Source: Actinomycetes bacterium
Lineage (GTDB): Bacteria; Actinomycetota; Acidimicrobiia; Acidimicrobiales; Palsa-688
Direction of reading: 5' to 3'
Length of the DNA: 44,264 nucleotides
NCBI GenBank assembly: GCA_021788115.1
Contig: JAJYLA010000012.1
Coordinates: forward strand, 1 to 44,264
Shown here: in pieces, positions 1 through 44,264 of the stretch
Layout of the letters: the number at the start of each line of letters is the position of its first letter
Position numbering within the stretch: position 1 is the stretch's first letter
Program-made: the position numbers and the translations under genes
Notes under the pieces: generated by a model
Database searches by the model: none
Seen by the model: only the letters and a program-made list of their open reading frames with translations
What the model was told of the DNA's origin: nothing

Positions 1-71
1 GCCCGCCGGCGCACCCCGTGAACCCCTTGGCCGCCCCGGCCTGCCCTCCCCGACGCCGGCGCGACCGGCCA

Positions 72-128
72 CCCCGACTCGACCCCCCTCCCCCGACTCG
101 ACCACCCTCCCCCGACTCGACCACCCCG
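72..128. repeat. 19-bp tandem repeat, three copies
   Basis: Copies start at 72, 91 and 110, each beginning CCCCGACTCGACC, with one or two differences in the last six bases. They lie upstream of the ligase promoter in apparently non-coding DNA. Function unknown; slippage is the simplest origin. Confidence 0.8.
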
Positions 129-307
129 CCCTCGAGCACCACCATGGCCCAAACCCCCAGCAGCCGGAACAGCACCTTCTTGACACGCACGCCTTGCCCC
201 CCGACCGGATCCCACCGTGAACGGCGACAAACCGCAGACAGGACAAGTGTCGCGTGCGCTCGCGGACGGTCGGCCCACCCACCCGCGAAAGCGTCGCAAG
301 TCCCGAT

Positions 308-320
308 TATCATCCCGGTC
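308..320 (+). promoter_or_regulatory. -10 box for a leaderless ligase transcript
   Basis: TATCAT at 308-313 is followed by 7 nt and then GTG at 321. This is the TANNNT-N6/7-RTG arrangement seen before several other genes in the window, and it supports 321 as the start although no Shine-Dalgarno sequence is present. No good -35 is visible. Confidence 0.5.
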
Positions 321-1892
321 GTGAGGGAGGGCGACTGGGAGACGATCCCTTCACTGCTGCGGGCACGGGCAGCAACCGGCGGCGAGTTCCTCGTCGTGGG
401 GGACCGGAGGGTGAGCTTCGCCGAACTTGACGACCTTGCTGCCCGGGTGGCCGGGGGCCTCGCGGCGAGAGGCATCCATCCGGGCGACCGGGTGGCGGTG
501 TGCGCACCCAACGGGCTGGAGTGGTTGGCGCTGTTCTTCGGGGCGGCCCGGCTCGGCGCCGCGGTCGTGACCCTCAACCCCCGATACCGGGAGCGAGAGC
601 TCGATTATATGATTGCCCACTCGGGGGCGCGATTGGTGCTCAGCGTCGCCCGGACAGCCGAGTGGGATTTCGCCAGCTACTTCGAGAGCTCCCGCTCCCG
701 GCTCCCGGACCTCGAGGAAGTGGTCTACACCGGCGAGGGCGCCCCGCCCGGATGCGCCCGCTTCGACGATCTGGCCGGGGATGCCGCGCCGCCGGACGTG
801 GCGCCCGGCCCGGGCACAGCGGCGATGATCCTTTACACGTCTGGGACCACCGGCCGCCCGAAGGGAGCGGTGCTCACCCACCGCAGCATGCTGGCGTCGG
901 CCGCCGCTCAGGCGAGCCATCTGGGCTGGGACAGGAGCACGGCCTCGGTGATGGCCATGCCGCTCAACCATGTCGGCGGCATCACCTGCGGGATCCTCTC
1001 GTCCTTGGTGTCCGGGGGCCGGGTCGTGCTTCTGCCGGGATTCTCCCCCGCTGCTGTCCTGGCCGAGGCGACGCGTCACCGGGTGGGCGTGCTTGCGGGG
1101 GTGCCGACCATGTGGGTGATGATGCTCGCGCGTCTCCACCAGGACCCGAAGAGCTACGACCTGTCGTCGGTCCGCGTCGCCGTCGTCGGGGGCTCGATCC
1201 TCGACCCGACCCTGGCTGCCCAGGTGGCCGAAGCCCTCCCCGCCGCCGTCTTGGTCAACCTCTACGGCCTCTCGGAGTCCTCAGGGGCGTCGGTGTTGTC
1301 CGCGCCCGGCGACGACCTCGCGACGGTCACCCGCAGCATCGGTGTGGTCATCGACGGTTTCGAGGCCCGCGTGGTGGGGGCGGACGGCCGGCAGCTTCCG
1401 CCGGGAGTGCCGGGAGAACTTCAGCTGCGCGGCGACTGCGTGGCGGCCGGCTACTGGAACCTGCCCGAGGAGACCGCCGCCGCGTTCCTGCCCGACGGAT
1501 GGTTGGCCACCGGCGACGTGGCGGAAGTCGAACCGGACGGCCACCTGATCCTCCACGGGCGTACCAAGGAGATGTACATCTCCGGAGGGTTCAACGTGTA
1601 CCCGGCCGAGGTCGAAGCGGTGCTGGGCGCCCATCCCTCGGTCGCGCTGGCTGCCGGCTTCGGCATCGGCGACTCCGTGTACGGGGAGGTCGGGTGCTAC
1701 GCCGTCGTACCGCGTGCTGGCGCCGAGCCGTCGCCGGCCGACCTGATCGCCTGGTGCGCGGGCCGCCTCGCCGACTACAAGGTGCCGCGGACGATCATCG
1801 TCGTCGATGACGTGCCTCTCACCCCCGCCGGCAAGGTCGCCAAGGCCGAGCTTCGAGCGCGGCTGGGCTACAGCCGCGGCGAATCGTCGTGA
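321..1892 (+). CDS. class I adenylate-forming acyl-CoA synthetase/ligase
   Basis: A 523-residue ANL-superfamily enzyme that would activate a carboxylic acid with ATP and transfer it to CoA in the cytosol. Visible motifs are the phosphate-binding loop YTSGTTGRPKG (residues 172-182), a YGLSESSG adenine-site motif where the family usually has YGxTE, the GDVAEVEPDGHL and GRTKEMYISGG hinge region, and the C-terminal catalytic Lys505 in LTPAGKVAK. Length is normal for medium/long-chain acyl-CoA synthetases and o-succinylbenzoate-CoA ligases. GTG 321 was chosen because the family N-terminus begins there and a -10 box lies 7 nt upstream. An upstream in-frame ATG at 144 would add unrelated low-complexity residues. 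The gene stands alone, so the acid substrate cannot be inferred. Confidence 0.85.
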   Translation: MREGDWETIPSLLRARAATGGEFLVVGDRRVSFAELDDLAARVAGGLAARGIHPGDRVAVCAPNGLEWLALFFGAARLGAAVVTLNPRYRERELDYMIAHSGARLVLSVARTAEWDFASYFESSRSRLPDLEEVVYTGEGAPPGCARFDDLAGDAAPPDVAPGPGTAAMILYTSGTTGRPKGAVLTHRSMLASAAAQASHLGWDRSTASVMAMPLNHVGGITCGILSSLVSGGRVVLLPGFSPAAVLAEATRHRVGVLAGVPTMWVMMLARLHQDPKSYDLSSVRVAVVGGSILDPTLAAQVAEALPAAVLVNLYGLSESSGASVLSAPGDDLATVTRSIGVVIDGFEARVVGADGRQLPPGVPGELQLRGDCVAAGYWNLPEETAAAFLPDGWLATGDVAEVEPDGHLILHGRTKEMYISGGFNVYPAEVEAVLGAHPSVALAAGFGIGDSVYGEVGCYAVVPRAGAEPSPADLIAWCAGRLADYKVPRTIIVVDDVPLTPAGKVAKAELRARLGYSRGESS

Positions 1893-2052
1893 CCCGACCC
1901 CTGTTCCGCGTCGGCGGGCCCTGCTGACGCCTGGACGGGTAGCACGACTCGAGCGCCGCCACAGGGCGTCGTGTCAACGGAGCCCGAGCCACCAGGTCCT
2001 CCTTCGCCACGCTCGGCGCAACGCGGCATTCGGCCCCGCCGGATCGCCCCCT

Positions 2053-3015
2053 TCAGCCTCCAGCACCCGCCGGCAGCGGTGCGGGGCCGGCCCCGATTGC
2101 CGTCAGGTCGGCGGGGCGGGCGGCGCCGAGCGGCGCCGGACCGTCGGCCAGGCTCTCGACGCGGACCGTCGCGCCGGAGTGGGGCGCGTCGACCATGTCG
2201 TCGTGGCCGATGTAGATGCCGACGTGGCCGGGAAGGCCGGGAAGGAACTCGCCGGGGTTGAAGAAGACCAGGTCACCCGGTTGGATCTGGCTGAGCGGGA
2301 CGTGTGGAAGGGTGGACCACTGCGCTTCGGATGTCCGCGGGATGGCGACCCCGGCGGCGGCGTACGCGGCCTGGGTCAGACCAGAGCAGTCGAAGCCGAC
2401 GCCGGGCGTTTCGCCGCCCCAGCGGTAGGGGGTCCCGATCTGGGCGAGGGCATAGCTGACAGCGGTGCTCGCGGCGGGGCTCGTGGCGCCGGCTGGGGCG
2501 GCGTACGCGCCGGCCTCGGCGAGGACCTCGGCGACGTACCCCCGATCGTGGTTGTACGCGTAGACGGCGGCCGGTAGGTCGGCGCCATCCCGCGCGCCGT
2601 TGGCGCACAGGTCACGGGCGGCGGCGTAGATGGCGTCGACGGGATCGTCGGGGCTGGGCGGGTTCGCTCCGCCGGGCGGGATCGGACGGTCGTATCGGGC
2701 GAAGGTCGCGGGCTCGAACTGCATAGGTCCCCGTGCGCCGGCCGGAGAGACGTGATCATCGCGTCCCTGCCCGGTCTCGACCGCCCCGATCCCCGCCAGG
2801 ACGGTCCAGGACAGGCCGGGGCAGGTGGCGGCCGCGGCGCGGTACGCCCGAAGGTACACGGCCGGGATCCGGGCCACTGCCTGCGCCGAGGGGGCGACGC
2901 CCCAAGGCGTGGCGGTTCCCAGCGGTGCGGCGAGCGCCGCCACGGCGAGTCCCGCACCGACGGGCAGCCCCATCGCCACGAAGGCCCCGCCGGCGACAGC
3001 GGCACGAAGGCTCAA
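2053..3015 (-). CDS. secreted transglycosylase-like / NlpC-P60 peptidoglycan hydrolase
   Basis: A 320-residue exported wall hydrolase. After a signal-like hydrophobic N-terminus (residues 3-35) comes a lytic-transglycosylase/lysozyme-like domain (about 47-165). It has a catalytic-type Glu80 in GAVETG, then GPMQFEPATF and AVYAYNHD motifs. A C-terminal NlpC/P60 endopeptidase domain (about 183-290) carries Cys210 in FDCSG, His264 in GHVGIY and His279. It would cut both glycan and stem peptide. I chose TTG at 3015 because AGGGAGGGAA sits 5-7 nt upstream and the signal peptide starts there; longer starts (ATG 3120) would bury the signal. It is divergent from the pseudokinase-FHA pair, which suggests shared control in wall remodelling. 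Confidence 0.85.
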   Translation of the reverse strand: MSLRAAVAGGAFVAMGLPVGAGLAVAALAAPLGTATPWGVAPSAQAVARIPAVYLRAYRAAAATCPGLSWTVLAGIGAVETGQGRDDHVSPAGARGPMQFEPATFARYDRPIPPGGANPPSPDDPVDAIYAAARDLCANGARDGADLPAAVYAYNHDRGYVAEVLAEAGAYAAPAGATSPAASTAVSYALAQIGTPYRWGGETPGVGFDCSGLTQAAYAAAGVAIPRTSEAQWSTLPHVPLSQIQPGDLVFFNPGEFLPGLPGHVGIYIGHDDMVDAPHSGATVRVESLADGPAPLGAARPADLTAIGAGPAPLPAGAGG

Positions 3016-3104
3016 GGCCGTTCCCTCCCTTCGAGGCGCCGGCTTACGGGTCCCCGGCGCCGCGTTCACGCCGGCCCCCGGTTCGACCGGCCATCCAGTT
3101 CTCC

Positions 3105-3145
3105 TCCGTAGATATTTCATTATGTCATAGTGTATTTGATTGAAA
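3105..3145. promoter_or_regulatory. AT-rich divergent promoter island
   Basis: About 40 bp of AT-rich DNA between the NlpC/P60 gene (minus) and the pseudokinase gene (plus), in sharp contrast to the flanks. It contains CATAAT on the minus strand as a possible -10 and AGTGTATTTGATTGAA on the plus strand (3129-3144). The TTTGATT/GAA element recurs near 27898-27910. Exact -35/-10 assignments are uncertain. Confidence 0.45.
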
Positions 3146-3214
3146 CAGAGGCAGTTCCCCCTGCGTCCGGCGCCGGGTACGCTCTCGGTCGCTGCGCCTA
3201 CGCCGGAGGGTGCC

Positions 3215-4018
3215 TTGAGGTCCAAAATCGCCGACTACCGGGTAATAGAGGTCGTGCCCCCCGCAAATGACGGCGCGCGCCGCTACCTCTGCCGCCCGCC
3301 CGAGCGTCTGGGTGCCGACGAGGAACCGGTCCTGGTGACCGAGATCTCCGTCGACGCCGCCGGGTGGCGGCCCCTCACGGACCTCCTGGTCCGCCTCGCC
3401 TCGGCCGGATCGGCCCATCTGGTTCGGCTCCTCGAGGTGGGACCCGACCCCGACGCCGGCGGCGGACTGTATCTCGCGTCCGAGGCGTCCGCCGGCGGCG
3501 GCGTCGCCGATCCGGCCACACCCCTCGACGGCCCGGGCCGGCTTCGGGCGCTCGCCGACGCTGCCCGGGGAGCGCACGGGATGCACGAGGTCGGCGTGGC
3601 GCACGGGGCCATCGGGCCGGGCTCGATCGTGATGTCCGAGCGCGGCGCCCTGCTCGCGCCGCCACCCCTCGGCGGCCCGCCCGGGCTGGTGCTCCGCGCT
3701 GGCGGCTGGAAGGACGTGGTGACGGTCTATCCGGGGCTGCTTCGAGGCGAGGAGCCGTCGCGTGCGTCCGACGTGTGGTCCCTGGCGGCCACCTTGCACG
3801 GCCTGCTCTCCGACCGGCCGCTCTACCGTGGCATGGAGAGCGACCCCCCGGTGACGGCGATACAGCGGGTGATCTTCGCCCGGCCGGACGTCGACCCCTC
3901 GCTGCCCGCCGGCGTGGCGGCGACGATCGCGTCCTGTCTGGAGTCCGATCCCGCGCTCCGGCCGGCGACCGCGGCCGAGTTGGCGGACCGCCTCGATGCG
4001 ACGGAGATGGGCGGATGA
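3215..4018 (+). CDS. Ser/Thr protein kinase-like pseudokinase
   Basis: A 267-residue kinase-fold protein that appears inactive. The C-lobe is recognisable: HGAIGPGSIV (about 130-139) stands where active kinases have HRDxKPxN. ASDVWSLAATLHGLL (184-198) matches the F-helix motif SDVYSLGxxLYELL. A final CLESDPALRPATAAEL resembles the usual kinase C-terminus. The catalytic Asp of HRD is missing, the DFG position reads APPPL, and no VAIK-type lysine is evident, so phosphotransfer is unlikely and scaffolding or ligand sensing is more plausible. TTG 3215 is chosen because GGAGGG lies 4-5 nt upstream; an ATG at 3140 would add an unconserved 25-residue extension. The stop overlaps the next gene's ATG by 4 nt (ATGA), so the pair is translationally coupled. 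Confidence 0.7.
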   Translation: MRSKIADYRVIEVVPPANDGARRYLCRPPERLGADEEPVLVTEISVDAAGWRPLTDLLVRLASAGSAHLVRLLEVGPDPDAGGGLYLASEASAGGGVADPATPLDGPGRLRALADAARGAHGMHEVGVAHGAIGPGSIVMSERGALLAPPPLGGPPGLVLRAGGWKDVVTVYPGLLRGEEPSRASDVWSLAATLHGLLSDRPLYRGMESDPPVTAIQRVIFARPDVDPSLPAGVAATIASCLESDPALRPATAAELADRLDATEMGG

Positions 4019-5484
4019 TCGAGCGGGTGGTCGTCATGCCGGGCCCGGGAACGGTCATCCGCTACGGAGGGATCGTGATCTGGGCGGATCCGTCGGCATC
4101 GCCGGCGTTGGTCAGTTTTCTCACGCAGTCGGCCCGCAACCTCGCAGCGTCGACTCGGGGGGGACGACAGATCGCCGACCACATCGCGGAGGTGTTGGCC
4201 AACCGGGATCCGGAGCCGGGGGTGGCCTTCGTCGTGATGGGTCCGAGCGACCACGGTTGGGCGTCGCTGATGCACGGCCCGGTCCAGGCGTGGGACGGCG
4301 CGCAGTGGCTGTCCCCGAGGCCGAGCCCCGGATGGTTGCAAGCGATCCTCACCCCGCAGCCGTCGGTGACGGTCGGCCGGGCGGGGACCCCCATGCCCAC
4401 CTTGCACCCGGACTCGATGCTCGACTTCGAAGCGGGCGTCGTTCCCGGAGCCGGTTTCGTGCTCGTCCCGACCCCGGATCGCCGGCTGCGGACTGGGCGC
4501 CCGGCCGACACAGGCGCCGCCGGAGCCGCCGAGGCCGCCCAGGCCCCCGCCCAGGCCATCCCCGCCGCCCCCGCCGCCGACGAAGACGAGGCCACCGAGC
4601 TTCTCTCCACTGCCGGCGTGGCGCCGGCGGCTCAACCGGTCGCGGCTGCCGGCGTGGCGCTGGCGGCTCAACCGGACGCGACTGCCGGCGTCGCGCCGGC
4701 GGCTCAACCGGACGCGGCTGCCGGCGTGGCGCCGGCGGCTGAAACAGACGACACGCCCGGCGAGGCGCCGGCCACTCAGGTTCTTCCGGCCCTCGGAGGC
4801 GCCCGCGCCGCGGGACCCCTTGCGGCCGGTGCCGGCGCTGCTCCGGAATCTCAACCTCCACCTCAGGGTGAGCCTTCGCCGGGCCTCCCTCCGGCTGTGG
4901 CTGGGCCGGGAACGCTCGGGTCGATCGACCTGCGCGCCGTGGGAGCTGTCCCGGCGACCCCGCTGCCGATCGGGGTGGGACCCGACAAGCCCGTCGCCGG
5001 CGCCGCCATGGTCGCCGGCGTCCTGTGCCCCCGCGGGCATTTCAACAGACCGGGCACGACAGCGTGCGTTCGCTGCTCCATGGCCATACCCCCCGGATCC
5101 GCGGACAACGTCAGCGGCAGCCGGCCCCCGCTCGGGGTCCTCGTCGCCGACGACGGCGCCGTCTACCGCCTCGACGCGGGCTACCTGGTCGGATCGGACC
5201 CGGTGCACGACCCGACGGTGAGCGGCGGCCTTGCGCGACCTCTGGAGCTGCCCGGCGACAACGTGGTTGCCTCCCACGCCGAGATCCGCTTGCACGGCTG
5301 GGACGTCACCGTCATCGACCGGGGCTCGCCGGGAGGAACCCACCTCTTCGAGCCCGGCGCCGGCGAGTGGACCCGGGTGAAGCCCTTCGAGCAGAGGCGG
5401 CTTCGACCCGGCACCCACGTGGCCTTCGCGCAGAGGATCGTGACGTTCGCCGCCCCCTGGATCGCCGAGGACACCCCCCGCTGA
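4015..5484 (+). CDS. FHA-domain protein with zinc ribbon and Ala-rich repeats
   Basis: A 489-residue soluble protein starting at an ATG that overlaps the pseudokinase stop. Residues 1-160 form a globular domain I do not recognise. Residues 165-320 are an Ala/Pro-rich linker with four 12-residue repeats. Then come a zinc-ribbon-like motif (Cys338, His342, Cys351, Cys354) and a C-terminal FHA-like domain (about 380-475). Canonical FHA residues are poorly kept: the GR motif reads GS, and the SxxH motif reads VVASH, so the phosphothreonine-contacting Arg and Ser seem lost while the His remains. Together with the inactive kinase partner this suggests a non-catalytic signalling pair, possibly tied to the divergent wall hydrolase. 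That function is inference. Confidence 0.7.
   Translation: MIERVVVMPGPGTVIRYGGIVIWADPSASPALVSFLTQSARNLAASTRGGRQIADHIAEVLANRDPEPGVAFVVMGPSDHGWASLMHGPVQAWDGAQWLSPRPSPGWLQAILTPQPSVTVGRAGTPMPTLHPDSMLDFEAGVVPGAGFVLVPTPDRRLRTGRPADTGAAGAAEAAQAPAQAIPAAPAADEDEATELLSTAGVAPAAQPVAAAGVALAAQPDATAGVAPAAQPDAAAGVAPAAETDDTPGEAPATQVLPALGGARAAGPLAAGAGAAPESQPPPQGEPSPGLPPAVAGPGTLGSIDLRAVGAVPATPLPIGVGPDKPVAGAAMVAGVLCPRGHFNRPGTTACVRCSMAIPPGSADNVSGSRPPLGVLVADDGAVYRLDAGYLVGSDPVHDPTVSGGLARPLELPGDNVVASHAEIRLHGWDVTVIDRGSPGGTHLFEPGAGEWTRVKPFEQRRLRPGTHVAFAQRIVTFAAPWIAEDTPR
4609..4752 (+). repeat. 36-bp coding repeat, four copies
   Basis: Copies at 4609, 4645, 4681 and 4717 encode 12-residue units of the type AGVAPAAQPDA. 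They sit in the disordered linker of the FHA protein. The last copy diverges at its end. Copy number may vary between strains. Confidence 0.85.
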
Positions 5485-5495
5485 CGGCCACGACC

Positions 5496-5516
5496 GCCGG
5501 CACCGCGCCTGCCGGC
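5496..5516. terminator. hairpin between convergent genes
   Basis: GCCGGCA (5496-5502) and TGCCGGC (5510-5516) form a perfect 7-bp stem with a 7-nt loop, 12 nt after both convergent stop codons. No U-tract follows, as is common in high-GC actinobacteria. Confidence 0.5.
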
Positions 5517-5527
5517 AGCAGGGCCGT

Positions 5528-5902
5528 TCACTGCACCTTGCTGCGGTACTGCGGACAGTAGGTGTCGACCGCCGCGGTGATGACGGTCCCAAGATCCTCC
5601 GACGGGAGCGGGTTGTGTCCCTCGAGCAGGACGAGGCGGTCGGCGAGCTGCTGGTAGGAGGCACCGGATCGAAAAGCGTCGCAAGCGGCGTGGCCGAGGC
5701 GCACGAGCTGCACGTCGCTGCGGTAGCCGCCGACGTCGGAGGCCTGCGAGTGCACGGCCGAGAGGAACTGCGAGTCCAGCGCGCTCGACGCCCCTGACTC
5801 CGCCCTCGCGCACCCGGCTCCGAGGGCCACGACGGCGGCCAGGCAGGCGGCGACCGGCGCGCCCCTGCTGCGTCCCCGACGGAAATGCGGACCGCGGCCC
5901 AC
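5528..5902 (-). CDS. DUF732 family exported protein
   Basis: A 124-residue small exported protein. A basic N-terminus and a hydrophobic stretch (about 14-31) end at Cys31 in LGAGC. This is only a weak lipobox because the -3 residue is not Leu/Val, so either a lipoprotein or a cleaved secreted protein is possible. The rest fits DUF732, known mainly from mycobacteria: FLSAVHSQ, then GHAACDAFRSG, then a C-terminal AAVDTYCPQY, with two conserved Cys after the signal. Function of the family is unknown. GTG 5902 is selected because TACACT lies exactly 6 nt upstream, the leaderless pattern of this genome, and no in-frame alternative keeps the signal peptide. Confidence 0.7.
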   Translation of the reverse strand: MGRGPHFRRGRSRGAPVAACLAAVVALGAGCARAESGASSALDSQFLSAVHSQASDVGGYRSDVQLVRLGHAACDAFRSGASYQQLADRLVLLEGHNPLPSEDLGTVITAAVDTYCPQYRSKVQ

Positions 5903-5914
5903 GCCGGGAGTGTA
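5903..5914 (-). promoter_or_regulatory. -10 box for leaderless DUF732 gene
   Basis: Reading the minus strand, TACACT (5914-5909) is followed by 6 nt and the GTG start at 5902. There is no Shine-Dalgarno. It fixes the start codon. Confidence 0.5.
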
Positions 5915-5962
5915 GGGAAAAGGCGGCGCGCATAGGGACCGCGATGAGCCATCCTGACCGGG

Positions 5963-6349
5963 ATGGCACCGGCATCCACCATGTACGAGCGCGTCGGCGG
6001 CGACGAGTTCTTCGAGACTCTGACGAGGCGCTTCTATGACGCCGTAGCCTCCGACGCGGTGCTGCGCCCCCTCTACCCCGCAGATCCGCGGGCCTTCGAG
6101 GGCTCCCGACGGCGCCTGCGCGACTTTCTCATCCAGTACTGGGGCGGTCCGGACCGCTACCGCCGGTCCCGCGGAGACGCCCGGCTCCGCGAGCGGCACC
6201 TGAGATTCCCGGTCGACGCGGCCGCACGGGACGCCTGGCTGTCGCACATGGGCGACGCCGTGCGCGCCGCGGGGCTGCGCCCACTCGACGAGACGCAGAT
6301 GCTCAGCCACTTTCGGGCCACGGCCGATCACCTGGTCAACACGCCGTGA
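5963..6349 (+). CDS. glbO: group II truncated haemoglobin (trHbO-like)
   Basis: A 128-residue 2-over-2 globin. Key haem-pocket residues of group II proteins are visible: Tyr25 (B10), Tyr38 (CD1), proximal His79 (F8, in RERHLRF) and Trp92 (G8, in DAWLSHM). Each is offset only 2-4 positions from M. tuberculosis trHbO. Such proteins bind O2 and NO and have been linked to oxygen delivery to oxidases and peroxide/NO chemistry. ATG 5963 is used; ATG 5981 directly before YERVGG is an alternative that would remove six non-conserved residues. Its TGA overlaps the GTG of the following hydrolase (GTGA), so the two genes form an operon. Confidence 0.88.
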   Translation: MAPASTMYERVGGDEFFETLTRRFYDAVASDAVLRPLYPADPRAFEGSRRRLRDFLIQYWGGPDRYRRSRGDARLRERHLRFPVDAAARDAWLSHMGDAVRAAGLRPLDETQMLSHFRATADHLVNTP

Positions 6350-7227
6350 CACCGCGCGCCCGCGCCCCCGGCGCGAAGCCTCGGGGCGCCCCGCGCAGCC
6401 GGGCCTGCCCGATGGTGGCGGACAGATACGGCTCGGGGCCGGCGGTGGTGCTGCTGCACGGCCAGCCGGGCTCGGCGCGGGTCTGGAGCGGGGTCGTCCC
6501 GCTTCTCTGCGACCGCTTCGCCCTGCTCGTCCCCGACCGGCCGGGCTATGGGCGGACGGGCGGCGCCGCCGGCGGGTTCACCGACAACGCCGGCGCCCTG
6601 ATCGCCCTGCTCGACTCCGCCGGGGTGGAGCGGGCCATCCTCGTCGGGCACAGCTGGGGCGGCGGCGTGGCCCTCGCGGCCGCCGAGGAGTTCCCCGGCC
6701 GCGTGGCCGCGCTGGTGCTGGCAGCCTCGGTCGGGCCGGGGGAGAACGTCACCTGGATCGACCGGGTGCTCGCCGCCCCGCTGATCGGCGACGCCATCGC
6801 AGCGCTCACCCTCGGCGTCGTCGGCGGGCTGCTCAACGCTGCCCGGCTGCGGCGTTCGGCCGACCGCCATCTGAGCGGGCGACCCCACGAGGCGCTCCGG
6901 GACGCAACCGGGATGACCGGCGCGACCGGGGCGGGAGTGTGGCGGTCCTTCGTCGTCGAGCAACGCGCCTACGTGCAGGAGCTCGAGGGCCTGGCGGGCG
7001 GGCTGCGCCGCATCCAGGTGCCGGTCGCGGTCGTGCACGGCACCCATGACCGCACCGTCGCGCCCCACGTCGGCGAGCAGCTCTCGGGGGCGATCCCCGG
7101 CGCCACCCACACCGCGGTGGCCGACGCGCACCACTACCTTCCGCACGAGCACCCCGAGGTGATCGCCGCGGCGGTCGAGGAAGTCGCCCGCCGCTCGAAC
7201 CCCACCCGTCTCGAGCGAGGCGCGTGA
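6346..7227 (+). CDS. alpha/beta hydrolase
   Basis: A 293-residue alpha/beta-hydrolase fold enzyme. It shows the oxyanion-side motif LLHGQPGS (36-43), nucleophile Ser103 in GHSWGGG, acid Asp235 in HGTHDRT, and catalytic His262 or 263 near the C-terminus. A variable cap lies between about 135 and 210. Similar enzymes include esterases, epoxide hydrolases and haloperoxidase-like proteins; the substrate is not predictable. GTG 6346 overlaps the haemoglobin stop by 4 nt and is preferred for coupling. ATG 6412 (MVADRYG) is a credible shorter start, because the first 22 residues are Arg/Pro-rich and not family-like. Confidence 0.8.
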   Translation: MTPRARAPGAKPRGAPRSRACPMVADRYGSGPAVVLLHGQPGSARVWSGVVPLLCDRFALLVPDRPGYGRTGGAAGGFTDNAGALIALLDSAGVERAILVGHSWGGGVALAAAEEFPGRVAALVLAASVGPGENVTWIDRVLAAPLIGDAIAALTLGVVGGLLNAARLRRSADRHLSGRPHEALRDATGMTGATGAGVWRSFVVEQRAYVQELEGLAGGLRRIQVPVAVVHGTHDRTVAPHVGEQLSGAIPGATHTAVADAHHYLPHEHPEVIAAAVEEVARRSNPTRLERGA

Positions 7228-7228
7228 C

Positions 7229-7250
7229 GGGCGGGCAAACAGAGCCGCCC
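7229..7250. terminator. weak hairpin between convergent genes
   Basis: GGGCGG (7229-7234) pairs with CCGCCC (7245-7250) across a 10-nt loop, just after the hydrolase stop and before the ftsX stop. A short stem without a U-tract makes this a tentative bidirectional terminator. Confidence 0.3.
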
Positions 7251-7272
7251 CGACCCTCGAGGCCTCCGAAGC

Positions 7273-8163
7273 TCAGACCGACAGGAACCGGCGTACGGCG
7301 AACGCCGAGCCCAGCATGCCGACCAGCGCGCCGACGACCAGGAGCACGACCCCGGTGAGGATGGCTTCGTGGGAGGTGACGAACAGCTCCCGGGTGCCGA
7401 GGACGGTCTCGCTGCCCACGAACGACGCAATCGTGTTGCGTACCCCGTAGGTGACGGCGAAGGCGATGACGGCTCCCGCGATCCCGTGGATCAACCCCTC
7501 GAGCATGAACGGGATCCGGATGAACCAGTTCGTCGCGCCGACGAGCTTCATCACCGCCACCTCCCTCCGACGGGCGAAGATGGCCAGCTGGATGGTGTTG
7601 ACGATGAGGGCCACCGCACCCACCATGACGCCGACCGCGAGGAACACCCCGAGGGTGCGCAGCTGGTGGAACTGGTGCAGGAGCGAGTCGATCTCCTGCT
7701 GGGCGTACGACACCTTCAACACGCCCTGCTGCCCCTGGAACTGCCTGCCGAGCTCCGCGATGTCCTGCGCCCTGGTCGGCACCACCCTGTAGGAGGGGGG
7801 CATGTCGGAGACGTGGAGCACCCCGACGATGTCGTTGTTGCTCCCGAAGATCTCCTTGAACTCCTGGTACGCCTGGGCCTTGTCCACGAAGTGGAACTTC
7901 TTGACCCCCGGGGTGCTGGACAGCTCCTTGCCGATGGCCGTGGACTCGTTCGCCGTGACGTTCGGGTCAAGGAAGATCGCCATCTCGACGCCGCCGCGCC
8001 ACTGGATCGACGCCTTGTTGATCGCCTGGCGCATGATGAGCACCCCACCGAGGGCGGACAAGGACACCGCCATCGTGACGATGGCCGACAGGGTCATGAC
8101 CAGGTTGCGGCGCAGATTGCCGCCCGTTTCGCGCGCGACGTAGCCCGTGGAGATGGCGACCAA
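7273..8163 (-). CDS. ftsX: cell division protein FtsX
   Basis: The 296-residue membrane partner of FtsE. An N-terminal cytoplasmic segment is followed by TM1 (about 22-46), an extracellular domain (about 50-170, which in actinobacteria contacts wall hydrolases such as RipC), and three further TM segments in the C-terminal permease-like domain. The cytoplasmic loop FARRREVAVMKLVGATNWFIRIPFMLEG is characteristic (only its first part is diagnostic here). FtsEX transmits ATPase activity to peptidoglycan hydrolases at the septum. The start is TTG 8163, with a G-rich stretch inside the end of ftsE as possible ribosome site; it lies 3 nt after the ftsE stop. The usual downstream smpB is absent: a convergent hydrolase follows. 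Confidence 0.93.
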   Translation of the reverse strand: MVAISTGYVARETGGNLRRNLVMTLSAIVTMAVSLSALGGVLIMRQAINKASIQWRGGVEMAIFLDPNVTANESTAIGKELSSTPGVKKFHFVDKAQAYQEFKEIFGSNNDIVGVLHVSDMPPSYRVVPTRAQDIAELGRQFQGQQGVLKVSYAQQEIDSLLHQFHQLRTLGVFLAVGVMVGAVALIVNTIQLAIFARRREVAVMKLVGATNWFIRIPFMLEGLIHGIAGAVIAFAVTYGVRNTIASFVGSETVLGTRELFVTSHEAILTGVVLLVVGALVGMLGSAFAVRRFLSV

Positions 8164-8166
8164 CTG

Positions 8167-8853
<687 letters not shown>

Positions 8854-8917
8854 AGGGGAGAAAACACGGAGACGGCCCGGGCCTTTGAGGGGTGTCCCTT
8901 CGTGTCGGGCGGAAAGT

Positions 8918-10039
8918 CTAGCCCTGAGCGGCGCGCGACGCGCGGCGCCAGCGGAGGTAGGCCTCCATGAAGGGGTCGAGCGCCCCTTCGAGGACGGCCT
9001 GGACGTTGCCGGTCTCGTAGTCGGTCCGCAGGTCCTTCACCTGCTGGTAGGGGGCCAGGACGTAGGAGCGGATCTGCGCCCCCCAGCCGACCAGGGCCTT
9101 GGGTCCGGCCATGGCGGACAGCTCGGCGTCGCGCTCCTCGCGCTGCAGCTCCGCGAGCTTGGAGGCGAGGATCTGCAGCGCCTTGGCCTTGTTCTGGTGC
9201 TGCGAGCGCTCGTTCTGCACGGCGACGACCAGCCCGGTGGGCAGGTGGGTGATCCGCACGGCCGAGTCGGTCACGTTGACGTGCTGGCCACCGGCCCCCG
9301 ACGAGCGGTACGTGTCGATTCGCAGGTCCTTCTCGTCGATGTCCACTTCCCCGGAGAGGTCCTCGAAGAAGGGCACCACGCTCACCGACGCGAAGCTCGT
9401 CTGCCGGCGCGCCTGGGAGTCGAACGGCGAGATACGCACCAGCCGGTGCATGCCCCGCTCGGAGGCGAGAAGTCCCGTCGCGTAGCGGCCGCGGACGATG
9501 AAGCTCGCGGACAGGATCCCCGCCTCCTGGCCCTCGCTCACCTCCTCGAGCTCGAACTCGAAGCCGCGCCGCTCCGCCCAGCGCTGGTACATGCGGACCA
9601 TCATCTCCGCCCAGTCCTGGGCGTCGGTGCCGCCGTCCTTGGCGTGCACCTCGCACACCGCGTCGAGCTCGTCGTGCTCGCCGGTGAACAGCGAGCGCAG
9701 CTCCAGGGTGTCGAGGTCGGCTCCGATGCTGTCCACCATCGACGCCAGCTCCCCGGCGACCGACTCGTCGGCCTCCTCGACGGCAAGCTCGTAGAGCGTT
9801 TCGGTATCCGAGACGCGGGCCCCGAGCGACTCCAGGATGTCCACGTCGGACTTGGTCTGGCCGTACTCGCGGGTCACCCGCTGCCCGACTGCGGTGTCGT
9901 CCCACAGGTCGGCTCGACCCATCTCGGCCTCGAGGCGGCCCATCCGGGCACGCAGCTCGTCGAGGCCGAGGTAGGTCTGGGCCTCTCCGAGGCGCCGCCG
10001 CAGCGCGCCGATCGCCGGCTCGAGGTCACGTACCGCCAC
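8918..10039 (-). CDS. prfB: peptide chain release factor 2
   Basis: A 373-residue RF2 that reads UGA/UAA and triggers hydrolysis of peptidyl-tRNA. It has the RF2 anticodon-like tripeptide SPF (204-206, in [11 protein letters not shown]) and the GGQ motif (250-252) whose Gln is methylated and acts in the peptidyl transferase centre. The frame is continuous from GTG 10039, so the autoregulatory +1 frameshift found in many bacterial prfB genes is absent, as is usual in actinobacteria. It begins 6 nt after the secA stop, so it is probably cotranscribed with secA. Confidence 0.95.
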
Positions 10040-10045
10040 GCCCGC

Positions 10046-12799
<2,754 letters not shown>

Positions 12800-12808
12800 C
12801 GTCCTCCC

Positions 12809-12848
12809 ATCGTACCGGCGCCCCTCGGGGGCGGGGCGCCGCTACCCT
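12809..12848. promoter_or_regulatory. divergent promoters flanking a perfect 8-bp dyad
   Basis: On the minus strand TACGAT (12814-12809) lies 9 nt before secA ATG. On the plus strand TACCCT (12843-12848) lies 6 nt before the DUF2079 GTG. Between them GGCGCCCC (12817-12824) and GGGGCGCC (12833-12840) form a perfect inverted repeat that occupies the -35 space of both promoters. It could be an operator or simply a GC-rich hairpin. Confidence 0.4.
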
Positions 12849-12854
12849 CACCCC

Positions 12855-14327
12855 GTGGCCGTCCGCGCCCACGTCCGAGCCCGCGTCCGGGCGCGCCCGG
12901 CGAAACCGTCGCTGCGCTCCCTCCTGCCACACCTGCCCCTGGCGGTGCTCGTGGTCGCCTACGCGGTGCGCTTCAGCCTGCTGTCGGTCCAGGTGCACGA
13001 CGGGTTCGGCACCCCTCCCTACGACATGGCGCTGTTCGACCAGGGCATCTGGCTCCTCAGCCGCTTCCACGCCCCCTTCGTAACGGTGATGGGCCGCGAC
13101 CTCTTCGGCGACCACACCGCGTTCATCCTCGTGCTCGCGGTGCCGTTGTACTGGGTGTACCCCCACGCCCAGACCCTGCTCGTCCTGCAGTCCTGTCTCC
13201 TGGCCGCGGCAGCCGTCCCCATCTACCTCCTCGGCCGGAGGCTCCTGCGCAGCACCGTGCTGGCCACAGCCCTCGCGGCCGCGTACCTCCTCAACCCGGC
13301 GCTGCAGGACGGAAACCTCGAGCAGTTCCACCCGGAGTCCTTTTTGGTGCTGGCCCTGGCGGTGGGCATCTACGCGGCCGTGGAGTGGCGGCCGAAGCTG
13401 TTCCTCGCCGCCGCCGTCGCCGCCCTGCTGTGCAAGCAGGACACCGCCCTGCTGGTCATCCCGCTCGCCCTGTGGGTGGCGTGGCGGCGCAACCGCCGCT
13501 TGGGGCTGATCCTGGCCGGCAGCGCCGCCCTGTACATGGCGATCGCGTTCGAGGTGATCATCAGGGCCTTTCTCGGCACCGCGTCGTTCAACATGACCCG
13601 GATCCCCTTCGGCGGGATGCTCGGCTTCGTCGAGGCCATCGTCACCAAGCCACGCCAGGTGTGGGACTACGCCACCAGCCGCGGGCGCCCGTTCTACCTG
13701 TGGCAGATGGGTGCCGCTGTCGGGTGGGTCTTCGTCGTGGCCCCGGAGATAGCCGCTGTCGGGGTGCTCACCTTCCTCGAGAACGAGCTGGCCGACTTCG
13801 GCTACATGCACCACATCAACTACCACTACTCGATGCCGCTCGTGCCCGTGCTGCTGGCCGGGACGGTGTACGCGCTCAGCCGGCTCCGCACGGCGGCCCG
13901 GCGGCGGGCGGCGACGGGGCTGGTCACCGCCTGCGCGTTCGCTGCGTGCGTGGTGTGGGGCCTCGCCCCCTTCTCGGAGCACAGCTACCCGCACTGGAAC
14001 CCCTCGAGCCCCAAGGTGCACGAGATCGACGCCGTGCTGCGCGAACTGCCCCCCCACGCCGTCGTCTCCGCGTGGTACCCGATCGTGTCGCACATCGACC
14101 ACCGGACGCGCGTCTACATGTGGCCGACGCCCTTCGCCGCCCATTACTGGGGCCTCTACCGGCACGAGGGCGAGCGGCTTCCCTTCGCCGGCGACGTCCA
14201 GTACCTCGTCCTGCCGAGCCCGCTGACCGGAACGGACGCGAGCGTGTTCTCCGGGATCGCCAGCCGCTTCTCGCCCGTGGACGAGGGGGGAGGGGTGACC
14301 CTCTACCGGCGGATCGCGCCGGGGTAG
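12855..14327 (+). CDS. DUF2079 polytopic membrane protein
   Basis: A 490-residue integral membrane protein with about nine to ten hydrophobic segments. It matches the DUF2079 pattern: a basic N-terminus, an early YDMALFDQGIW motif (in the first periplasmic loop, like GT-C enzymes) and FGDHTAFIL, LEQFHPESF and CKQDTALL motifs. DUF2079 proteins resemble GT-C glycosyltransferases and O-mannosyl/arabinosyl transferases, but no activity is established. GTG 12855 follows TACCCT by 6 nt, indicating a leaderless transcript. The gene is divergent from secA and ends at a strong hairpin shared with the convergent response regulator. Confidence 0.78.
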   Translation: MAVRAHVRARVRARPAKPSLRSLLPHLPLAVLVVAYAVRFSLLSVQVHDGFGTPPYDMALFDQGIWLLSRFHAPFVTVMGRDLFGDHTAFILVLAVPLYWVYPHAQTLLVLQSCLLAAAAVPIYLLGRRLLRSTVLATALAAAYLLNPALQDGNLEQFHPESFLVLALAVGIYAAVEWRPKLFLAAAVAALLCKQDTALLVIPLALWVAWRRNRRLGLILAGSAALYMAIAFEVIIRAFLGTASFNMTRIPFGGMLGFVEAIVTKPRQVWDYATSRGRPFYLWQMGAAVGWVFVVAPEIAAVGVLTFLENELADFGYMHHINYHYSMPLVPVLLAGTVYALSRLRTAARRRAATGLVTACAFAACVVWGLAPFSEHSYPHWNPSSPKVHEIDAVLRELPPHAVVSAWYPIVSHIDHRTRVYMWPTPFAAHYWGLYRHEGERLPFAGDVQYLVLPSPLTGTDASVFSGIASRFSPVDEGGGVTLYRRIAPG

Positions 14328-14334
14328 ACACCCG

Positions 14335-14356
14335 GGCGGGGGTACGCACCCCCGCC
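14335..14356. terminator. strong hairpin between convergent genes
   Basis: GGCGGGGGT (14335-14343) and ACCCCCGCC (14348-14356) form a perfect 9-bp stem with a 4-nt loop, 7 nt after the DUF2079 stop and 8 nt from the response-regulator stop. There is no U-tract; it probably serves both genes. Confidence 0.65.
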
Positions 14357-14364
14357 GGCGACGG

Positions 14365-15054
14365 TCACGGGTGGTGGGGGTCGAGGAGCCGCTTGCGCAC
14401 CGCGTACATCGCCGCTTCCATCCTCGAGTGCAGGTGCAGCTTCTCGAGGATGTGGCGGACGTGGTTCTTGACCGTGTTCTCGGAGATGTACAGCGCGTCG
14501 GCGACGTCTTTGTTGCTCATGCCCCGTGCCACCAGCTTGAGGACCTGCAGCTCCCTGGCGGTGAGCGCCGGGGCCGGGAGCTCCTGGTCCCGCTCGCTGG
14601 CCTGACGGGCGAGCGCGTTGAACTCGTGGAGGAGCTTCGAGGCCATCGGGGGGGATATGAGGCTGTGGCCCTTCATGACGGCGTGCACGGCGCTCGCCAC
14701 CTCGTCGATGGAGATCTCCTTGAGCAGGTAGCCGTTGACACCGGCCTTGATGGCCTCGTAGAGGTCGTCCTCCTCGTCGGAGACGGTGAGCATCAGGATG
14801 CGGGTCGTGGGCAGGGCGGCGCGGATGCGGCGCGCCGCGTCGACGCCGCTGAGCCGCGGCATGCGCACGTCCAGGAGCACCACGTCAGGAGCGAGCGCTT
14901 CGGCCCGCGCGACGGCGTCCTCGCCGTCGGCGGCCTCGGCGACGACCTCGATGTCGTCTTCCGCGCTGAGGACCGTTTCGAGCCCGCGCCGGAACAGAAC
15001 CTGGTCGTCGGCGATCAGGACCCGGACCGTATCGGGCCCGAGCTGCTCAGTCAT
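14365..15054 (-). CDS. NarL/FixJ-family response regulator
   Basis: A 229-residue two-component regulator. The receiver domain (about 10-128) has acidic residues Asp16-Asp17, phospho-acceptor Asp62 in DVVLLDVRMP, a Thr in MLTVSDEED and Lys in GYLLKE. The C-terminal LuxR-type helix-turn-helix (about 162-220) carries LTARELQVLKLVARG and SENTVKNHVRHIL. No histidine kinase lies in the window, so it is an orphan locally. ATG 15054 sits 8 nt after TACCGT. The target genes are unknown. Confidence 0.93.
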   Translation of the reverse strand: MTEQLGPDTVRVLIADDQVLFRRGLETVLSAEDDIEVVAEAADGEDAVARAEALAPDVVLLDVRMPRLSGVDAARRIRAALPTTRILMLTVSDEEDDLYEAIKAGVNGYLLKEISIDEVASAVHAVMKGHSLISPPMASKLLHEFNALARQASERDQELPAPALTARELQVLKLVARGMSNKDVADALYISENTVKNHVRHILEKLHLHSRMEAAMYAVRKRLLDPHHP

Positions 15055-15062
15055 GCCGGTCG

Positions 15063-15068
15063 ACGGTA
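15063..15068 (-). promoter_or_regulatory. -10 box of the response regulator gene
   Basis: Minus-strand TACCGT (15068-15063) is 8 nt before ATG 15054, giving a transcript with one or two bases of leader at most. Confidence 0.4.
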
Positions 15069-15111
15069 GTGGACCTCAGCGGCTGACCTGGTCTTTGACC
15101 CCACACTCGCC

Positions 15112-15194
15112 TGGCTACCCCGGGGCCCCTGCGGCCCCGCCGGCAACCAGGACTTACTCCTAAGCCGCACCATGATCGGCGACGGTCCGTCGCC
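15112..15194. other. structured intergenic DNA, two inverted repeats
   Basis: The 330-nt gap between the response regulator and the Trm112-like gene has no convincing full gene. It does hold an extended imperfect hairpin at 15112-15153 (outer arms CCTGGCTACC / GGCAACCAGG, inner GGGGCC / GGCCCC). A near-perfect 17-nt palindrome GGCGACGGTCCGTCGCC lies at 15178-15194. I compared it by eye with SAM-IV, cobalamin, c-di-GMP and SRP RNA consensus features and found no match. It could be a terminator for the minus-strand operon or an unknown RNA. Confidence 0.4.
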
Positions 15195-15387
15195 TTACGT
15201 GGGTCGCTTCGCCTGCGGCTGGCATCGACTTGCAACCACAGACCCGCTGAGGTCCGCCGCCACGATACCGGACCGCCGGGCGGTACTCATGCGCCGGGCG
15301 GCCGCCGCGGCGGCGGGCGGCGGCCTCCTCGACCTGCCCCGGCGTCGCGGCCGCCGCGGCGAACATGCCGGCGGAGTCGGGCGGCAC
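15160..15387 (-). pseudogene. 5' remnant of phosphoglucose/phosphomannose isomerase-like gene
   Basis: A GTG 12 nt after the Trm112-like stop opens a 75-codon frame. Its first 25 or so residues (PPDSAGMFAAAAATPGQVEE in part) match the typical start of bifunctional phosphoglucose/phosphomannose isomerases of the SIS family (pattern DSxGMFxATAxLPEQ). These usually follow manB and the Trm112-like gene in actinobacteria. The rest is Arg-rich and lacks the GxGGSG sugar-phosphate motif, and the frame stops at 15160 where about 330 residues would be expected. I read it as a deletion remnant; a chance small ORF is the alternative. Confidence 0.4.
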
Positions 15388-15399
15388 GGGACGCGCCGT

Positions 15400-15684
15400 C
15401 TAGGCCGTGGGGTCGCCGGATCCCGGCGCGGCAGGCGCCGGCGGCCCCCGGTCGTCGAAGGTCGGCCGGATCCCTTCCTGCGCGGCCTTCGCCAGGAGCC
15501 TCTCGTGCTCCTCGTCGCCGAGCGTCTCGGCCTCGTCGATCAGCATGACCGGGATGTCGTCGGCGACGCGGTAGCGCAGCCTCAGGCGCGGGTTGTACAG
15601 CCAGTCCTCGTCCTCGAAGTACAGGAGGGGTCCCTTGTCCTTGGGGCAGGCGAGGATCTCGAGCAGCCGCGGGTCGAGGGCCAT
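15400..15684 (-). CDS. Trm112-like / UPF0434 small protein
   Basis: A 94-residue protein of the Trm112/YcaR (UPF0434) family. The diagnostic N-terminus LLEILACPKDKGPLLYF (8-24) and RYRVADDIPVML (about 37-48) are present. Only one Cys (13) is kept, so it is not an obvious zinc protein. The C-terminal 25 residues are Pro/Ala-rich and unconserved. Eukaryotic and archaeal Trm112 activates methyltransferases; the bacterial role is unclear. ATG 15684 directly abuts the stop of the upstream phosphomannomutase fusion (TAGATG), indicating translational coupling. The manB-Trm112 pairing is conserved in actinobacteria. Confidence 0.85.
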   Translation of the reverse strand: MALDPRLLEILACPKDKGPLLYFEDEDWLYNPRLRLRYRVADDIPVMLIDEAETLGDEEHERLLAKAAQEGIRPTFDDRGPPAPAAPGSGDPTA

Positions 15685-18600
15685 CTACGAGTTCTCCCGG
15701 ACGACGGACAGCACCTCTGCGGTGTGGGCGTCGCAGGCGCCGCGGTCGGCAGCTTCGAGGTTGAGACGCAGCAGGGGTTCGGTGTTGGAGGGCCGGAGAT
15801 TGAACCACCAGTCGCCGAGGTCGACCGTGAGACCGTCGAGGCGGTCCTGGCGGGCGCCGGCGAAGCGCCGGGCGACGGCGTCGATCGCCGCGGCGGGGTC
15901 CGCGACGCGGGTGTTGATCTCCCCCGAGTCGGCGTAGCGCTCGAACTCGCCGCGCAGGGCCGACAGCGGCCGGCCCGCCCTGGAGAGCACCTCGAGGACC
16001 ACCAGGGCGGCGACGGCGCCCGAGTCGGCGCGGTAGTTGTTCCGGAAGTAGTAGTGCCCGGAGTGCTCACCGCCGAAGAGGGCGTCGGTGTCGGCCATCA
16101 CCGCCTTGATGTAGGAGTGCCCGACCCGCGTGCGCACGGGCGTGCCGCCGCGCTCGCGCACGATCTCCGGCACCGCCTTCGAGCACACGAGGTTGTACAA
16201 GATGGTGGCGCCCGGGTTCTTCTCCAGCACCGAGGCGGCGACGAGCGCCGTGGTGGTGGACCCGGAGACGGGTACGCCGCGGTCGTCGACGAGGAAGCAG
16301 CGGTCGGCGTCGCCGTCGAAGGCAAGCCCGACGTCGGCCCCGGTCTCTGCGATGCGCCGCTGGAGGGCGACCAGGTTCTCGGGCTGGATGGGATCCGCCG
16401 GGTGGTTGGGGAAGGTCCCGTCGAGCTCGCCGAAGAGGACCTCGAGCTCGAACGGCAGACCCTCGAACACGGCGGGTACCACCAGGCCGCCCATGCCGTT
16501 GGCGGTGTCCGCGACGACCCGCAGGGGACGGAGGTCGCCGAGGCTCACGAAAGAGCGAACCTTGGCGGCGTAGTCGCCGAGCACGTCGCGCCTGGTCACC
16601 GTCCCTCGCCCGAGGGCCGTGTCGAGCGGGCTGTCGACGGCGGACTTCACGGCCATGCGCAGCTGGCCGAGACCCGTCTCGGCTCCCACCGGGCGGGCGC
16701 CGGCCAGGCACAGCTTGATGCCGTTGTAGCCCGCCGGGTTGTGGGAGGCGGTGAACATGGCGCCCGGGGCGTCGAGACGCCCGGAGGCGAAGTACAGCTC
16801 GTCGGTGGACGTGAGCCCGAGGTCGACGACGTCCACCCCGGCGCCGGTGACCCCCTCGGAGAACGCCGCCACCAGCTCCTCACCCGAGGGCCGCATGTCC
16901 CGGGCGACGAGCACCCGCGGCGCCGCGGCGAAACGTGCGAAGGCGACGCCGACGGCGCGTGCGAGGGCGGGGCTCAGCTGGTCGGGCACGGTACCCCGGA
17001 TGTCGTAGGCCTTGAACACGCTGTCCAGCGTGGCGGGGTCGAGGGAGGGCATGCCGCCCGGAACCTTAGCGGCATCCCGGCCTGTACCGAGGTGCCGCCC
17101 ACGCCCCGAGGCCGCCGAGTGGCCGGTGGAGGGGTAGGAGACCGGGCGCATCCGCCACAGAAGGACGACGGCCGCCAGCCCGAGGAGGGAGAGGATGAAC
17201 CCCAGCCAGTCGATGGCGGTGTACCCGTAGGTGAGCGTGACGTGGTCGGCGGTGGGGATCACCACCATCAGGTTGGGCGTGACGCGGTAGACGCCGCGGG
17301 CCCCGTGGGCCTGCCAGTTGGGGAAGTACGACGTCTTGACCAGTACCGGTACGCCCGTGCGGTCGACGTTGAAGGAGATCGACTCGGTGCCCTCGTGGAT
17401 GGCCGACACCTGCACTGGCGGCAGCGGCGTGCGCGGCACCAAAGCCTGGTTGGGCGCGACCCTCGCCCAGTTCTTCGGGCCGGACGCGGCCTCGTAGACG
17501 TCCCAGCGGGTCGGGTCGAGGTACCACGACTCGGATCCGGCGAGCCACTTCTTGCCGCCTCCGCTCACCCCGGTCATGACCACCGGCTGGTTGGCGAGGG
17601 CGGAAACCTCGGCGGAGTCGGCGACCTCGTAGATCTTCCAGGTGCGCTGCTTCACCGACGTCGTCGAGCCGGACGTGTAGCTCACCGGGAAGGGGCCGAC
17701 GGTCGCCACGAGGCGCAGGTTGCTGTCGGCGTCCGCCTGGGCCTCCACGTTGGGGGTGACCGCCATGAAGTACTTGACGCCGAGCATCTGGAGGTGCTGG
17801 ACGCCTTCGGCCACGTCGGGTGAGGACGGGTAGTCGAGCCCGCGCACCGGGTCCGAGGGGTGCTCGGAGAGCTCGGCGGCGTTGAGGAAGTGATACGGCG
17901 TCGTCGCGGACGACTCGTAGTAGAGGCCCTCCATCGAGCCGATGCAGCCGTGGGTCCAGTACGGCAGCAGCATGAGGGCGTCGGGGGTGCCCATCTGGTC
18001 GAGCTCGGGCTCGTACTCCCACATGGCGCGCCCACACCCGAAGGCCGGGTCGTTGCCGAGCTTGCGCATCTCGGCGACGAGTGCGAAGTACTCCTTCTCG
18101 CGGGCCTTCCCCGGGTTCTGATAGCCCGAGTAGTTCCAGTACACCCAGGAGGGGACAAAAGACGAGTCGTTGCTGCGGATGCCCAGCCAGTCGTAGGCGC
18201 CCGACGCGGTCACCCGGCCGAAGGGCAGGTTGCGCAGCGGGTAGTTCACCCAGACCATCGCCACGAGGACGGTCACGATCGGCACCGGGATGAGGCTCCT
18301 GGCGCGGGTGGTGCCGTGGCGGAAGGAGTCTGCCAGGGCGGACCCGACCTCCATGAACGCGATCCCGGCGAGCAAGTACAGGCACAGGTACCAGAACGGG
18401 AGGCTGCGGGCGTTCCAGAGGCGCGCCTGGGGGGCGAAGCGGAACACCAGGCCCGAGAGCGCCGTCATGACGGCGAGGAAGCCGCCCGTCCTGTTGCGCC
18501 GCACGATCGACATCACCAGCCCCGCCGCGGCGATCAGGAACAGCCAGAGGTCCTTGGCGGGGAACAGCGTGGACACGTACTGGGTGATCTTCTGATAGCC

Positions 18601-19473
18601 CATGTCGGTGGCGTAGGGCAGGTAGTGCTCGAAGGGAAGCGCCCAGAACGCAATGAGGGCACCGGCGACGACGAGCACCGGGAGGGTCCAGGCGAGCAGC
18701 CGGCGCCCCCAGGCCCGCAGGTTGATCAGCTCCACCCGCATGACGGCGAGGACGATCGCCCCGACGATCGCGAAGAACAGCGGGAGGAGGTGGCTCACGC
18801 CCACCGCGGCGAGCAGCACCGCGGCGAGCGCCCGGTGGCGCCCGGTGTCCAGCCCCCGGGCCACGACCCCCAGGAACACGAGGGCCAGCGACAGGGATAT
18901 CGAGAAGCAGAACTCCCCCGCCATCGTCGACGCGATGTTGCCCCCGTAGATCGTGAACTCCCGGCTGAAGAGGTACGGGAGCGTCGCCACGGCCAGGCAG
19001 GCGGGACCGGGGAACCGCAGTCGGGCGAGGCGCCCAAACGCCCACGCCGCGACCGGCAGGGTCACCAGGCCGGCGACGCTGACCAGCTTGAAGGCGATGT
19101 TGTACTTGATCACGTAGGACAGCAGGGCGATCGCGACGATCGGCCCGGGGAAGTAGAAGGTCAGCGCCGGGAAGCCGGCGTACCAGTCGGGAGTCCACCC
19201 CGTGACCTGGAAATGCGGCAGCAGGCTCGACTTGACGTACGCGGGGAGCCAGACGTGCGCACCCATGTCACCGCCGGCAGGGGTCGTGTTCTTCAACAGC
19301 TGCGACGGCTGGAGCTCCTTGACGGTGAACGCCACGCACGCGGCGACGACCAGGAACGTCACGAGCCCCTGCGCCGTGGTGGCGCGGCCCGCCCAGGCCC
19401 TCCATCGGGGTTCGTCCGGCACGATCGGAGGGAACTCCTCCTCGTCCGCGTGGGTTTCGGTCGTCGCGGTCAT
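15685..19473 (-). CDS. manB: polytopic membrane protein fused to phosphomannomutase
   Basis: One uninterrupted 1262-codon frame holds two modules. Residues 1-773 are a membrane protein with about a dozen TM segments up to residue 490. A large, probably extracytoplasmic domain (about 490-750) follows, then a last TM (755-773). The early GGDMGAHVWLPAYV and PDWYAGFPALTFYFPGP motifs recall the PTPS-related/YfhO-like GT-C families. A 34-residue polar linker follows (774-807). Residues 808-1262 are a complete phosphomannomutase/phosphoglucomutase: phosphoserine Ser910 in TASHNP, metal loop DGDADR (1053-1058), sugar loop GGEHSGH (1134-1140) and RPSNTEP near the end. It would interconvert Man-6-P and Man-1-P for GDP-mannose. 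An internal ATG at 17052 (residue 808) could be a second start. No stop separates the modules, so a true fusion, internal initiation or a sequencing indel are all possible. Confidence 0.8.
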   Translation of the reverse strand: MTATTETHADEEEFPPIVPDEPRWRAWAGRATTAQGLVTFLVVAACVAFTVKELQPSQLLKNTTPAGGDMGAHVWLPAYVKSSLLPHFQVTGWTPDWYAGFPALTFYFPGPIVAIALLSYVIKYNIAFKLVSVAGLVTLPVAAWAFGRLARLRFPGPACLAVATLPYLFSREFTIYGGNIASTMAGEFCFSISLSLALVFLGVVARGLDTGRHRALAAVLLAAVGVSHLLPLFFAIVGAIVLAVMRVELINLRAWGRRLLAWTLPVLVVAGALIAFWALPFEHYLPYATDMGYQKITQYVSTLFPAKDLWLFLIAAAGLVMSIVRRNRTGGFLAVMTALSGLVFRFAPQARLWNARSLPFWYLCLYLLAGIAFMEVGSALADSFRHGTTRARSLIPVPIVTVLVAMVWVNYPLRNLPFGRVTASGAYDWLGIRSNDSSFVPSWVYWNYSGYQNPGKAREKEYFALVAEMRKLGNDPAFGCGRAMWEYEPELDQMGTPDALMLLPYWTHGCIGSMEGLYYESSATTPYHFLNAAELSEHPSDPVRGLDYPSSPDVAEGVQHLQMLGVKYFMAVTPNVEAQADADSNLRLVATVGPFPVSYTSGSTTSVKQRTWKIYEVADSAEVSALANQPVVMTGVSGGGKKWLAGSESWYLDPTRWDVYEAASGPKNWARVAPNQALVPRTPLPPVQVSAIHEGTESISFNVDRTGVPVLVKTSYFPNWQAHGARGVYRVTPNLMVVIPTADHVTLTYGYTAIDWLGFILSLLGLAAVVLLWRMRPVSYPSTGHSAASGRGRHLGTGRDAAKVPGGMPSLDPATLDSVFKAYDIRGTVPDQLSPALARAVGVAFARFAAAPRVLVARDMRPSGEELVAAFSEGVTGAGVDVVDLGLTSTDELYFASGRLDAPGAMFTASHNPAGYNGIKLCLAGARPVGAETGLGQLRMAVKSAVDSPLDTALGRGTVTRRDVLGDYAAKVRSFVSLGDLRPLRVVADTANGMGGLVVPAVFEGLPFELEVLFGELDGTFPNHPADPIQPENLVALQRRIAETGADVGLAFDGDADRCFLVDDRGVPVSGSTTTALVAASVLEKNPGATILYNLVCSKAVPEIVRERGGTPVRTRVGHSYIKAVMADTDALFGGEHSGHYYFRNNYRADSGAVAALVVLEVLSRAGRPLSALRGEFERYADSGEINTRVADPAAAIDAVARRFAGARQDRLDGLTVDLGDWWFNLRPSNTEPLLRLNLEAADRGACDAHTAEVLSVVRENS

Positions 19474-19527
19474 GGGGCCCCTATGTTGCCCGCGGCGCGC
19501 GGGAGCGTGGGGGTCGCCGGCCGGCGC

Positions 19528-19731
19528 TCAGCCGGCGCCGGAGGCCCGCGAGGCGGAGCCCCCCGAGGCTGCCGCGGCGAGGCCGAGCACCGAACCGAGG
19601 GCTACGAGCCCGTCGATGCCCTGCCACCAGCGACGGTCGCAATAGGAGCAGCTGAGCAGGCTGACCGGCTCCCCGCCGACGCGGAGTTGGATGACCACCA
19701 GGCTGCGGATGCGGCACACGGGGCACTTCAC
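19528..19731 (-). CDS. small zinc-ribbon protein
   Basis: A 67-residue protein with CPVC at 3-6 and CSYC at 28-31, a four-Cys zinc ribbon, followed by RRWWQGIDGL and a short hydrophobic/Ala-Ser-rich tail (about 40-60). GTG 19731 is used because KCPVC is the natural N-terminus; its GAGGAGG is only one base away, closer than usual, so initiation may rely on coupling to the upstream protease gene 57 nt away. Function unknown; it sits inside the DUF3499-manB operon. Confidence 0.6.
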   Translation of the reverse strand: MKCPVCRIRSLVVIQLRVGGEPVSLLSCSYCDRRWWQGIDGLVALGSVLGLAAAASGGSASRASGAG

Positions 19732-19788
19732 CCTCCTCAGATCGGCGCGTGACGGGACGCACTGAAGGCCCTTTCCGCCGGGGAGACC

Positions 19789-20442
19789 CTAGTGGTGCAG
19801 GTGCACAACGGACAGGACCGCCGCGGCGTTGAAGGCGGCGTGGGCGGCGATCCCGGGAGCCAGCCGGGCCGTCCGCCACGCCAGGAAGGCGAGAACGGCC
19901 CCGAAGACCGCCAGGCCGGCGAACTGCAACGCTTCGAAGTGGGCCAGGCCGAAGAGCACGGCGCTCGCCACGACGGCGGCGGGAACCGTCATGCGGCCGA
20001 GCAGCGACCGCAGCAGCAGCCCCCGGAAGAAGACCTCCTCGACCACGGGGGCGCCCACCGCGAGGAACAGCAGGAGCACGACCACCGCGACCGGCCCGTG
20101 CGCCGCACCCGCTTCCTGGTGCGCCGGCCGGCTCAACTGGTGGGCGAGGGACCGATCGAACAGCTCGAAGGGCCGGTAGAGCGCCGGCACCAGGACGTAC
20201 TGGCAGGCGAGGCCGATCGCCGCGCCCGCCGGGATGTCCCACCACGCGCCGGCGCGAAGCCCGTAGTCCTCCGCGAGGCTCCCGCTGCCCCGGGTGCGGC
20301 TGGCGTGGACGGCCGCACCGAGGAGGCCGGCCCACAGCCCGACGACGCCGGCGACCGTCACCGCCACGGGCAGGGCGGCGCCCGAAGAGGACCGGTATCC
20401 CGTCTCCGAGGTGGCGACGGCGACGGCCACCCCCGACAGCAC
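19789..20442 (-). CDS. CPBP-family intramembrane metalloprotease
   Basis: A 217-residue (as annotated) membrane protein of the CAAX-protease/bacteriocin-processing (CPBP) family. It keeps all three motifs: EEVFFRGLLLR (Glu-Glu and Arg), FGLAHF (His) and HAAFN (His/Asn), spread over about six TM helices. Such enzymes are glutamate-type intramembrane proteases; substrates here are unknown. The GTG at 20442 cuts the first TM helix, whose hydrophobic residues continue upstream in frame (GLGHALAGFAAGI) without an ATG/GTG/TTG. The neat GTGA overlap with the DUF3499 stop at 20564-20561 is in another frame. A CTG start or a small indel near 20530 could explain this. Confidence 0.75.
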   Translation of the reverse strand: MLSGVAVAVATSETGYRSSSGAALPVAVTVAGVVGLWAGLLGAAVHASRTRGSGSLAEDYGLRAGAWWDIPAGAAIGLACQYVLVPALYRPFELFDRSLAHQLSRPAHQEAGAAHGPVAVVVLLLFLAVGAPVVEEVFFRGLLLRSLLGRMTVPAAVVASAVLFGLAHFEALQFAGLAVFGAVLAFLAWRTARLAPGIAAHAAFNAAAVLSVVHLHH

Positions 20443-20560
20443 GATCCCCGCAGCGAAGCCGGCCAGGGCGTGGCCGAGACCCCAGCGCAGCCCGGGGGCG
20501 GCCCCCGACCGGCCGGTCGCGGGCGTCAGCCCCGCCGCCCGGCGCTGCGCCCGCAGGCGC

Positions 20561-20803
20561 TCACGACACCAGCGCTTCGGGAGGCTCGAATCGGGAGGGG
20601 CGCGCCACCCTGCGGTCCACCCGCGTCCACCCCTGCGGCACGCGCAGCCGGCCGGCGTGGCCGGCGCAGAGCGACCACTGGTCGCCGGCAGCGTCGGAGG
20701 GCGCGTCGTCGAGCCATACCCGCTGGCCGGCGTAGTCGTAGGTCAGCCATGCCGCCGTCTGGCCCTGGCACCCCGGGCGGGCGCAGAGGGCGCGTCGCAT
20801 CAT
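20561..20803 (-). CDS. DUF3499 family protein
   Basis: An 80-residue actinobacterial DUF3499 protein. The N-terminal CARPGC (7-12) and later SLCAGHAGRLRVPQGW (44-59) supply a probable zinc site (Cys7, Cys12, Cys46, His49). Function is not known, but it is consistently found just upstream of manB in actinobacteria, as here. ATG 20803 is preceded by TACGCT at exactly 6 nt, so the transcript should be leaderless; a second ATG follows immediately. It leads the operon running to the Trm112-like gene and is divergent from ftsH. Confidence 0.85.
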   Translation of the reverse strand: MMRRALCARPGCQGQTAAWLTYDYAGQRVWLDDAPSDAAGDQWSLCAGHAGRLRVPQGWTRVDRRVARPSRFEPPEALVS

Positions 20804-20809
20804 GCTGCC

Positions 20810-20838
20810 AGCGTAATCGGCACGAGCACGCCTACCAT
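20810..20838. promoter_or_regulatory. interleaved bidirectional promoter, DUF3499 / ftsH
   Basis: Minus-strand -10 TACGCT (20815-20810, 6 nt before DUF3499 ATG) and plus-strand -10 TACCAT (20833-20838, 7 nt before ftsH ATG) are separated by 17 bp. Each box therefore lies exactly where the other promoter's -35 would be. Simultaneous occupation by two polymerases is impossible, which implies mutually exclusive or balanced firing. Confidence 0.5.
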
Positions 20839-20845
20839 GGACCCC

Positions 20846-22885
<2,040 letters not shown>

Positions 22886-22945
22886 GAACCTCGCCCCGGC
22901 AGTGTCGGCAGCCCCGTCGGGCACCTCCGCGAGCGACGGCAGGAG

Positions 22946-24460
22946 CTACGGGGAGAAGGGCGCCGCGAGGCTCAGGTTGACGCCGCGGGTGGGGGGACGG
23001 CCGTAAGAGTCGGCCTCCACGTAGACGGGGCCCGAGGCGAGAACCTGCAGGAGCGGCCCCCCGGCGACGGGCCGGAGCCGGCCGGACAGGCTGACCGCCA
23101 GGCGCCGCCCGGGGCCCACGACCAGCCGCGAGAGCCCGGCCAAGTCGGCCGCCGAGGACGCCCCGCCGGCGGTGCCGACCGACACCGAAACGGGCCTGGG
23201 CGCCGGGTTGTAGAACACCAGGGTGACCGCGTGGGCGGCGTCGGAGGGGAGATCCGGCACCAGCCAGCGCGACGCCGACAGCTGGGCGCCCGGTAGCTCC
23301 CCCACACCCGTGAGAGTGGGAGCAGACGCCGTCACGGTCCTCTCGGCGACGACGGGCACACCGTTGACGCTCCTCAGGACCGCCGAGTGGGCGACCCCGG
23401 AGGGGATGCGTGCCTCCTGCCCGGAGACGACCGAGGTGACCTCTCCCGGTCCGACCGACACGGAGAACGGCTCCGCGACCCCGTGATCGAGAACGATGGA
23501 CAGGCTCAGCTGGGCGATCGACGGACCCGGGTTGTAGATGATGTACCGCTCGTCGAGCGTGTTCGACGCCAGACCATCGGGCCAGACCCAGCGCGTGGCG
23601 GTCCGCGCCGCCCCGAGGGTGACCGTCACGCCGGCGACGGGGGCGGCCGGGTCCGCCAGCGGGCCGGCGCCGGCCGGTGTCCCGAGGATCGCCTGACCGC
23701 GCCTGGGGGGCGTCACGATGTCGGTCTTCCAGGCGATGACCCGTCCGGACCGGGCGGCGACGGTCGTGGCGATCGTCTGCCGGCGCCTCAGGTGCGAGCC
23801 CAGATCGACGGCCAGCATCCCCTCGGGGGGGACGTCCAGCGCCTGGAACTGCTGAGGCACTTCCGGTCCCTGGTCGGTGGTGAACGACAGGTCGACGACG
23901 GCGTCGGTCGGGTACGGGTTGACGAGGGAGATCTCCTCGGAGGCGTTGACCAGCGTGGCGCCCGACGCGAAGTACCAGTGCGCCGAGCCCGCGGTGGCGC
24001 ACAGCGCCGAGGACCGGCCGTAGGGGCCGTCCGTCTGCTGGTAGACGGCGACAGCGCCGGCATCCATGTCCACGATCGCCCCCATCCAGGGGGAACCGCC
24101 CCGCACGGCCTCGGGCACGGCGACCTGAGAGCCCGGTGCCACCGAGACGGGCGCGGCCCGCCGGGTGCCGCGGCTGCCCAGGAGCGTGACGGTCCCGCTC
24201 GCGGTGGCAGCCCCCCCGTTGGCGACGACGACCGTCCCCGCGGCGGCGCTGCCGGGGGTCCCCGTCGCTCCAGCGCAGAACCACGACGAGGACAGGGCGT
24301 CCGCGGGCGCGACGACCGGCACGGGCGGAGCGGTCACCCCCGTGGCCGCCGCCGGGGCGCTGCCCGCCCGGTCGGCGAGACCTCCGGCGAGCAGGGCGGC
24401 GGCGATCGCGAGCAGGACCGGCGCGCGGGGCACCGCCCGGCGGTGGCCGTGATCAGGCAT
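22946..24460 (-). CDS. DUF5719 family exported protein
   Basis: A 504-residue exported protein: basic N-terminus, a hydrophobic signal/anchor (about 13-34), then a long beta-rich region of repeated 90-110 residue units. The units contain motifs such as WYFASGATLVNASEEISLVNP, of which the SxxxLVNPYPTDAVVDLSF type is typical of DUF5719. The family is actinobacterial, of unknown function, and commonly follows a large GT2 glycosyltransferase, as here. ATG 24460 overlaps the end of that transferase by 8 nt, indicating coupling. A role in displaying or assembling envelope glycans is inferred from context only. Confidence 0.75.
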   Translation of the reverse strand: MPDHGHRRAVPRAPVLLAIAAALLAGGLADRAGSAPAAATGVTAPPVPVVAPADALSSSWFCAGATGTPGSAAAGTVVVANGGAATASGTVTLLGSRGTRRAAPVSVAPGSQVAVPEAVRGGSPWMGAIVDMDAGAVAVYQQTDGPYGRSSALCATAGSAHWYFASGATLVNASEEISLVNPYPTDAVVDLSFTTDQGPEVPQQFQALDVPPEGMLAVDLGSHLRRRQTIATTVAARSGRVIAWKTDIVTPPRRGQAILGTPAGAGPLADPAAPVAGVTVTLGAARTATRWVWPDGLASNTLDERYIIYNPGPSIAQLSLSIVLDHGVAEPFSVSVGPGEVTSVVSGQEARIPSGVAHSAVLRSVNGVPVVAERTVTASAPTLTGVGELPGAQLSASRWLVPDLPSDAAHAVTLVFYNPAPRPVSVSVGTAGGASSAADLAGLSRLVVGPGRRLAVSLSGRLRPVAGGPLLQVLASGPVYVEADSYGRPPTRGVNLSLAAPFSP

Positions 24461-27400
24461 CCATCCACACCTCGTCGCCGCTGAGGTCCTCCGGCCCCGG
24501 CGGCCCGCCGGCGCGCACGCTGCCCCGGCGGCCCGGCCCGCTCGGCCGGCTGAACCACTCGGGCCGCAGCGTCTCGGGGTCGGGGTCCCGCGCCCGCCGG
24601 CGGCGCAGGTCCAGCGCGGCCAGGGCCACCGCCACCACCCACAGCAGGATCTCCACGGCGTGCGCCGCACGGGCTCCTGCGCTCGGCGGGGCGCCGAGCG
24701 TCGCCACGCCGCCGGCGCCGGCCGGCACGGCGAAGCGCATCGCCCAGCCGAACGCGGTCCGGGAGGTCCTCGAGGTGCCGGCGACGTCAAGGCGCCACGA
24801 CGGGTCCCGCGGGACGGCCACGTAGAGCGTGGAACCCCCGGGGAGCGAACCCCGCCACCGCGCGGGGCCCCCCGACAGCACCGGGCGGGCACCGCTCAGG
24901 TCGGTCTGCTGCAAAAGCCGGCGGCCGACGTCGTTTGATGCCGCGGCAACCCCGTCGGCCGAGGCGGGCAGGAGGACCGTGGCCGGCGCCCACGCGTCGT
25001 TGCGGTAGACCACGTAGTCGGGGTCGACGGTGAGCGCCTGCAGGTCGGTCTGCAGCGGCAACCCGGCGAGCAGCGCCCGGGGGGTGGGAACGCGCACCGC
25101 GCCGGATCCGGCCGGGGCGTTGCGTGTCGGTATGACGATGTAGCGGATGGCCATCGGGGCGAGCAGGTGGCCGAGCTTGGTCGTCAGACGATCGCCCACG
25201 AGACGCAGGTCGGCTTCGAGCGGGCCCACCGCCCCGTGGCCTCCGCCGACCCAGAGGTCCTCGACGCCGGGAAGGCCGTCGTAGGAGGTGGCGACCGCCA
25301 TGCCGGTGTGCAGCCGGTGTCCGGCCGTCGGCAGCGCGTCCGGGGCTCCCACCCACAGCACCCGGTAGTCGCCGCCGGTGGCGTGCTGCAGGAAGGCCAG
25401 GACCGAGGAGGCGTCCGCGCTCGGCAGATCCCAGCGCCCGTTGCCGGCGGCGGCCAGCATCGGAAGCGAGCCGAGCGCCAGGGCCGCGACGGCGACGCCC
25501 GACGACAGCTGGCGCCACCCGAACCGGTAGCCGGGCAGGTCCATCTCGAACGCCACCGCCCCGAGGGCCGCGGATAGCGCCAGGGCGGCGGCCGCGGGGG
25601 CGAGTCCCACCTCCGGGGGCAGTGCGGGGATCCATCCCCGCGAGCCCGCCCAGACCGCGCCGTCGAAGACGAGCGCCACCGTCCACAGGCGTGCCGCCCA
25701 CGCGAGGCGCCACGACCGTCCGATCACCAGCGGGAGCGCCGCCACCGCGACGAGCCCCCAGCCGAGCGGACCGTGACCGACCGGCCCGGTCTGGAAGCGC
25801 AGCACGGCGCCGAGACCGAGGCGACCCGCGGGGCCGGCCGGCACGCCGAGGAGGGCGTTGCCGCTGCCGAGCACGCGCGCCGACCACGGCATCAGCAGCA
25901 CCGCGGCGACGGCGGAGCTGGCCAGCCCGACGCCGGCCATGCGCAGCGACGCCAGACCGCGCCGGACCAGGAAGGAGCCGCCGGCGAGGGCCGCGCCGGC
26001 GAGGGGCGGCACGAGAAGGAACGCGGGGGCGACGGCGGCCGCTGCCGCGACGAGGACGCCGAGCCCCACGACCCGTCCGGCCACCCACCCGACGCGCGTG
26101 GAGGGGAAGGGCGGCTCGCCGGACAGCCGTCCGAGCGCCGAGAGGACCCACGGGGCCGCTGCGTAGCCGATCAAACCCGCCCAGTGGCCGTGGGCGAGGG
26201 CGTTGTAGGGGACGGGCACCACGGCGTACACGAGCAGGGCGGCGATCCTGCCGCGGGGCGACGCCCACCAGCGGGCGGCCCGGTACGCGCCGAGGGGGCC
26301 GAGCAGGAGCGGCCCGAGCACGACGATGTGCTGGAGGGTGCCGACCGCCCCGCCGAGCACCAGGCCGGCGAGGGCGAGGAGCGCCAGGGCGGGGCTGGCC
26401 GGAACCGGCACGCCGAGGCCGCCAGGCCGCGCCGTCGACCACCAGGCGCTCCACGCGTGCGACCAGCCCGCCGACAGGTTGGGCAGGCCGCCAACGGCGG
26501 GCAGCTCATGGCCGAGGAGGGATCGTGAGCCGATCACCAGCACGGTGAGCACGGCCGCGGCGAACGCTGCGGCGGCGCGCCCGCCCGCCGCCGGCGCCCG
26601 CGTCGCCGGCGCTTCCGCGCCGACCGGTCCGGACGCCTCCGGGGCTTGCCGCCCGGCCCCCGCCGGGTCCTCCGGCGGCGCCTCGACGCCGGTGCCGGCG
26701 GAGGTGCTGCCGGCGAGCGGCGCCGGGAGAGACCCGTCTCCGGGCCCGTCGACCCGGGCGCGGAGAAAGGCCCGGAACCGGGCGTTCCCCCGGCTCTGCA
26801 GCCTGCGGATGGGGCGGTCGGCGCTGCGCCGGTGGCGCTGCACGCGCCGGCGGGCCGCCCACAGGCGCCGGGGGTGGCGCAGGGCGGCGGTCGGCGACGC
26901 GACGGCACGCCAGGCGTCGCCGGGCCTGCCTTGCGCGAGCCGGGTCACCGCCTCGCCGAGGGCGAAGAGCAGGGCCAGCATGGCGACCCAGGCGGCATCG
27001 AACCAGCGGTAGCAGGACAGCACCGTGCGCAGGCGGTGCTCCTCGGCGAGCCGGGCGCCGCGCTGGCGTGCCGCCACGCCGGTCCACCCCGCCCGCTGCC
27101 CCCGCAGCACCGCCTGGAAGTGCTGGACGCGGGCGGAGGGCACGGCCACGACGCGGGCGCCGGCCACCCGGGCCCGCCAGCTGAGGTCGAGGTCCTCGCC
27201 GAACTGGTCGACATCCGCGTCGAAGCCGCCAAGGGTCCGGAAAAGATCGGCGCGGACCAGGGTCGCGCCGCCCGGGGCGACGAAGACCTCGCGCACGGCG
27301 TCGTGCTGCTGCTGATCGAGCTCGCCGGGATCGACCAGGTCCTGGACGACTCCCACCTTGTCGGCCGTGCGGCCCACGGCAAGGAGCCGGTCGGGCTGCT

Positions 27401-27785
27401 CCCATTGCACGAACTTCGGGGTCGCTATGCCCGCGTTCGACCGGAAGGCTTCCTCGACCAGCTGGCGGACCGCGTCGGGGGCGAGCGCCACGTCGTCGTG
27501 GCAGAGCAGGTAGTGCGACGCACCCTCGACGAGCTGCAGCACCTCGTTCGACGCGCGGCCGAAGCCGACCCGCTGCTCGAGCCGCCGGACGAACGCACCC
27601 GGGAGGACTTCGGCGACCCGGGCGGCCACCTCGACGGCGCTGGCGCAGTCCACCACCACGACCGACAGGTTGGGGTAGTCCTGCACGGCAAGGGACTGCA
27701 GCGCCTGCTCGAACCACGGCCCGGGGTCGCAGGCTACGACGACCGCCACGACCGCGGGGGCAGACGAGTTGGGTTCGGCTTCCAT
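24453..27785 (-). CDS. GT2 glycosyltransferase with large membrane domain
   Basis: An 1110-residue protein. Residues 10-260 are a family 2 GT-A domain with the DxD-type HDD (96-98), FGEDLDLSWR acidic motif (195-204) and typical SLAVQDYPNLSVVVVDCAS start. Residues 260-370 are a basic linker. About 12-14 TM segments (about 430-1080) with an extracytoplasmic insertion follow, and the C-terminus is cytoplasmic and charged. Actinobacterial proteins of this build are thought to act in envelope polysaccharide synthesis, passing sugar from the nucleotide donor to a lipid or across the membrane; the product here is unknown. ATG 27785 lies 11 nt after TAGGCT. It is coupled to DUF5719. Confidence 0.82.
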   Translation of the reverse strand: MEAEPNSSAPAVVAVVVACDPGPWFEQALQSLAVQDYPNLSVVVVDCASAVEVAARVAEVLPGAFVRRLEQRVGFGRASNEVLQLVEGASHYLLCHDDVALAPDAVRQLVEEAFRSNAGIATPKFVQWEQPDRLLAVGRTADKVGVVQDLVDPGELDQQQHDAVREVFVAPGGATLVRADLFRTLGGFDADVDQFGEDLDLSWRARVAGARVVAVPSARVQHFQAVLRGQRAGWTGVAARQRGARLAEEHRLRTVLSCYRWFDAAWVAMLALLFALGEAVTRLAQGRPGDAWRAVASPTAALRHPRRLWAARRRVQRHRRSADRPIRRLQSRGNARFRAFLRARVDGPGDGSLPAPLAGSTSAGTGVEAPPEDPAGAGRQAPEASGPVGAEAPATRAPAAGGRAAAAFAAAVLTVLVIGSRSLLGHELPAVGGLPNLSAGWSHAWSAWWSTARPGGLGVPVPASPALALLALAGLVLGGAVGTLQHIVVLGPLLLGPLGAYRAARWWASPRGRIAALLVYAVVPVPYNALAHGHWAGLIGYAAAPWVLSALGRLSGEPPFPSTRVGWVAGRVVGLGVLVAAAAAVAPAFLLVPPLAGAALAGGSFLVRRGLASLRMAGVGLASSAVAAVLLMPWSARVLGSGNALLGVPAGPAGRLGLGAVLRFQTGPVGHGPLGWGLVAVAALPLVIGRSWRLAWAARLWTVALVFDGAVWAGSRGWIPALPPEVGLAPAAAALALSAALGAVAFEMDLPGYRFGWRQLSSGVAVAALALGSLPMLAAAGNGRWDLPSADASSVLAFLQHATGGDYRVLWVGAPDALPTAGHRLHTGMAVATSYDGLPGVEDLWVGGGHGAVGPLEADLRLVGDRLTTKLGHLLAPMAIRYIVIPTRNAPAGSGAVRVPTPRALLAGLPLQTDLQALTVDPDYVVYRNDAWAPATVLLPASADGVAAASNDVGRRLLQQTDLSGARPVLSGGPARWRGSLPGGSTLYVAVPRDPSWRLDVAGTSRTSRTAFGWAMRFAVPAGAGGVATLGAPPSAGARAAHAVEILLWVVAVALAALDLRRRRARDPDPETLRPEWFSRPSGPGRRGSVRAGGPPGPEDLSGDEVWMDA

Positions 27786-27843
27786 CCGGACCGGGGAGCC
27801 TAGTGGCCCGACCGGCGGAGCCTGGAGCCGCACGCTGCGCCGA

Positions 27844-27861
27844 GGGTGACCCAAGTCACCC
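27844..27861. promoter_or_regulatory. CRP-like palindrome
   Basis: GGGTGAC (27844-27850), spacer CCAA and GTCACCC (27855-27861) form a perfect 7-bp inverted repeat. Read as GGTGA-N6-TCACC it fits the core GTGA-N6-TCAC of CRP/FNR-family operators. It lies between the divergent GT2 gene and the coiled-coil gene, about 35 bp upstream of the AT-rich promoter of the latter. Confidence 0.45.
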
Positions 27862-27880
27862 GGCTCCGGCACGATAGCGC

Positions 27881-27910
27881 TTGCAACTGTTATACACTTT
27901 GATTATTGAA
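27881..27910 (+). promoter_or_regulatory. AT-rich promoter of the coiled-coil gene
   Basis: TTGCAA at 27881-27886 could be a -35 with a -10 near 27903-27909 (TATTGA). The stretch TATACACTTTGATTATTGAA is far richer in AT than its flanks. It shares TTTGATT and GAA with the island at 3129-3144, which likewise precedes a plus-strand gene by 60-80 nt. Confidence 0.4.
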
Positions 27911-27965
27911 GCAAGCGGCGGCGGCCGCCGCCAGAGGCCCGATCCCACACGGAGGTGCCACCACC

Positions 27966-28427
27966 ATGCCGGAGAAGAAGAACCCAGACAAGGTGCTCCC
28001 TCCGATCGACCTGCAGAAGGCGATCGGCGACGTCAACCAGGCCTTCGACGAGCTCAACGCCGCGGTCAAGGACGGCGCGTACATCGCCGTCGGCCTCGGG
28101 GTCCTCGGGTTGCAGCGCGCGCAGGTGCGGCGCGTGGAGATGACGAGGCGCCTCGAAGCCGCGCTGCGCGAGGCGGGCCCCCCGCTGGCCGAGGTTGGCC
28201 GTACCGTCGAGGCGCAGGTCGACGAGGCGCGCACCCAGCTGGCCGGGGTGGCGCGGGCGGTCGACGCGCAGCTGCGGCCGGCCCGCGCGCAGCTCGACGA
28301 GGGCATGGACCTTCTCGAAGAGCGACTTCCCGTCGGCGCGCGCGGCGTCCTCCACTCGGTGAGAAGCGCCGTGGCGGATTCGGAGAACGCGCTGCGCCAC
28401 GCGGTGGGCCTGCCCACCAGGCGCTGA
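27966..28427 (+). CDS. small coiled-coil / amphipathic helical protein
   Basis: A 153-residue hypothetical protein. After a Lys/Pro-rich start (MPEKKNPDK) comes a helical region with one moderately hydrophobic stretch (about 40-52). A long Ala/Arg/Glu-rich amphipathic helix (about 55-125) follows, with repeated AQVDEAR/AQLDEG-type units, like phasins, HBHA or apolipoprotein-like coats. No enzyme motif is present. ATG 27966 has GGAGG 10 nt upstream and a long leader from an AT-rich promoter, unlike the leaderless genes around it. Function not recognised; membrane- or granule-associated structural roles are guesses. Confidence 0.65.
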   Translation: MPEKKNPDKVLPPIDLQKAIGDVNQAFDELNAAVKDGAYIAVGLGVLGLQRAQVRRVEMTRRLEAALREAGPPLAEVGRTVEAQVDEARTQLAGVARAVDAQLRPARAQLDEGMDLLEERLPVGARGVLHSVRSAVADSENALRHAVGLPTRR

Positions 28428-28429
28428 CC

Positions 28430-28448
28430 CCGCCCGCGACGGGGGCGG
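28430..28448. terminator. short hairpin between convergent genes
   Basis: CCGCCC (28430-28435) and GGGCGG (28443-28448) can pair across a 7-nt loop right after the coiled-coil gene stop and before the rmd stop. The stem is weak. Confidence 0.3.
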
Positions 28449-28460
28449 CTACCGCAGGCT

Positions 28461-29366
28461 CTACCCGGCGGCGGACCCCTGGCGAACCCAGTGGTCGAGG
28501 ACATCGCCGAGGGTGACGTCGAGAGGTATTTCGGGCACCCAGCCCGTCGCCCCGTGCAGCCGGGCGGGGTCGCCCCGCATCTCGGGCAGGTCGGCCGGCC
28601 GCATCCGCTGCGCGTCGGCGACGATGGGGATGTCGACGCCGGCCAGCTCGAGGAGGCGGCGGGCCACCTGCTCGATGGCGACCGACTCGCCACGGCACAC
28701 GTTGTACACCTCGCCGGGGGCACCCGCCACGAGCAGGTCCCGGTAGGCGCGCACCACGTCGCGGACGTCCGTGATGTCGCGGCGCGCGGCGAGGTTGCCG
28801 GTGCGGAGGGTGCCGACGCCGCGGCGGACGGCCTCCGCTACCTGCTGCGCCAGCGCCGGCACGACGAAGTCGGGGCGCTGGCCGGGACCGGTGTGGTTGA
28901 AGGGGCGGGCCCTCACGACCTCGAGACTGCTTCCCAGCCACGCCTGGAGGCCGGCGAGCTCCGCCGCCGCCTTGCTGGCCGCGTAGGGGCTCGCCGGGGC
29001 GAAGGGGTGGTCCTCCCGGACGGGCAGGCTCTCGGCGTCGACGCGCCCGTACACCTCCGAGGAGCTGACGAGGAGCACGCGCGGGCGGCGGCGGCAGGCC
29101 AGGGCCGCCTGGAGCAGGTTCACCGTCCCGACGGCGTTCACCGCGAAGGTCGTGGCGGGGTCGACCCATGAGTCGTGGACGCTCGCCTGAGCGGCGAGGT
29201 GGCAGATCCCCTCGGGGGCGGCGCGGGTCACCGCATCGGCGAGGGCGGCGGCGTCGGTGACGTCGACCTCGGAGTCGAGGCCGACGACGACGTCGCCGCG
29301 CGACTCCAGGTGCGGGAGGAGCCATCCTGCGACGAAGCCCCTGCTGCCCGTAACCAGGACCCGCAC
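28461..29366 (-). CDS. rmd: GDP-6-deoxy-D-mannose reductase-like SDR
   Basis: A 301-residue extended short-chain dehydrogenase. The NAD(P)-binding motif is TGSRGFVAG (6-14), SSSEVYG carries the catalytic Ser, and YAASK gives the Tyr/Lys pair. RPFNHTGPGQ, RRDITDVRDVVRAY and GEVYNVC are the set typical of GDP-4-keto-6-deoxy-D-mannose reductase, which makes GDP-D-rhamnose. The partner GDP-mannose 4,6-dehydratase is not in the window. GTG 29366 lies 8 nt after TAGCGT, whose box overlaps the -10 of the divergent glycosyltransferase. Other 4-keto-sugar reductase activities cannot be excluded. Confidence 0.8.
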   Translation of the reverse strand: MRVLVTGSRGFVAGWLLPHLESRGDVVVGLDSEVDVTDAAALADAVTRAAPEGICHLAAQASVHDSWVDPATTFAVNAVGTVNLLQAALACRRRPRVLLVSSSEVYGRVDAESLPVREDHPFAPASPYAASKAAAELAGLQAWLGSSLEVVRARPFNHTGPGQRPDFVVPALAQQVAEAVRRGVGTLRTGNLAARRDITDVRDVVRAYRDLLVAGAPGEVYNVCRGESVAIEQVARRLLELAGVDIPIVADAQRMRPADLPEMRGDPARLHGATGWVPEIPLDVTLGDVLDHWVRQGSAAG

Positions 29367-29374
29367 GCCCGACG

Positions 29375-29384
29375 ACGCTAGCCT
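29375..29384. promoter_or_regulatory. overlapping divergent -10 boxes at GCTAGC
   Basis: Minus-strand TAGCGT (29380-29375, for rmd) and plus-strand TAGCCT (29379-29384, for the GT4 gene) share two base pairs at the centre of the palindrome GCTAGC. Distances to the start codons are 8 nt (rmd) and 20 nt (GT4, which has its own GAGGAGG). Confidence 0.45.
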
Positions 29385-29404
29385 GGCCTGAGGAGGCCCG
29401 GCAC

Positions 29405-30391
29405 GTGCGAGTAGTACACCTGCAGCGGCGAAGCTTCGCCGGGCACCACAGCATCGAGCGGGTGTTCGAGCAGGTGCGCGCCGCCCTACCCGAGCGCTAC
29501 CACGTCGAGGTCGTGGTGGCGGCCCGCCAGAGCACGGGCCTGCTGCCGCGCGCCGCGACGGTGCTCGACGCCCGCAGGCACCAGGGCGACGTCACGCACG
29601 TGACGGGGGACATCAACTTCGCCGGTCTCCTCCTGCGCCGCCGCAGCACGCTGCTCACCGTGCACGACACCGAGTTTCTCGAGCGGGCTGGACGGCTGAA
29701 GCGCCTCCTGTACGTGTGGCTGTGGCTGCGGCTGCCGGTGCGGCGCGCCGGCCTGGTGACCGTGCCGAGCGACGCCACACGGCGCGACCTGCTGCGCTGG
29801 GTTCGCGCCGATCCCTCCAAGGTCCGGGTCGTGCCGAACCCCGTCGCCGGCGGGTTCCGCCCCACCCCCCCGCCGGGGGGCCGGCCGGCGGTGCTCCTCG
29901 TGGGGACGCGCCCGAACAAGAACGTCGCCCGGGCGGCGGCCGCCCTCGAGGGGCTGGGCTGCTCGGCGGTGGTCGTCGGGAGTCTCGACGCCGAGCAGCG
30001 GCAGGCGTTCAGCCGCGCCGCTGTCGAGGTCCGCGAGCTCGGCGACGTGGACGACGAGGCTCTCCGCAGGGCGTACGAGGGCTGCCACCTGCTCCTCTTC
30101 CCCTCCACCAAGGAGGGCTTCGGCATCCCGGTGCTCGAGGCGCAGGCGGCGGGCCGCCCGGTGGTGACCAGCACCCTGCCCCCTCTCCGTGACGTCGCCG
30201 GCGGCGCAGCCTGCCTCGTCGACCCCTTCGACGTGGGGTCCATCGCGTCCGGGGTCCGCCGGGTGCTCTCCGACGCCGGCTACCGGGAGGACCTGGTCCT
30301 GCGGGGCCTGACCAACGCCGCCCGCTACAGCGCCGGGGCCGTCGCCGCCCGCTACGGCGCGCTCTACGACGAGCTGGCGAGCCGGGCGTAG
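29405..30391 (+). CDS. GT4-type glycosyltransferase
   Basis: A 328-residue GT-B fold glycosyltransferase, short for the family. The N-terminal Rossmann half includes LLTVHDTEFLE. The C-terminal half starts at VLLVGTRPNKNVARAA and has the donor-site motif FPSTKEGFGIPVLEAQAAG with the E-x7-E pair. Such enzymes add a sugar from a nucleotide donor with retention to a lipid-linked glycan at the inner membrane face. GTG 29405 has GAGGAGG 8 nt upstream. The last 28 bp overlap the convergent GT4 gene. Confidence 0.85.
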   Translation: MRVVHLQRRSFAGHHSIERVFEQVRAALPERYHVEVVVAARQSTGLLPRAATVLDARRHQGDVTHVTGDINFAGLLLRRRSTLLTVHDTEFLERAGRLKRLLYVWLWLRLPVRRAGLVTVPSDATRRDLLRWVRADPSKVRVVPNPVAGGFRPTPPPGGRPAVLLVGTRPNKNVARAAAALEGLGCSAVVVGSLDAEQRQAFSRAAVEVRELGDVDDEALRRAYEGCHLLLFPSTKEGFGIPVLEAQAAGRPVVTSTLPPLRDVAGGAACLVDPFDVGSIASGVRRVLSDAGYREDLVLRGLTNAARYSAGAVAARYGALYDELASRA

Positions 30392-31500
30392 ACGGACGCG
30401 AGGCCGCGGGCGGTCCTCTCCCAGCTGAAGGCGGAGGTGCGCGCCCTGCCGGCGCCGACCAGTCGGGCCCTCAGGTCCGGGTCGCTCAGAACCCGCTCCA
30501 GGGCCGCCGCGAGGTCGTCCACGTCGGCGGGGTCGGCGAGCTCCGCCGCGCCGCCGGCGACCTCGACCACGGCCCCGACGCGGGCCGCGACGACGGGAAC
30601 GCCCACGGTCATGGCTTCGAGCGGCGGGAAGCCGAACCCCTCGTAGAGGGACGGGTACGCGAGCAGCGCCGCCCCTTCGAGCAGCGCCCGGCGGGCGCCG
30701 GGGCCGACCGGCCCGGCCAGGACCACCCGCTCCCCCACCTCGCGGGGCAGTCGGGCGACGGCGTCGCGGACGGCCGGGGTGTCGGGCCCCTCGGCCCCCA
30801 CCAGCACGAGGGCCAGATCGGAGCGGCGGTCCGCCACCCGGGCGAACGCCCCCACCAGACGGGGCAGGTTCTTGCGCCTCTCCTGGCTGCCGACCGCCAG
30901 CACGTAGGGGCGGCCGGCCAGCCGGCCGGCCACCGCCGGGGAGACCGAGCCCTTCGGCCCGAGCGCCGGTATCCCGAACGGCACCACCGAGATCCGCCCG
31001 GCGGCGACCAGGCCCGGCCCGAAGTGCTCCTCGACCTCGGCGGCCACGTGCTCGGTCGTGACGTGCACGTGGGCGCCGCGGGCGATGGCACGCCGGAGGA
31101 CCGCCGGGAACGTCGCCACGACGGCGTTGGCGCTCCCGGGGTCGAGGACGAAGCCGATGTCGTTGACGGTGACGAGCGTCGGGTGCCGGCTCGGGGCGAC
31201 CACGAAGTTGGTGGCGTGCACCACGTCGGCATCCGCCAGCCACAGATCGAGGCGGGGCACGTCGCGGCGCGACCAGGCGGCGAGGAGCGCGCGCGTCGGC
31301 AGGCGGACGACACGGATCCCCGCCGGCAGGCCGTCGGAGCCGGTGCGGGCGCGAAGGCCGAGCGCATAGGGGATCAGCGTGGGGCCGTCGCCGAGGGCGG
31401 AGAGCGCGGCCCACGTCTCCTGCACGGAGAGGCCGATGCCCGTGCGGAACCCGAGCAGCGGCGTGACGTCCAGCGCGACCCGCGGCCTCGCGGCGCTCAT
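30364..31500 (-). CDS. GT4-type glycosyltransferase
   Basis: A 378-residue GT-B glycosyltransferase. It begins VALDVTPLLGFRTGIG (7-22), the usual start of mannosyltransferase-like GT4 proteins with the Gly-rich acceptor loop. VLAVGSQERRKNLPRL starts the donor half. YPSLYEGFGFPPLEAMTVG carries the E-x7-E motif. Similar proteins are mannosyl- or rhamnosyltransferases of polysaccharide clusters; the donor cannot be read from sequence. ATG 31500 is preferred, although an in-frame GTG at 31545 would add 15 residues. It is divergent from another GT4 gene and convergently overlaps a third. Confidence 0.85.
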   Translation of the reverse strand: MSAARPRVALDVTPLLGFRTGIGLSVQETWAALSALGDGPTLIPYALGLRARTGSDGLPAGIRVVRLPTRALLAAWSRRDVPRLDLWLADADVVHATNFVVAPSRHPTLVTVNDIGFVLDPGSANAVVATFPAVLRRAIARGAHVHVTTEHVAAEVEEHFGPGLVAAGRISVVPFGIPALGPKGSVSPAVAGRLAGRPYVLAVGSQERRKNLPRLVGAFARVADRRSDLALVLVGAEGPDTPAVRDAVARLPREVGERVVLAGPVGPGARRALLEGAALLAYPSLYEGFGFPPLEAMTVGVPVVAARVGAVVEVAGGAAELADPADVDDLAAALERVLSDPDLRARLVGAGRARTSAFSWERTARGLASVYARLASSS

Positions 31501-31535
31501 CGGCGCTGCCCGGCGGGGCGCGCCCAGGCCGCCGG

Positions 31536-31541
31536 TAGCAT
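31536..31541 (+). promoter_or_regulatory. -10 box for mini-ORF / GT4 transcript
   Basis: TAGCAT lies 8 nt before ATG 31550, the same spacing as at other nearly leaderless starts in this window. Confidence 0.4.
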
Positions 31542-31549
31542 CCACCCCG

Positions 31550-31573
31550 ATGATCGAGGCCCCCTCGCGTTGA
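31550..31573 (+). CDS. seven-codon upstream ORF coupled to GT4 gene
   Basis: ATG 31550 opens MIEAPSR and stops at TGA 31571-31573, which overlaps the TTG start of the glycosyltransferase (TTGA). With a -10 box 8 nt upstream, ribosomes would load on this tiny ORF at the transcript's 5' end and re-initiate at the TTG, which has no Shine-Dalgarno of its own. The peptide is unlikely to have a function itself; it would serve translational coupling. Confidence 0.4.
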   Translation: MIEAPSR

Positions 31574-32715
31574 CCGCCCGTCGCACCTTTCGTATCCTTT
31601 CGATCCAGCCGGTGGCGGACGGAGGCGGCTCCGAGGTCGCCCTGATCCGGCTGTTCCGGTGCCTGGCGGGGCGCGGCTGGGAGTGCCACGTCGCCGTTCC
31701 GGAGCAGGCTCGGCTGGCCGACGAGTATGCCGCCTCGGGCGCCGCCGTGCACGTCGTGGGCATGGCGCGCCTGACGACCAGCGGGGGGCCGGTACGCTGG
31801 GTGCGCTACGCCGCCGGCTGGCCGCCGACCGTCGCCCGCCTCGCCCGCCTGGCGCGAGACCTCGACGTCGACGTCGTGCACTCCAACTCCCTGCACGCCT
31901 GGCACGGCTGGGCGGCCGCCGCCCTGTCCCGCAGGCCGCACGTGTGGCACGCGCGCGAGATCGTGTTCCAGTCCCCCTACGCGCTCCGTGTCGAGCGCTG
32001 GCTCGCCCGGCGCTTCGCCGACCGGGTCGTCGCCGTGTCGGACGCCGTCGCCGCCCAGCTCGACCCGGCCAACGTGGTGGTCGTCACCGACGAGGCCGAC
32101 CCGGACCGTTTCGGCCCCGAGCGGGCCGGCCGGTTCCGGGCCGGCGCCGGCATCGCCGACGACGTGGCGCTGGTCGGGTCGGTGGCCCGCCTCGACACGT
32201 GGAAGGGCTTCGAGGTCCTCCTCGACGCCGTGGCGGACATGCAGGCCGCCCGCCCCGGCCTCGAGGTCGCGGTCGCCGGCGGCGCCGTCGAGGGCAAGGA
32301 GGACTACGCCGCGGCGCTGCGCCGCCGGGCCGGCGCCATGGCGGGTGTGCACTGGCTCGGCCGCCGGGCCGACGTCGAGGACCTGATGGCCGACCTCGAC
32401 GTCTTCGTGCAGGTCTCCACCGAGCCGGAGCCCTACGGGCTGGTCCTCGTGGAGGCGCTGGCGTCGGGGGTGCCCGTGGTTGCCGGCGCCGCCGGGGGTC
32501 CGCTGGAGATCCTCCGGGGGCTGCCGGAGCAGGCGGGAAGGCTGGTCCCCCCCGGCGACGCCGCCGCCCTCGCCTCGGCCGTGGTGTCGCTGCTGCCCGA
32601 GGGCCCCTCGTCGGCGGAGCGCCGCCGGGCGCGGGGGGTTCTGCGGCGCCCCTCCCCCGACGGGGCGGCCGAGATCTTCGAGGCCGCCGCGCGCCGACGC
32701 CGGCGCGGCGGCTGA
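31570..32715 (+). CDS. GT4-type glycosyltransferase
   Basis: A 381-residue GT-B glycosyltransferase. RILSIQPVADGGGSEVALIRL at the N-terminus (first part diagnostic) is the GGxE acceptor-site loop. HSNSLHAWHG and VWHARE follow, the C-terminal half begins at ALVGSVARLDTWKG, and EPEPYGLVLVEALASG carries the E-x7-E donor motif. TTG 31570 is inferred because the conserved fold starts at once and the TTG overlaps the stop of a seven-codon upstream ORF; no ATG or GTG in frame is nearby. It ends 37 nt before cofD, which has its own promoter. Likely role: envelope polysaccharide assembly. Confidence 0.83.
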   Translation: MTARRTFRILSIQPVADGGGSEVALIRLFRCLAGRGWECHVAVPEQARLADEYAASGAAVHVVGMARLTTSGGPVRWVRYAAGWPPTVARLARLARDLDVDVVHSNSLHAWHGWAAAALSRRPHVWHAREIVFQSPYALRVERWLARRFADRVVAVSDAVAAQLDPANVVVVTDEADPDRFGPERAGRFRAGAGIADDVALVGSVARLDTWKGFEVLLDAVADMQAARPGLEVAVAGGAVEGKEDYAAALRRRAGAMAGVHWLGRRADVEDLMADLDVFVQVSTEPEPYGLVLVEALASGVPVVAGAAGGPLEILRGLPEQAGRLVPPGDAAALASAVVSLLPEGPSSAERRRARGVLRRPSPDGAAEIFEAAARRRRRGG

Positions 32716-32740
32716 TCGGGGCGCCGGCCGCCGCCACAGC

Positions 32741-32752
32741 TAGGGTGGCCCC
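32741..32752 (+). promoter_or_regulatory. -10 box for leaderless cofD
   Basis: TAGGGT (32741-32746) is 6 nt before the GTG of cofD, the clearest example of the leaderless pattern here. It gives cofD-cofE a promoter independent of the upstream glycosyltransferase. Confidence 0.55.
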
Positions 32753-33706
32753 GTGATCGTGGCTCTCGCCGGCGGCGTCGGCGCCGCCAGAATGCTCGTC
32801 GGGCTGTCGGCTGCCGTCGACCCCGCGGGGATCACGGCGGTGGTCAACACCGGCGACGACACCATCCTCCACGGGCTCCACATCAGCCCCGACCTCGACA
32901 CCGTCACCTACACGCTCGCCGGGGTGGTCGACCCCGGGACCGGGTGGGGTCTCGCCGGCGAGACGTGGGCGGCGATGGAGGAGCTGCGCGCCTGCAGCGG
33001 CGGGCGCCTCGGGTGGTTCAGCCTGGGCGACCGGGATCTCGGCACCCACCTGTACCGCACGACGCGGATGGGGGAGGGCGCGACGCTGAGCGCCGTCACC
33101 GCGGAGATCGCCGCCCGCTGGAGCGTGGCGGTTCGCCTGCTGCCCATGTCCGACGAGCGGGTCGAGACCCGCGTCGTGCTCGCCGACACGGGCACCGAGG
33201 TCGGCTTCCAGGAGTACTTCGTCGGCCGGCGCCACGACGTCGCCGTCAGCGCCGTGCGCCTCGCCGGAGCGGATGCGGCGGCGGCTGCCCCCGGCGTCCT
33301 CGACGCCATCGCCGGCGCCGATCTCCTCGTGATCTGCCCGTCGAACCCCATCGTGTCGATCGGCCCCGTCCTCGCCACCGGCGGCATCGGCGCCGCGGTC
33401 GCCCGCCGGCGCGACGCGGTCGTCGCGGTCTCGCCGATCGTCGCCGGCAGGGCCCTCAAGGGCCCGGCGGACCGGATGCTGGCCGAGCTGGGCCACGAGC
33501 CGTCGGTGGTCGGGGTGGCGCGCCTGTGGGCGCCCTACGCCGCGGCGCTCGTGATCGACGAGGCCGACGCCGGGCGCGCCGGCGACATCGAGGCCCTCGG
33601 GGTGCGCCCGGTGGTCGCGCGAACGGTGATGACAGGCCCCGCCGAGTCGGCGGCGCTGGGTCGCGCCGTGGTCGACGCCGGCTCCGGGCCTCCTGCCCCC
33701 CGCTAG
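32753..33706 (+). CDS. cofD: 2-phospho-L-lactate transferase (FbiA/CofD)
   Basis: A 317-residue enzyme of coenzyme F420 synthesis that joins the phospho-lactyl or phosphoenolpyruvyl moiety of a GDP-activated intermediate to Fo. Diagnostic motifs are LAGGVGAARM (5-14), NTGDD (32-36), HGLHISPDLDTVTYTLAG and GDRDLGTHLYRT, then PSNPIVSIGP for GDP binding. GTG 32753 starts directly after the -10 box, so the mRNA is leaderless. Two bases separate its TAG from the GTG of cofE. In mycobacteria the same pair (fbiA-fbiB) lies in the equivalent neighbourhood. Confidence 0.95.
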   Translation: MIVALAGGVGAARMLVGLSAAVDPAGITAVVNTGDDTILHGLHISPDLDTVTYTLAGVVDPGTGWGLAGETWAAMEELRACSGGRLGWFSLGDRDLGTHLYRTTRMGEGATLSAVTAEIAARWSVAVRLLPMSDERVETRVVLADTGTEVGFQEYFVGRRHDVAVSAVRLAGADAAAAAPGVLDAIAGADLLVICPSNPIVSIGPVLATGGIGAAVARRRDAVVAVSPIVAGRALKGPADRMLAELGHEPSVVGVARLWAPYAAALVIDEADAGRAGDIEALGVRPVVARTVMTGPAESAALGRAVVDAGSGPPAPR

Positions 33707-33708
33707 CC

Positions 33709-34404
33709 GTGTCCCTCACCGTCATCCCCGTCGAGGGGATACCCGAGATCGAGCCGGGCGACGAGATCGCCGCCGAGATCGTCGCCCGCGTCGAGCTCCG
33801 CGACGGGGACGTGGTGGTGGTCACCCAGAAGGTGGTGTCCAAGGCCGAGGGGCGGATGGTAGCCGTCGACACCGACGACCCTTCCACCGTGAAAGCGGTC
33901 GTCCGCCAGGAGTCGGTGCGGATCCTGCGCCAGCGCGGCGAGCTTCTTCTGACCGAGACCCGCCACGGCTTCGTCTGCGCCAACGCCGGCGTCGACCTCT
34001 CCAACGTCGAGAAGGGGTGGGCGGTGCTGCTGCCCGTCGACCCGGACCGCTCCGCCCGGCGCATACGCGACGGCATTCGCGCACGCGCCGGCGTCGAGGT
34101 CGGGGTGGTCGTCTCCGACACCTTCGGCCGCACCTGGCGGCGGGGGCTGACCGACGTCGCGATCGGCGTCGCCGGGGTGGCGGCCGTCGTGGACCTCCGC
34201 GGCACCCTCGACGCCCGGGGGCGGGAGCTCGCCGTCACCGAGGTGTGCGTCGCTGACGAGATCGCGGGCGCGGCCGAGCTGGTGATGGGCAAGGCGTCCG
34301 CTGTCCCGGTGGCCGTCGTGCGCGGCGTGGACCCGGCGTGGCTGCGCGAAGGGTCCGTCCGGGAGGAGATCGTGCGGCCCTACGGCGAGGATCTTTTTCG
34401 GTAG
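33709..34404 (+). CDS. cofE: coenzyme F420:L-glutamate ligase (CofE, single domain)
   Basis: A 231-residue GTP-dependent ligase that adds glutamates to F420-0. Recognised by IPEIEPGDEIAAEIV, VVVTQKVVSKAEGR, ETRHGFVCANAGVDLSN, VVVSDTFGRTWRRG and ELVMGKASAVPVAVVRG. Unlike mycobacterial FbiB (about 450 residues) it lacks the C-terminal FMN nitroreductase-like domain that reduces dehydro-F420-0, so that activity must be encoded elsewhere. GTG 33709 is two bases after the cofD stop, showing coupling. A hairpin at 34435 follows. Confidence 0.94.
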   Translation: MSLTVIPVEGIPEIEPGDEIAAEIVARVELRDGDVVVVTQKVVSKAEGRMVAVDTDDPSTVKAVVRQESVRILRQRGELLLTETRHGFVCANAGVDLSNVEKGWAVLLPVDPDRSARRIRDGIRARAGVEVGVVVSDTFGRTWRRGLTDVAIGVAGVAAVVDLRGTLDARGRELAVTEVCVADEIAGAAELVMGKASAVPVAVVRGVDPAWLREGSVREEIVRPYGEDLFR

Positions 34405-34434
34405 CGGGACAAGAACCGAAGGCCCCCGTTCCCG

Positions 34435-34451
34435 CCCCGCCACCCGCGGGG
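34435..34451. terminator. hairpin between convergent genes
   Basis: CCCCGC (34435-34440) and GCGGGG (34446-34451) form a perfect 6-bp stem with a 5-nt loop between the cofE stop and the convergent VOC gene. No U-tract. Confidence 0.4.
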
Positions 34452-34469
34452 AGCCGCGCAGCAGCGCAG

Positions 34470-34859
34470 CTACGGCGCGGACGGCTTCGCCAGTACCTCC
34501 TCCACGGTGCGGCGGAGAAGGCAGAACTCGTTGCCTTCCGGGTCGGCGAAAACCACCCACGTCACATCCGGACCCTGACCGACGTCGACTCGCCGGGCGC
34601 CGAGTCCCTCCAGGCGGTCAACCTCCGCCGCGAAGGTCGTCCCGTCGGCGCGCAGGTCGAGGTGCAGCCGGTTCTTCACCTGCTTGGCTTCGGGCACCGG
34701 GAGAATGTCGAGGGTCGGCAGGCCTCCCCCTGGCGACGCCAGGCTGATGCCCTCCTCGCCGTCTTCGACCACGCCCCACCCGAGGACGGCGGCCCAGAAG
34801 CCGGCCACCGCACGAGGGTCGACGGCATCGATGCACACGCACGAGATGCGAGAAGTCAT
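34470..34859 (-). CDS. VOC (glyoxalase-like) family protein
   Basis: A 129-residue protein with the vicinal-oxygen-chelate beta-alpha-beta-beta-beta plan. An N-terminal module runs from ISCVCIDAVDPRAVAGFW to the middle, and a second starts at NRLHLDLRADG and ends WVVFADPEGNEFCLL, the signature of glyoxalase/dioxygenase-like proteins. Candidate metal ligands include His in HLDL and Glu in NEFC. Substrate unknown. ATG 34859 has only a weak AGGA upstream. It follows galE by 35 nt on the same strand and may be read from the polysaccharide operon, but looks functionally unrelated. Confidence 0.78.
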   Translation of the reverse strand: MTSRISCVCIDAVDPRAVAGFWAAVLGWGVVEDGEEGISLASPGGGLPTLDILPVPEAKQVKNRLHLDLRADGTTFAAEVDRLEGLGARRVDVGQGPDVTWVVFADPEGNEFCLLRRTVEEVLAKPSAP

Positions 34860-34894
34860 GGGGACGATCCTGCCACGGGGGTGGGCGTCGCTGG

Positions 34895-35845
34895 CTAGGC
34901 GCGCTCGGCCCGGAACCAGTCCAGCACGGCCGCTGTGCCCTCGGCGAGCGTCGTCCAGGGTTTCCAGCCGAGGTGGATGGCCGCCCGGCGGGGGTCGAGG
35001 CAGCTGCGCTCGAGCTCGCCGGGCCGGGCCGGGGCGAGCACGGCGGGCTGGTCGGTGGCGACGTGGGCGGCCATCGTGGCGTACAGCGTGTTGACGCTGG
35101 TCTCCACGCCGGTGCCCACGTTGAGCAGCAGCCCCCCGCCGCGATCGGCGGCCCGGGCGAAGGCGTCGACGACGTCGTCGACGTAGACGAAGTCGCGGGT
35201 CTGGGTGCCGTCGCCAAACACCGTGCACGGCCTGCCGGCCAGCAGCCGGCTGGCGAAGATGGCCACCACGCCCGCCTCGCCGTTGGGGTCCTGGCGCGGC
35301 CCGTAGACGTTGGCGAGGGCGAGGGCGGTGAACTCCAGGTTGTGCAATTCCCGGTACGCGACCAGGTAGTCGCCGACCGCCTTCTTGGCGACGCCGTAGG
35401 GCGACAGCGGCACCTGAGGGTGCGATTCCTTCACGGGCAGCTCGGCGGGGTCCGGGTCCCCGTAGATGGTCCCGCCGCTCGAGGCGAACACCACCTTCCG
35501 CGCCCCCGAAACCCGCGCCGCCTCGAGCACGCGGACCGAGCCGAGGACGTTCACTTCCGTGTCGAAGACCGGGTCGGCGACCGACACTCGGACGTCGGCC
35601 TGCGCCGCCAGGTGGAACACCACCTCGGGGTGGACCTTGTTGGCCAGCTCGGCGAGGTCCGGCGAGCGGATGTCCAGTTGATGGAAGGTCACGTGCCCGT
35701 CCCGGCTGCGCCGCGCCTCGGCGAGGTTGGCCAGCGACCCGGTGGAGAGGTTGTCGACGACATCGACGGTGTGGCCCTCCGCCAGGAGCCGGTCCACGAG
35801 GTTGGAGCCGATGAACCCGGCGCCGCCCGTCACCAGGGTCCTCAC
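34895..35845 (-). CDS. galE: UDP-glucose 4-epimerase-like SDR
   Basis: A 316-residue extended SDR: TGGAGFIGS (6-14) for NAD, SSGGTIYGD with the catalytic Ser/Thr, YGVAK (Tyr/Lys pair), ALANVYGPRQ and TRDFVYVDDVV. These fit bacterial and archaeal GalE-type UDP-sugar 4-epimerases, giving UDP-galactose or a uronate/GlcNAc equivalent. GTG 35845 overlaps the stop of the upstream nucleotidyltransferase by 4 nt (GTGA), one of a chain of such couplings. It is the last biosynthetic gene of the operon. Confidence 0.82.
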   Translation of the reverse strand: MRTLVTGGAGFIGSNLVDRLLAEGHTVDVVDNLSTGSLANLAEARRSRDGHVTFHQLDIRSPDLAELANKVHPEVVFHLAAQADVRVSVADPVFDTEVNVLGSVRVLEAARVSGARKVVFASSGGTIYGDPDPAELPVKESHPQVPLSPYGVAKKAVGDYLVAYRELHNLEFTALALANVYGPRQDPNGEAGVVAIFASRLLAGRPCTVFGDGTQTRDFVYVDDVVDAFARAADRGGGLLLNVGTGVETSVNTLYATMAAHVATDQPAVLAPARPGELERSCLDPRRAAIHLGWKPWTTLAEGTAAVLDWFRAERA

Positions 35846-36822
35846 GGCGCCACCGGGAAGCGCTCCCCCGTCAGGAGGGCGTCGGCGGGCACCGACGCCC
35901 CGTCGCCGACCACCGTCAGGTCCCACACGCGTGCGCCCGACCCGATGCGGGCGCCCGTGCCGACGATCGACGCGCGCACGTGGGCGCCGTGGCCGACGTC
36001 GACACGGTCGAAGAGCACGGACCCCTCCACCGTGGCGCCGTCTGCGACGTGGACGTCGTCGCCGAGCACGCTGCCGGCGACACGGGCGCTCGTGGACACG
36101 CGGCACGACGGGCCGGGCGCGGCGGCGAAGACGGCGTTGGCGGCGAGGTACGCCGCGGGGGTCCCGGCGTCGACCCACGGGGCGTCGGACGCCAGCGCGT
36201 ACAGCGCCCCCGCCTGCGCGAGCTGCGGGAAGGTCTCCCGCTCGATCGACACCCGCCGGCCGGGGGGAATGCGCTCGAGCACCGACGGCTCGAGGACGTA
36301 GGTGCCGGCGTTGATCAGGTTGGTGGGGGTGTCCTCCGGCGGCGGCTTCTCGATGAAGGCGAGGACCCGGCCGGCGGCGTCGGTGGTCACGACCCCGAAC
36401 CGGGAGGGCTCCTCGACGGCGGTGAGGGCGATCGTCGCCTCGGCCCGCCGCCGGCGGTGGAAGGAGATCAGGGCGCTGAGGTCGAGGCCCGTCAGCACGT
36501 CGCCGTTGACGACGACGAACCTTTCGTCGAGGCCGGCGCTGGTCGCGGCGAACCGGATGGCGCCCGCCGTGTCGAGCGGCTCCGCCTCGACGGCGTACTC
36601 GAGGGCCACGCCGGCGCAGCGGCCGTCGGGGTAGGCCTTCATGAACGCGTCGGGCCGGTAGCCGAGGGACAGGACCGCTGCGTCGATCCCGTGGGCGGCG
36701 AGGTGGCCGAGCACCCGCTCGATCATCGGGCATCCCCCCACGGGCAGCATCTGCTTGGGGGTGGTGTAGGTGAGCGGCCGGAGGCGGGTGCCCTCGCCCC
36801 CGACGAGGACGACCGCCCTCAC
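35842..36822 (-). CDS. GDP-mannose pyrophosphorylase-like nucleotidyltransferase
   Basis: A 326-residue sugar-1-phosphate nucleotidyltransferase. GGEGTRLRPLTYTTPKQMLP (8-27) is the nucleotide-binding signature, VVNGDVL binds metal, and FIEKPP and NAGTYVLEPSVL follow. The C-terminal 90 residues form a left-handed beta-helix of hexapeptide repeats. Closest in style to the actinobacterial mannose-1-phosphate guanylyltransferase (mycobacterial ManB/Rv3264c), making GDP-mannose from the product of the phosphomannomutase at 15.7-17 kb. GTG 36822 overlaps the stop of the upstream gene by 4 nt. A UDP- or dTDP-sugar specificity is the alternative. Confidence 0.82.
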   Translation of the reverse strand: MRAVVLVGGEGTRLRPLTYTTPKQMLPVGGCPMIERVLGHLAAHGIDAAVLSLGYRPDAFMKAYPDGRCAGVALEYAVEAEPLDTAGAIRFAATSAGLDERFVVVNGDVLTGLDLSALISFHRRRRAEATIALTAVEEPSRFGVVTTDAAGRVLAFIEKPPPEDTPTNLINAGTYVLEPSVLERIPPGRRVSIERETFPQLAQAGALYALASDAPWVDAGTPAAYLAANAVFAAAPGPSCRVSTSARVAGSVLGDDVHVADGATVEGSVLFDRVDVGHGAHVRASIVGTGARIGSGARVWDLTVVGDGASVPADALLTGERFPVAP

Positions 36823-37571
36823 TTCTTCCCCGTGCTCGCCGTGGTGGAACTCGTCGGCTTGACCGTCGTCGGGGTCGTCGGCTTGACCGTCGTCGGGGTC
36901 GTGGTGGTCGGCGACGTGGAGGCCGACAGCTTGGTGAGGTTGGTCTGCACGTACGCCGGCGGCGGGGGGATCTTCCCCTTGTCGGAGGCGGGGACGAAGG
37001 CGATGGTCACGAGCGCGCCGTCGCTGAGGGGCACGTCGGTCGGCGTGACCGTCTCGAGCGTCCCGACGTTGTCGCCGACGTAGTCGAACTGCTTCACGTA
37101 GACGTGGCCGGGCTTTCCCTCACAGGTGGCCCCGTCGGTGTACAGCTTGCCTCCGGGCACCTGCAGCTCCGCCGCGTTGAGCTTCATCCCGACGGCCCCG
37201 GCGAACTTGCCGAGCGTGGCGTTCTTGCCGGCCGCGGCCTTCACCGTCGGGTGGATGTGGATGATCCCGTCGCCGTTGCCGGTGGTGATGCCCTGCGGGT
37301 CCTTGGCGTGGCTGATCGCTTTCGCCCAGGTGCCGCACTCGTACACGCCGTAACCCTCGTACCAGGTCGTGCCGACGGTCGGAGCAGAGTTGCCCCGGTT
37401 GTTGATCTGGGCGAGGCGGTGGTTGCGGCTCACCCAGGTGCCGAGGAGCCCGAGGATCACGATCACCGCGACCATCGCGTAGTACCCCCACGGCCTGCGC
37501 CCGCGGCTCGCCCGGCCACCCCCGATGCCGGCAGCGCGCGCGACTTTCTTGCTCGATGAAGCCTTGCCCAT
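36819..37571 (-). CDS. membrane-anchored protein of unknown function
   Basis: A 250-residue protein with a basic cytoplasmic N-terminus, one TM helix (about 29-48) and an extracytoplasmic domain (50-205). The domain has conserved-looking YEGYGVYECGTWAKAI, GIIHIHP and FDYVGDNVGT stretches and two Cys that may pair. The tail is Thr/Pro-rich (215-245) with a duplicated TPTTVKPT unit, suited to glycosylation or wall spanning. I do not recognise the family. It starts 9 nt after the glycosyltransferase stop and ends overlapping the nucleotidyltransferase start, so it is firmly inside the dTDP-rhamnose/UDP-xylose operon and probably works with envelope glycans. Confidence 0.65.
   Translation of the reverse strand: MGKASSSKKVARAAGIGGGRASRGRRPWGYYAMVAVIVILGLLGTWVSRNHRLAQINNRGNSAPTVGTTWYEGYGVYECGTWAKAISHAKDPQGITTGNGDGIIHIHPTVKAAAGKNATLGKFAGAVGMKLNAAELQVPGGKLYTDGATCEGKPGHVYVKQFDYVGDNVGTLETVTPTDVPLSDGALVTIAFVPASDKGKIPPPPAYVQTNLTKLSASTSPTTTTPTTVKPTTPTTVKPTSSTTASTGKK
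36853..36900 (-). repeat. 24-bp tandem duplication
   Basis: Two identical 24-bp copies (36853-36876 and 36877-36900) encode the TPTTVKPT units in the Thr/Pro-rich tail of the membrane-anchored protein. They are identical at every base, suggesting a recent duplication. Confidence 0.85.
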
Positions 37572-37580
37572 AGCAACCGC

Positions 37581-38492
37581 TCAGGGTAGCGGCCGCGGCG
37601 GCGACCCATGGCCCGCCCCGGCGAGCGCCCGCTGCGCAGCGGACACCGCCAGCCGCCCAGCGAGGCCGACGGCGACGACGGGGAGCGCCGCCCGCCGCGC
37701 CCCGGCCGTGCTGCGCACGGCGAAACGCCACATCGACCGGTGGTGGGCGGCGAGCATCCGGTACGGGTGCCGGTCGGCTGAGACGCCCTGCACGTGGACC
37801 ACCTCGGCCTCGGGCACGTAGCCGATCCCCCAGCCCTCTTTGCCGAGCCGCCAGCACAGGTCGACGTCCTCCATGTACATGAAGTAGGAGGGGTCGAAGC
37901 CGCGCACCTGGTCCCACGCCTCGCGTCGCACGAGGAAGCACGAGCCCGAGACCCAGTCGACGTGGGCGGCGTCGCGGTGGTCCCAGTCGAGCAGCCGGTA
38001 ACGGCGGGTGAAGCGGTTCCACGGGGCGACGGAGCCGAGCAGGCCGTGGCCCAGCGCGTCGAGAAGGTCCGGGAAGGTTCGCGCCGAGGGGTAGAGCGAC
38101 CCGTCGGGGTTGCGCACCGCCGGGCCCACCGCCCCCAGGCCCGGGTCGGCGGCGAGTGCGGCGGCCAGGGCGGCGACCGACCCGCCGGCCAGCTCGACGT
38201 CGGGGTTGCAGACGAGCAGGTACGGCGCCGCGGCGACGGCGTCGACGCCCGCCCCGAGGTTGGCCGCACGGCCGTAGCCGAGGTTCGCGCCTGCGTCCAG
38301 CCACAGGGCTCCCCCGGCTCGGGCCACCGCCTGGGAGTCGTCGACGGACCCGTTGTCGACGACCACGGTGACCTCCACGCCGTTGTTGGCGAGGGAGGCC
38401 ACGCAGGCGCCGAGGTGGCGGGCCGCGTTGTAGTTGACGACGACGGCGGCGACGGCGCCGGCGGCCGGGCCGGCGGCTGCGGTGGCTGTCAC
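37581..38492 (-). CDS. GT2 rhamnosyltransferase-like (WbbL type)
   Basis: A 303-residue GT-A glycosyltransferase of family 2. AVVVNYNAARHLGACVASL opens the domain, VVVDNGSVDDS binds nucleotide, CNPDVEL is the DxD-like motif and YMYMEDVDLCWRLGKEGW the ED acceptor motif. These resemble WbbL, the dTDP-rhamnose:GlcNAc-PP-polyprenol transferase that builds the arabinogalactan linker in mycobacteria, where wbbL also lies next to rmlD and the GDP-mannose pyrophosphorylase gene. GTG 38492 overlaps the stop of uxs by 4 nt. Substrate assignment rests on context. Confidence 0.8.
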   Translation of the reverse strand: MTATAAAGPAAGAVAAVVVNYNAARHLGACVASLANNGVEVTVVVDNGSVDDSQAVARAGGALWLDAGANLGYGRAANLGAGVDAVAAAPYLLVCNPDVELAGGSVAALAAALAADPGLGAVGPAVRNPDGSLYPSARTFPDLLDALGHGLLGSVAPWNRFTRRYRLLDWDHRDAAHVDWVSGSCFLVRREAWDQVRGFDPSYFMYMEDVDLCWRLGKEGWGIGYVPEAEVVHVQGVSADRHPYRMLAAHHRSMWRFAVRSTAGARRAALPVVAVGLAGRLAVSAAQRALAGAGHGSPPRPLP

Positions 38493-39424
38493 GGGTCCGT
38501 CCGGGAGCGGAACCACTCGACGGTGCGGGCCAGGCCCTCGGAGAGGGGGGTGGTCGGCTCCCATCCGAGCTCGCGCCGGGCCAGGGTGAGGTCGGGACGC
38601 CGGCGCACCGGGTCGTCGGCCGTGCGCTCGACGAACCGGACACCCGCCCGTGACCCGGTCAGCTCGATCACCAGGGTGGCAACCTCGAGCATGGTTCGCT
38701 CGTCGTCGTGGCCGATGTTGACCGGGCCGCTACAGCCGGAGCCGAGGAGGGCGAGCAGCCCGCCCACCTGGTCGTCGACGTAGCAGAAGCTGCGGCTCTG
38801 CGACCCGTCGCCGTGCACGGTGAGGGGCTCGCCGCGAAGCGCCTGGGCGACGAAGTTCGAGACCGCCCGGCCGTCGTCGGGGCGCATCCGGGGGCCGTAG
38901 GTGTTGAAGATGCGGGCTATGCGGACCTCGACCCCGTAGAGGCGGTGGTAGGCCATCGTGAGCGCCTCGCCGAAGCGCTTCGCCTCGTCGTACACCGATC
39001 GCGGGCCGACCGGGTTCACGTTGCCCCAGTAGGACTCCGGCTGGGGGTGGACGAGCGGGTCGCCGTACACCTCGCTCGTCGACGCCTGCAGGAACCGCGC
39101 CCCGTCGCGCCGGGCGACCTCGAGCAGGTTGGCGACGCCGCGGCTGCCGGTGTCGAGGATCTCGCGCGCCAGGGGGCCGAAGTCCGCCGGCGACGCCGGG
39201 CACGCCAGGTTGATCACCGCCTCGAAGGCGCCCGGCACCGGCACGCCGGCGGCGACGTCCGCCTCCACCCAGGAGAAGCCGGCCCGCCCCCCGAGCCCCG
39301 CCACGTTCGACGCCGAACCGGTCACCAGGTTGTCGACACACACGACCTCGTCGCCCCGCTCGAGGAGGCGCGCGCACAGCGCCGAGCCGATCAGGCCGGC
39401 GCCGCCGGCCACCAGCACCCGCAT
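38489..39424 (-). CDS. uxs: UDP-glucuronate decarboxylase (UDP-xylose synthase)-like
   Basis: A 311-residue extended SDR. VAGGAGLIGS (5-14) binds NAD; NLACPASPADF, TSEVYGDPLVHPQPESYWG, NPVGPRSVYDEAKR (catalytic Tyr/Lys) and RIFNTYGPRM are hallmarks of UDP-xylose synthases, which decarboxylate UDP-glucuronate. The directly upstream gene is UDP-glucose dehydrogenase, supplying that substrate. Its ATG shares one base with the ugd stop (TGATG). The pair predicts UDP-xylose or the 4-keto-pentose in the envelope glycan. Confidence 0.87.
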   Translation of the reverse strand: MRVLVAGGAGLIGSALCARLLERGDEVVCVDNLVTGSASNVAGLGGRAGFSWVEADVAAGVPVPGAFEAVINLACPASPADFGPLAREILDTGSRGVANLLEVARRDGARFLQASTSEVYGDPLVHPQPESYWGNVNPVGPRSVYDEAKRFGEALTMAYHRLYGVEVRIARIFNTYGPRMRPDDGRAVSNFVAQALRGEPLTVHGDGSQSRSFCYVDDQVGGLLALLGSGCSGPVNIGHDDERTMLEVATLVIELTGSRAGVRFVERTADDPVRRRPDLTLARRELGWEPTTPLSEGLARTVEWFRSRTDP

Positions 39425-40737
39425 CAGCTGCGGCCCATGCCCGTGTACCGGAGCCCCGCGGCGCGCACCTGCGCCGGGTCGAGCAGGTTGCGGGTGTCGA
39501 CGACGGCCGGGTTGGCCATCGACGCCGACACTCGGGCGAGGTCCACGTCCGCGAACTGGGGCCACTCCGTCAGCACCACGAGGGCGCGCGCCCCCTCGCA
39601 CGCCGCGTAGGCGTCGGCGCACAACTCCACGCCGAGGGACCGCAGGTTGGCGTCGCTCGCCTCGGGCAGAGTCGGGTCGAACGCCCGGACGGTCGCCCCG
39701 CGGTGGCGGACGCGTCGCAGCACCGACAGCGCCGGCGAGTCGCGCAGGTCGTCGGTGGACGCCTTGAACGTCAGGCCCCACGCCGCCACGGTCACCCCCT
39801 CGAGCGAGCCCCCCACCGCCTCCTCGACCCGGTCGGCGACCAGGTCGAACTGCCTCTCGTTGGCGACGATCGCTTCGCGCAGGAGGGCGAAGTCGTAGCC
39901 GTGGTCTTCGGCCATGCGCAGCAGCGCCGCGGTGTCCTTGGGGAAGCACGAACCCCCCCAGCCGGGGCCGGGCGACAGGTGGTCCGCTCCGATGCGACGG
40001 TCGTAGCCCATGCCCCGGATGACGTCGACGGCGTCGGCGCCGACCGCCTGGCAGAGGGTGGCGATGGCGTTGACGAAAGAGACCTTGGCGGCGAGAAAGG
40101 CGTTGCACGCGTACTTGACCGTCTCCGCCGACGCAGGGTCGGTGATGAGCACGGGGGCGTCCAGCGGGGCGTACAGGGCGGTCAGGCGCTCCGCCGCGGC
40201 CCGGTCGTCGCTGCCGATGACGATGCGGTCGGGGTGCAGCCAGTCGCCGATGGCGCTGCCCTCCCGGAGGAACTCGGGGTTGGACACCACCGCGACGTCC
40301 GGGCGGGAGAGGGCGGCCGCCACGGTGCCGGCGGAGCCGACCGGCACCGTCGACTTGGTGACGACAACGGCGCCGGCCTCGAGGTGCGGCGCGATCTGCG
40401 ACGCCGCCTCCTTCACGTAGCGGAGGTCGGCGGCGCCGTCGCCCCCCTGGGGGGTGGGCACGCACAGGAACACGAAGTCGGCGCCGGCGGACGCCGCCGC
40501 GGCGTCGGTGGTGAAAGACAGCCGCCCGGCGCCGATCCCTTCCTCGAGCAGGGCCGCGAGGCCCTCCTCGAGGATGGGCGGCTCTCCCCGGCTCATGCGC
40601 TCGACCTTCGCCTCGTCGACGTCGACGGCTGCGACACGGCAGCCGAGGTGGGCCAGGCACACCGCCGTGGTCAAGCCGACGTAGCCGGCGCCGATGACAG
40701 CGATCGACGGGGCCGGATCCCGGCGGTTCTCTGTCAC
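39424..40737 (-). CDS. ugd: UDP-glucose 6-dehydrogenase
   Basis: A 437-residue two-step NAD-dependent dehydrogenase making UDP-glucuronate. N-terminal IAVIGAGYVGLTTAVCLAHLG (first part, 12-22) binds NAD. VVTKSTVPVG and NPEFLREGSA line the site, LITDPASAETVKYACNAFLA holds the Lys, and catalytic Cys264 lies in GGSCFPKD. C-terminal AWGLTFKASTDDLRDSPAL is the UDP-binding domain. GTG 40737 overlaps the rmlD stop (GTGA). It stands between dTDP-rhamnose genes and UDP-xylose synthase. Confidence 0.94.
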   Translation of the reverse strand: MTENRRDPAPSIAVIGAGYVGLTTAVCLAHLGCRVAAVDVDEAKVERMSRGEPPILEEGLAALLEEGIGAGRLSFTTDAAAASAGADFVFLCVPTPQGGDGAADLRYVKEAASQIAPHLEAGAVVVTKSTVPVGSAGTVAAALSRPDVAVVSNPEFLREGSAIGDWLHPDRIVIGSDDRAAAERLTALYAPLDAPVLITDPASAETVKYACNAFLAAKVSFVNAIATLCQAVGADAVDVIRGMGYDRRIGADHLSPGPGWGGSCFPKDTAALLRMAEDHGYDFALLREAIVANERQFDLVADRVEEAVGGSLEGVTVAAWGLTFKASTDDLRDSPALSVLRRVRHRGATVRAFDPTLPEASDANLRSLGVELCADAYAACEGARALVVLTEWPQFADVDLARVSASMANPAVVDTRNLLDPAQVRAAGLRYTGMGRS

Positions 40738-41636
40738 GAGCGGGGTTCCGTCGGGGACGGGCGCGGCGGTGGCATGGTTCGACGGGCGAGCGCCTTGACG
40801 GTGCGCTCGAGGGGCTCGTGATGGTCGGCGAGGAGCGGGATGCCGCTCAGGCGGAGGGCCGCGTTGTCGAGCACCGAGTTGGCCGGCCGCGGCGCCGGCC
40901 GGGGCGGGTCCAGCTCATCGGTCGAGATCGGCGTCACCCGGGCCGGGTCTTGGCCGGCGGCGGCCAGGATGTCGCGCGCGAACCGGTACCAGGTGGTCGC
41001 CCCCTGGTTGGTCACGTGGAAAAGGCCGGGCCGGCGCGCCAGCCCGAGTGTCAGCAGCATCCGGGCGAGGTCCTCGGTGAACGTCGGGCACCCCGCCTGG
41101 TCGTCCACGAACCGGAGCGTGCCCCCGCCGGCTGCGAGACGCAGCACGGCCTTCACCATGTTCGACCCGTGGGGCCCGCACACCCACGAGGTGCGCACGA
41201 TGGTCGCGCCCGGCGCCGCCGCGGCGACCTCCGCCTCGCCGGCCAGCTTCGACCGCCCGTACACCGACTGGGGGTTCGGCCGGTCCCATTCCGTGTAGGG
41301 GGCCGGGGAGCGCCCGTCGAAGACGTAATCGGTCGACACCGCCACGAGATGGGCGCCGGCGAGGCGCGCCGCCTCCGCCACGTTGCGGCACCCGAGGGCG
41401 TTGACCCGGTAGGCGCGGTCCGGGTCGGCCTCGCAGGCGTCGACCGCCGTCCAGGCGGCGGCGTGCACCACGAGGTCCGGGGCGAGAGCCGTGATCGCCG
41501 AGAGGACGGCGTCGCGGTCGCCGACGTCGAGGTCGCCGTGCGCGGCGGCGGTGACGTCGTGGCGCGGCTCGAGGGACGCGAGGCGCGCGACGTCGGTGCC
41601 GAGCTGCCCGCCGGAGCCCGTGACGAGGATCCTCAC
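40734..41636 (-). CDS. rmlD: dTDP-4-dehydrorhamnose reductase
   Basis: A 300-residue SDR completing dTDP-L-rhamnose. ILVTGSGGQLGTDVA (3-17), HAAAWTAVDACEADP, catalytic Thr102 in STDYVFDG, Tyr126/Lys130 in YGRSK, and TSWVCGPHGSNMVK are all typical. The C-terminal 25 residues are basic and Pro-rich. GTG 41636 overlaps the rmlB stop by 4 nt. No rmlC (epimerase) is visible in the window, so it must be elsewhere. Confidence 0.93.
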   Translation of the reverse strand: MRILVTGSGGQLGTDVARLASLEPRHDVTAAAHGDLDVGDRDAVLSAITALAPDLVVHAAAWTAVDACEADPDRAYRVNALGCRNVAEAARLAGAHLVAVSTDYVFDGRSPAPYTEWDRPNPQSVYGRSKLAGEAEVAAAAPGATIVRTSWVCGPHGSNMVKAVLRLAAGGGTLRFVDDQAGCPTFTEDLARMLLTLGLARRPGLFHVTNQGATTWYRFARDILAAAGQDPARVTPISTDELDPPRPAPRPANSVLDNAALRLSGIPLLADHHEPLERTVKALARRTMPPPRPSPTEPRS

Positions 41637-42610
41637 GGCTGCGGCGCGGGGACAGCCTTGAGCGGCTCCCACCACCAGCGGTTGTCGCGGTACCAGGCGA
41701 ACGTCACCTCGAGGGCCTCGTCGAGCTTGTGGGCCGGCGCCCAGCCGAGGGCGGCCGCCTTCGAGGAGTCGATGCAGTAACGCCGGTCGTGGCCGAGGCG
41801 GTCCTGCACGTAGTCCACCATCTCCTCGCCGGCGCCGGCGAGGGCGAGGATCCGGTCGGTGAGCTCCCGGTTGGTGAGCTCGCTGCCGCCCCCGATGTTG
41901 TAGATCTCGCCGGGCTCGCCGCGGCGCAGGACCGCGTCGATGGCGGCGCAGTTGTCCTCCACGTAGAGCCAGTCCCTCTTGTTCAAACCGTCCCCGTAGA
42001 GCGGGACCCTGCGGCCGTCGAGCAGGTTGGTGACGAACAGGGGGATCACCTTCTCGGGGTACTGCCAGGGGCCGAAGTTGTTGGACGAGCGGGTGATCAG
42101 CACCGGCAGGCCGTAGGTCGAGAAGTAGGAGCGAGCGATCAGGTCCGAGCCGGCCTTGGAGGCGCTGTAGGGGGATCGGGGGTCGAGGGCGTCGGTCTCG
42201 CGGCTGGCGCCCACCTCGACGGAGCCGTACACCTCGTCGGTGGAGACGTGCACGACGCGCGGTATGCCCGACGTGCGGCAGGCGTGCATCACCGCGTTGG
42301 TGCCGACGCAGTTGGTCACCACGAAGTCCTCCGGGCCGGCGATGGACCGGTCGACGTGGCTCTCCGCCGCGAAGTGGACCACCGCGTCGTGGCCCTTTGC
42401 CGCCGCCGAGAAGGCCGCGATGTCGCAGATGTTGGCGTGCACGAACCGGAACCGCCCCGCCTCGGCGCGCTCGATGTCGGCCAGGGTCGACCGGTTGCCG
42501 GCGTAGGTGAGAGCGTCGTAGACGGTGACCTCGTCGTCGCGGTTGGCGAGCACCCACCGCACGTAGTTCGAGCCGATGAATCCGGCGCCGCCGGTGACCA
42601 GTACCTTCAC
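41633..42610 (-). CDS. rmlB: dTDP-glucose 4,6-dehydratase
   Basis: A 325-residue extended SDR catalysing the second step of dTDP-rhamnose synthesis. TGGAGFIGSNYVRW (6-19), DALTYAGN, FAAESHVDRSI, STDEVYGS (catalytic Thr-Asp-Glu), YSASKAGSD, SNNFGPWQYPEKVIPLF and NKRDWLYVEDN are family signatures. GTG 42610 lies 8 nt after a TATCCT box, so this is probably the first gene of the overlapping operon running to galE, 64 nt downstream of rmlA. Confidence 0.96.
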   Translation of the reverse strand: MKVLVTGGAGFIGSNYVRWVLANRDDEVTVYDALTYAGNRSTLADIERAEAGRFRFVHANICDIAAFSAAAKGHDAVVHFAAESHVDRSIAGPEDFVVTNCVGTNAVMHACRTSGIPRVVHVSTDEVYGSVEVGASRETDALDPRSPYSASKAGSDLIARSYFSTYGLPVLITRSSNNFGPWQYPEKVIPLFVTNLLDGRRVPLYGDGLNKRDWLYVEDNCAAIDAVLRRGEPGEIYNIGGGSELTNRELTDRILALAGAGEEMVDYVQDRLGHDRRYCIDSSKAAALGWAPAHKLDEALEVTFAWYRDNRWWWEPLKAVPAPQP

Positions 42611-42618
42611 CCTGCCAG

Positions 42619-42624
42619 AGGATA
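42619..42624 (-). promoter_or_regulatory. -10 box before rmlB operon
   Basis: Minus-strand TATCCT (42624-42619) is 8 nt before GTG 42610. It lies in the 64-nt rmlA-rmlB gap and may start the eight-gene polysaccharide operon independently of rmlA. Confidence 0.4.
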
Positions 42625-42674
42625 GCGGGGCCTCACAGCCCTCCTGTCCGGAGGCGCGGGCCCCGCCGGCGGGC

Positions 42675-43784
42675 CTAGTGGAGGTCGACCTGGCAGTGGT
42701 CGCCGACCATGAGGCGGGTCGCGCGAGGGCGGCGGCCGGTGCGGATGACCTCCACGTGGTAGCCGAGCAGGGAGTCCTCGATGCGCCCCGCGGCCAGGAT
42801 GCGGCAGTCGTCCAGGACGACGGAATGCTCCACCTCGCTGCTCTCGATGACGCAGTCCCGGCCGATCGCGGAGAAGGGTCCGATGAAGCTGTCGGTCACG
42901 GTGGTGCCCGACCCGACGATGGCGGGACCGCGGATACGGCTGCGCAGGACGGTGGCGCCGGTCTCGACCACGACGCGGCCGTCGATCTCCGAGCCGTCGT
43001 CGACCTTGCCCTCGACGCGGCGCTCCAGCGCCTCGAGGATCAGGCGGTTCGCCTCGAGGAGCGGGGTGAGCTTGCCGGTGTCGATCCACCAGCCGTCGAG
43101 GACCTCGGCCCGGACGCGCAGCCCCTGGTCGACGAGCCACTGGATGGCATCGGTGATCTCGAGCTCTCCTCGCGCCGAGGGACGGATCGCCGCGACCGCG
43201 TCGTGGATGCGCGGGTCGAAGAGGTACACGCCGACCAGGGCCAGGTCCGAGGGCGGATCGGGGGGCTTCTCCAGCAGGCGCACCACGTGGCCGTCGTCGC
43301 CGAGCTCGGCCACGCCGAAGCGTTGCGGGTCGGGAACCCGCTTGAGAAGGATCTGGGCGCAGGGGGGGACTCCGGAGCCGCCGTCGAGGCTGGGGGCGAG
43401 CGAGCGGAGCCGGTCGGCTTCGAAGCGCTCCACGAAATCCCTGAGGCTCTGCTTGAGCATGTTGTCGCCGAGGTACATCACGAAGTCGTCGTCCCCGAGG
43501 AAATCCCGGGCGATGAGCACGGCGTGGGCAAGTCCGAGGGGGGCCTCCTGGGGCAGGTAGGTGACCGACAGCCCCCACCCGGAGCCGCTGCCGACGGCCG
43601 CCCGCACCTCCGCGGCGGTGTCGCCCACCACGATGCCGACCTCTTTGATCCCGGCGTCGGCGATCGCCTCCAGGCCGTAGAAGAGGATCGGCTTGTTGGC
43701 CACCGGCACCAGCTGCTTGGCACGCGTGTGGGTGATCGGCCGGAGCCGCGTGCCCGCCCCGCCTGCAAGGATCAGCGCCTTCAT
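42675..43784 (-). CDS. rmlA: glucose-1-phosphate thymidylyltransferase, long form
   Basis: A 369-residue nucleotidyltransferase making dTDP-glucose from glucose-1-phosphate. LAGGAGTRLRPITHTRAKQL (6-25) is the dTTP-binding signature; GDNMLK binds metal; RFGVAEL, LLEKPP, GVYLFDP and WWIDTGK follow. Residues 255-369 are a left-handed beta-helix, which marks the long archaeal/actinobacterial form rather than the 290-residue RmlA. ATG 43784 comes 7 nt after TAGCCT, whose first three bases are also the stop codon of birA. It feeds rmlB directly downstream. Confidence 0.88.
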   Translation of the reverse strand: MKALILAGGAGTRLRPITHTRAKQLVPVANKPILFYGLEAIADAGIKEVGIVVGDTAAEVRAAVGSGSGWGLSVTYLPQEAPLGLAHAVLIARDFLGDDDFVMYLGDNMLKQSLRDFVERFEADRLRSLAPSLDGGSGVPPCAQILLKRVPDPQRFGVAELGDDGHVVRLLEKPPDPPSDLALVGVYLFDPRIHDAVAAIRPSARGELEITDAIQWLVDQGLRVRAEVLDGWWIDTGKLTPLLEANRLILEALERRVEGKVDDGSEIDGRVVVETGATVLRSRIRGPAIVGSGTTVTDSFIGPFSAIGRDCVIESSEVEHSVVLDDCRILAAGRIEDSLLGYHVEVIRTGRRPRATRLMVGDHCQVDLH

Positions 43785-43797
43785 CGGGGCGAGGCTA
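43785..43797 (-). promoter_or_regulatory. -10 box for leaderless rmlA, overlapping birA stop
   Basis: Minus-strand TAGCCT (43797-43792) is followed by 7 nt and ATG 43784. Its TAG is the birA termination codon (43797-43795), so coding and promoter functions share bases. Confidence 0.5.
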
Positions 43798-44264
43798 CCA
43801 GGGGGCGCACGGGCCGCCCCCGCCTCCGGGGGCCCCGGGGAGCCCGCCGTGCTCCGCCCTCACGTAGGTGACGTCCCCGGCGGCCACGGGCTCGCGCCGG
43901 CCGGCGTCGGAGCGGACGACAAGCCTCCCGTCGCCGTCGATGCCCTCCGCCGTGCCCACCAGCGGGCCGTCCGGGCGGTCCACCACGACCCGCCGGCCGA
44001 CCGTGTCGCACCGCCGGCGGTACTCGTCGGCCACCTCCGCCCACCGCCCGAGCCGCGCGTCCAGCCCGCCCAGCCAGGCCGCCAGCAGCTCGGCGCGCTC
44101 GACCCTCCGCCCGGCGGCCTCGTCGGCGCAGGCGGCCCCCGGCGGGGCGCCGTGGACGTTGAGGCCCATCCCGACGACCACGGCCCCGGCTCCCCCGCGG
44201 CCGCCCTCCCCGCCGCCGGCTCCCCCGCGGCCGCCCTCCCCGCCGCCGGCTCCCCCGCGGCCGC
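43795..44264 (-). CDS. birA: biotin-protein ligase, C-terminal part (truncated by window end)
   Basis: About 155 codons of the 3' end are inside the window; the frame is open to the edge. VVVGMGLNVHGAPP is the conserved GxGxN biotinyl-AMP site motif of biotin:acetyl-CoA-carboxylase ligases. Then come the helical RAELLAAWLGGLDARLGRW segment and a C-terminal SH3-like domain (VGRRVVVDRPDG, GTAEGIDGDGRLVVR, VAAGDVTYVR). It would attach biotin to acyl-CoA carboxylases. Just before the VVVG strand the frame reads ten-residue Gly-rich repeats (GGRGGAGGGE) encoded by a 30-bp tandem repeat, an unusual insertion. The GTG at 44181 is an internal Val, not the start. Confidence 0.85.
   Translation of the reverse strand, partial: GRGGAGGGEGGRGGAGGGEGGRGGAGAVVVGMGLNVHGAPPGAACADEAAGRRVERAELLAAWLGGLDARLGRWAEVADEYRRRCDTVGRRVVVDRPDGPLVGTAEGIDGDGRLVVRSDAGRREPVAAGDVTYVRAEHGGLPGAPGGGGGPCAPW
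44191..44264 (-). repeat. 30-bp tandem repeat at window end
   Basis: Two identical 30-bp units (44191-44220, 44221-44250) and 14 bases of a third reach the window edge. Each contains GCGGCCGC. They code for Gly-rich decapeptides inside birA. Confidence 0.9.

Follow-up and report, generated by a model that had tools for sequence, protein, structure and literature searches.

How does a gene that begins with a poor TTG codon obtain its ribosomes? The window, a stretch of 44,264 nt that is a complete contig of a 3.58 Mb Acidimicrobiales genome in 238 contigs, carries such a gene, encoding a GT4-type glycosyltransferase (Table 1) with Pfam matches above the curated cut-offs (PF00534, 92.1 bits; PF13439, 61.8 bits). 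A sequence-only reading of this DNA had described a −10 box, an ATG 8 nt further on, codons for the peptide MIEAPSR and a TGA overlapping the TTG, and had proposed a designed translational-coupling device. All of these elements are in place: the codons are ATG ATC GAG GCC CCC TCG CGT TGA, ending at 31573, and the TGA has two bases in common with TTG 31570.

Table 1. Features around the start of the plus-strand glycosyltransferase gene (window coordinates).
Feature	Position	Strand	Remarks
−10 hexamer TAGCAT	31536–31541	+	8-nt spacer to ATG 31550
Predicted transcription start	G31549 or A31550	+	Predicted from N6–N9 spacing of leaderless starts
Mini-ORF MIEAPSR	31550–31573	+	Seven codons, stop TGA
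Weak Shine–Dalgarno-like GAGG	31556–31559	+	10 nt 5′ of TTG; N10
TTGA stop/start overlap	31570–31573	+	TTG start 31570–31572, TGA stop 31571–31573
GT4-type glycosyltransferase	31570–32715	+	381 aa, TTG start; PF00534, PF13439 and others
Remnant KVRRAVNA	31566–31589	−	N-terminal codons of opposing glycosyltransferase
Divergent GT4-type glycosyltransferase	30364–31500	−	Now adjacent to plus-strand gene

With confidence a little above even, we favour a reading in which the leaderless mini-ORF at 31550 loads ribosomes that reinitiate on TTG 31570, the mini-ORF being a loader gained when the cluster was reshuffled. TAGCAT would act as the −10 box and the mRNA would begin with AUG or one base before it; the early start is conceivable because the base before the ATG is G (the commonest base just before a start at N8 is C). 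Ribosomes would load on the 5′-terminal AUG, translate seven codons, terminate at the UGA and reinitiate on the overlapping UUG to produce the glycosyltransferase, and the weak GAGG may help to keep the ribosome in place. The peptide as such would have no function, and the reshuffling of the glycosyltransferase cluster would have placed new DNA upstream of a TTGA start that already existed.

The TTG start and its counterparts in relatives

The N-terminal strand ILS(I/V)QP is conserved across orthologues whose leaders are unrelated, which places the gene start upstream of it. TTG 31570 is the sole in-frame ATG, GTG or TTG in the preceding 170 nt of the window, and is the only usual start that retains this first strand. 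We aligned 26 orthologues on the strand (the window, L005–L028 and L038), the nearest being about 61–68% identical to the window gene. A fragment without the N-terminus (L029) and four loci of 35–40% identity (L030–L033) were dropped, and L034–L037, which are the same contigs as L005, L015, L012 and L014, were counted once; counts among the 26 are not all independent, because L006/L007, L023/L024 and L026/L028 are near-identical pairs. An NTGA start lies at exactly the place of TTG 31570 in 14 of the 26 (13 TTGA and one GTGA).

The sequence-only reading had named upstream in-frame starts in relatives as evidence against it, and these do occur in part: nine orthologues are leaderless in frame (L017, L018, L019, L021, L023, L024, L026, L027 and L028), and several relatives have an additional upstream in-frame ATG or GTG; in the 170 nt examined, L014 resembles the window in having only the TTG. 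An out-of-frame mini-ORF that begins at N6–N8 and ends on the gene start occurs in five, namely the window (7 codons), L010 (21), L013 (4), L015 (18, with a TTG start) and L038 (18), and the other 12 have neither arrangement. L010 and L013 have a common TAACAT-N6-GTG leader, and L015 and L038 both sit on a box at −100, where the outcome hinges on a single triplet; it therefore seems fair to count two or three independent gains in addition to the window. Ten of the 13 relatives with the same NTGA place lack any start codon in the coupled frame at N6–N9, which implies that the start is used there without a loader.

Leaderless starts, coupled frames and competing readings

To place the window in its genomic context, we ran a simple home-made gene caller on samples of this genome (0.64 Mb) and of eight family genomes (1.55 Mb), which gave 1,558 starts; the caller missed the window gene, which is therefore not among them. 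In this genome, TANNNT stands at N6–N9 of 56 of the 458 called starts (14 per position, compared with about 1.2 elsewhere), and the same concentration 5′ of starts is seen in all nine genomes. We take TANNNT-N6..9-RTG to be the leaderless signature of this lineage, as expected of leaderless transcripts, and the TAGCAT-N8-ATG of the window falls within the spacing of both genome and lineage. TAGCAT itself accounts for 14 of the 322 hexamers before in-frame leaderless-type starts in the nine family genomes.

Any TTGA start supplies a stop in the mini-ORF frame by construction, which leaves the −10 box, the ATG and the intervening open frame to be accounted for. In 20,000 dinucleotide-shuffled versions of the 150 nt preceding TTGACC, a TANNNT-N6..9-RTG frame closes on the fixed TTGA in 0.29%. 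Within 150 nt upstream of the 1,558 gene starts, out-of-frame ATG or GTG codons at N6–N9 closed on the start (as NTGA or with a −1 overlap) in 22 of 41 cases, compared with 29 of 142 at other spacings. After sites inside other called genes were removed, the excess persisted, with 18 of 37 coupled in the nine pooled family genomes against 20 of 116 at control spacings (Fisher P = 2.4 × 10−4) and 44 of 311 for ten control motifs (P = 4.2 × 10−6). For eight of the 18, a stop codon closes the frame no more than five codons before the mini-ORF; among the other ten, some may be the ends of longer genes missed by the caller, and the L149 mini-ORF, which was kept among the 18, resembles what we take to be an acyl carrier protein C terminus. 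At the N8 spacing, coupling was found in only one of seven out-of-frame cases. A mini-ORF pair before M50 peptidase genes (L074 and L126) had looked like a conserved loader peptide and was lost on filtering; it is presumably the C terminus of the preceding Dxr-like gene, Pfam having been run on the M50 protein only.

The claim that the TTG lacks a Shine–Dalgarno sequence was overstated, given the GAGG at N10. The strongest competitor to the loader accordingly takes the transcript from about 31549 to have an ordinary short leader, with the ribosome reaching TTG 31570 through GAGG and the seven-codon frame being incidental. GAGG at N10 precedes 23 of 1,343 starts, somewhat more than the control-motif mean of 13; relatives with the same TTG start mostly have GGAG or AGGA 10–11 nt upstream and for the most part lack a leaderless start codon in the coupled frame; and the stop of the short frame comes with any TTGA start, as noted above. 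Yet N10 lies outside the Shine–Dalgarno optimum of N5–N9, on the shoulder of the range of Shine–Dalgarno spacings, RTG at N6–N9 after TANNNT is a main start signature of the genome, and in mycobacteria a 5′-terminal ATG or GTG is reported both to be required and to suffice for leaderless initiation (Shell et al. 2015, PMC4633059). We consider an ordinary leader rather unlikely. Both routes may also act together, as suggested by the position of GAGG on that shoulder and by the coupled genes, which taken together are not poor in Shine–Dalgarno-like matches (at least 4 nt in 64% of 22, compared with 54% of 1,343 others). RNA folding is unremarkable and no better than in shuffles (z = 0.50, 0.08 and 0.07), and a hairpin over GAGG (CGAGG-CCC-CCUCG), seen in a short fold only, was likewise not above shuffles.

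Much less probable is that ATG 31550 is a present or recent in-frame leaderless start and that the sequence is one base short between 31553 and 31569, perhaps in the C5 run at 31560–31564, through an assembly error or a real deletion rescued at the TTG. With one base added, the ATG would indeed read into the gene; L026 and L028 show a leaderless in-frame ATG 54 nt before the anchor (−54), where the window has −53; and in-frame cases at N6–N9 outnumber coupled ones by 100 to 18. Against this, the nearest orthologues mostly share the TTG place rather than the −54 in-frame ATG, coupled mini-ORFs exist independently as a class, and single-base errors in short C runs are rare. Lower still is the probability that the gene starts elsewhere, either through transcription from farther upstream or with TTGACC 31570 as −35, TATCCT 31593–31598 as −10 and GTG 31609 as start: TTGACC-N17-TATCCT, inside the gene start, matches the sigma-70 consensus at nine of 12 positions, but initiation at GTG 31609 would delete the ILSIQP strand that is kept even behind unrelated leaders, the N10 spacing from TATCCT is past the leaderless peak, and no TTGAC −35 signal was found among the 322 in-frame leaderless-type promoters of the nine family genomes.

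Origin of the mini-ORF in a rearranged cluster

At this start, the nucleotide homology shared with relatives sets in at window positions 31564–31569 and extends downstream only, stray single matches to other loci beginning elsewhere. A scan of annotated genome contigs yielded five relatives only. In L005, L007 and similar relatives, the order is an epimerase, an opposing glycosyltransferase, the orthologue of the window gene, a homologue of the window's minus-strand glycosyltransferase (43–45%) and then CofD. In the window, that minus-strand glycosyltransferase adjoins the start; in several relatives, its best homologue flanks the plus-strand gene on the opposite side. The rearranged order and the break in homology together indicate that the −10 box and mini-ORF lie in DNA new to the lineage. 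By this comparison the MIEAPSR mini-ORF appears private to the genome. A designed device is thus too strong a description of something young and private, and neither the length nor the sequence of the mini-ORF is kept among relatives (conservation of its length and overlap had been proposed earlier as a check), the retained element being the NTGA start place. The ribosome-delivery mechanism has statistical and comparative support in the lineage as a class; support for this individual mini-ORF is indirect.

Twelve of the 14 NTGA places overlap, head to head, the first codons of the opposing glycosyltransferase (typically VRVAVNAEQLL...GGIGRY), and this overlap alone could preserve the TTG. The NTGA start is also retained in L010, which lacks the opposing reading frame, in the window, which has only the remnant KVRRAVNA of that frame, and in L038, where the opposing residues have changed and the start is now GTG (GTGA). 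The remnant was recognized by eye in frame-wise translations, and a tblastn search with the 29-residue remnant gave no match. The remnant frame (window 31497–31573, minus strand) closes with a TGA that shares bases with the start codon of the present minus-strand glycosyltransferase gene (ATGA at 31500), and no TANNNT was found in the 150 nt upstream on that strand.

Of the 12 relatives with the opposing gene, 11 carry a TANNNT within it at exactly −100 relative to the anchor, which probably means a more distant promoter and a longer leader in these relatives. This box is fixed 100 nt 5′ of the V/I codon of VQP in L005–L009, L011, L014–L016, L020 and L038, in versions that include TACTGT, TACAGT, TAGCAT and TACCAT. 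Its position suggests a promoter embedded in the antisense coding region of the opposing glycosyltransferase.

Coupled leaderless-type mini-ORFs in the order and at galT

Two of the coupled cases are galT-like orthologues (PF01087), and at this gene the arrangement is kept. Among the 17 family orthologues with the anchor motif (L179–L195; L196, which lacks it, was left out), 14 have a leaderless-type mini-ORF ending on the start as NTGA, compared with 0.18 expected from shuffled leaders. Ten of these mini-ORFs have 10–11 codons and four have 15–21, and their peptides differ (VPSETHYGLST, VRFDCRYISLP, VIILPACPASR and VGILPDPLLWR). The galT copy of the window's own genome (L191; G000:C21:2389-3357) has TACCTT-N7-GTG, 11 codons and TTGA; an in-frame GTG two codons farther upstream could be used as its start instead. 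Six family leaders (L179, L180, L181, L185, L187 and L188) contain a second TANNNT, which could drive an in-frame leaderless start directly. Outside the family, 38 genomes had a galT match and 28 were obtained as loci; the arrangement is present in nine of the 26 of these 28 scanned loci that have the motif, with L242 and L265 left out for lack of it and L264, anchored on a false motif, counted as other.

A class of this kind has been described in mycobacteria, where small ORFs with a 5′-terminal RTG have a TGA stop overlapping the start of the gene that follows; Shell et al. report that these RTGA-coupled leaderless ORFs are over-represented (23 of 220 compared with 32 of 1,000), that coupling is preserved as the peptide varies, and propose peptide-independent ribosome delivery, with joint action of coupling and the Shine–Dalgarno sequence suggested for operon junctions (PMC4633059). 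The window mini-ORF is out of frame with its gene and, at seven codons, within the published range of 5–50; it has the two-base overlap, as TTGA where the published definition is RTGA, and over-representation is found here too (18 of 37 in the nine pooled family genomes; 14 of 17 at galT). The mycobacterial class was defined with mapped transcription starts, whereas the present case comes from sequence in Acidimicrobiales. The loader reading is plausible and falls into this published class.

Other systems share single features with the window. At uPPE2–ppe2 of Mycobacterium tuberculosis, a short uORF likewise overlaps a start (AUGA, with no Shine–Dalgarno sequence at that start) and its translation is described as essential for PPE2 expression, mainly through termination–reinitiation, but this uORF has its own Shine–Dalgarno sequence and sits behind a B12 riboswitch (PMC11260477, 2024). 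In Escherichia coli, uORFs with a 5′-terminal AUG lie ahead of leadered genes, are ribosome-bound and in some cases affect the downstream gene; unlike the window, these genes have conventional Shine–Dalgarno sequences, and the abstract makes no mention of an NTGA overlap (Beck et al. 2016, PMC4965119). Short-ORF ribosome delivery and the bicistronic designs covered in a review (PMC12548453) use a short ORF solely to bring ribosomes to a close downstream start, as a general idea and in engineered constructs, and are described there without a need for a 5′-terminal start. Our literature search found no paper that describes coupled leaderless small ORFs either in Acidimicrobiales or at galT.

The recurrence of the class in the order and its retention at galT are more interesting than the window mini-ORF itself. 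We tentatively propose, at somewhat less than even confidence, that Acidimicrobiales regularly start genes, including those with poor TTG starts, with minimal, peptide-independent 5′-end loader ORFs of about 4–21 codons, which are quickly gained and lost at some genes (such as this glycosyltransferase) and kept with near-fixed length and free sequence at others (such as galT). TTG starts may be tolerated because ribosomes would arrive by termination rather than by Shine–Dalgarno pairing. If so, an initiation route documented in mycobacteria would also operate in a separate, largely uncultured actinobacterial order, galT would provide a ready set for comparison, in which the peptide is free and length and overlap are kept, for testing a loader-only role, and start calls and labels of absent Shine–Dalgarno sequences in these genomes would overlook a class of starts. 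Another GT4 gene of this genome (L081:8099-9211, plus strand) has a five-codon leaderless-type mini-ORF, VGGAR, that ends in GTGA.
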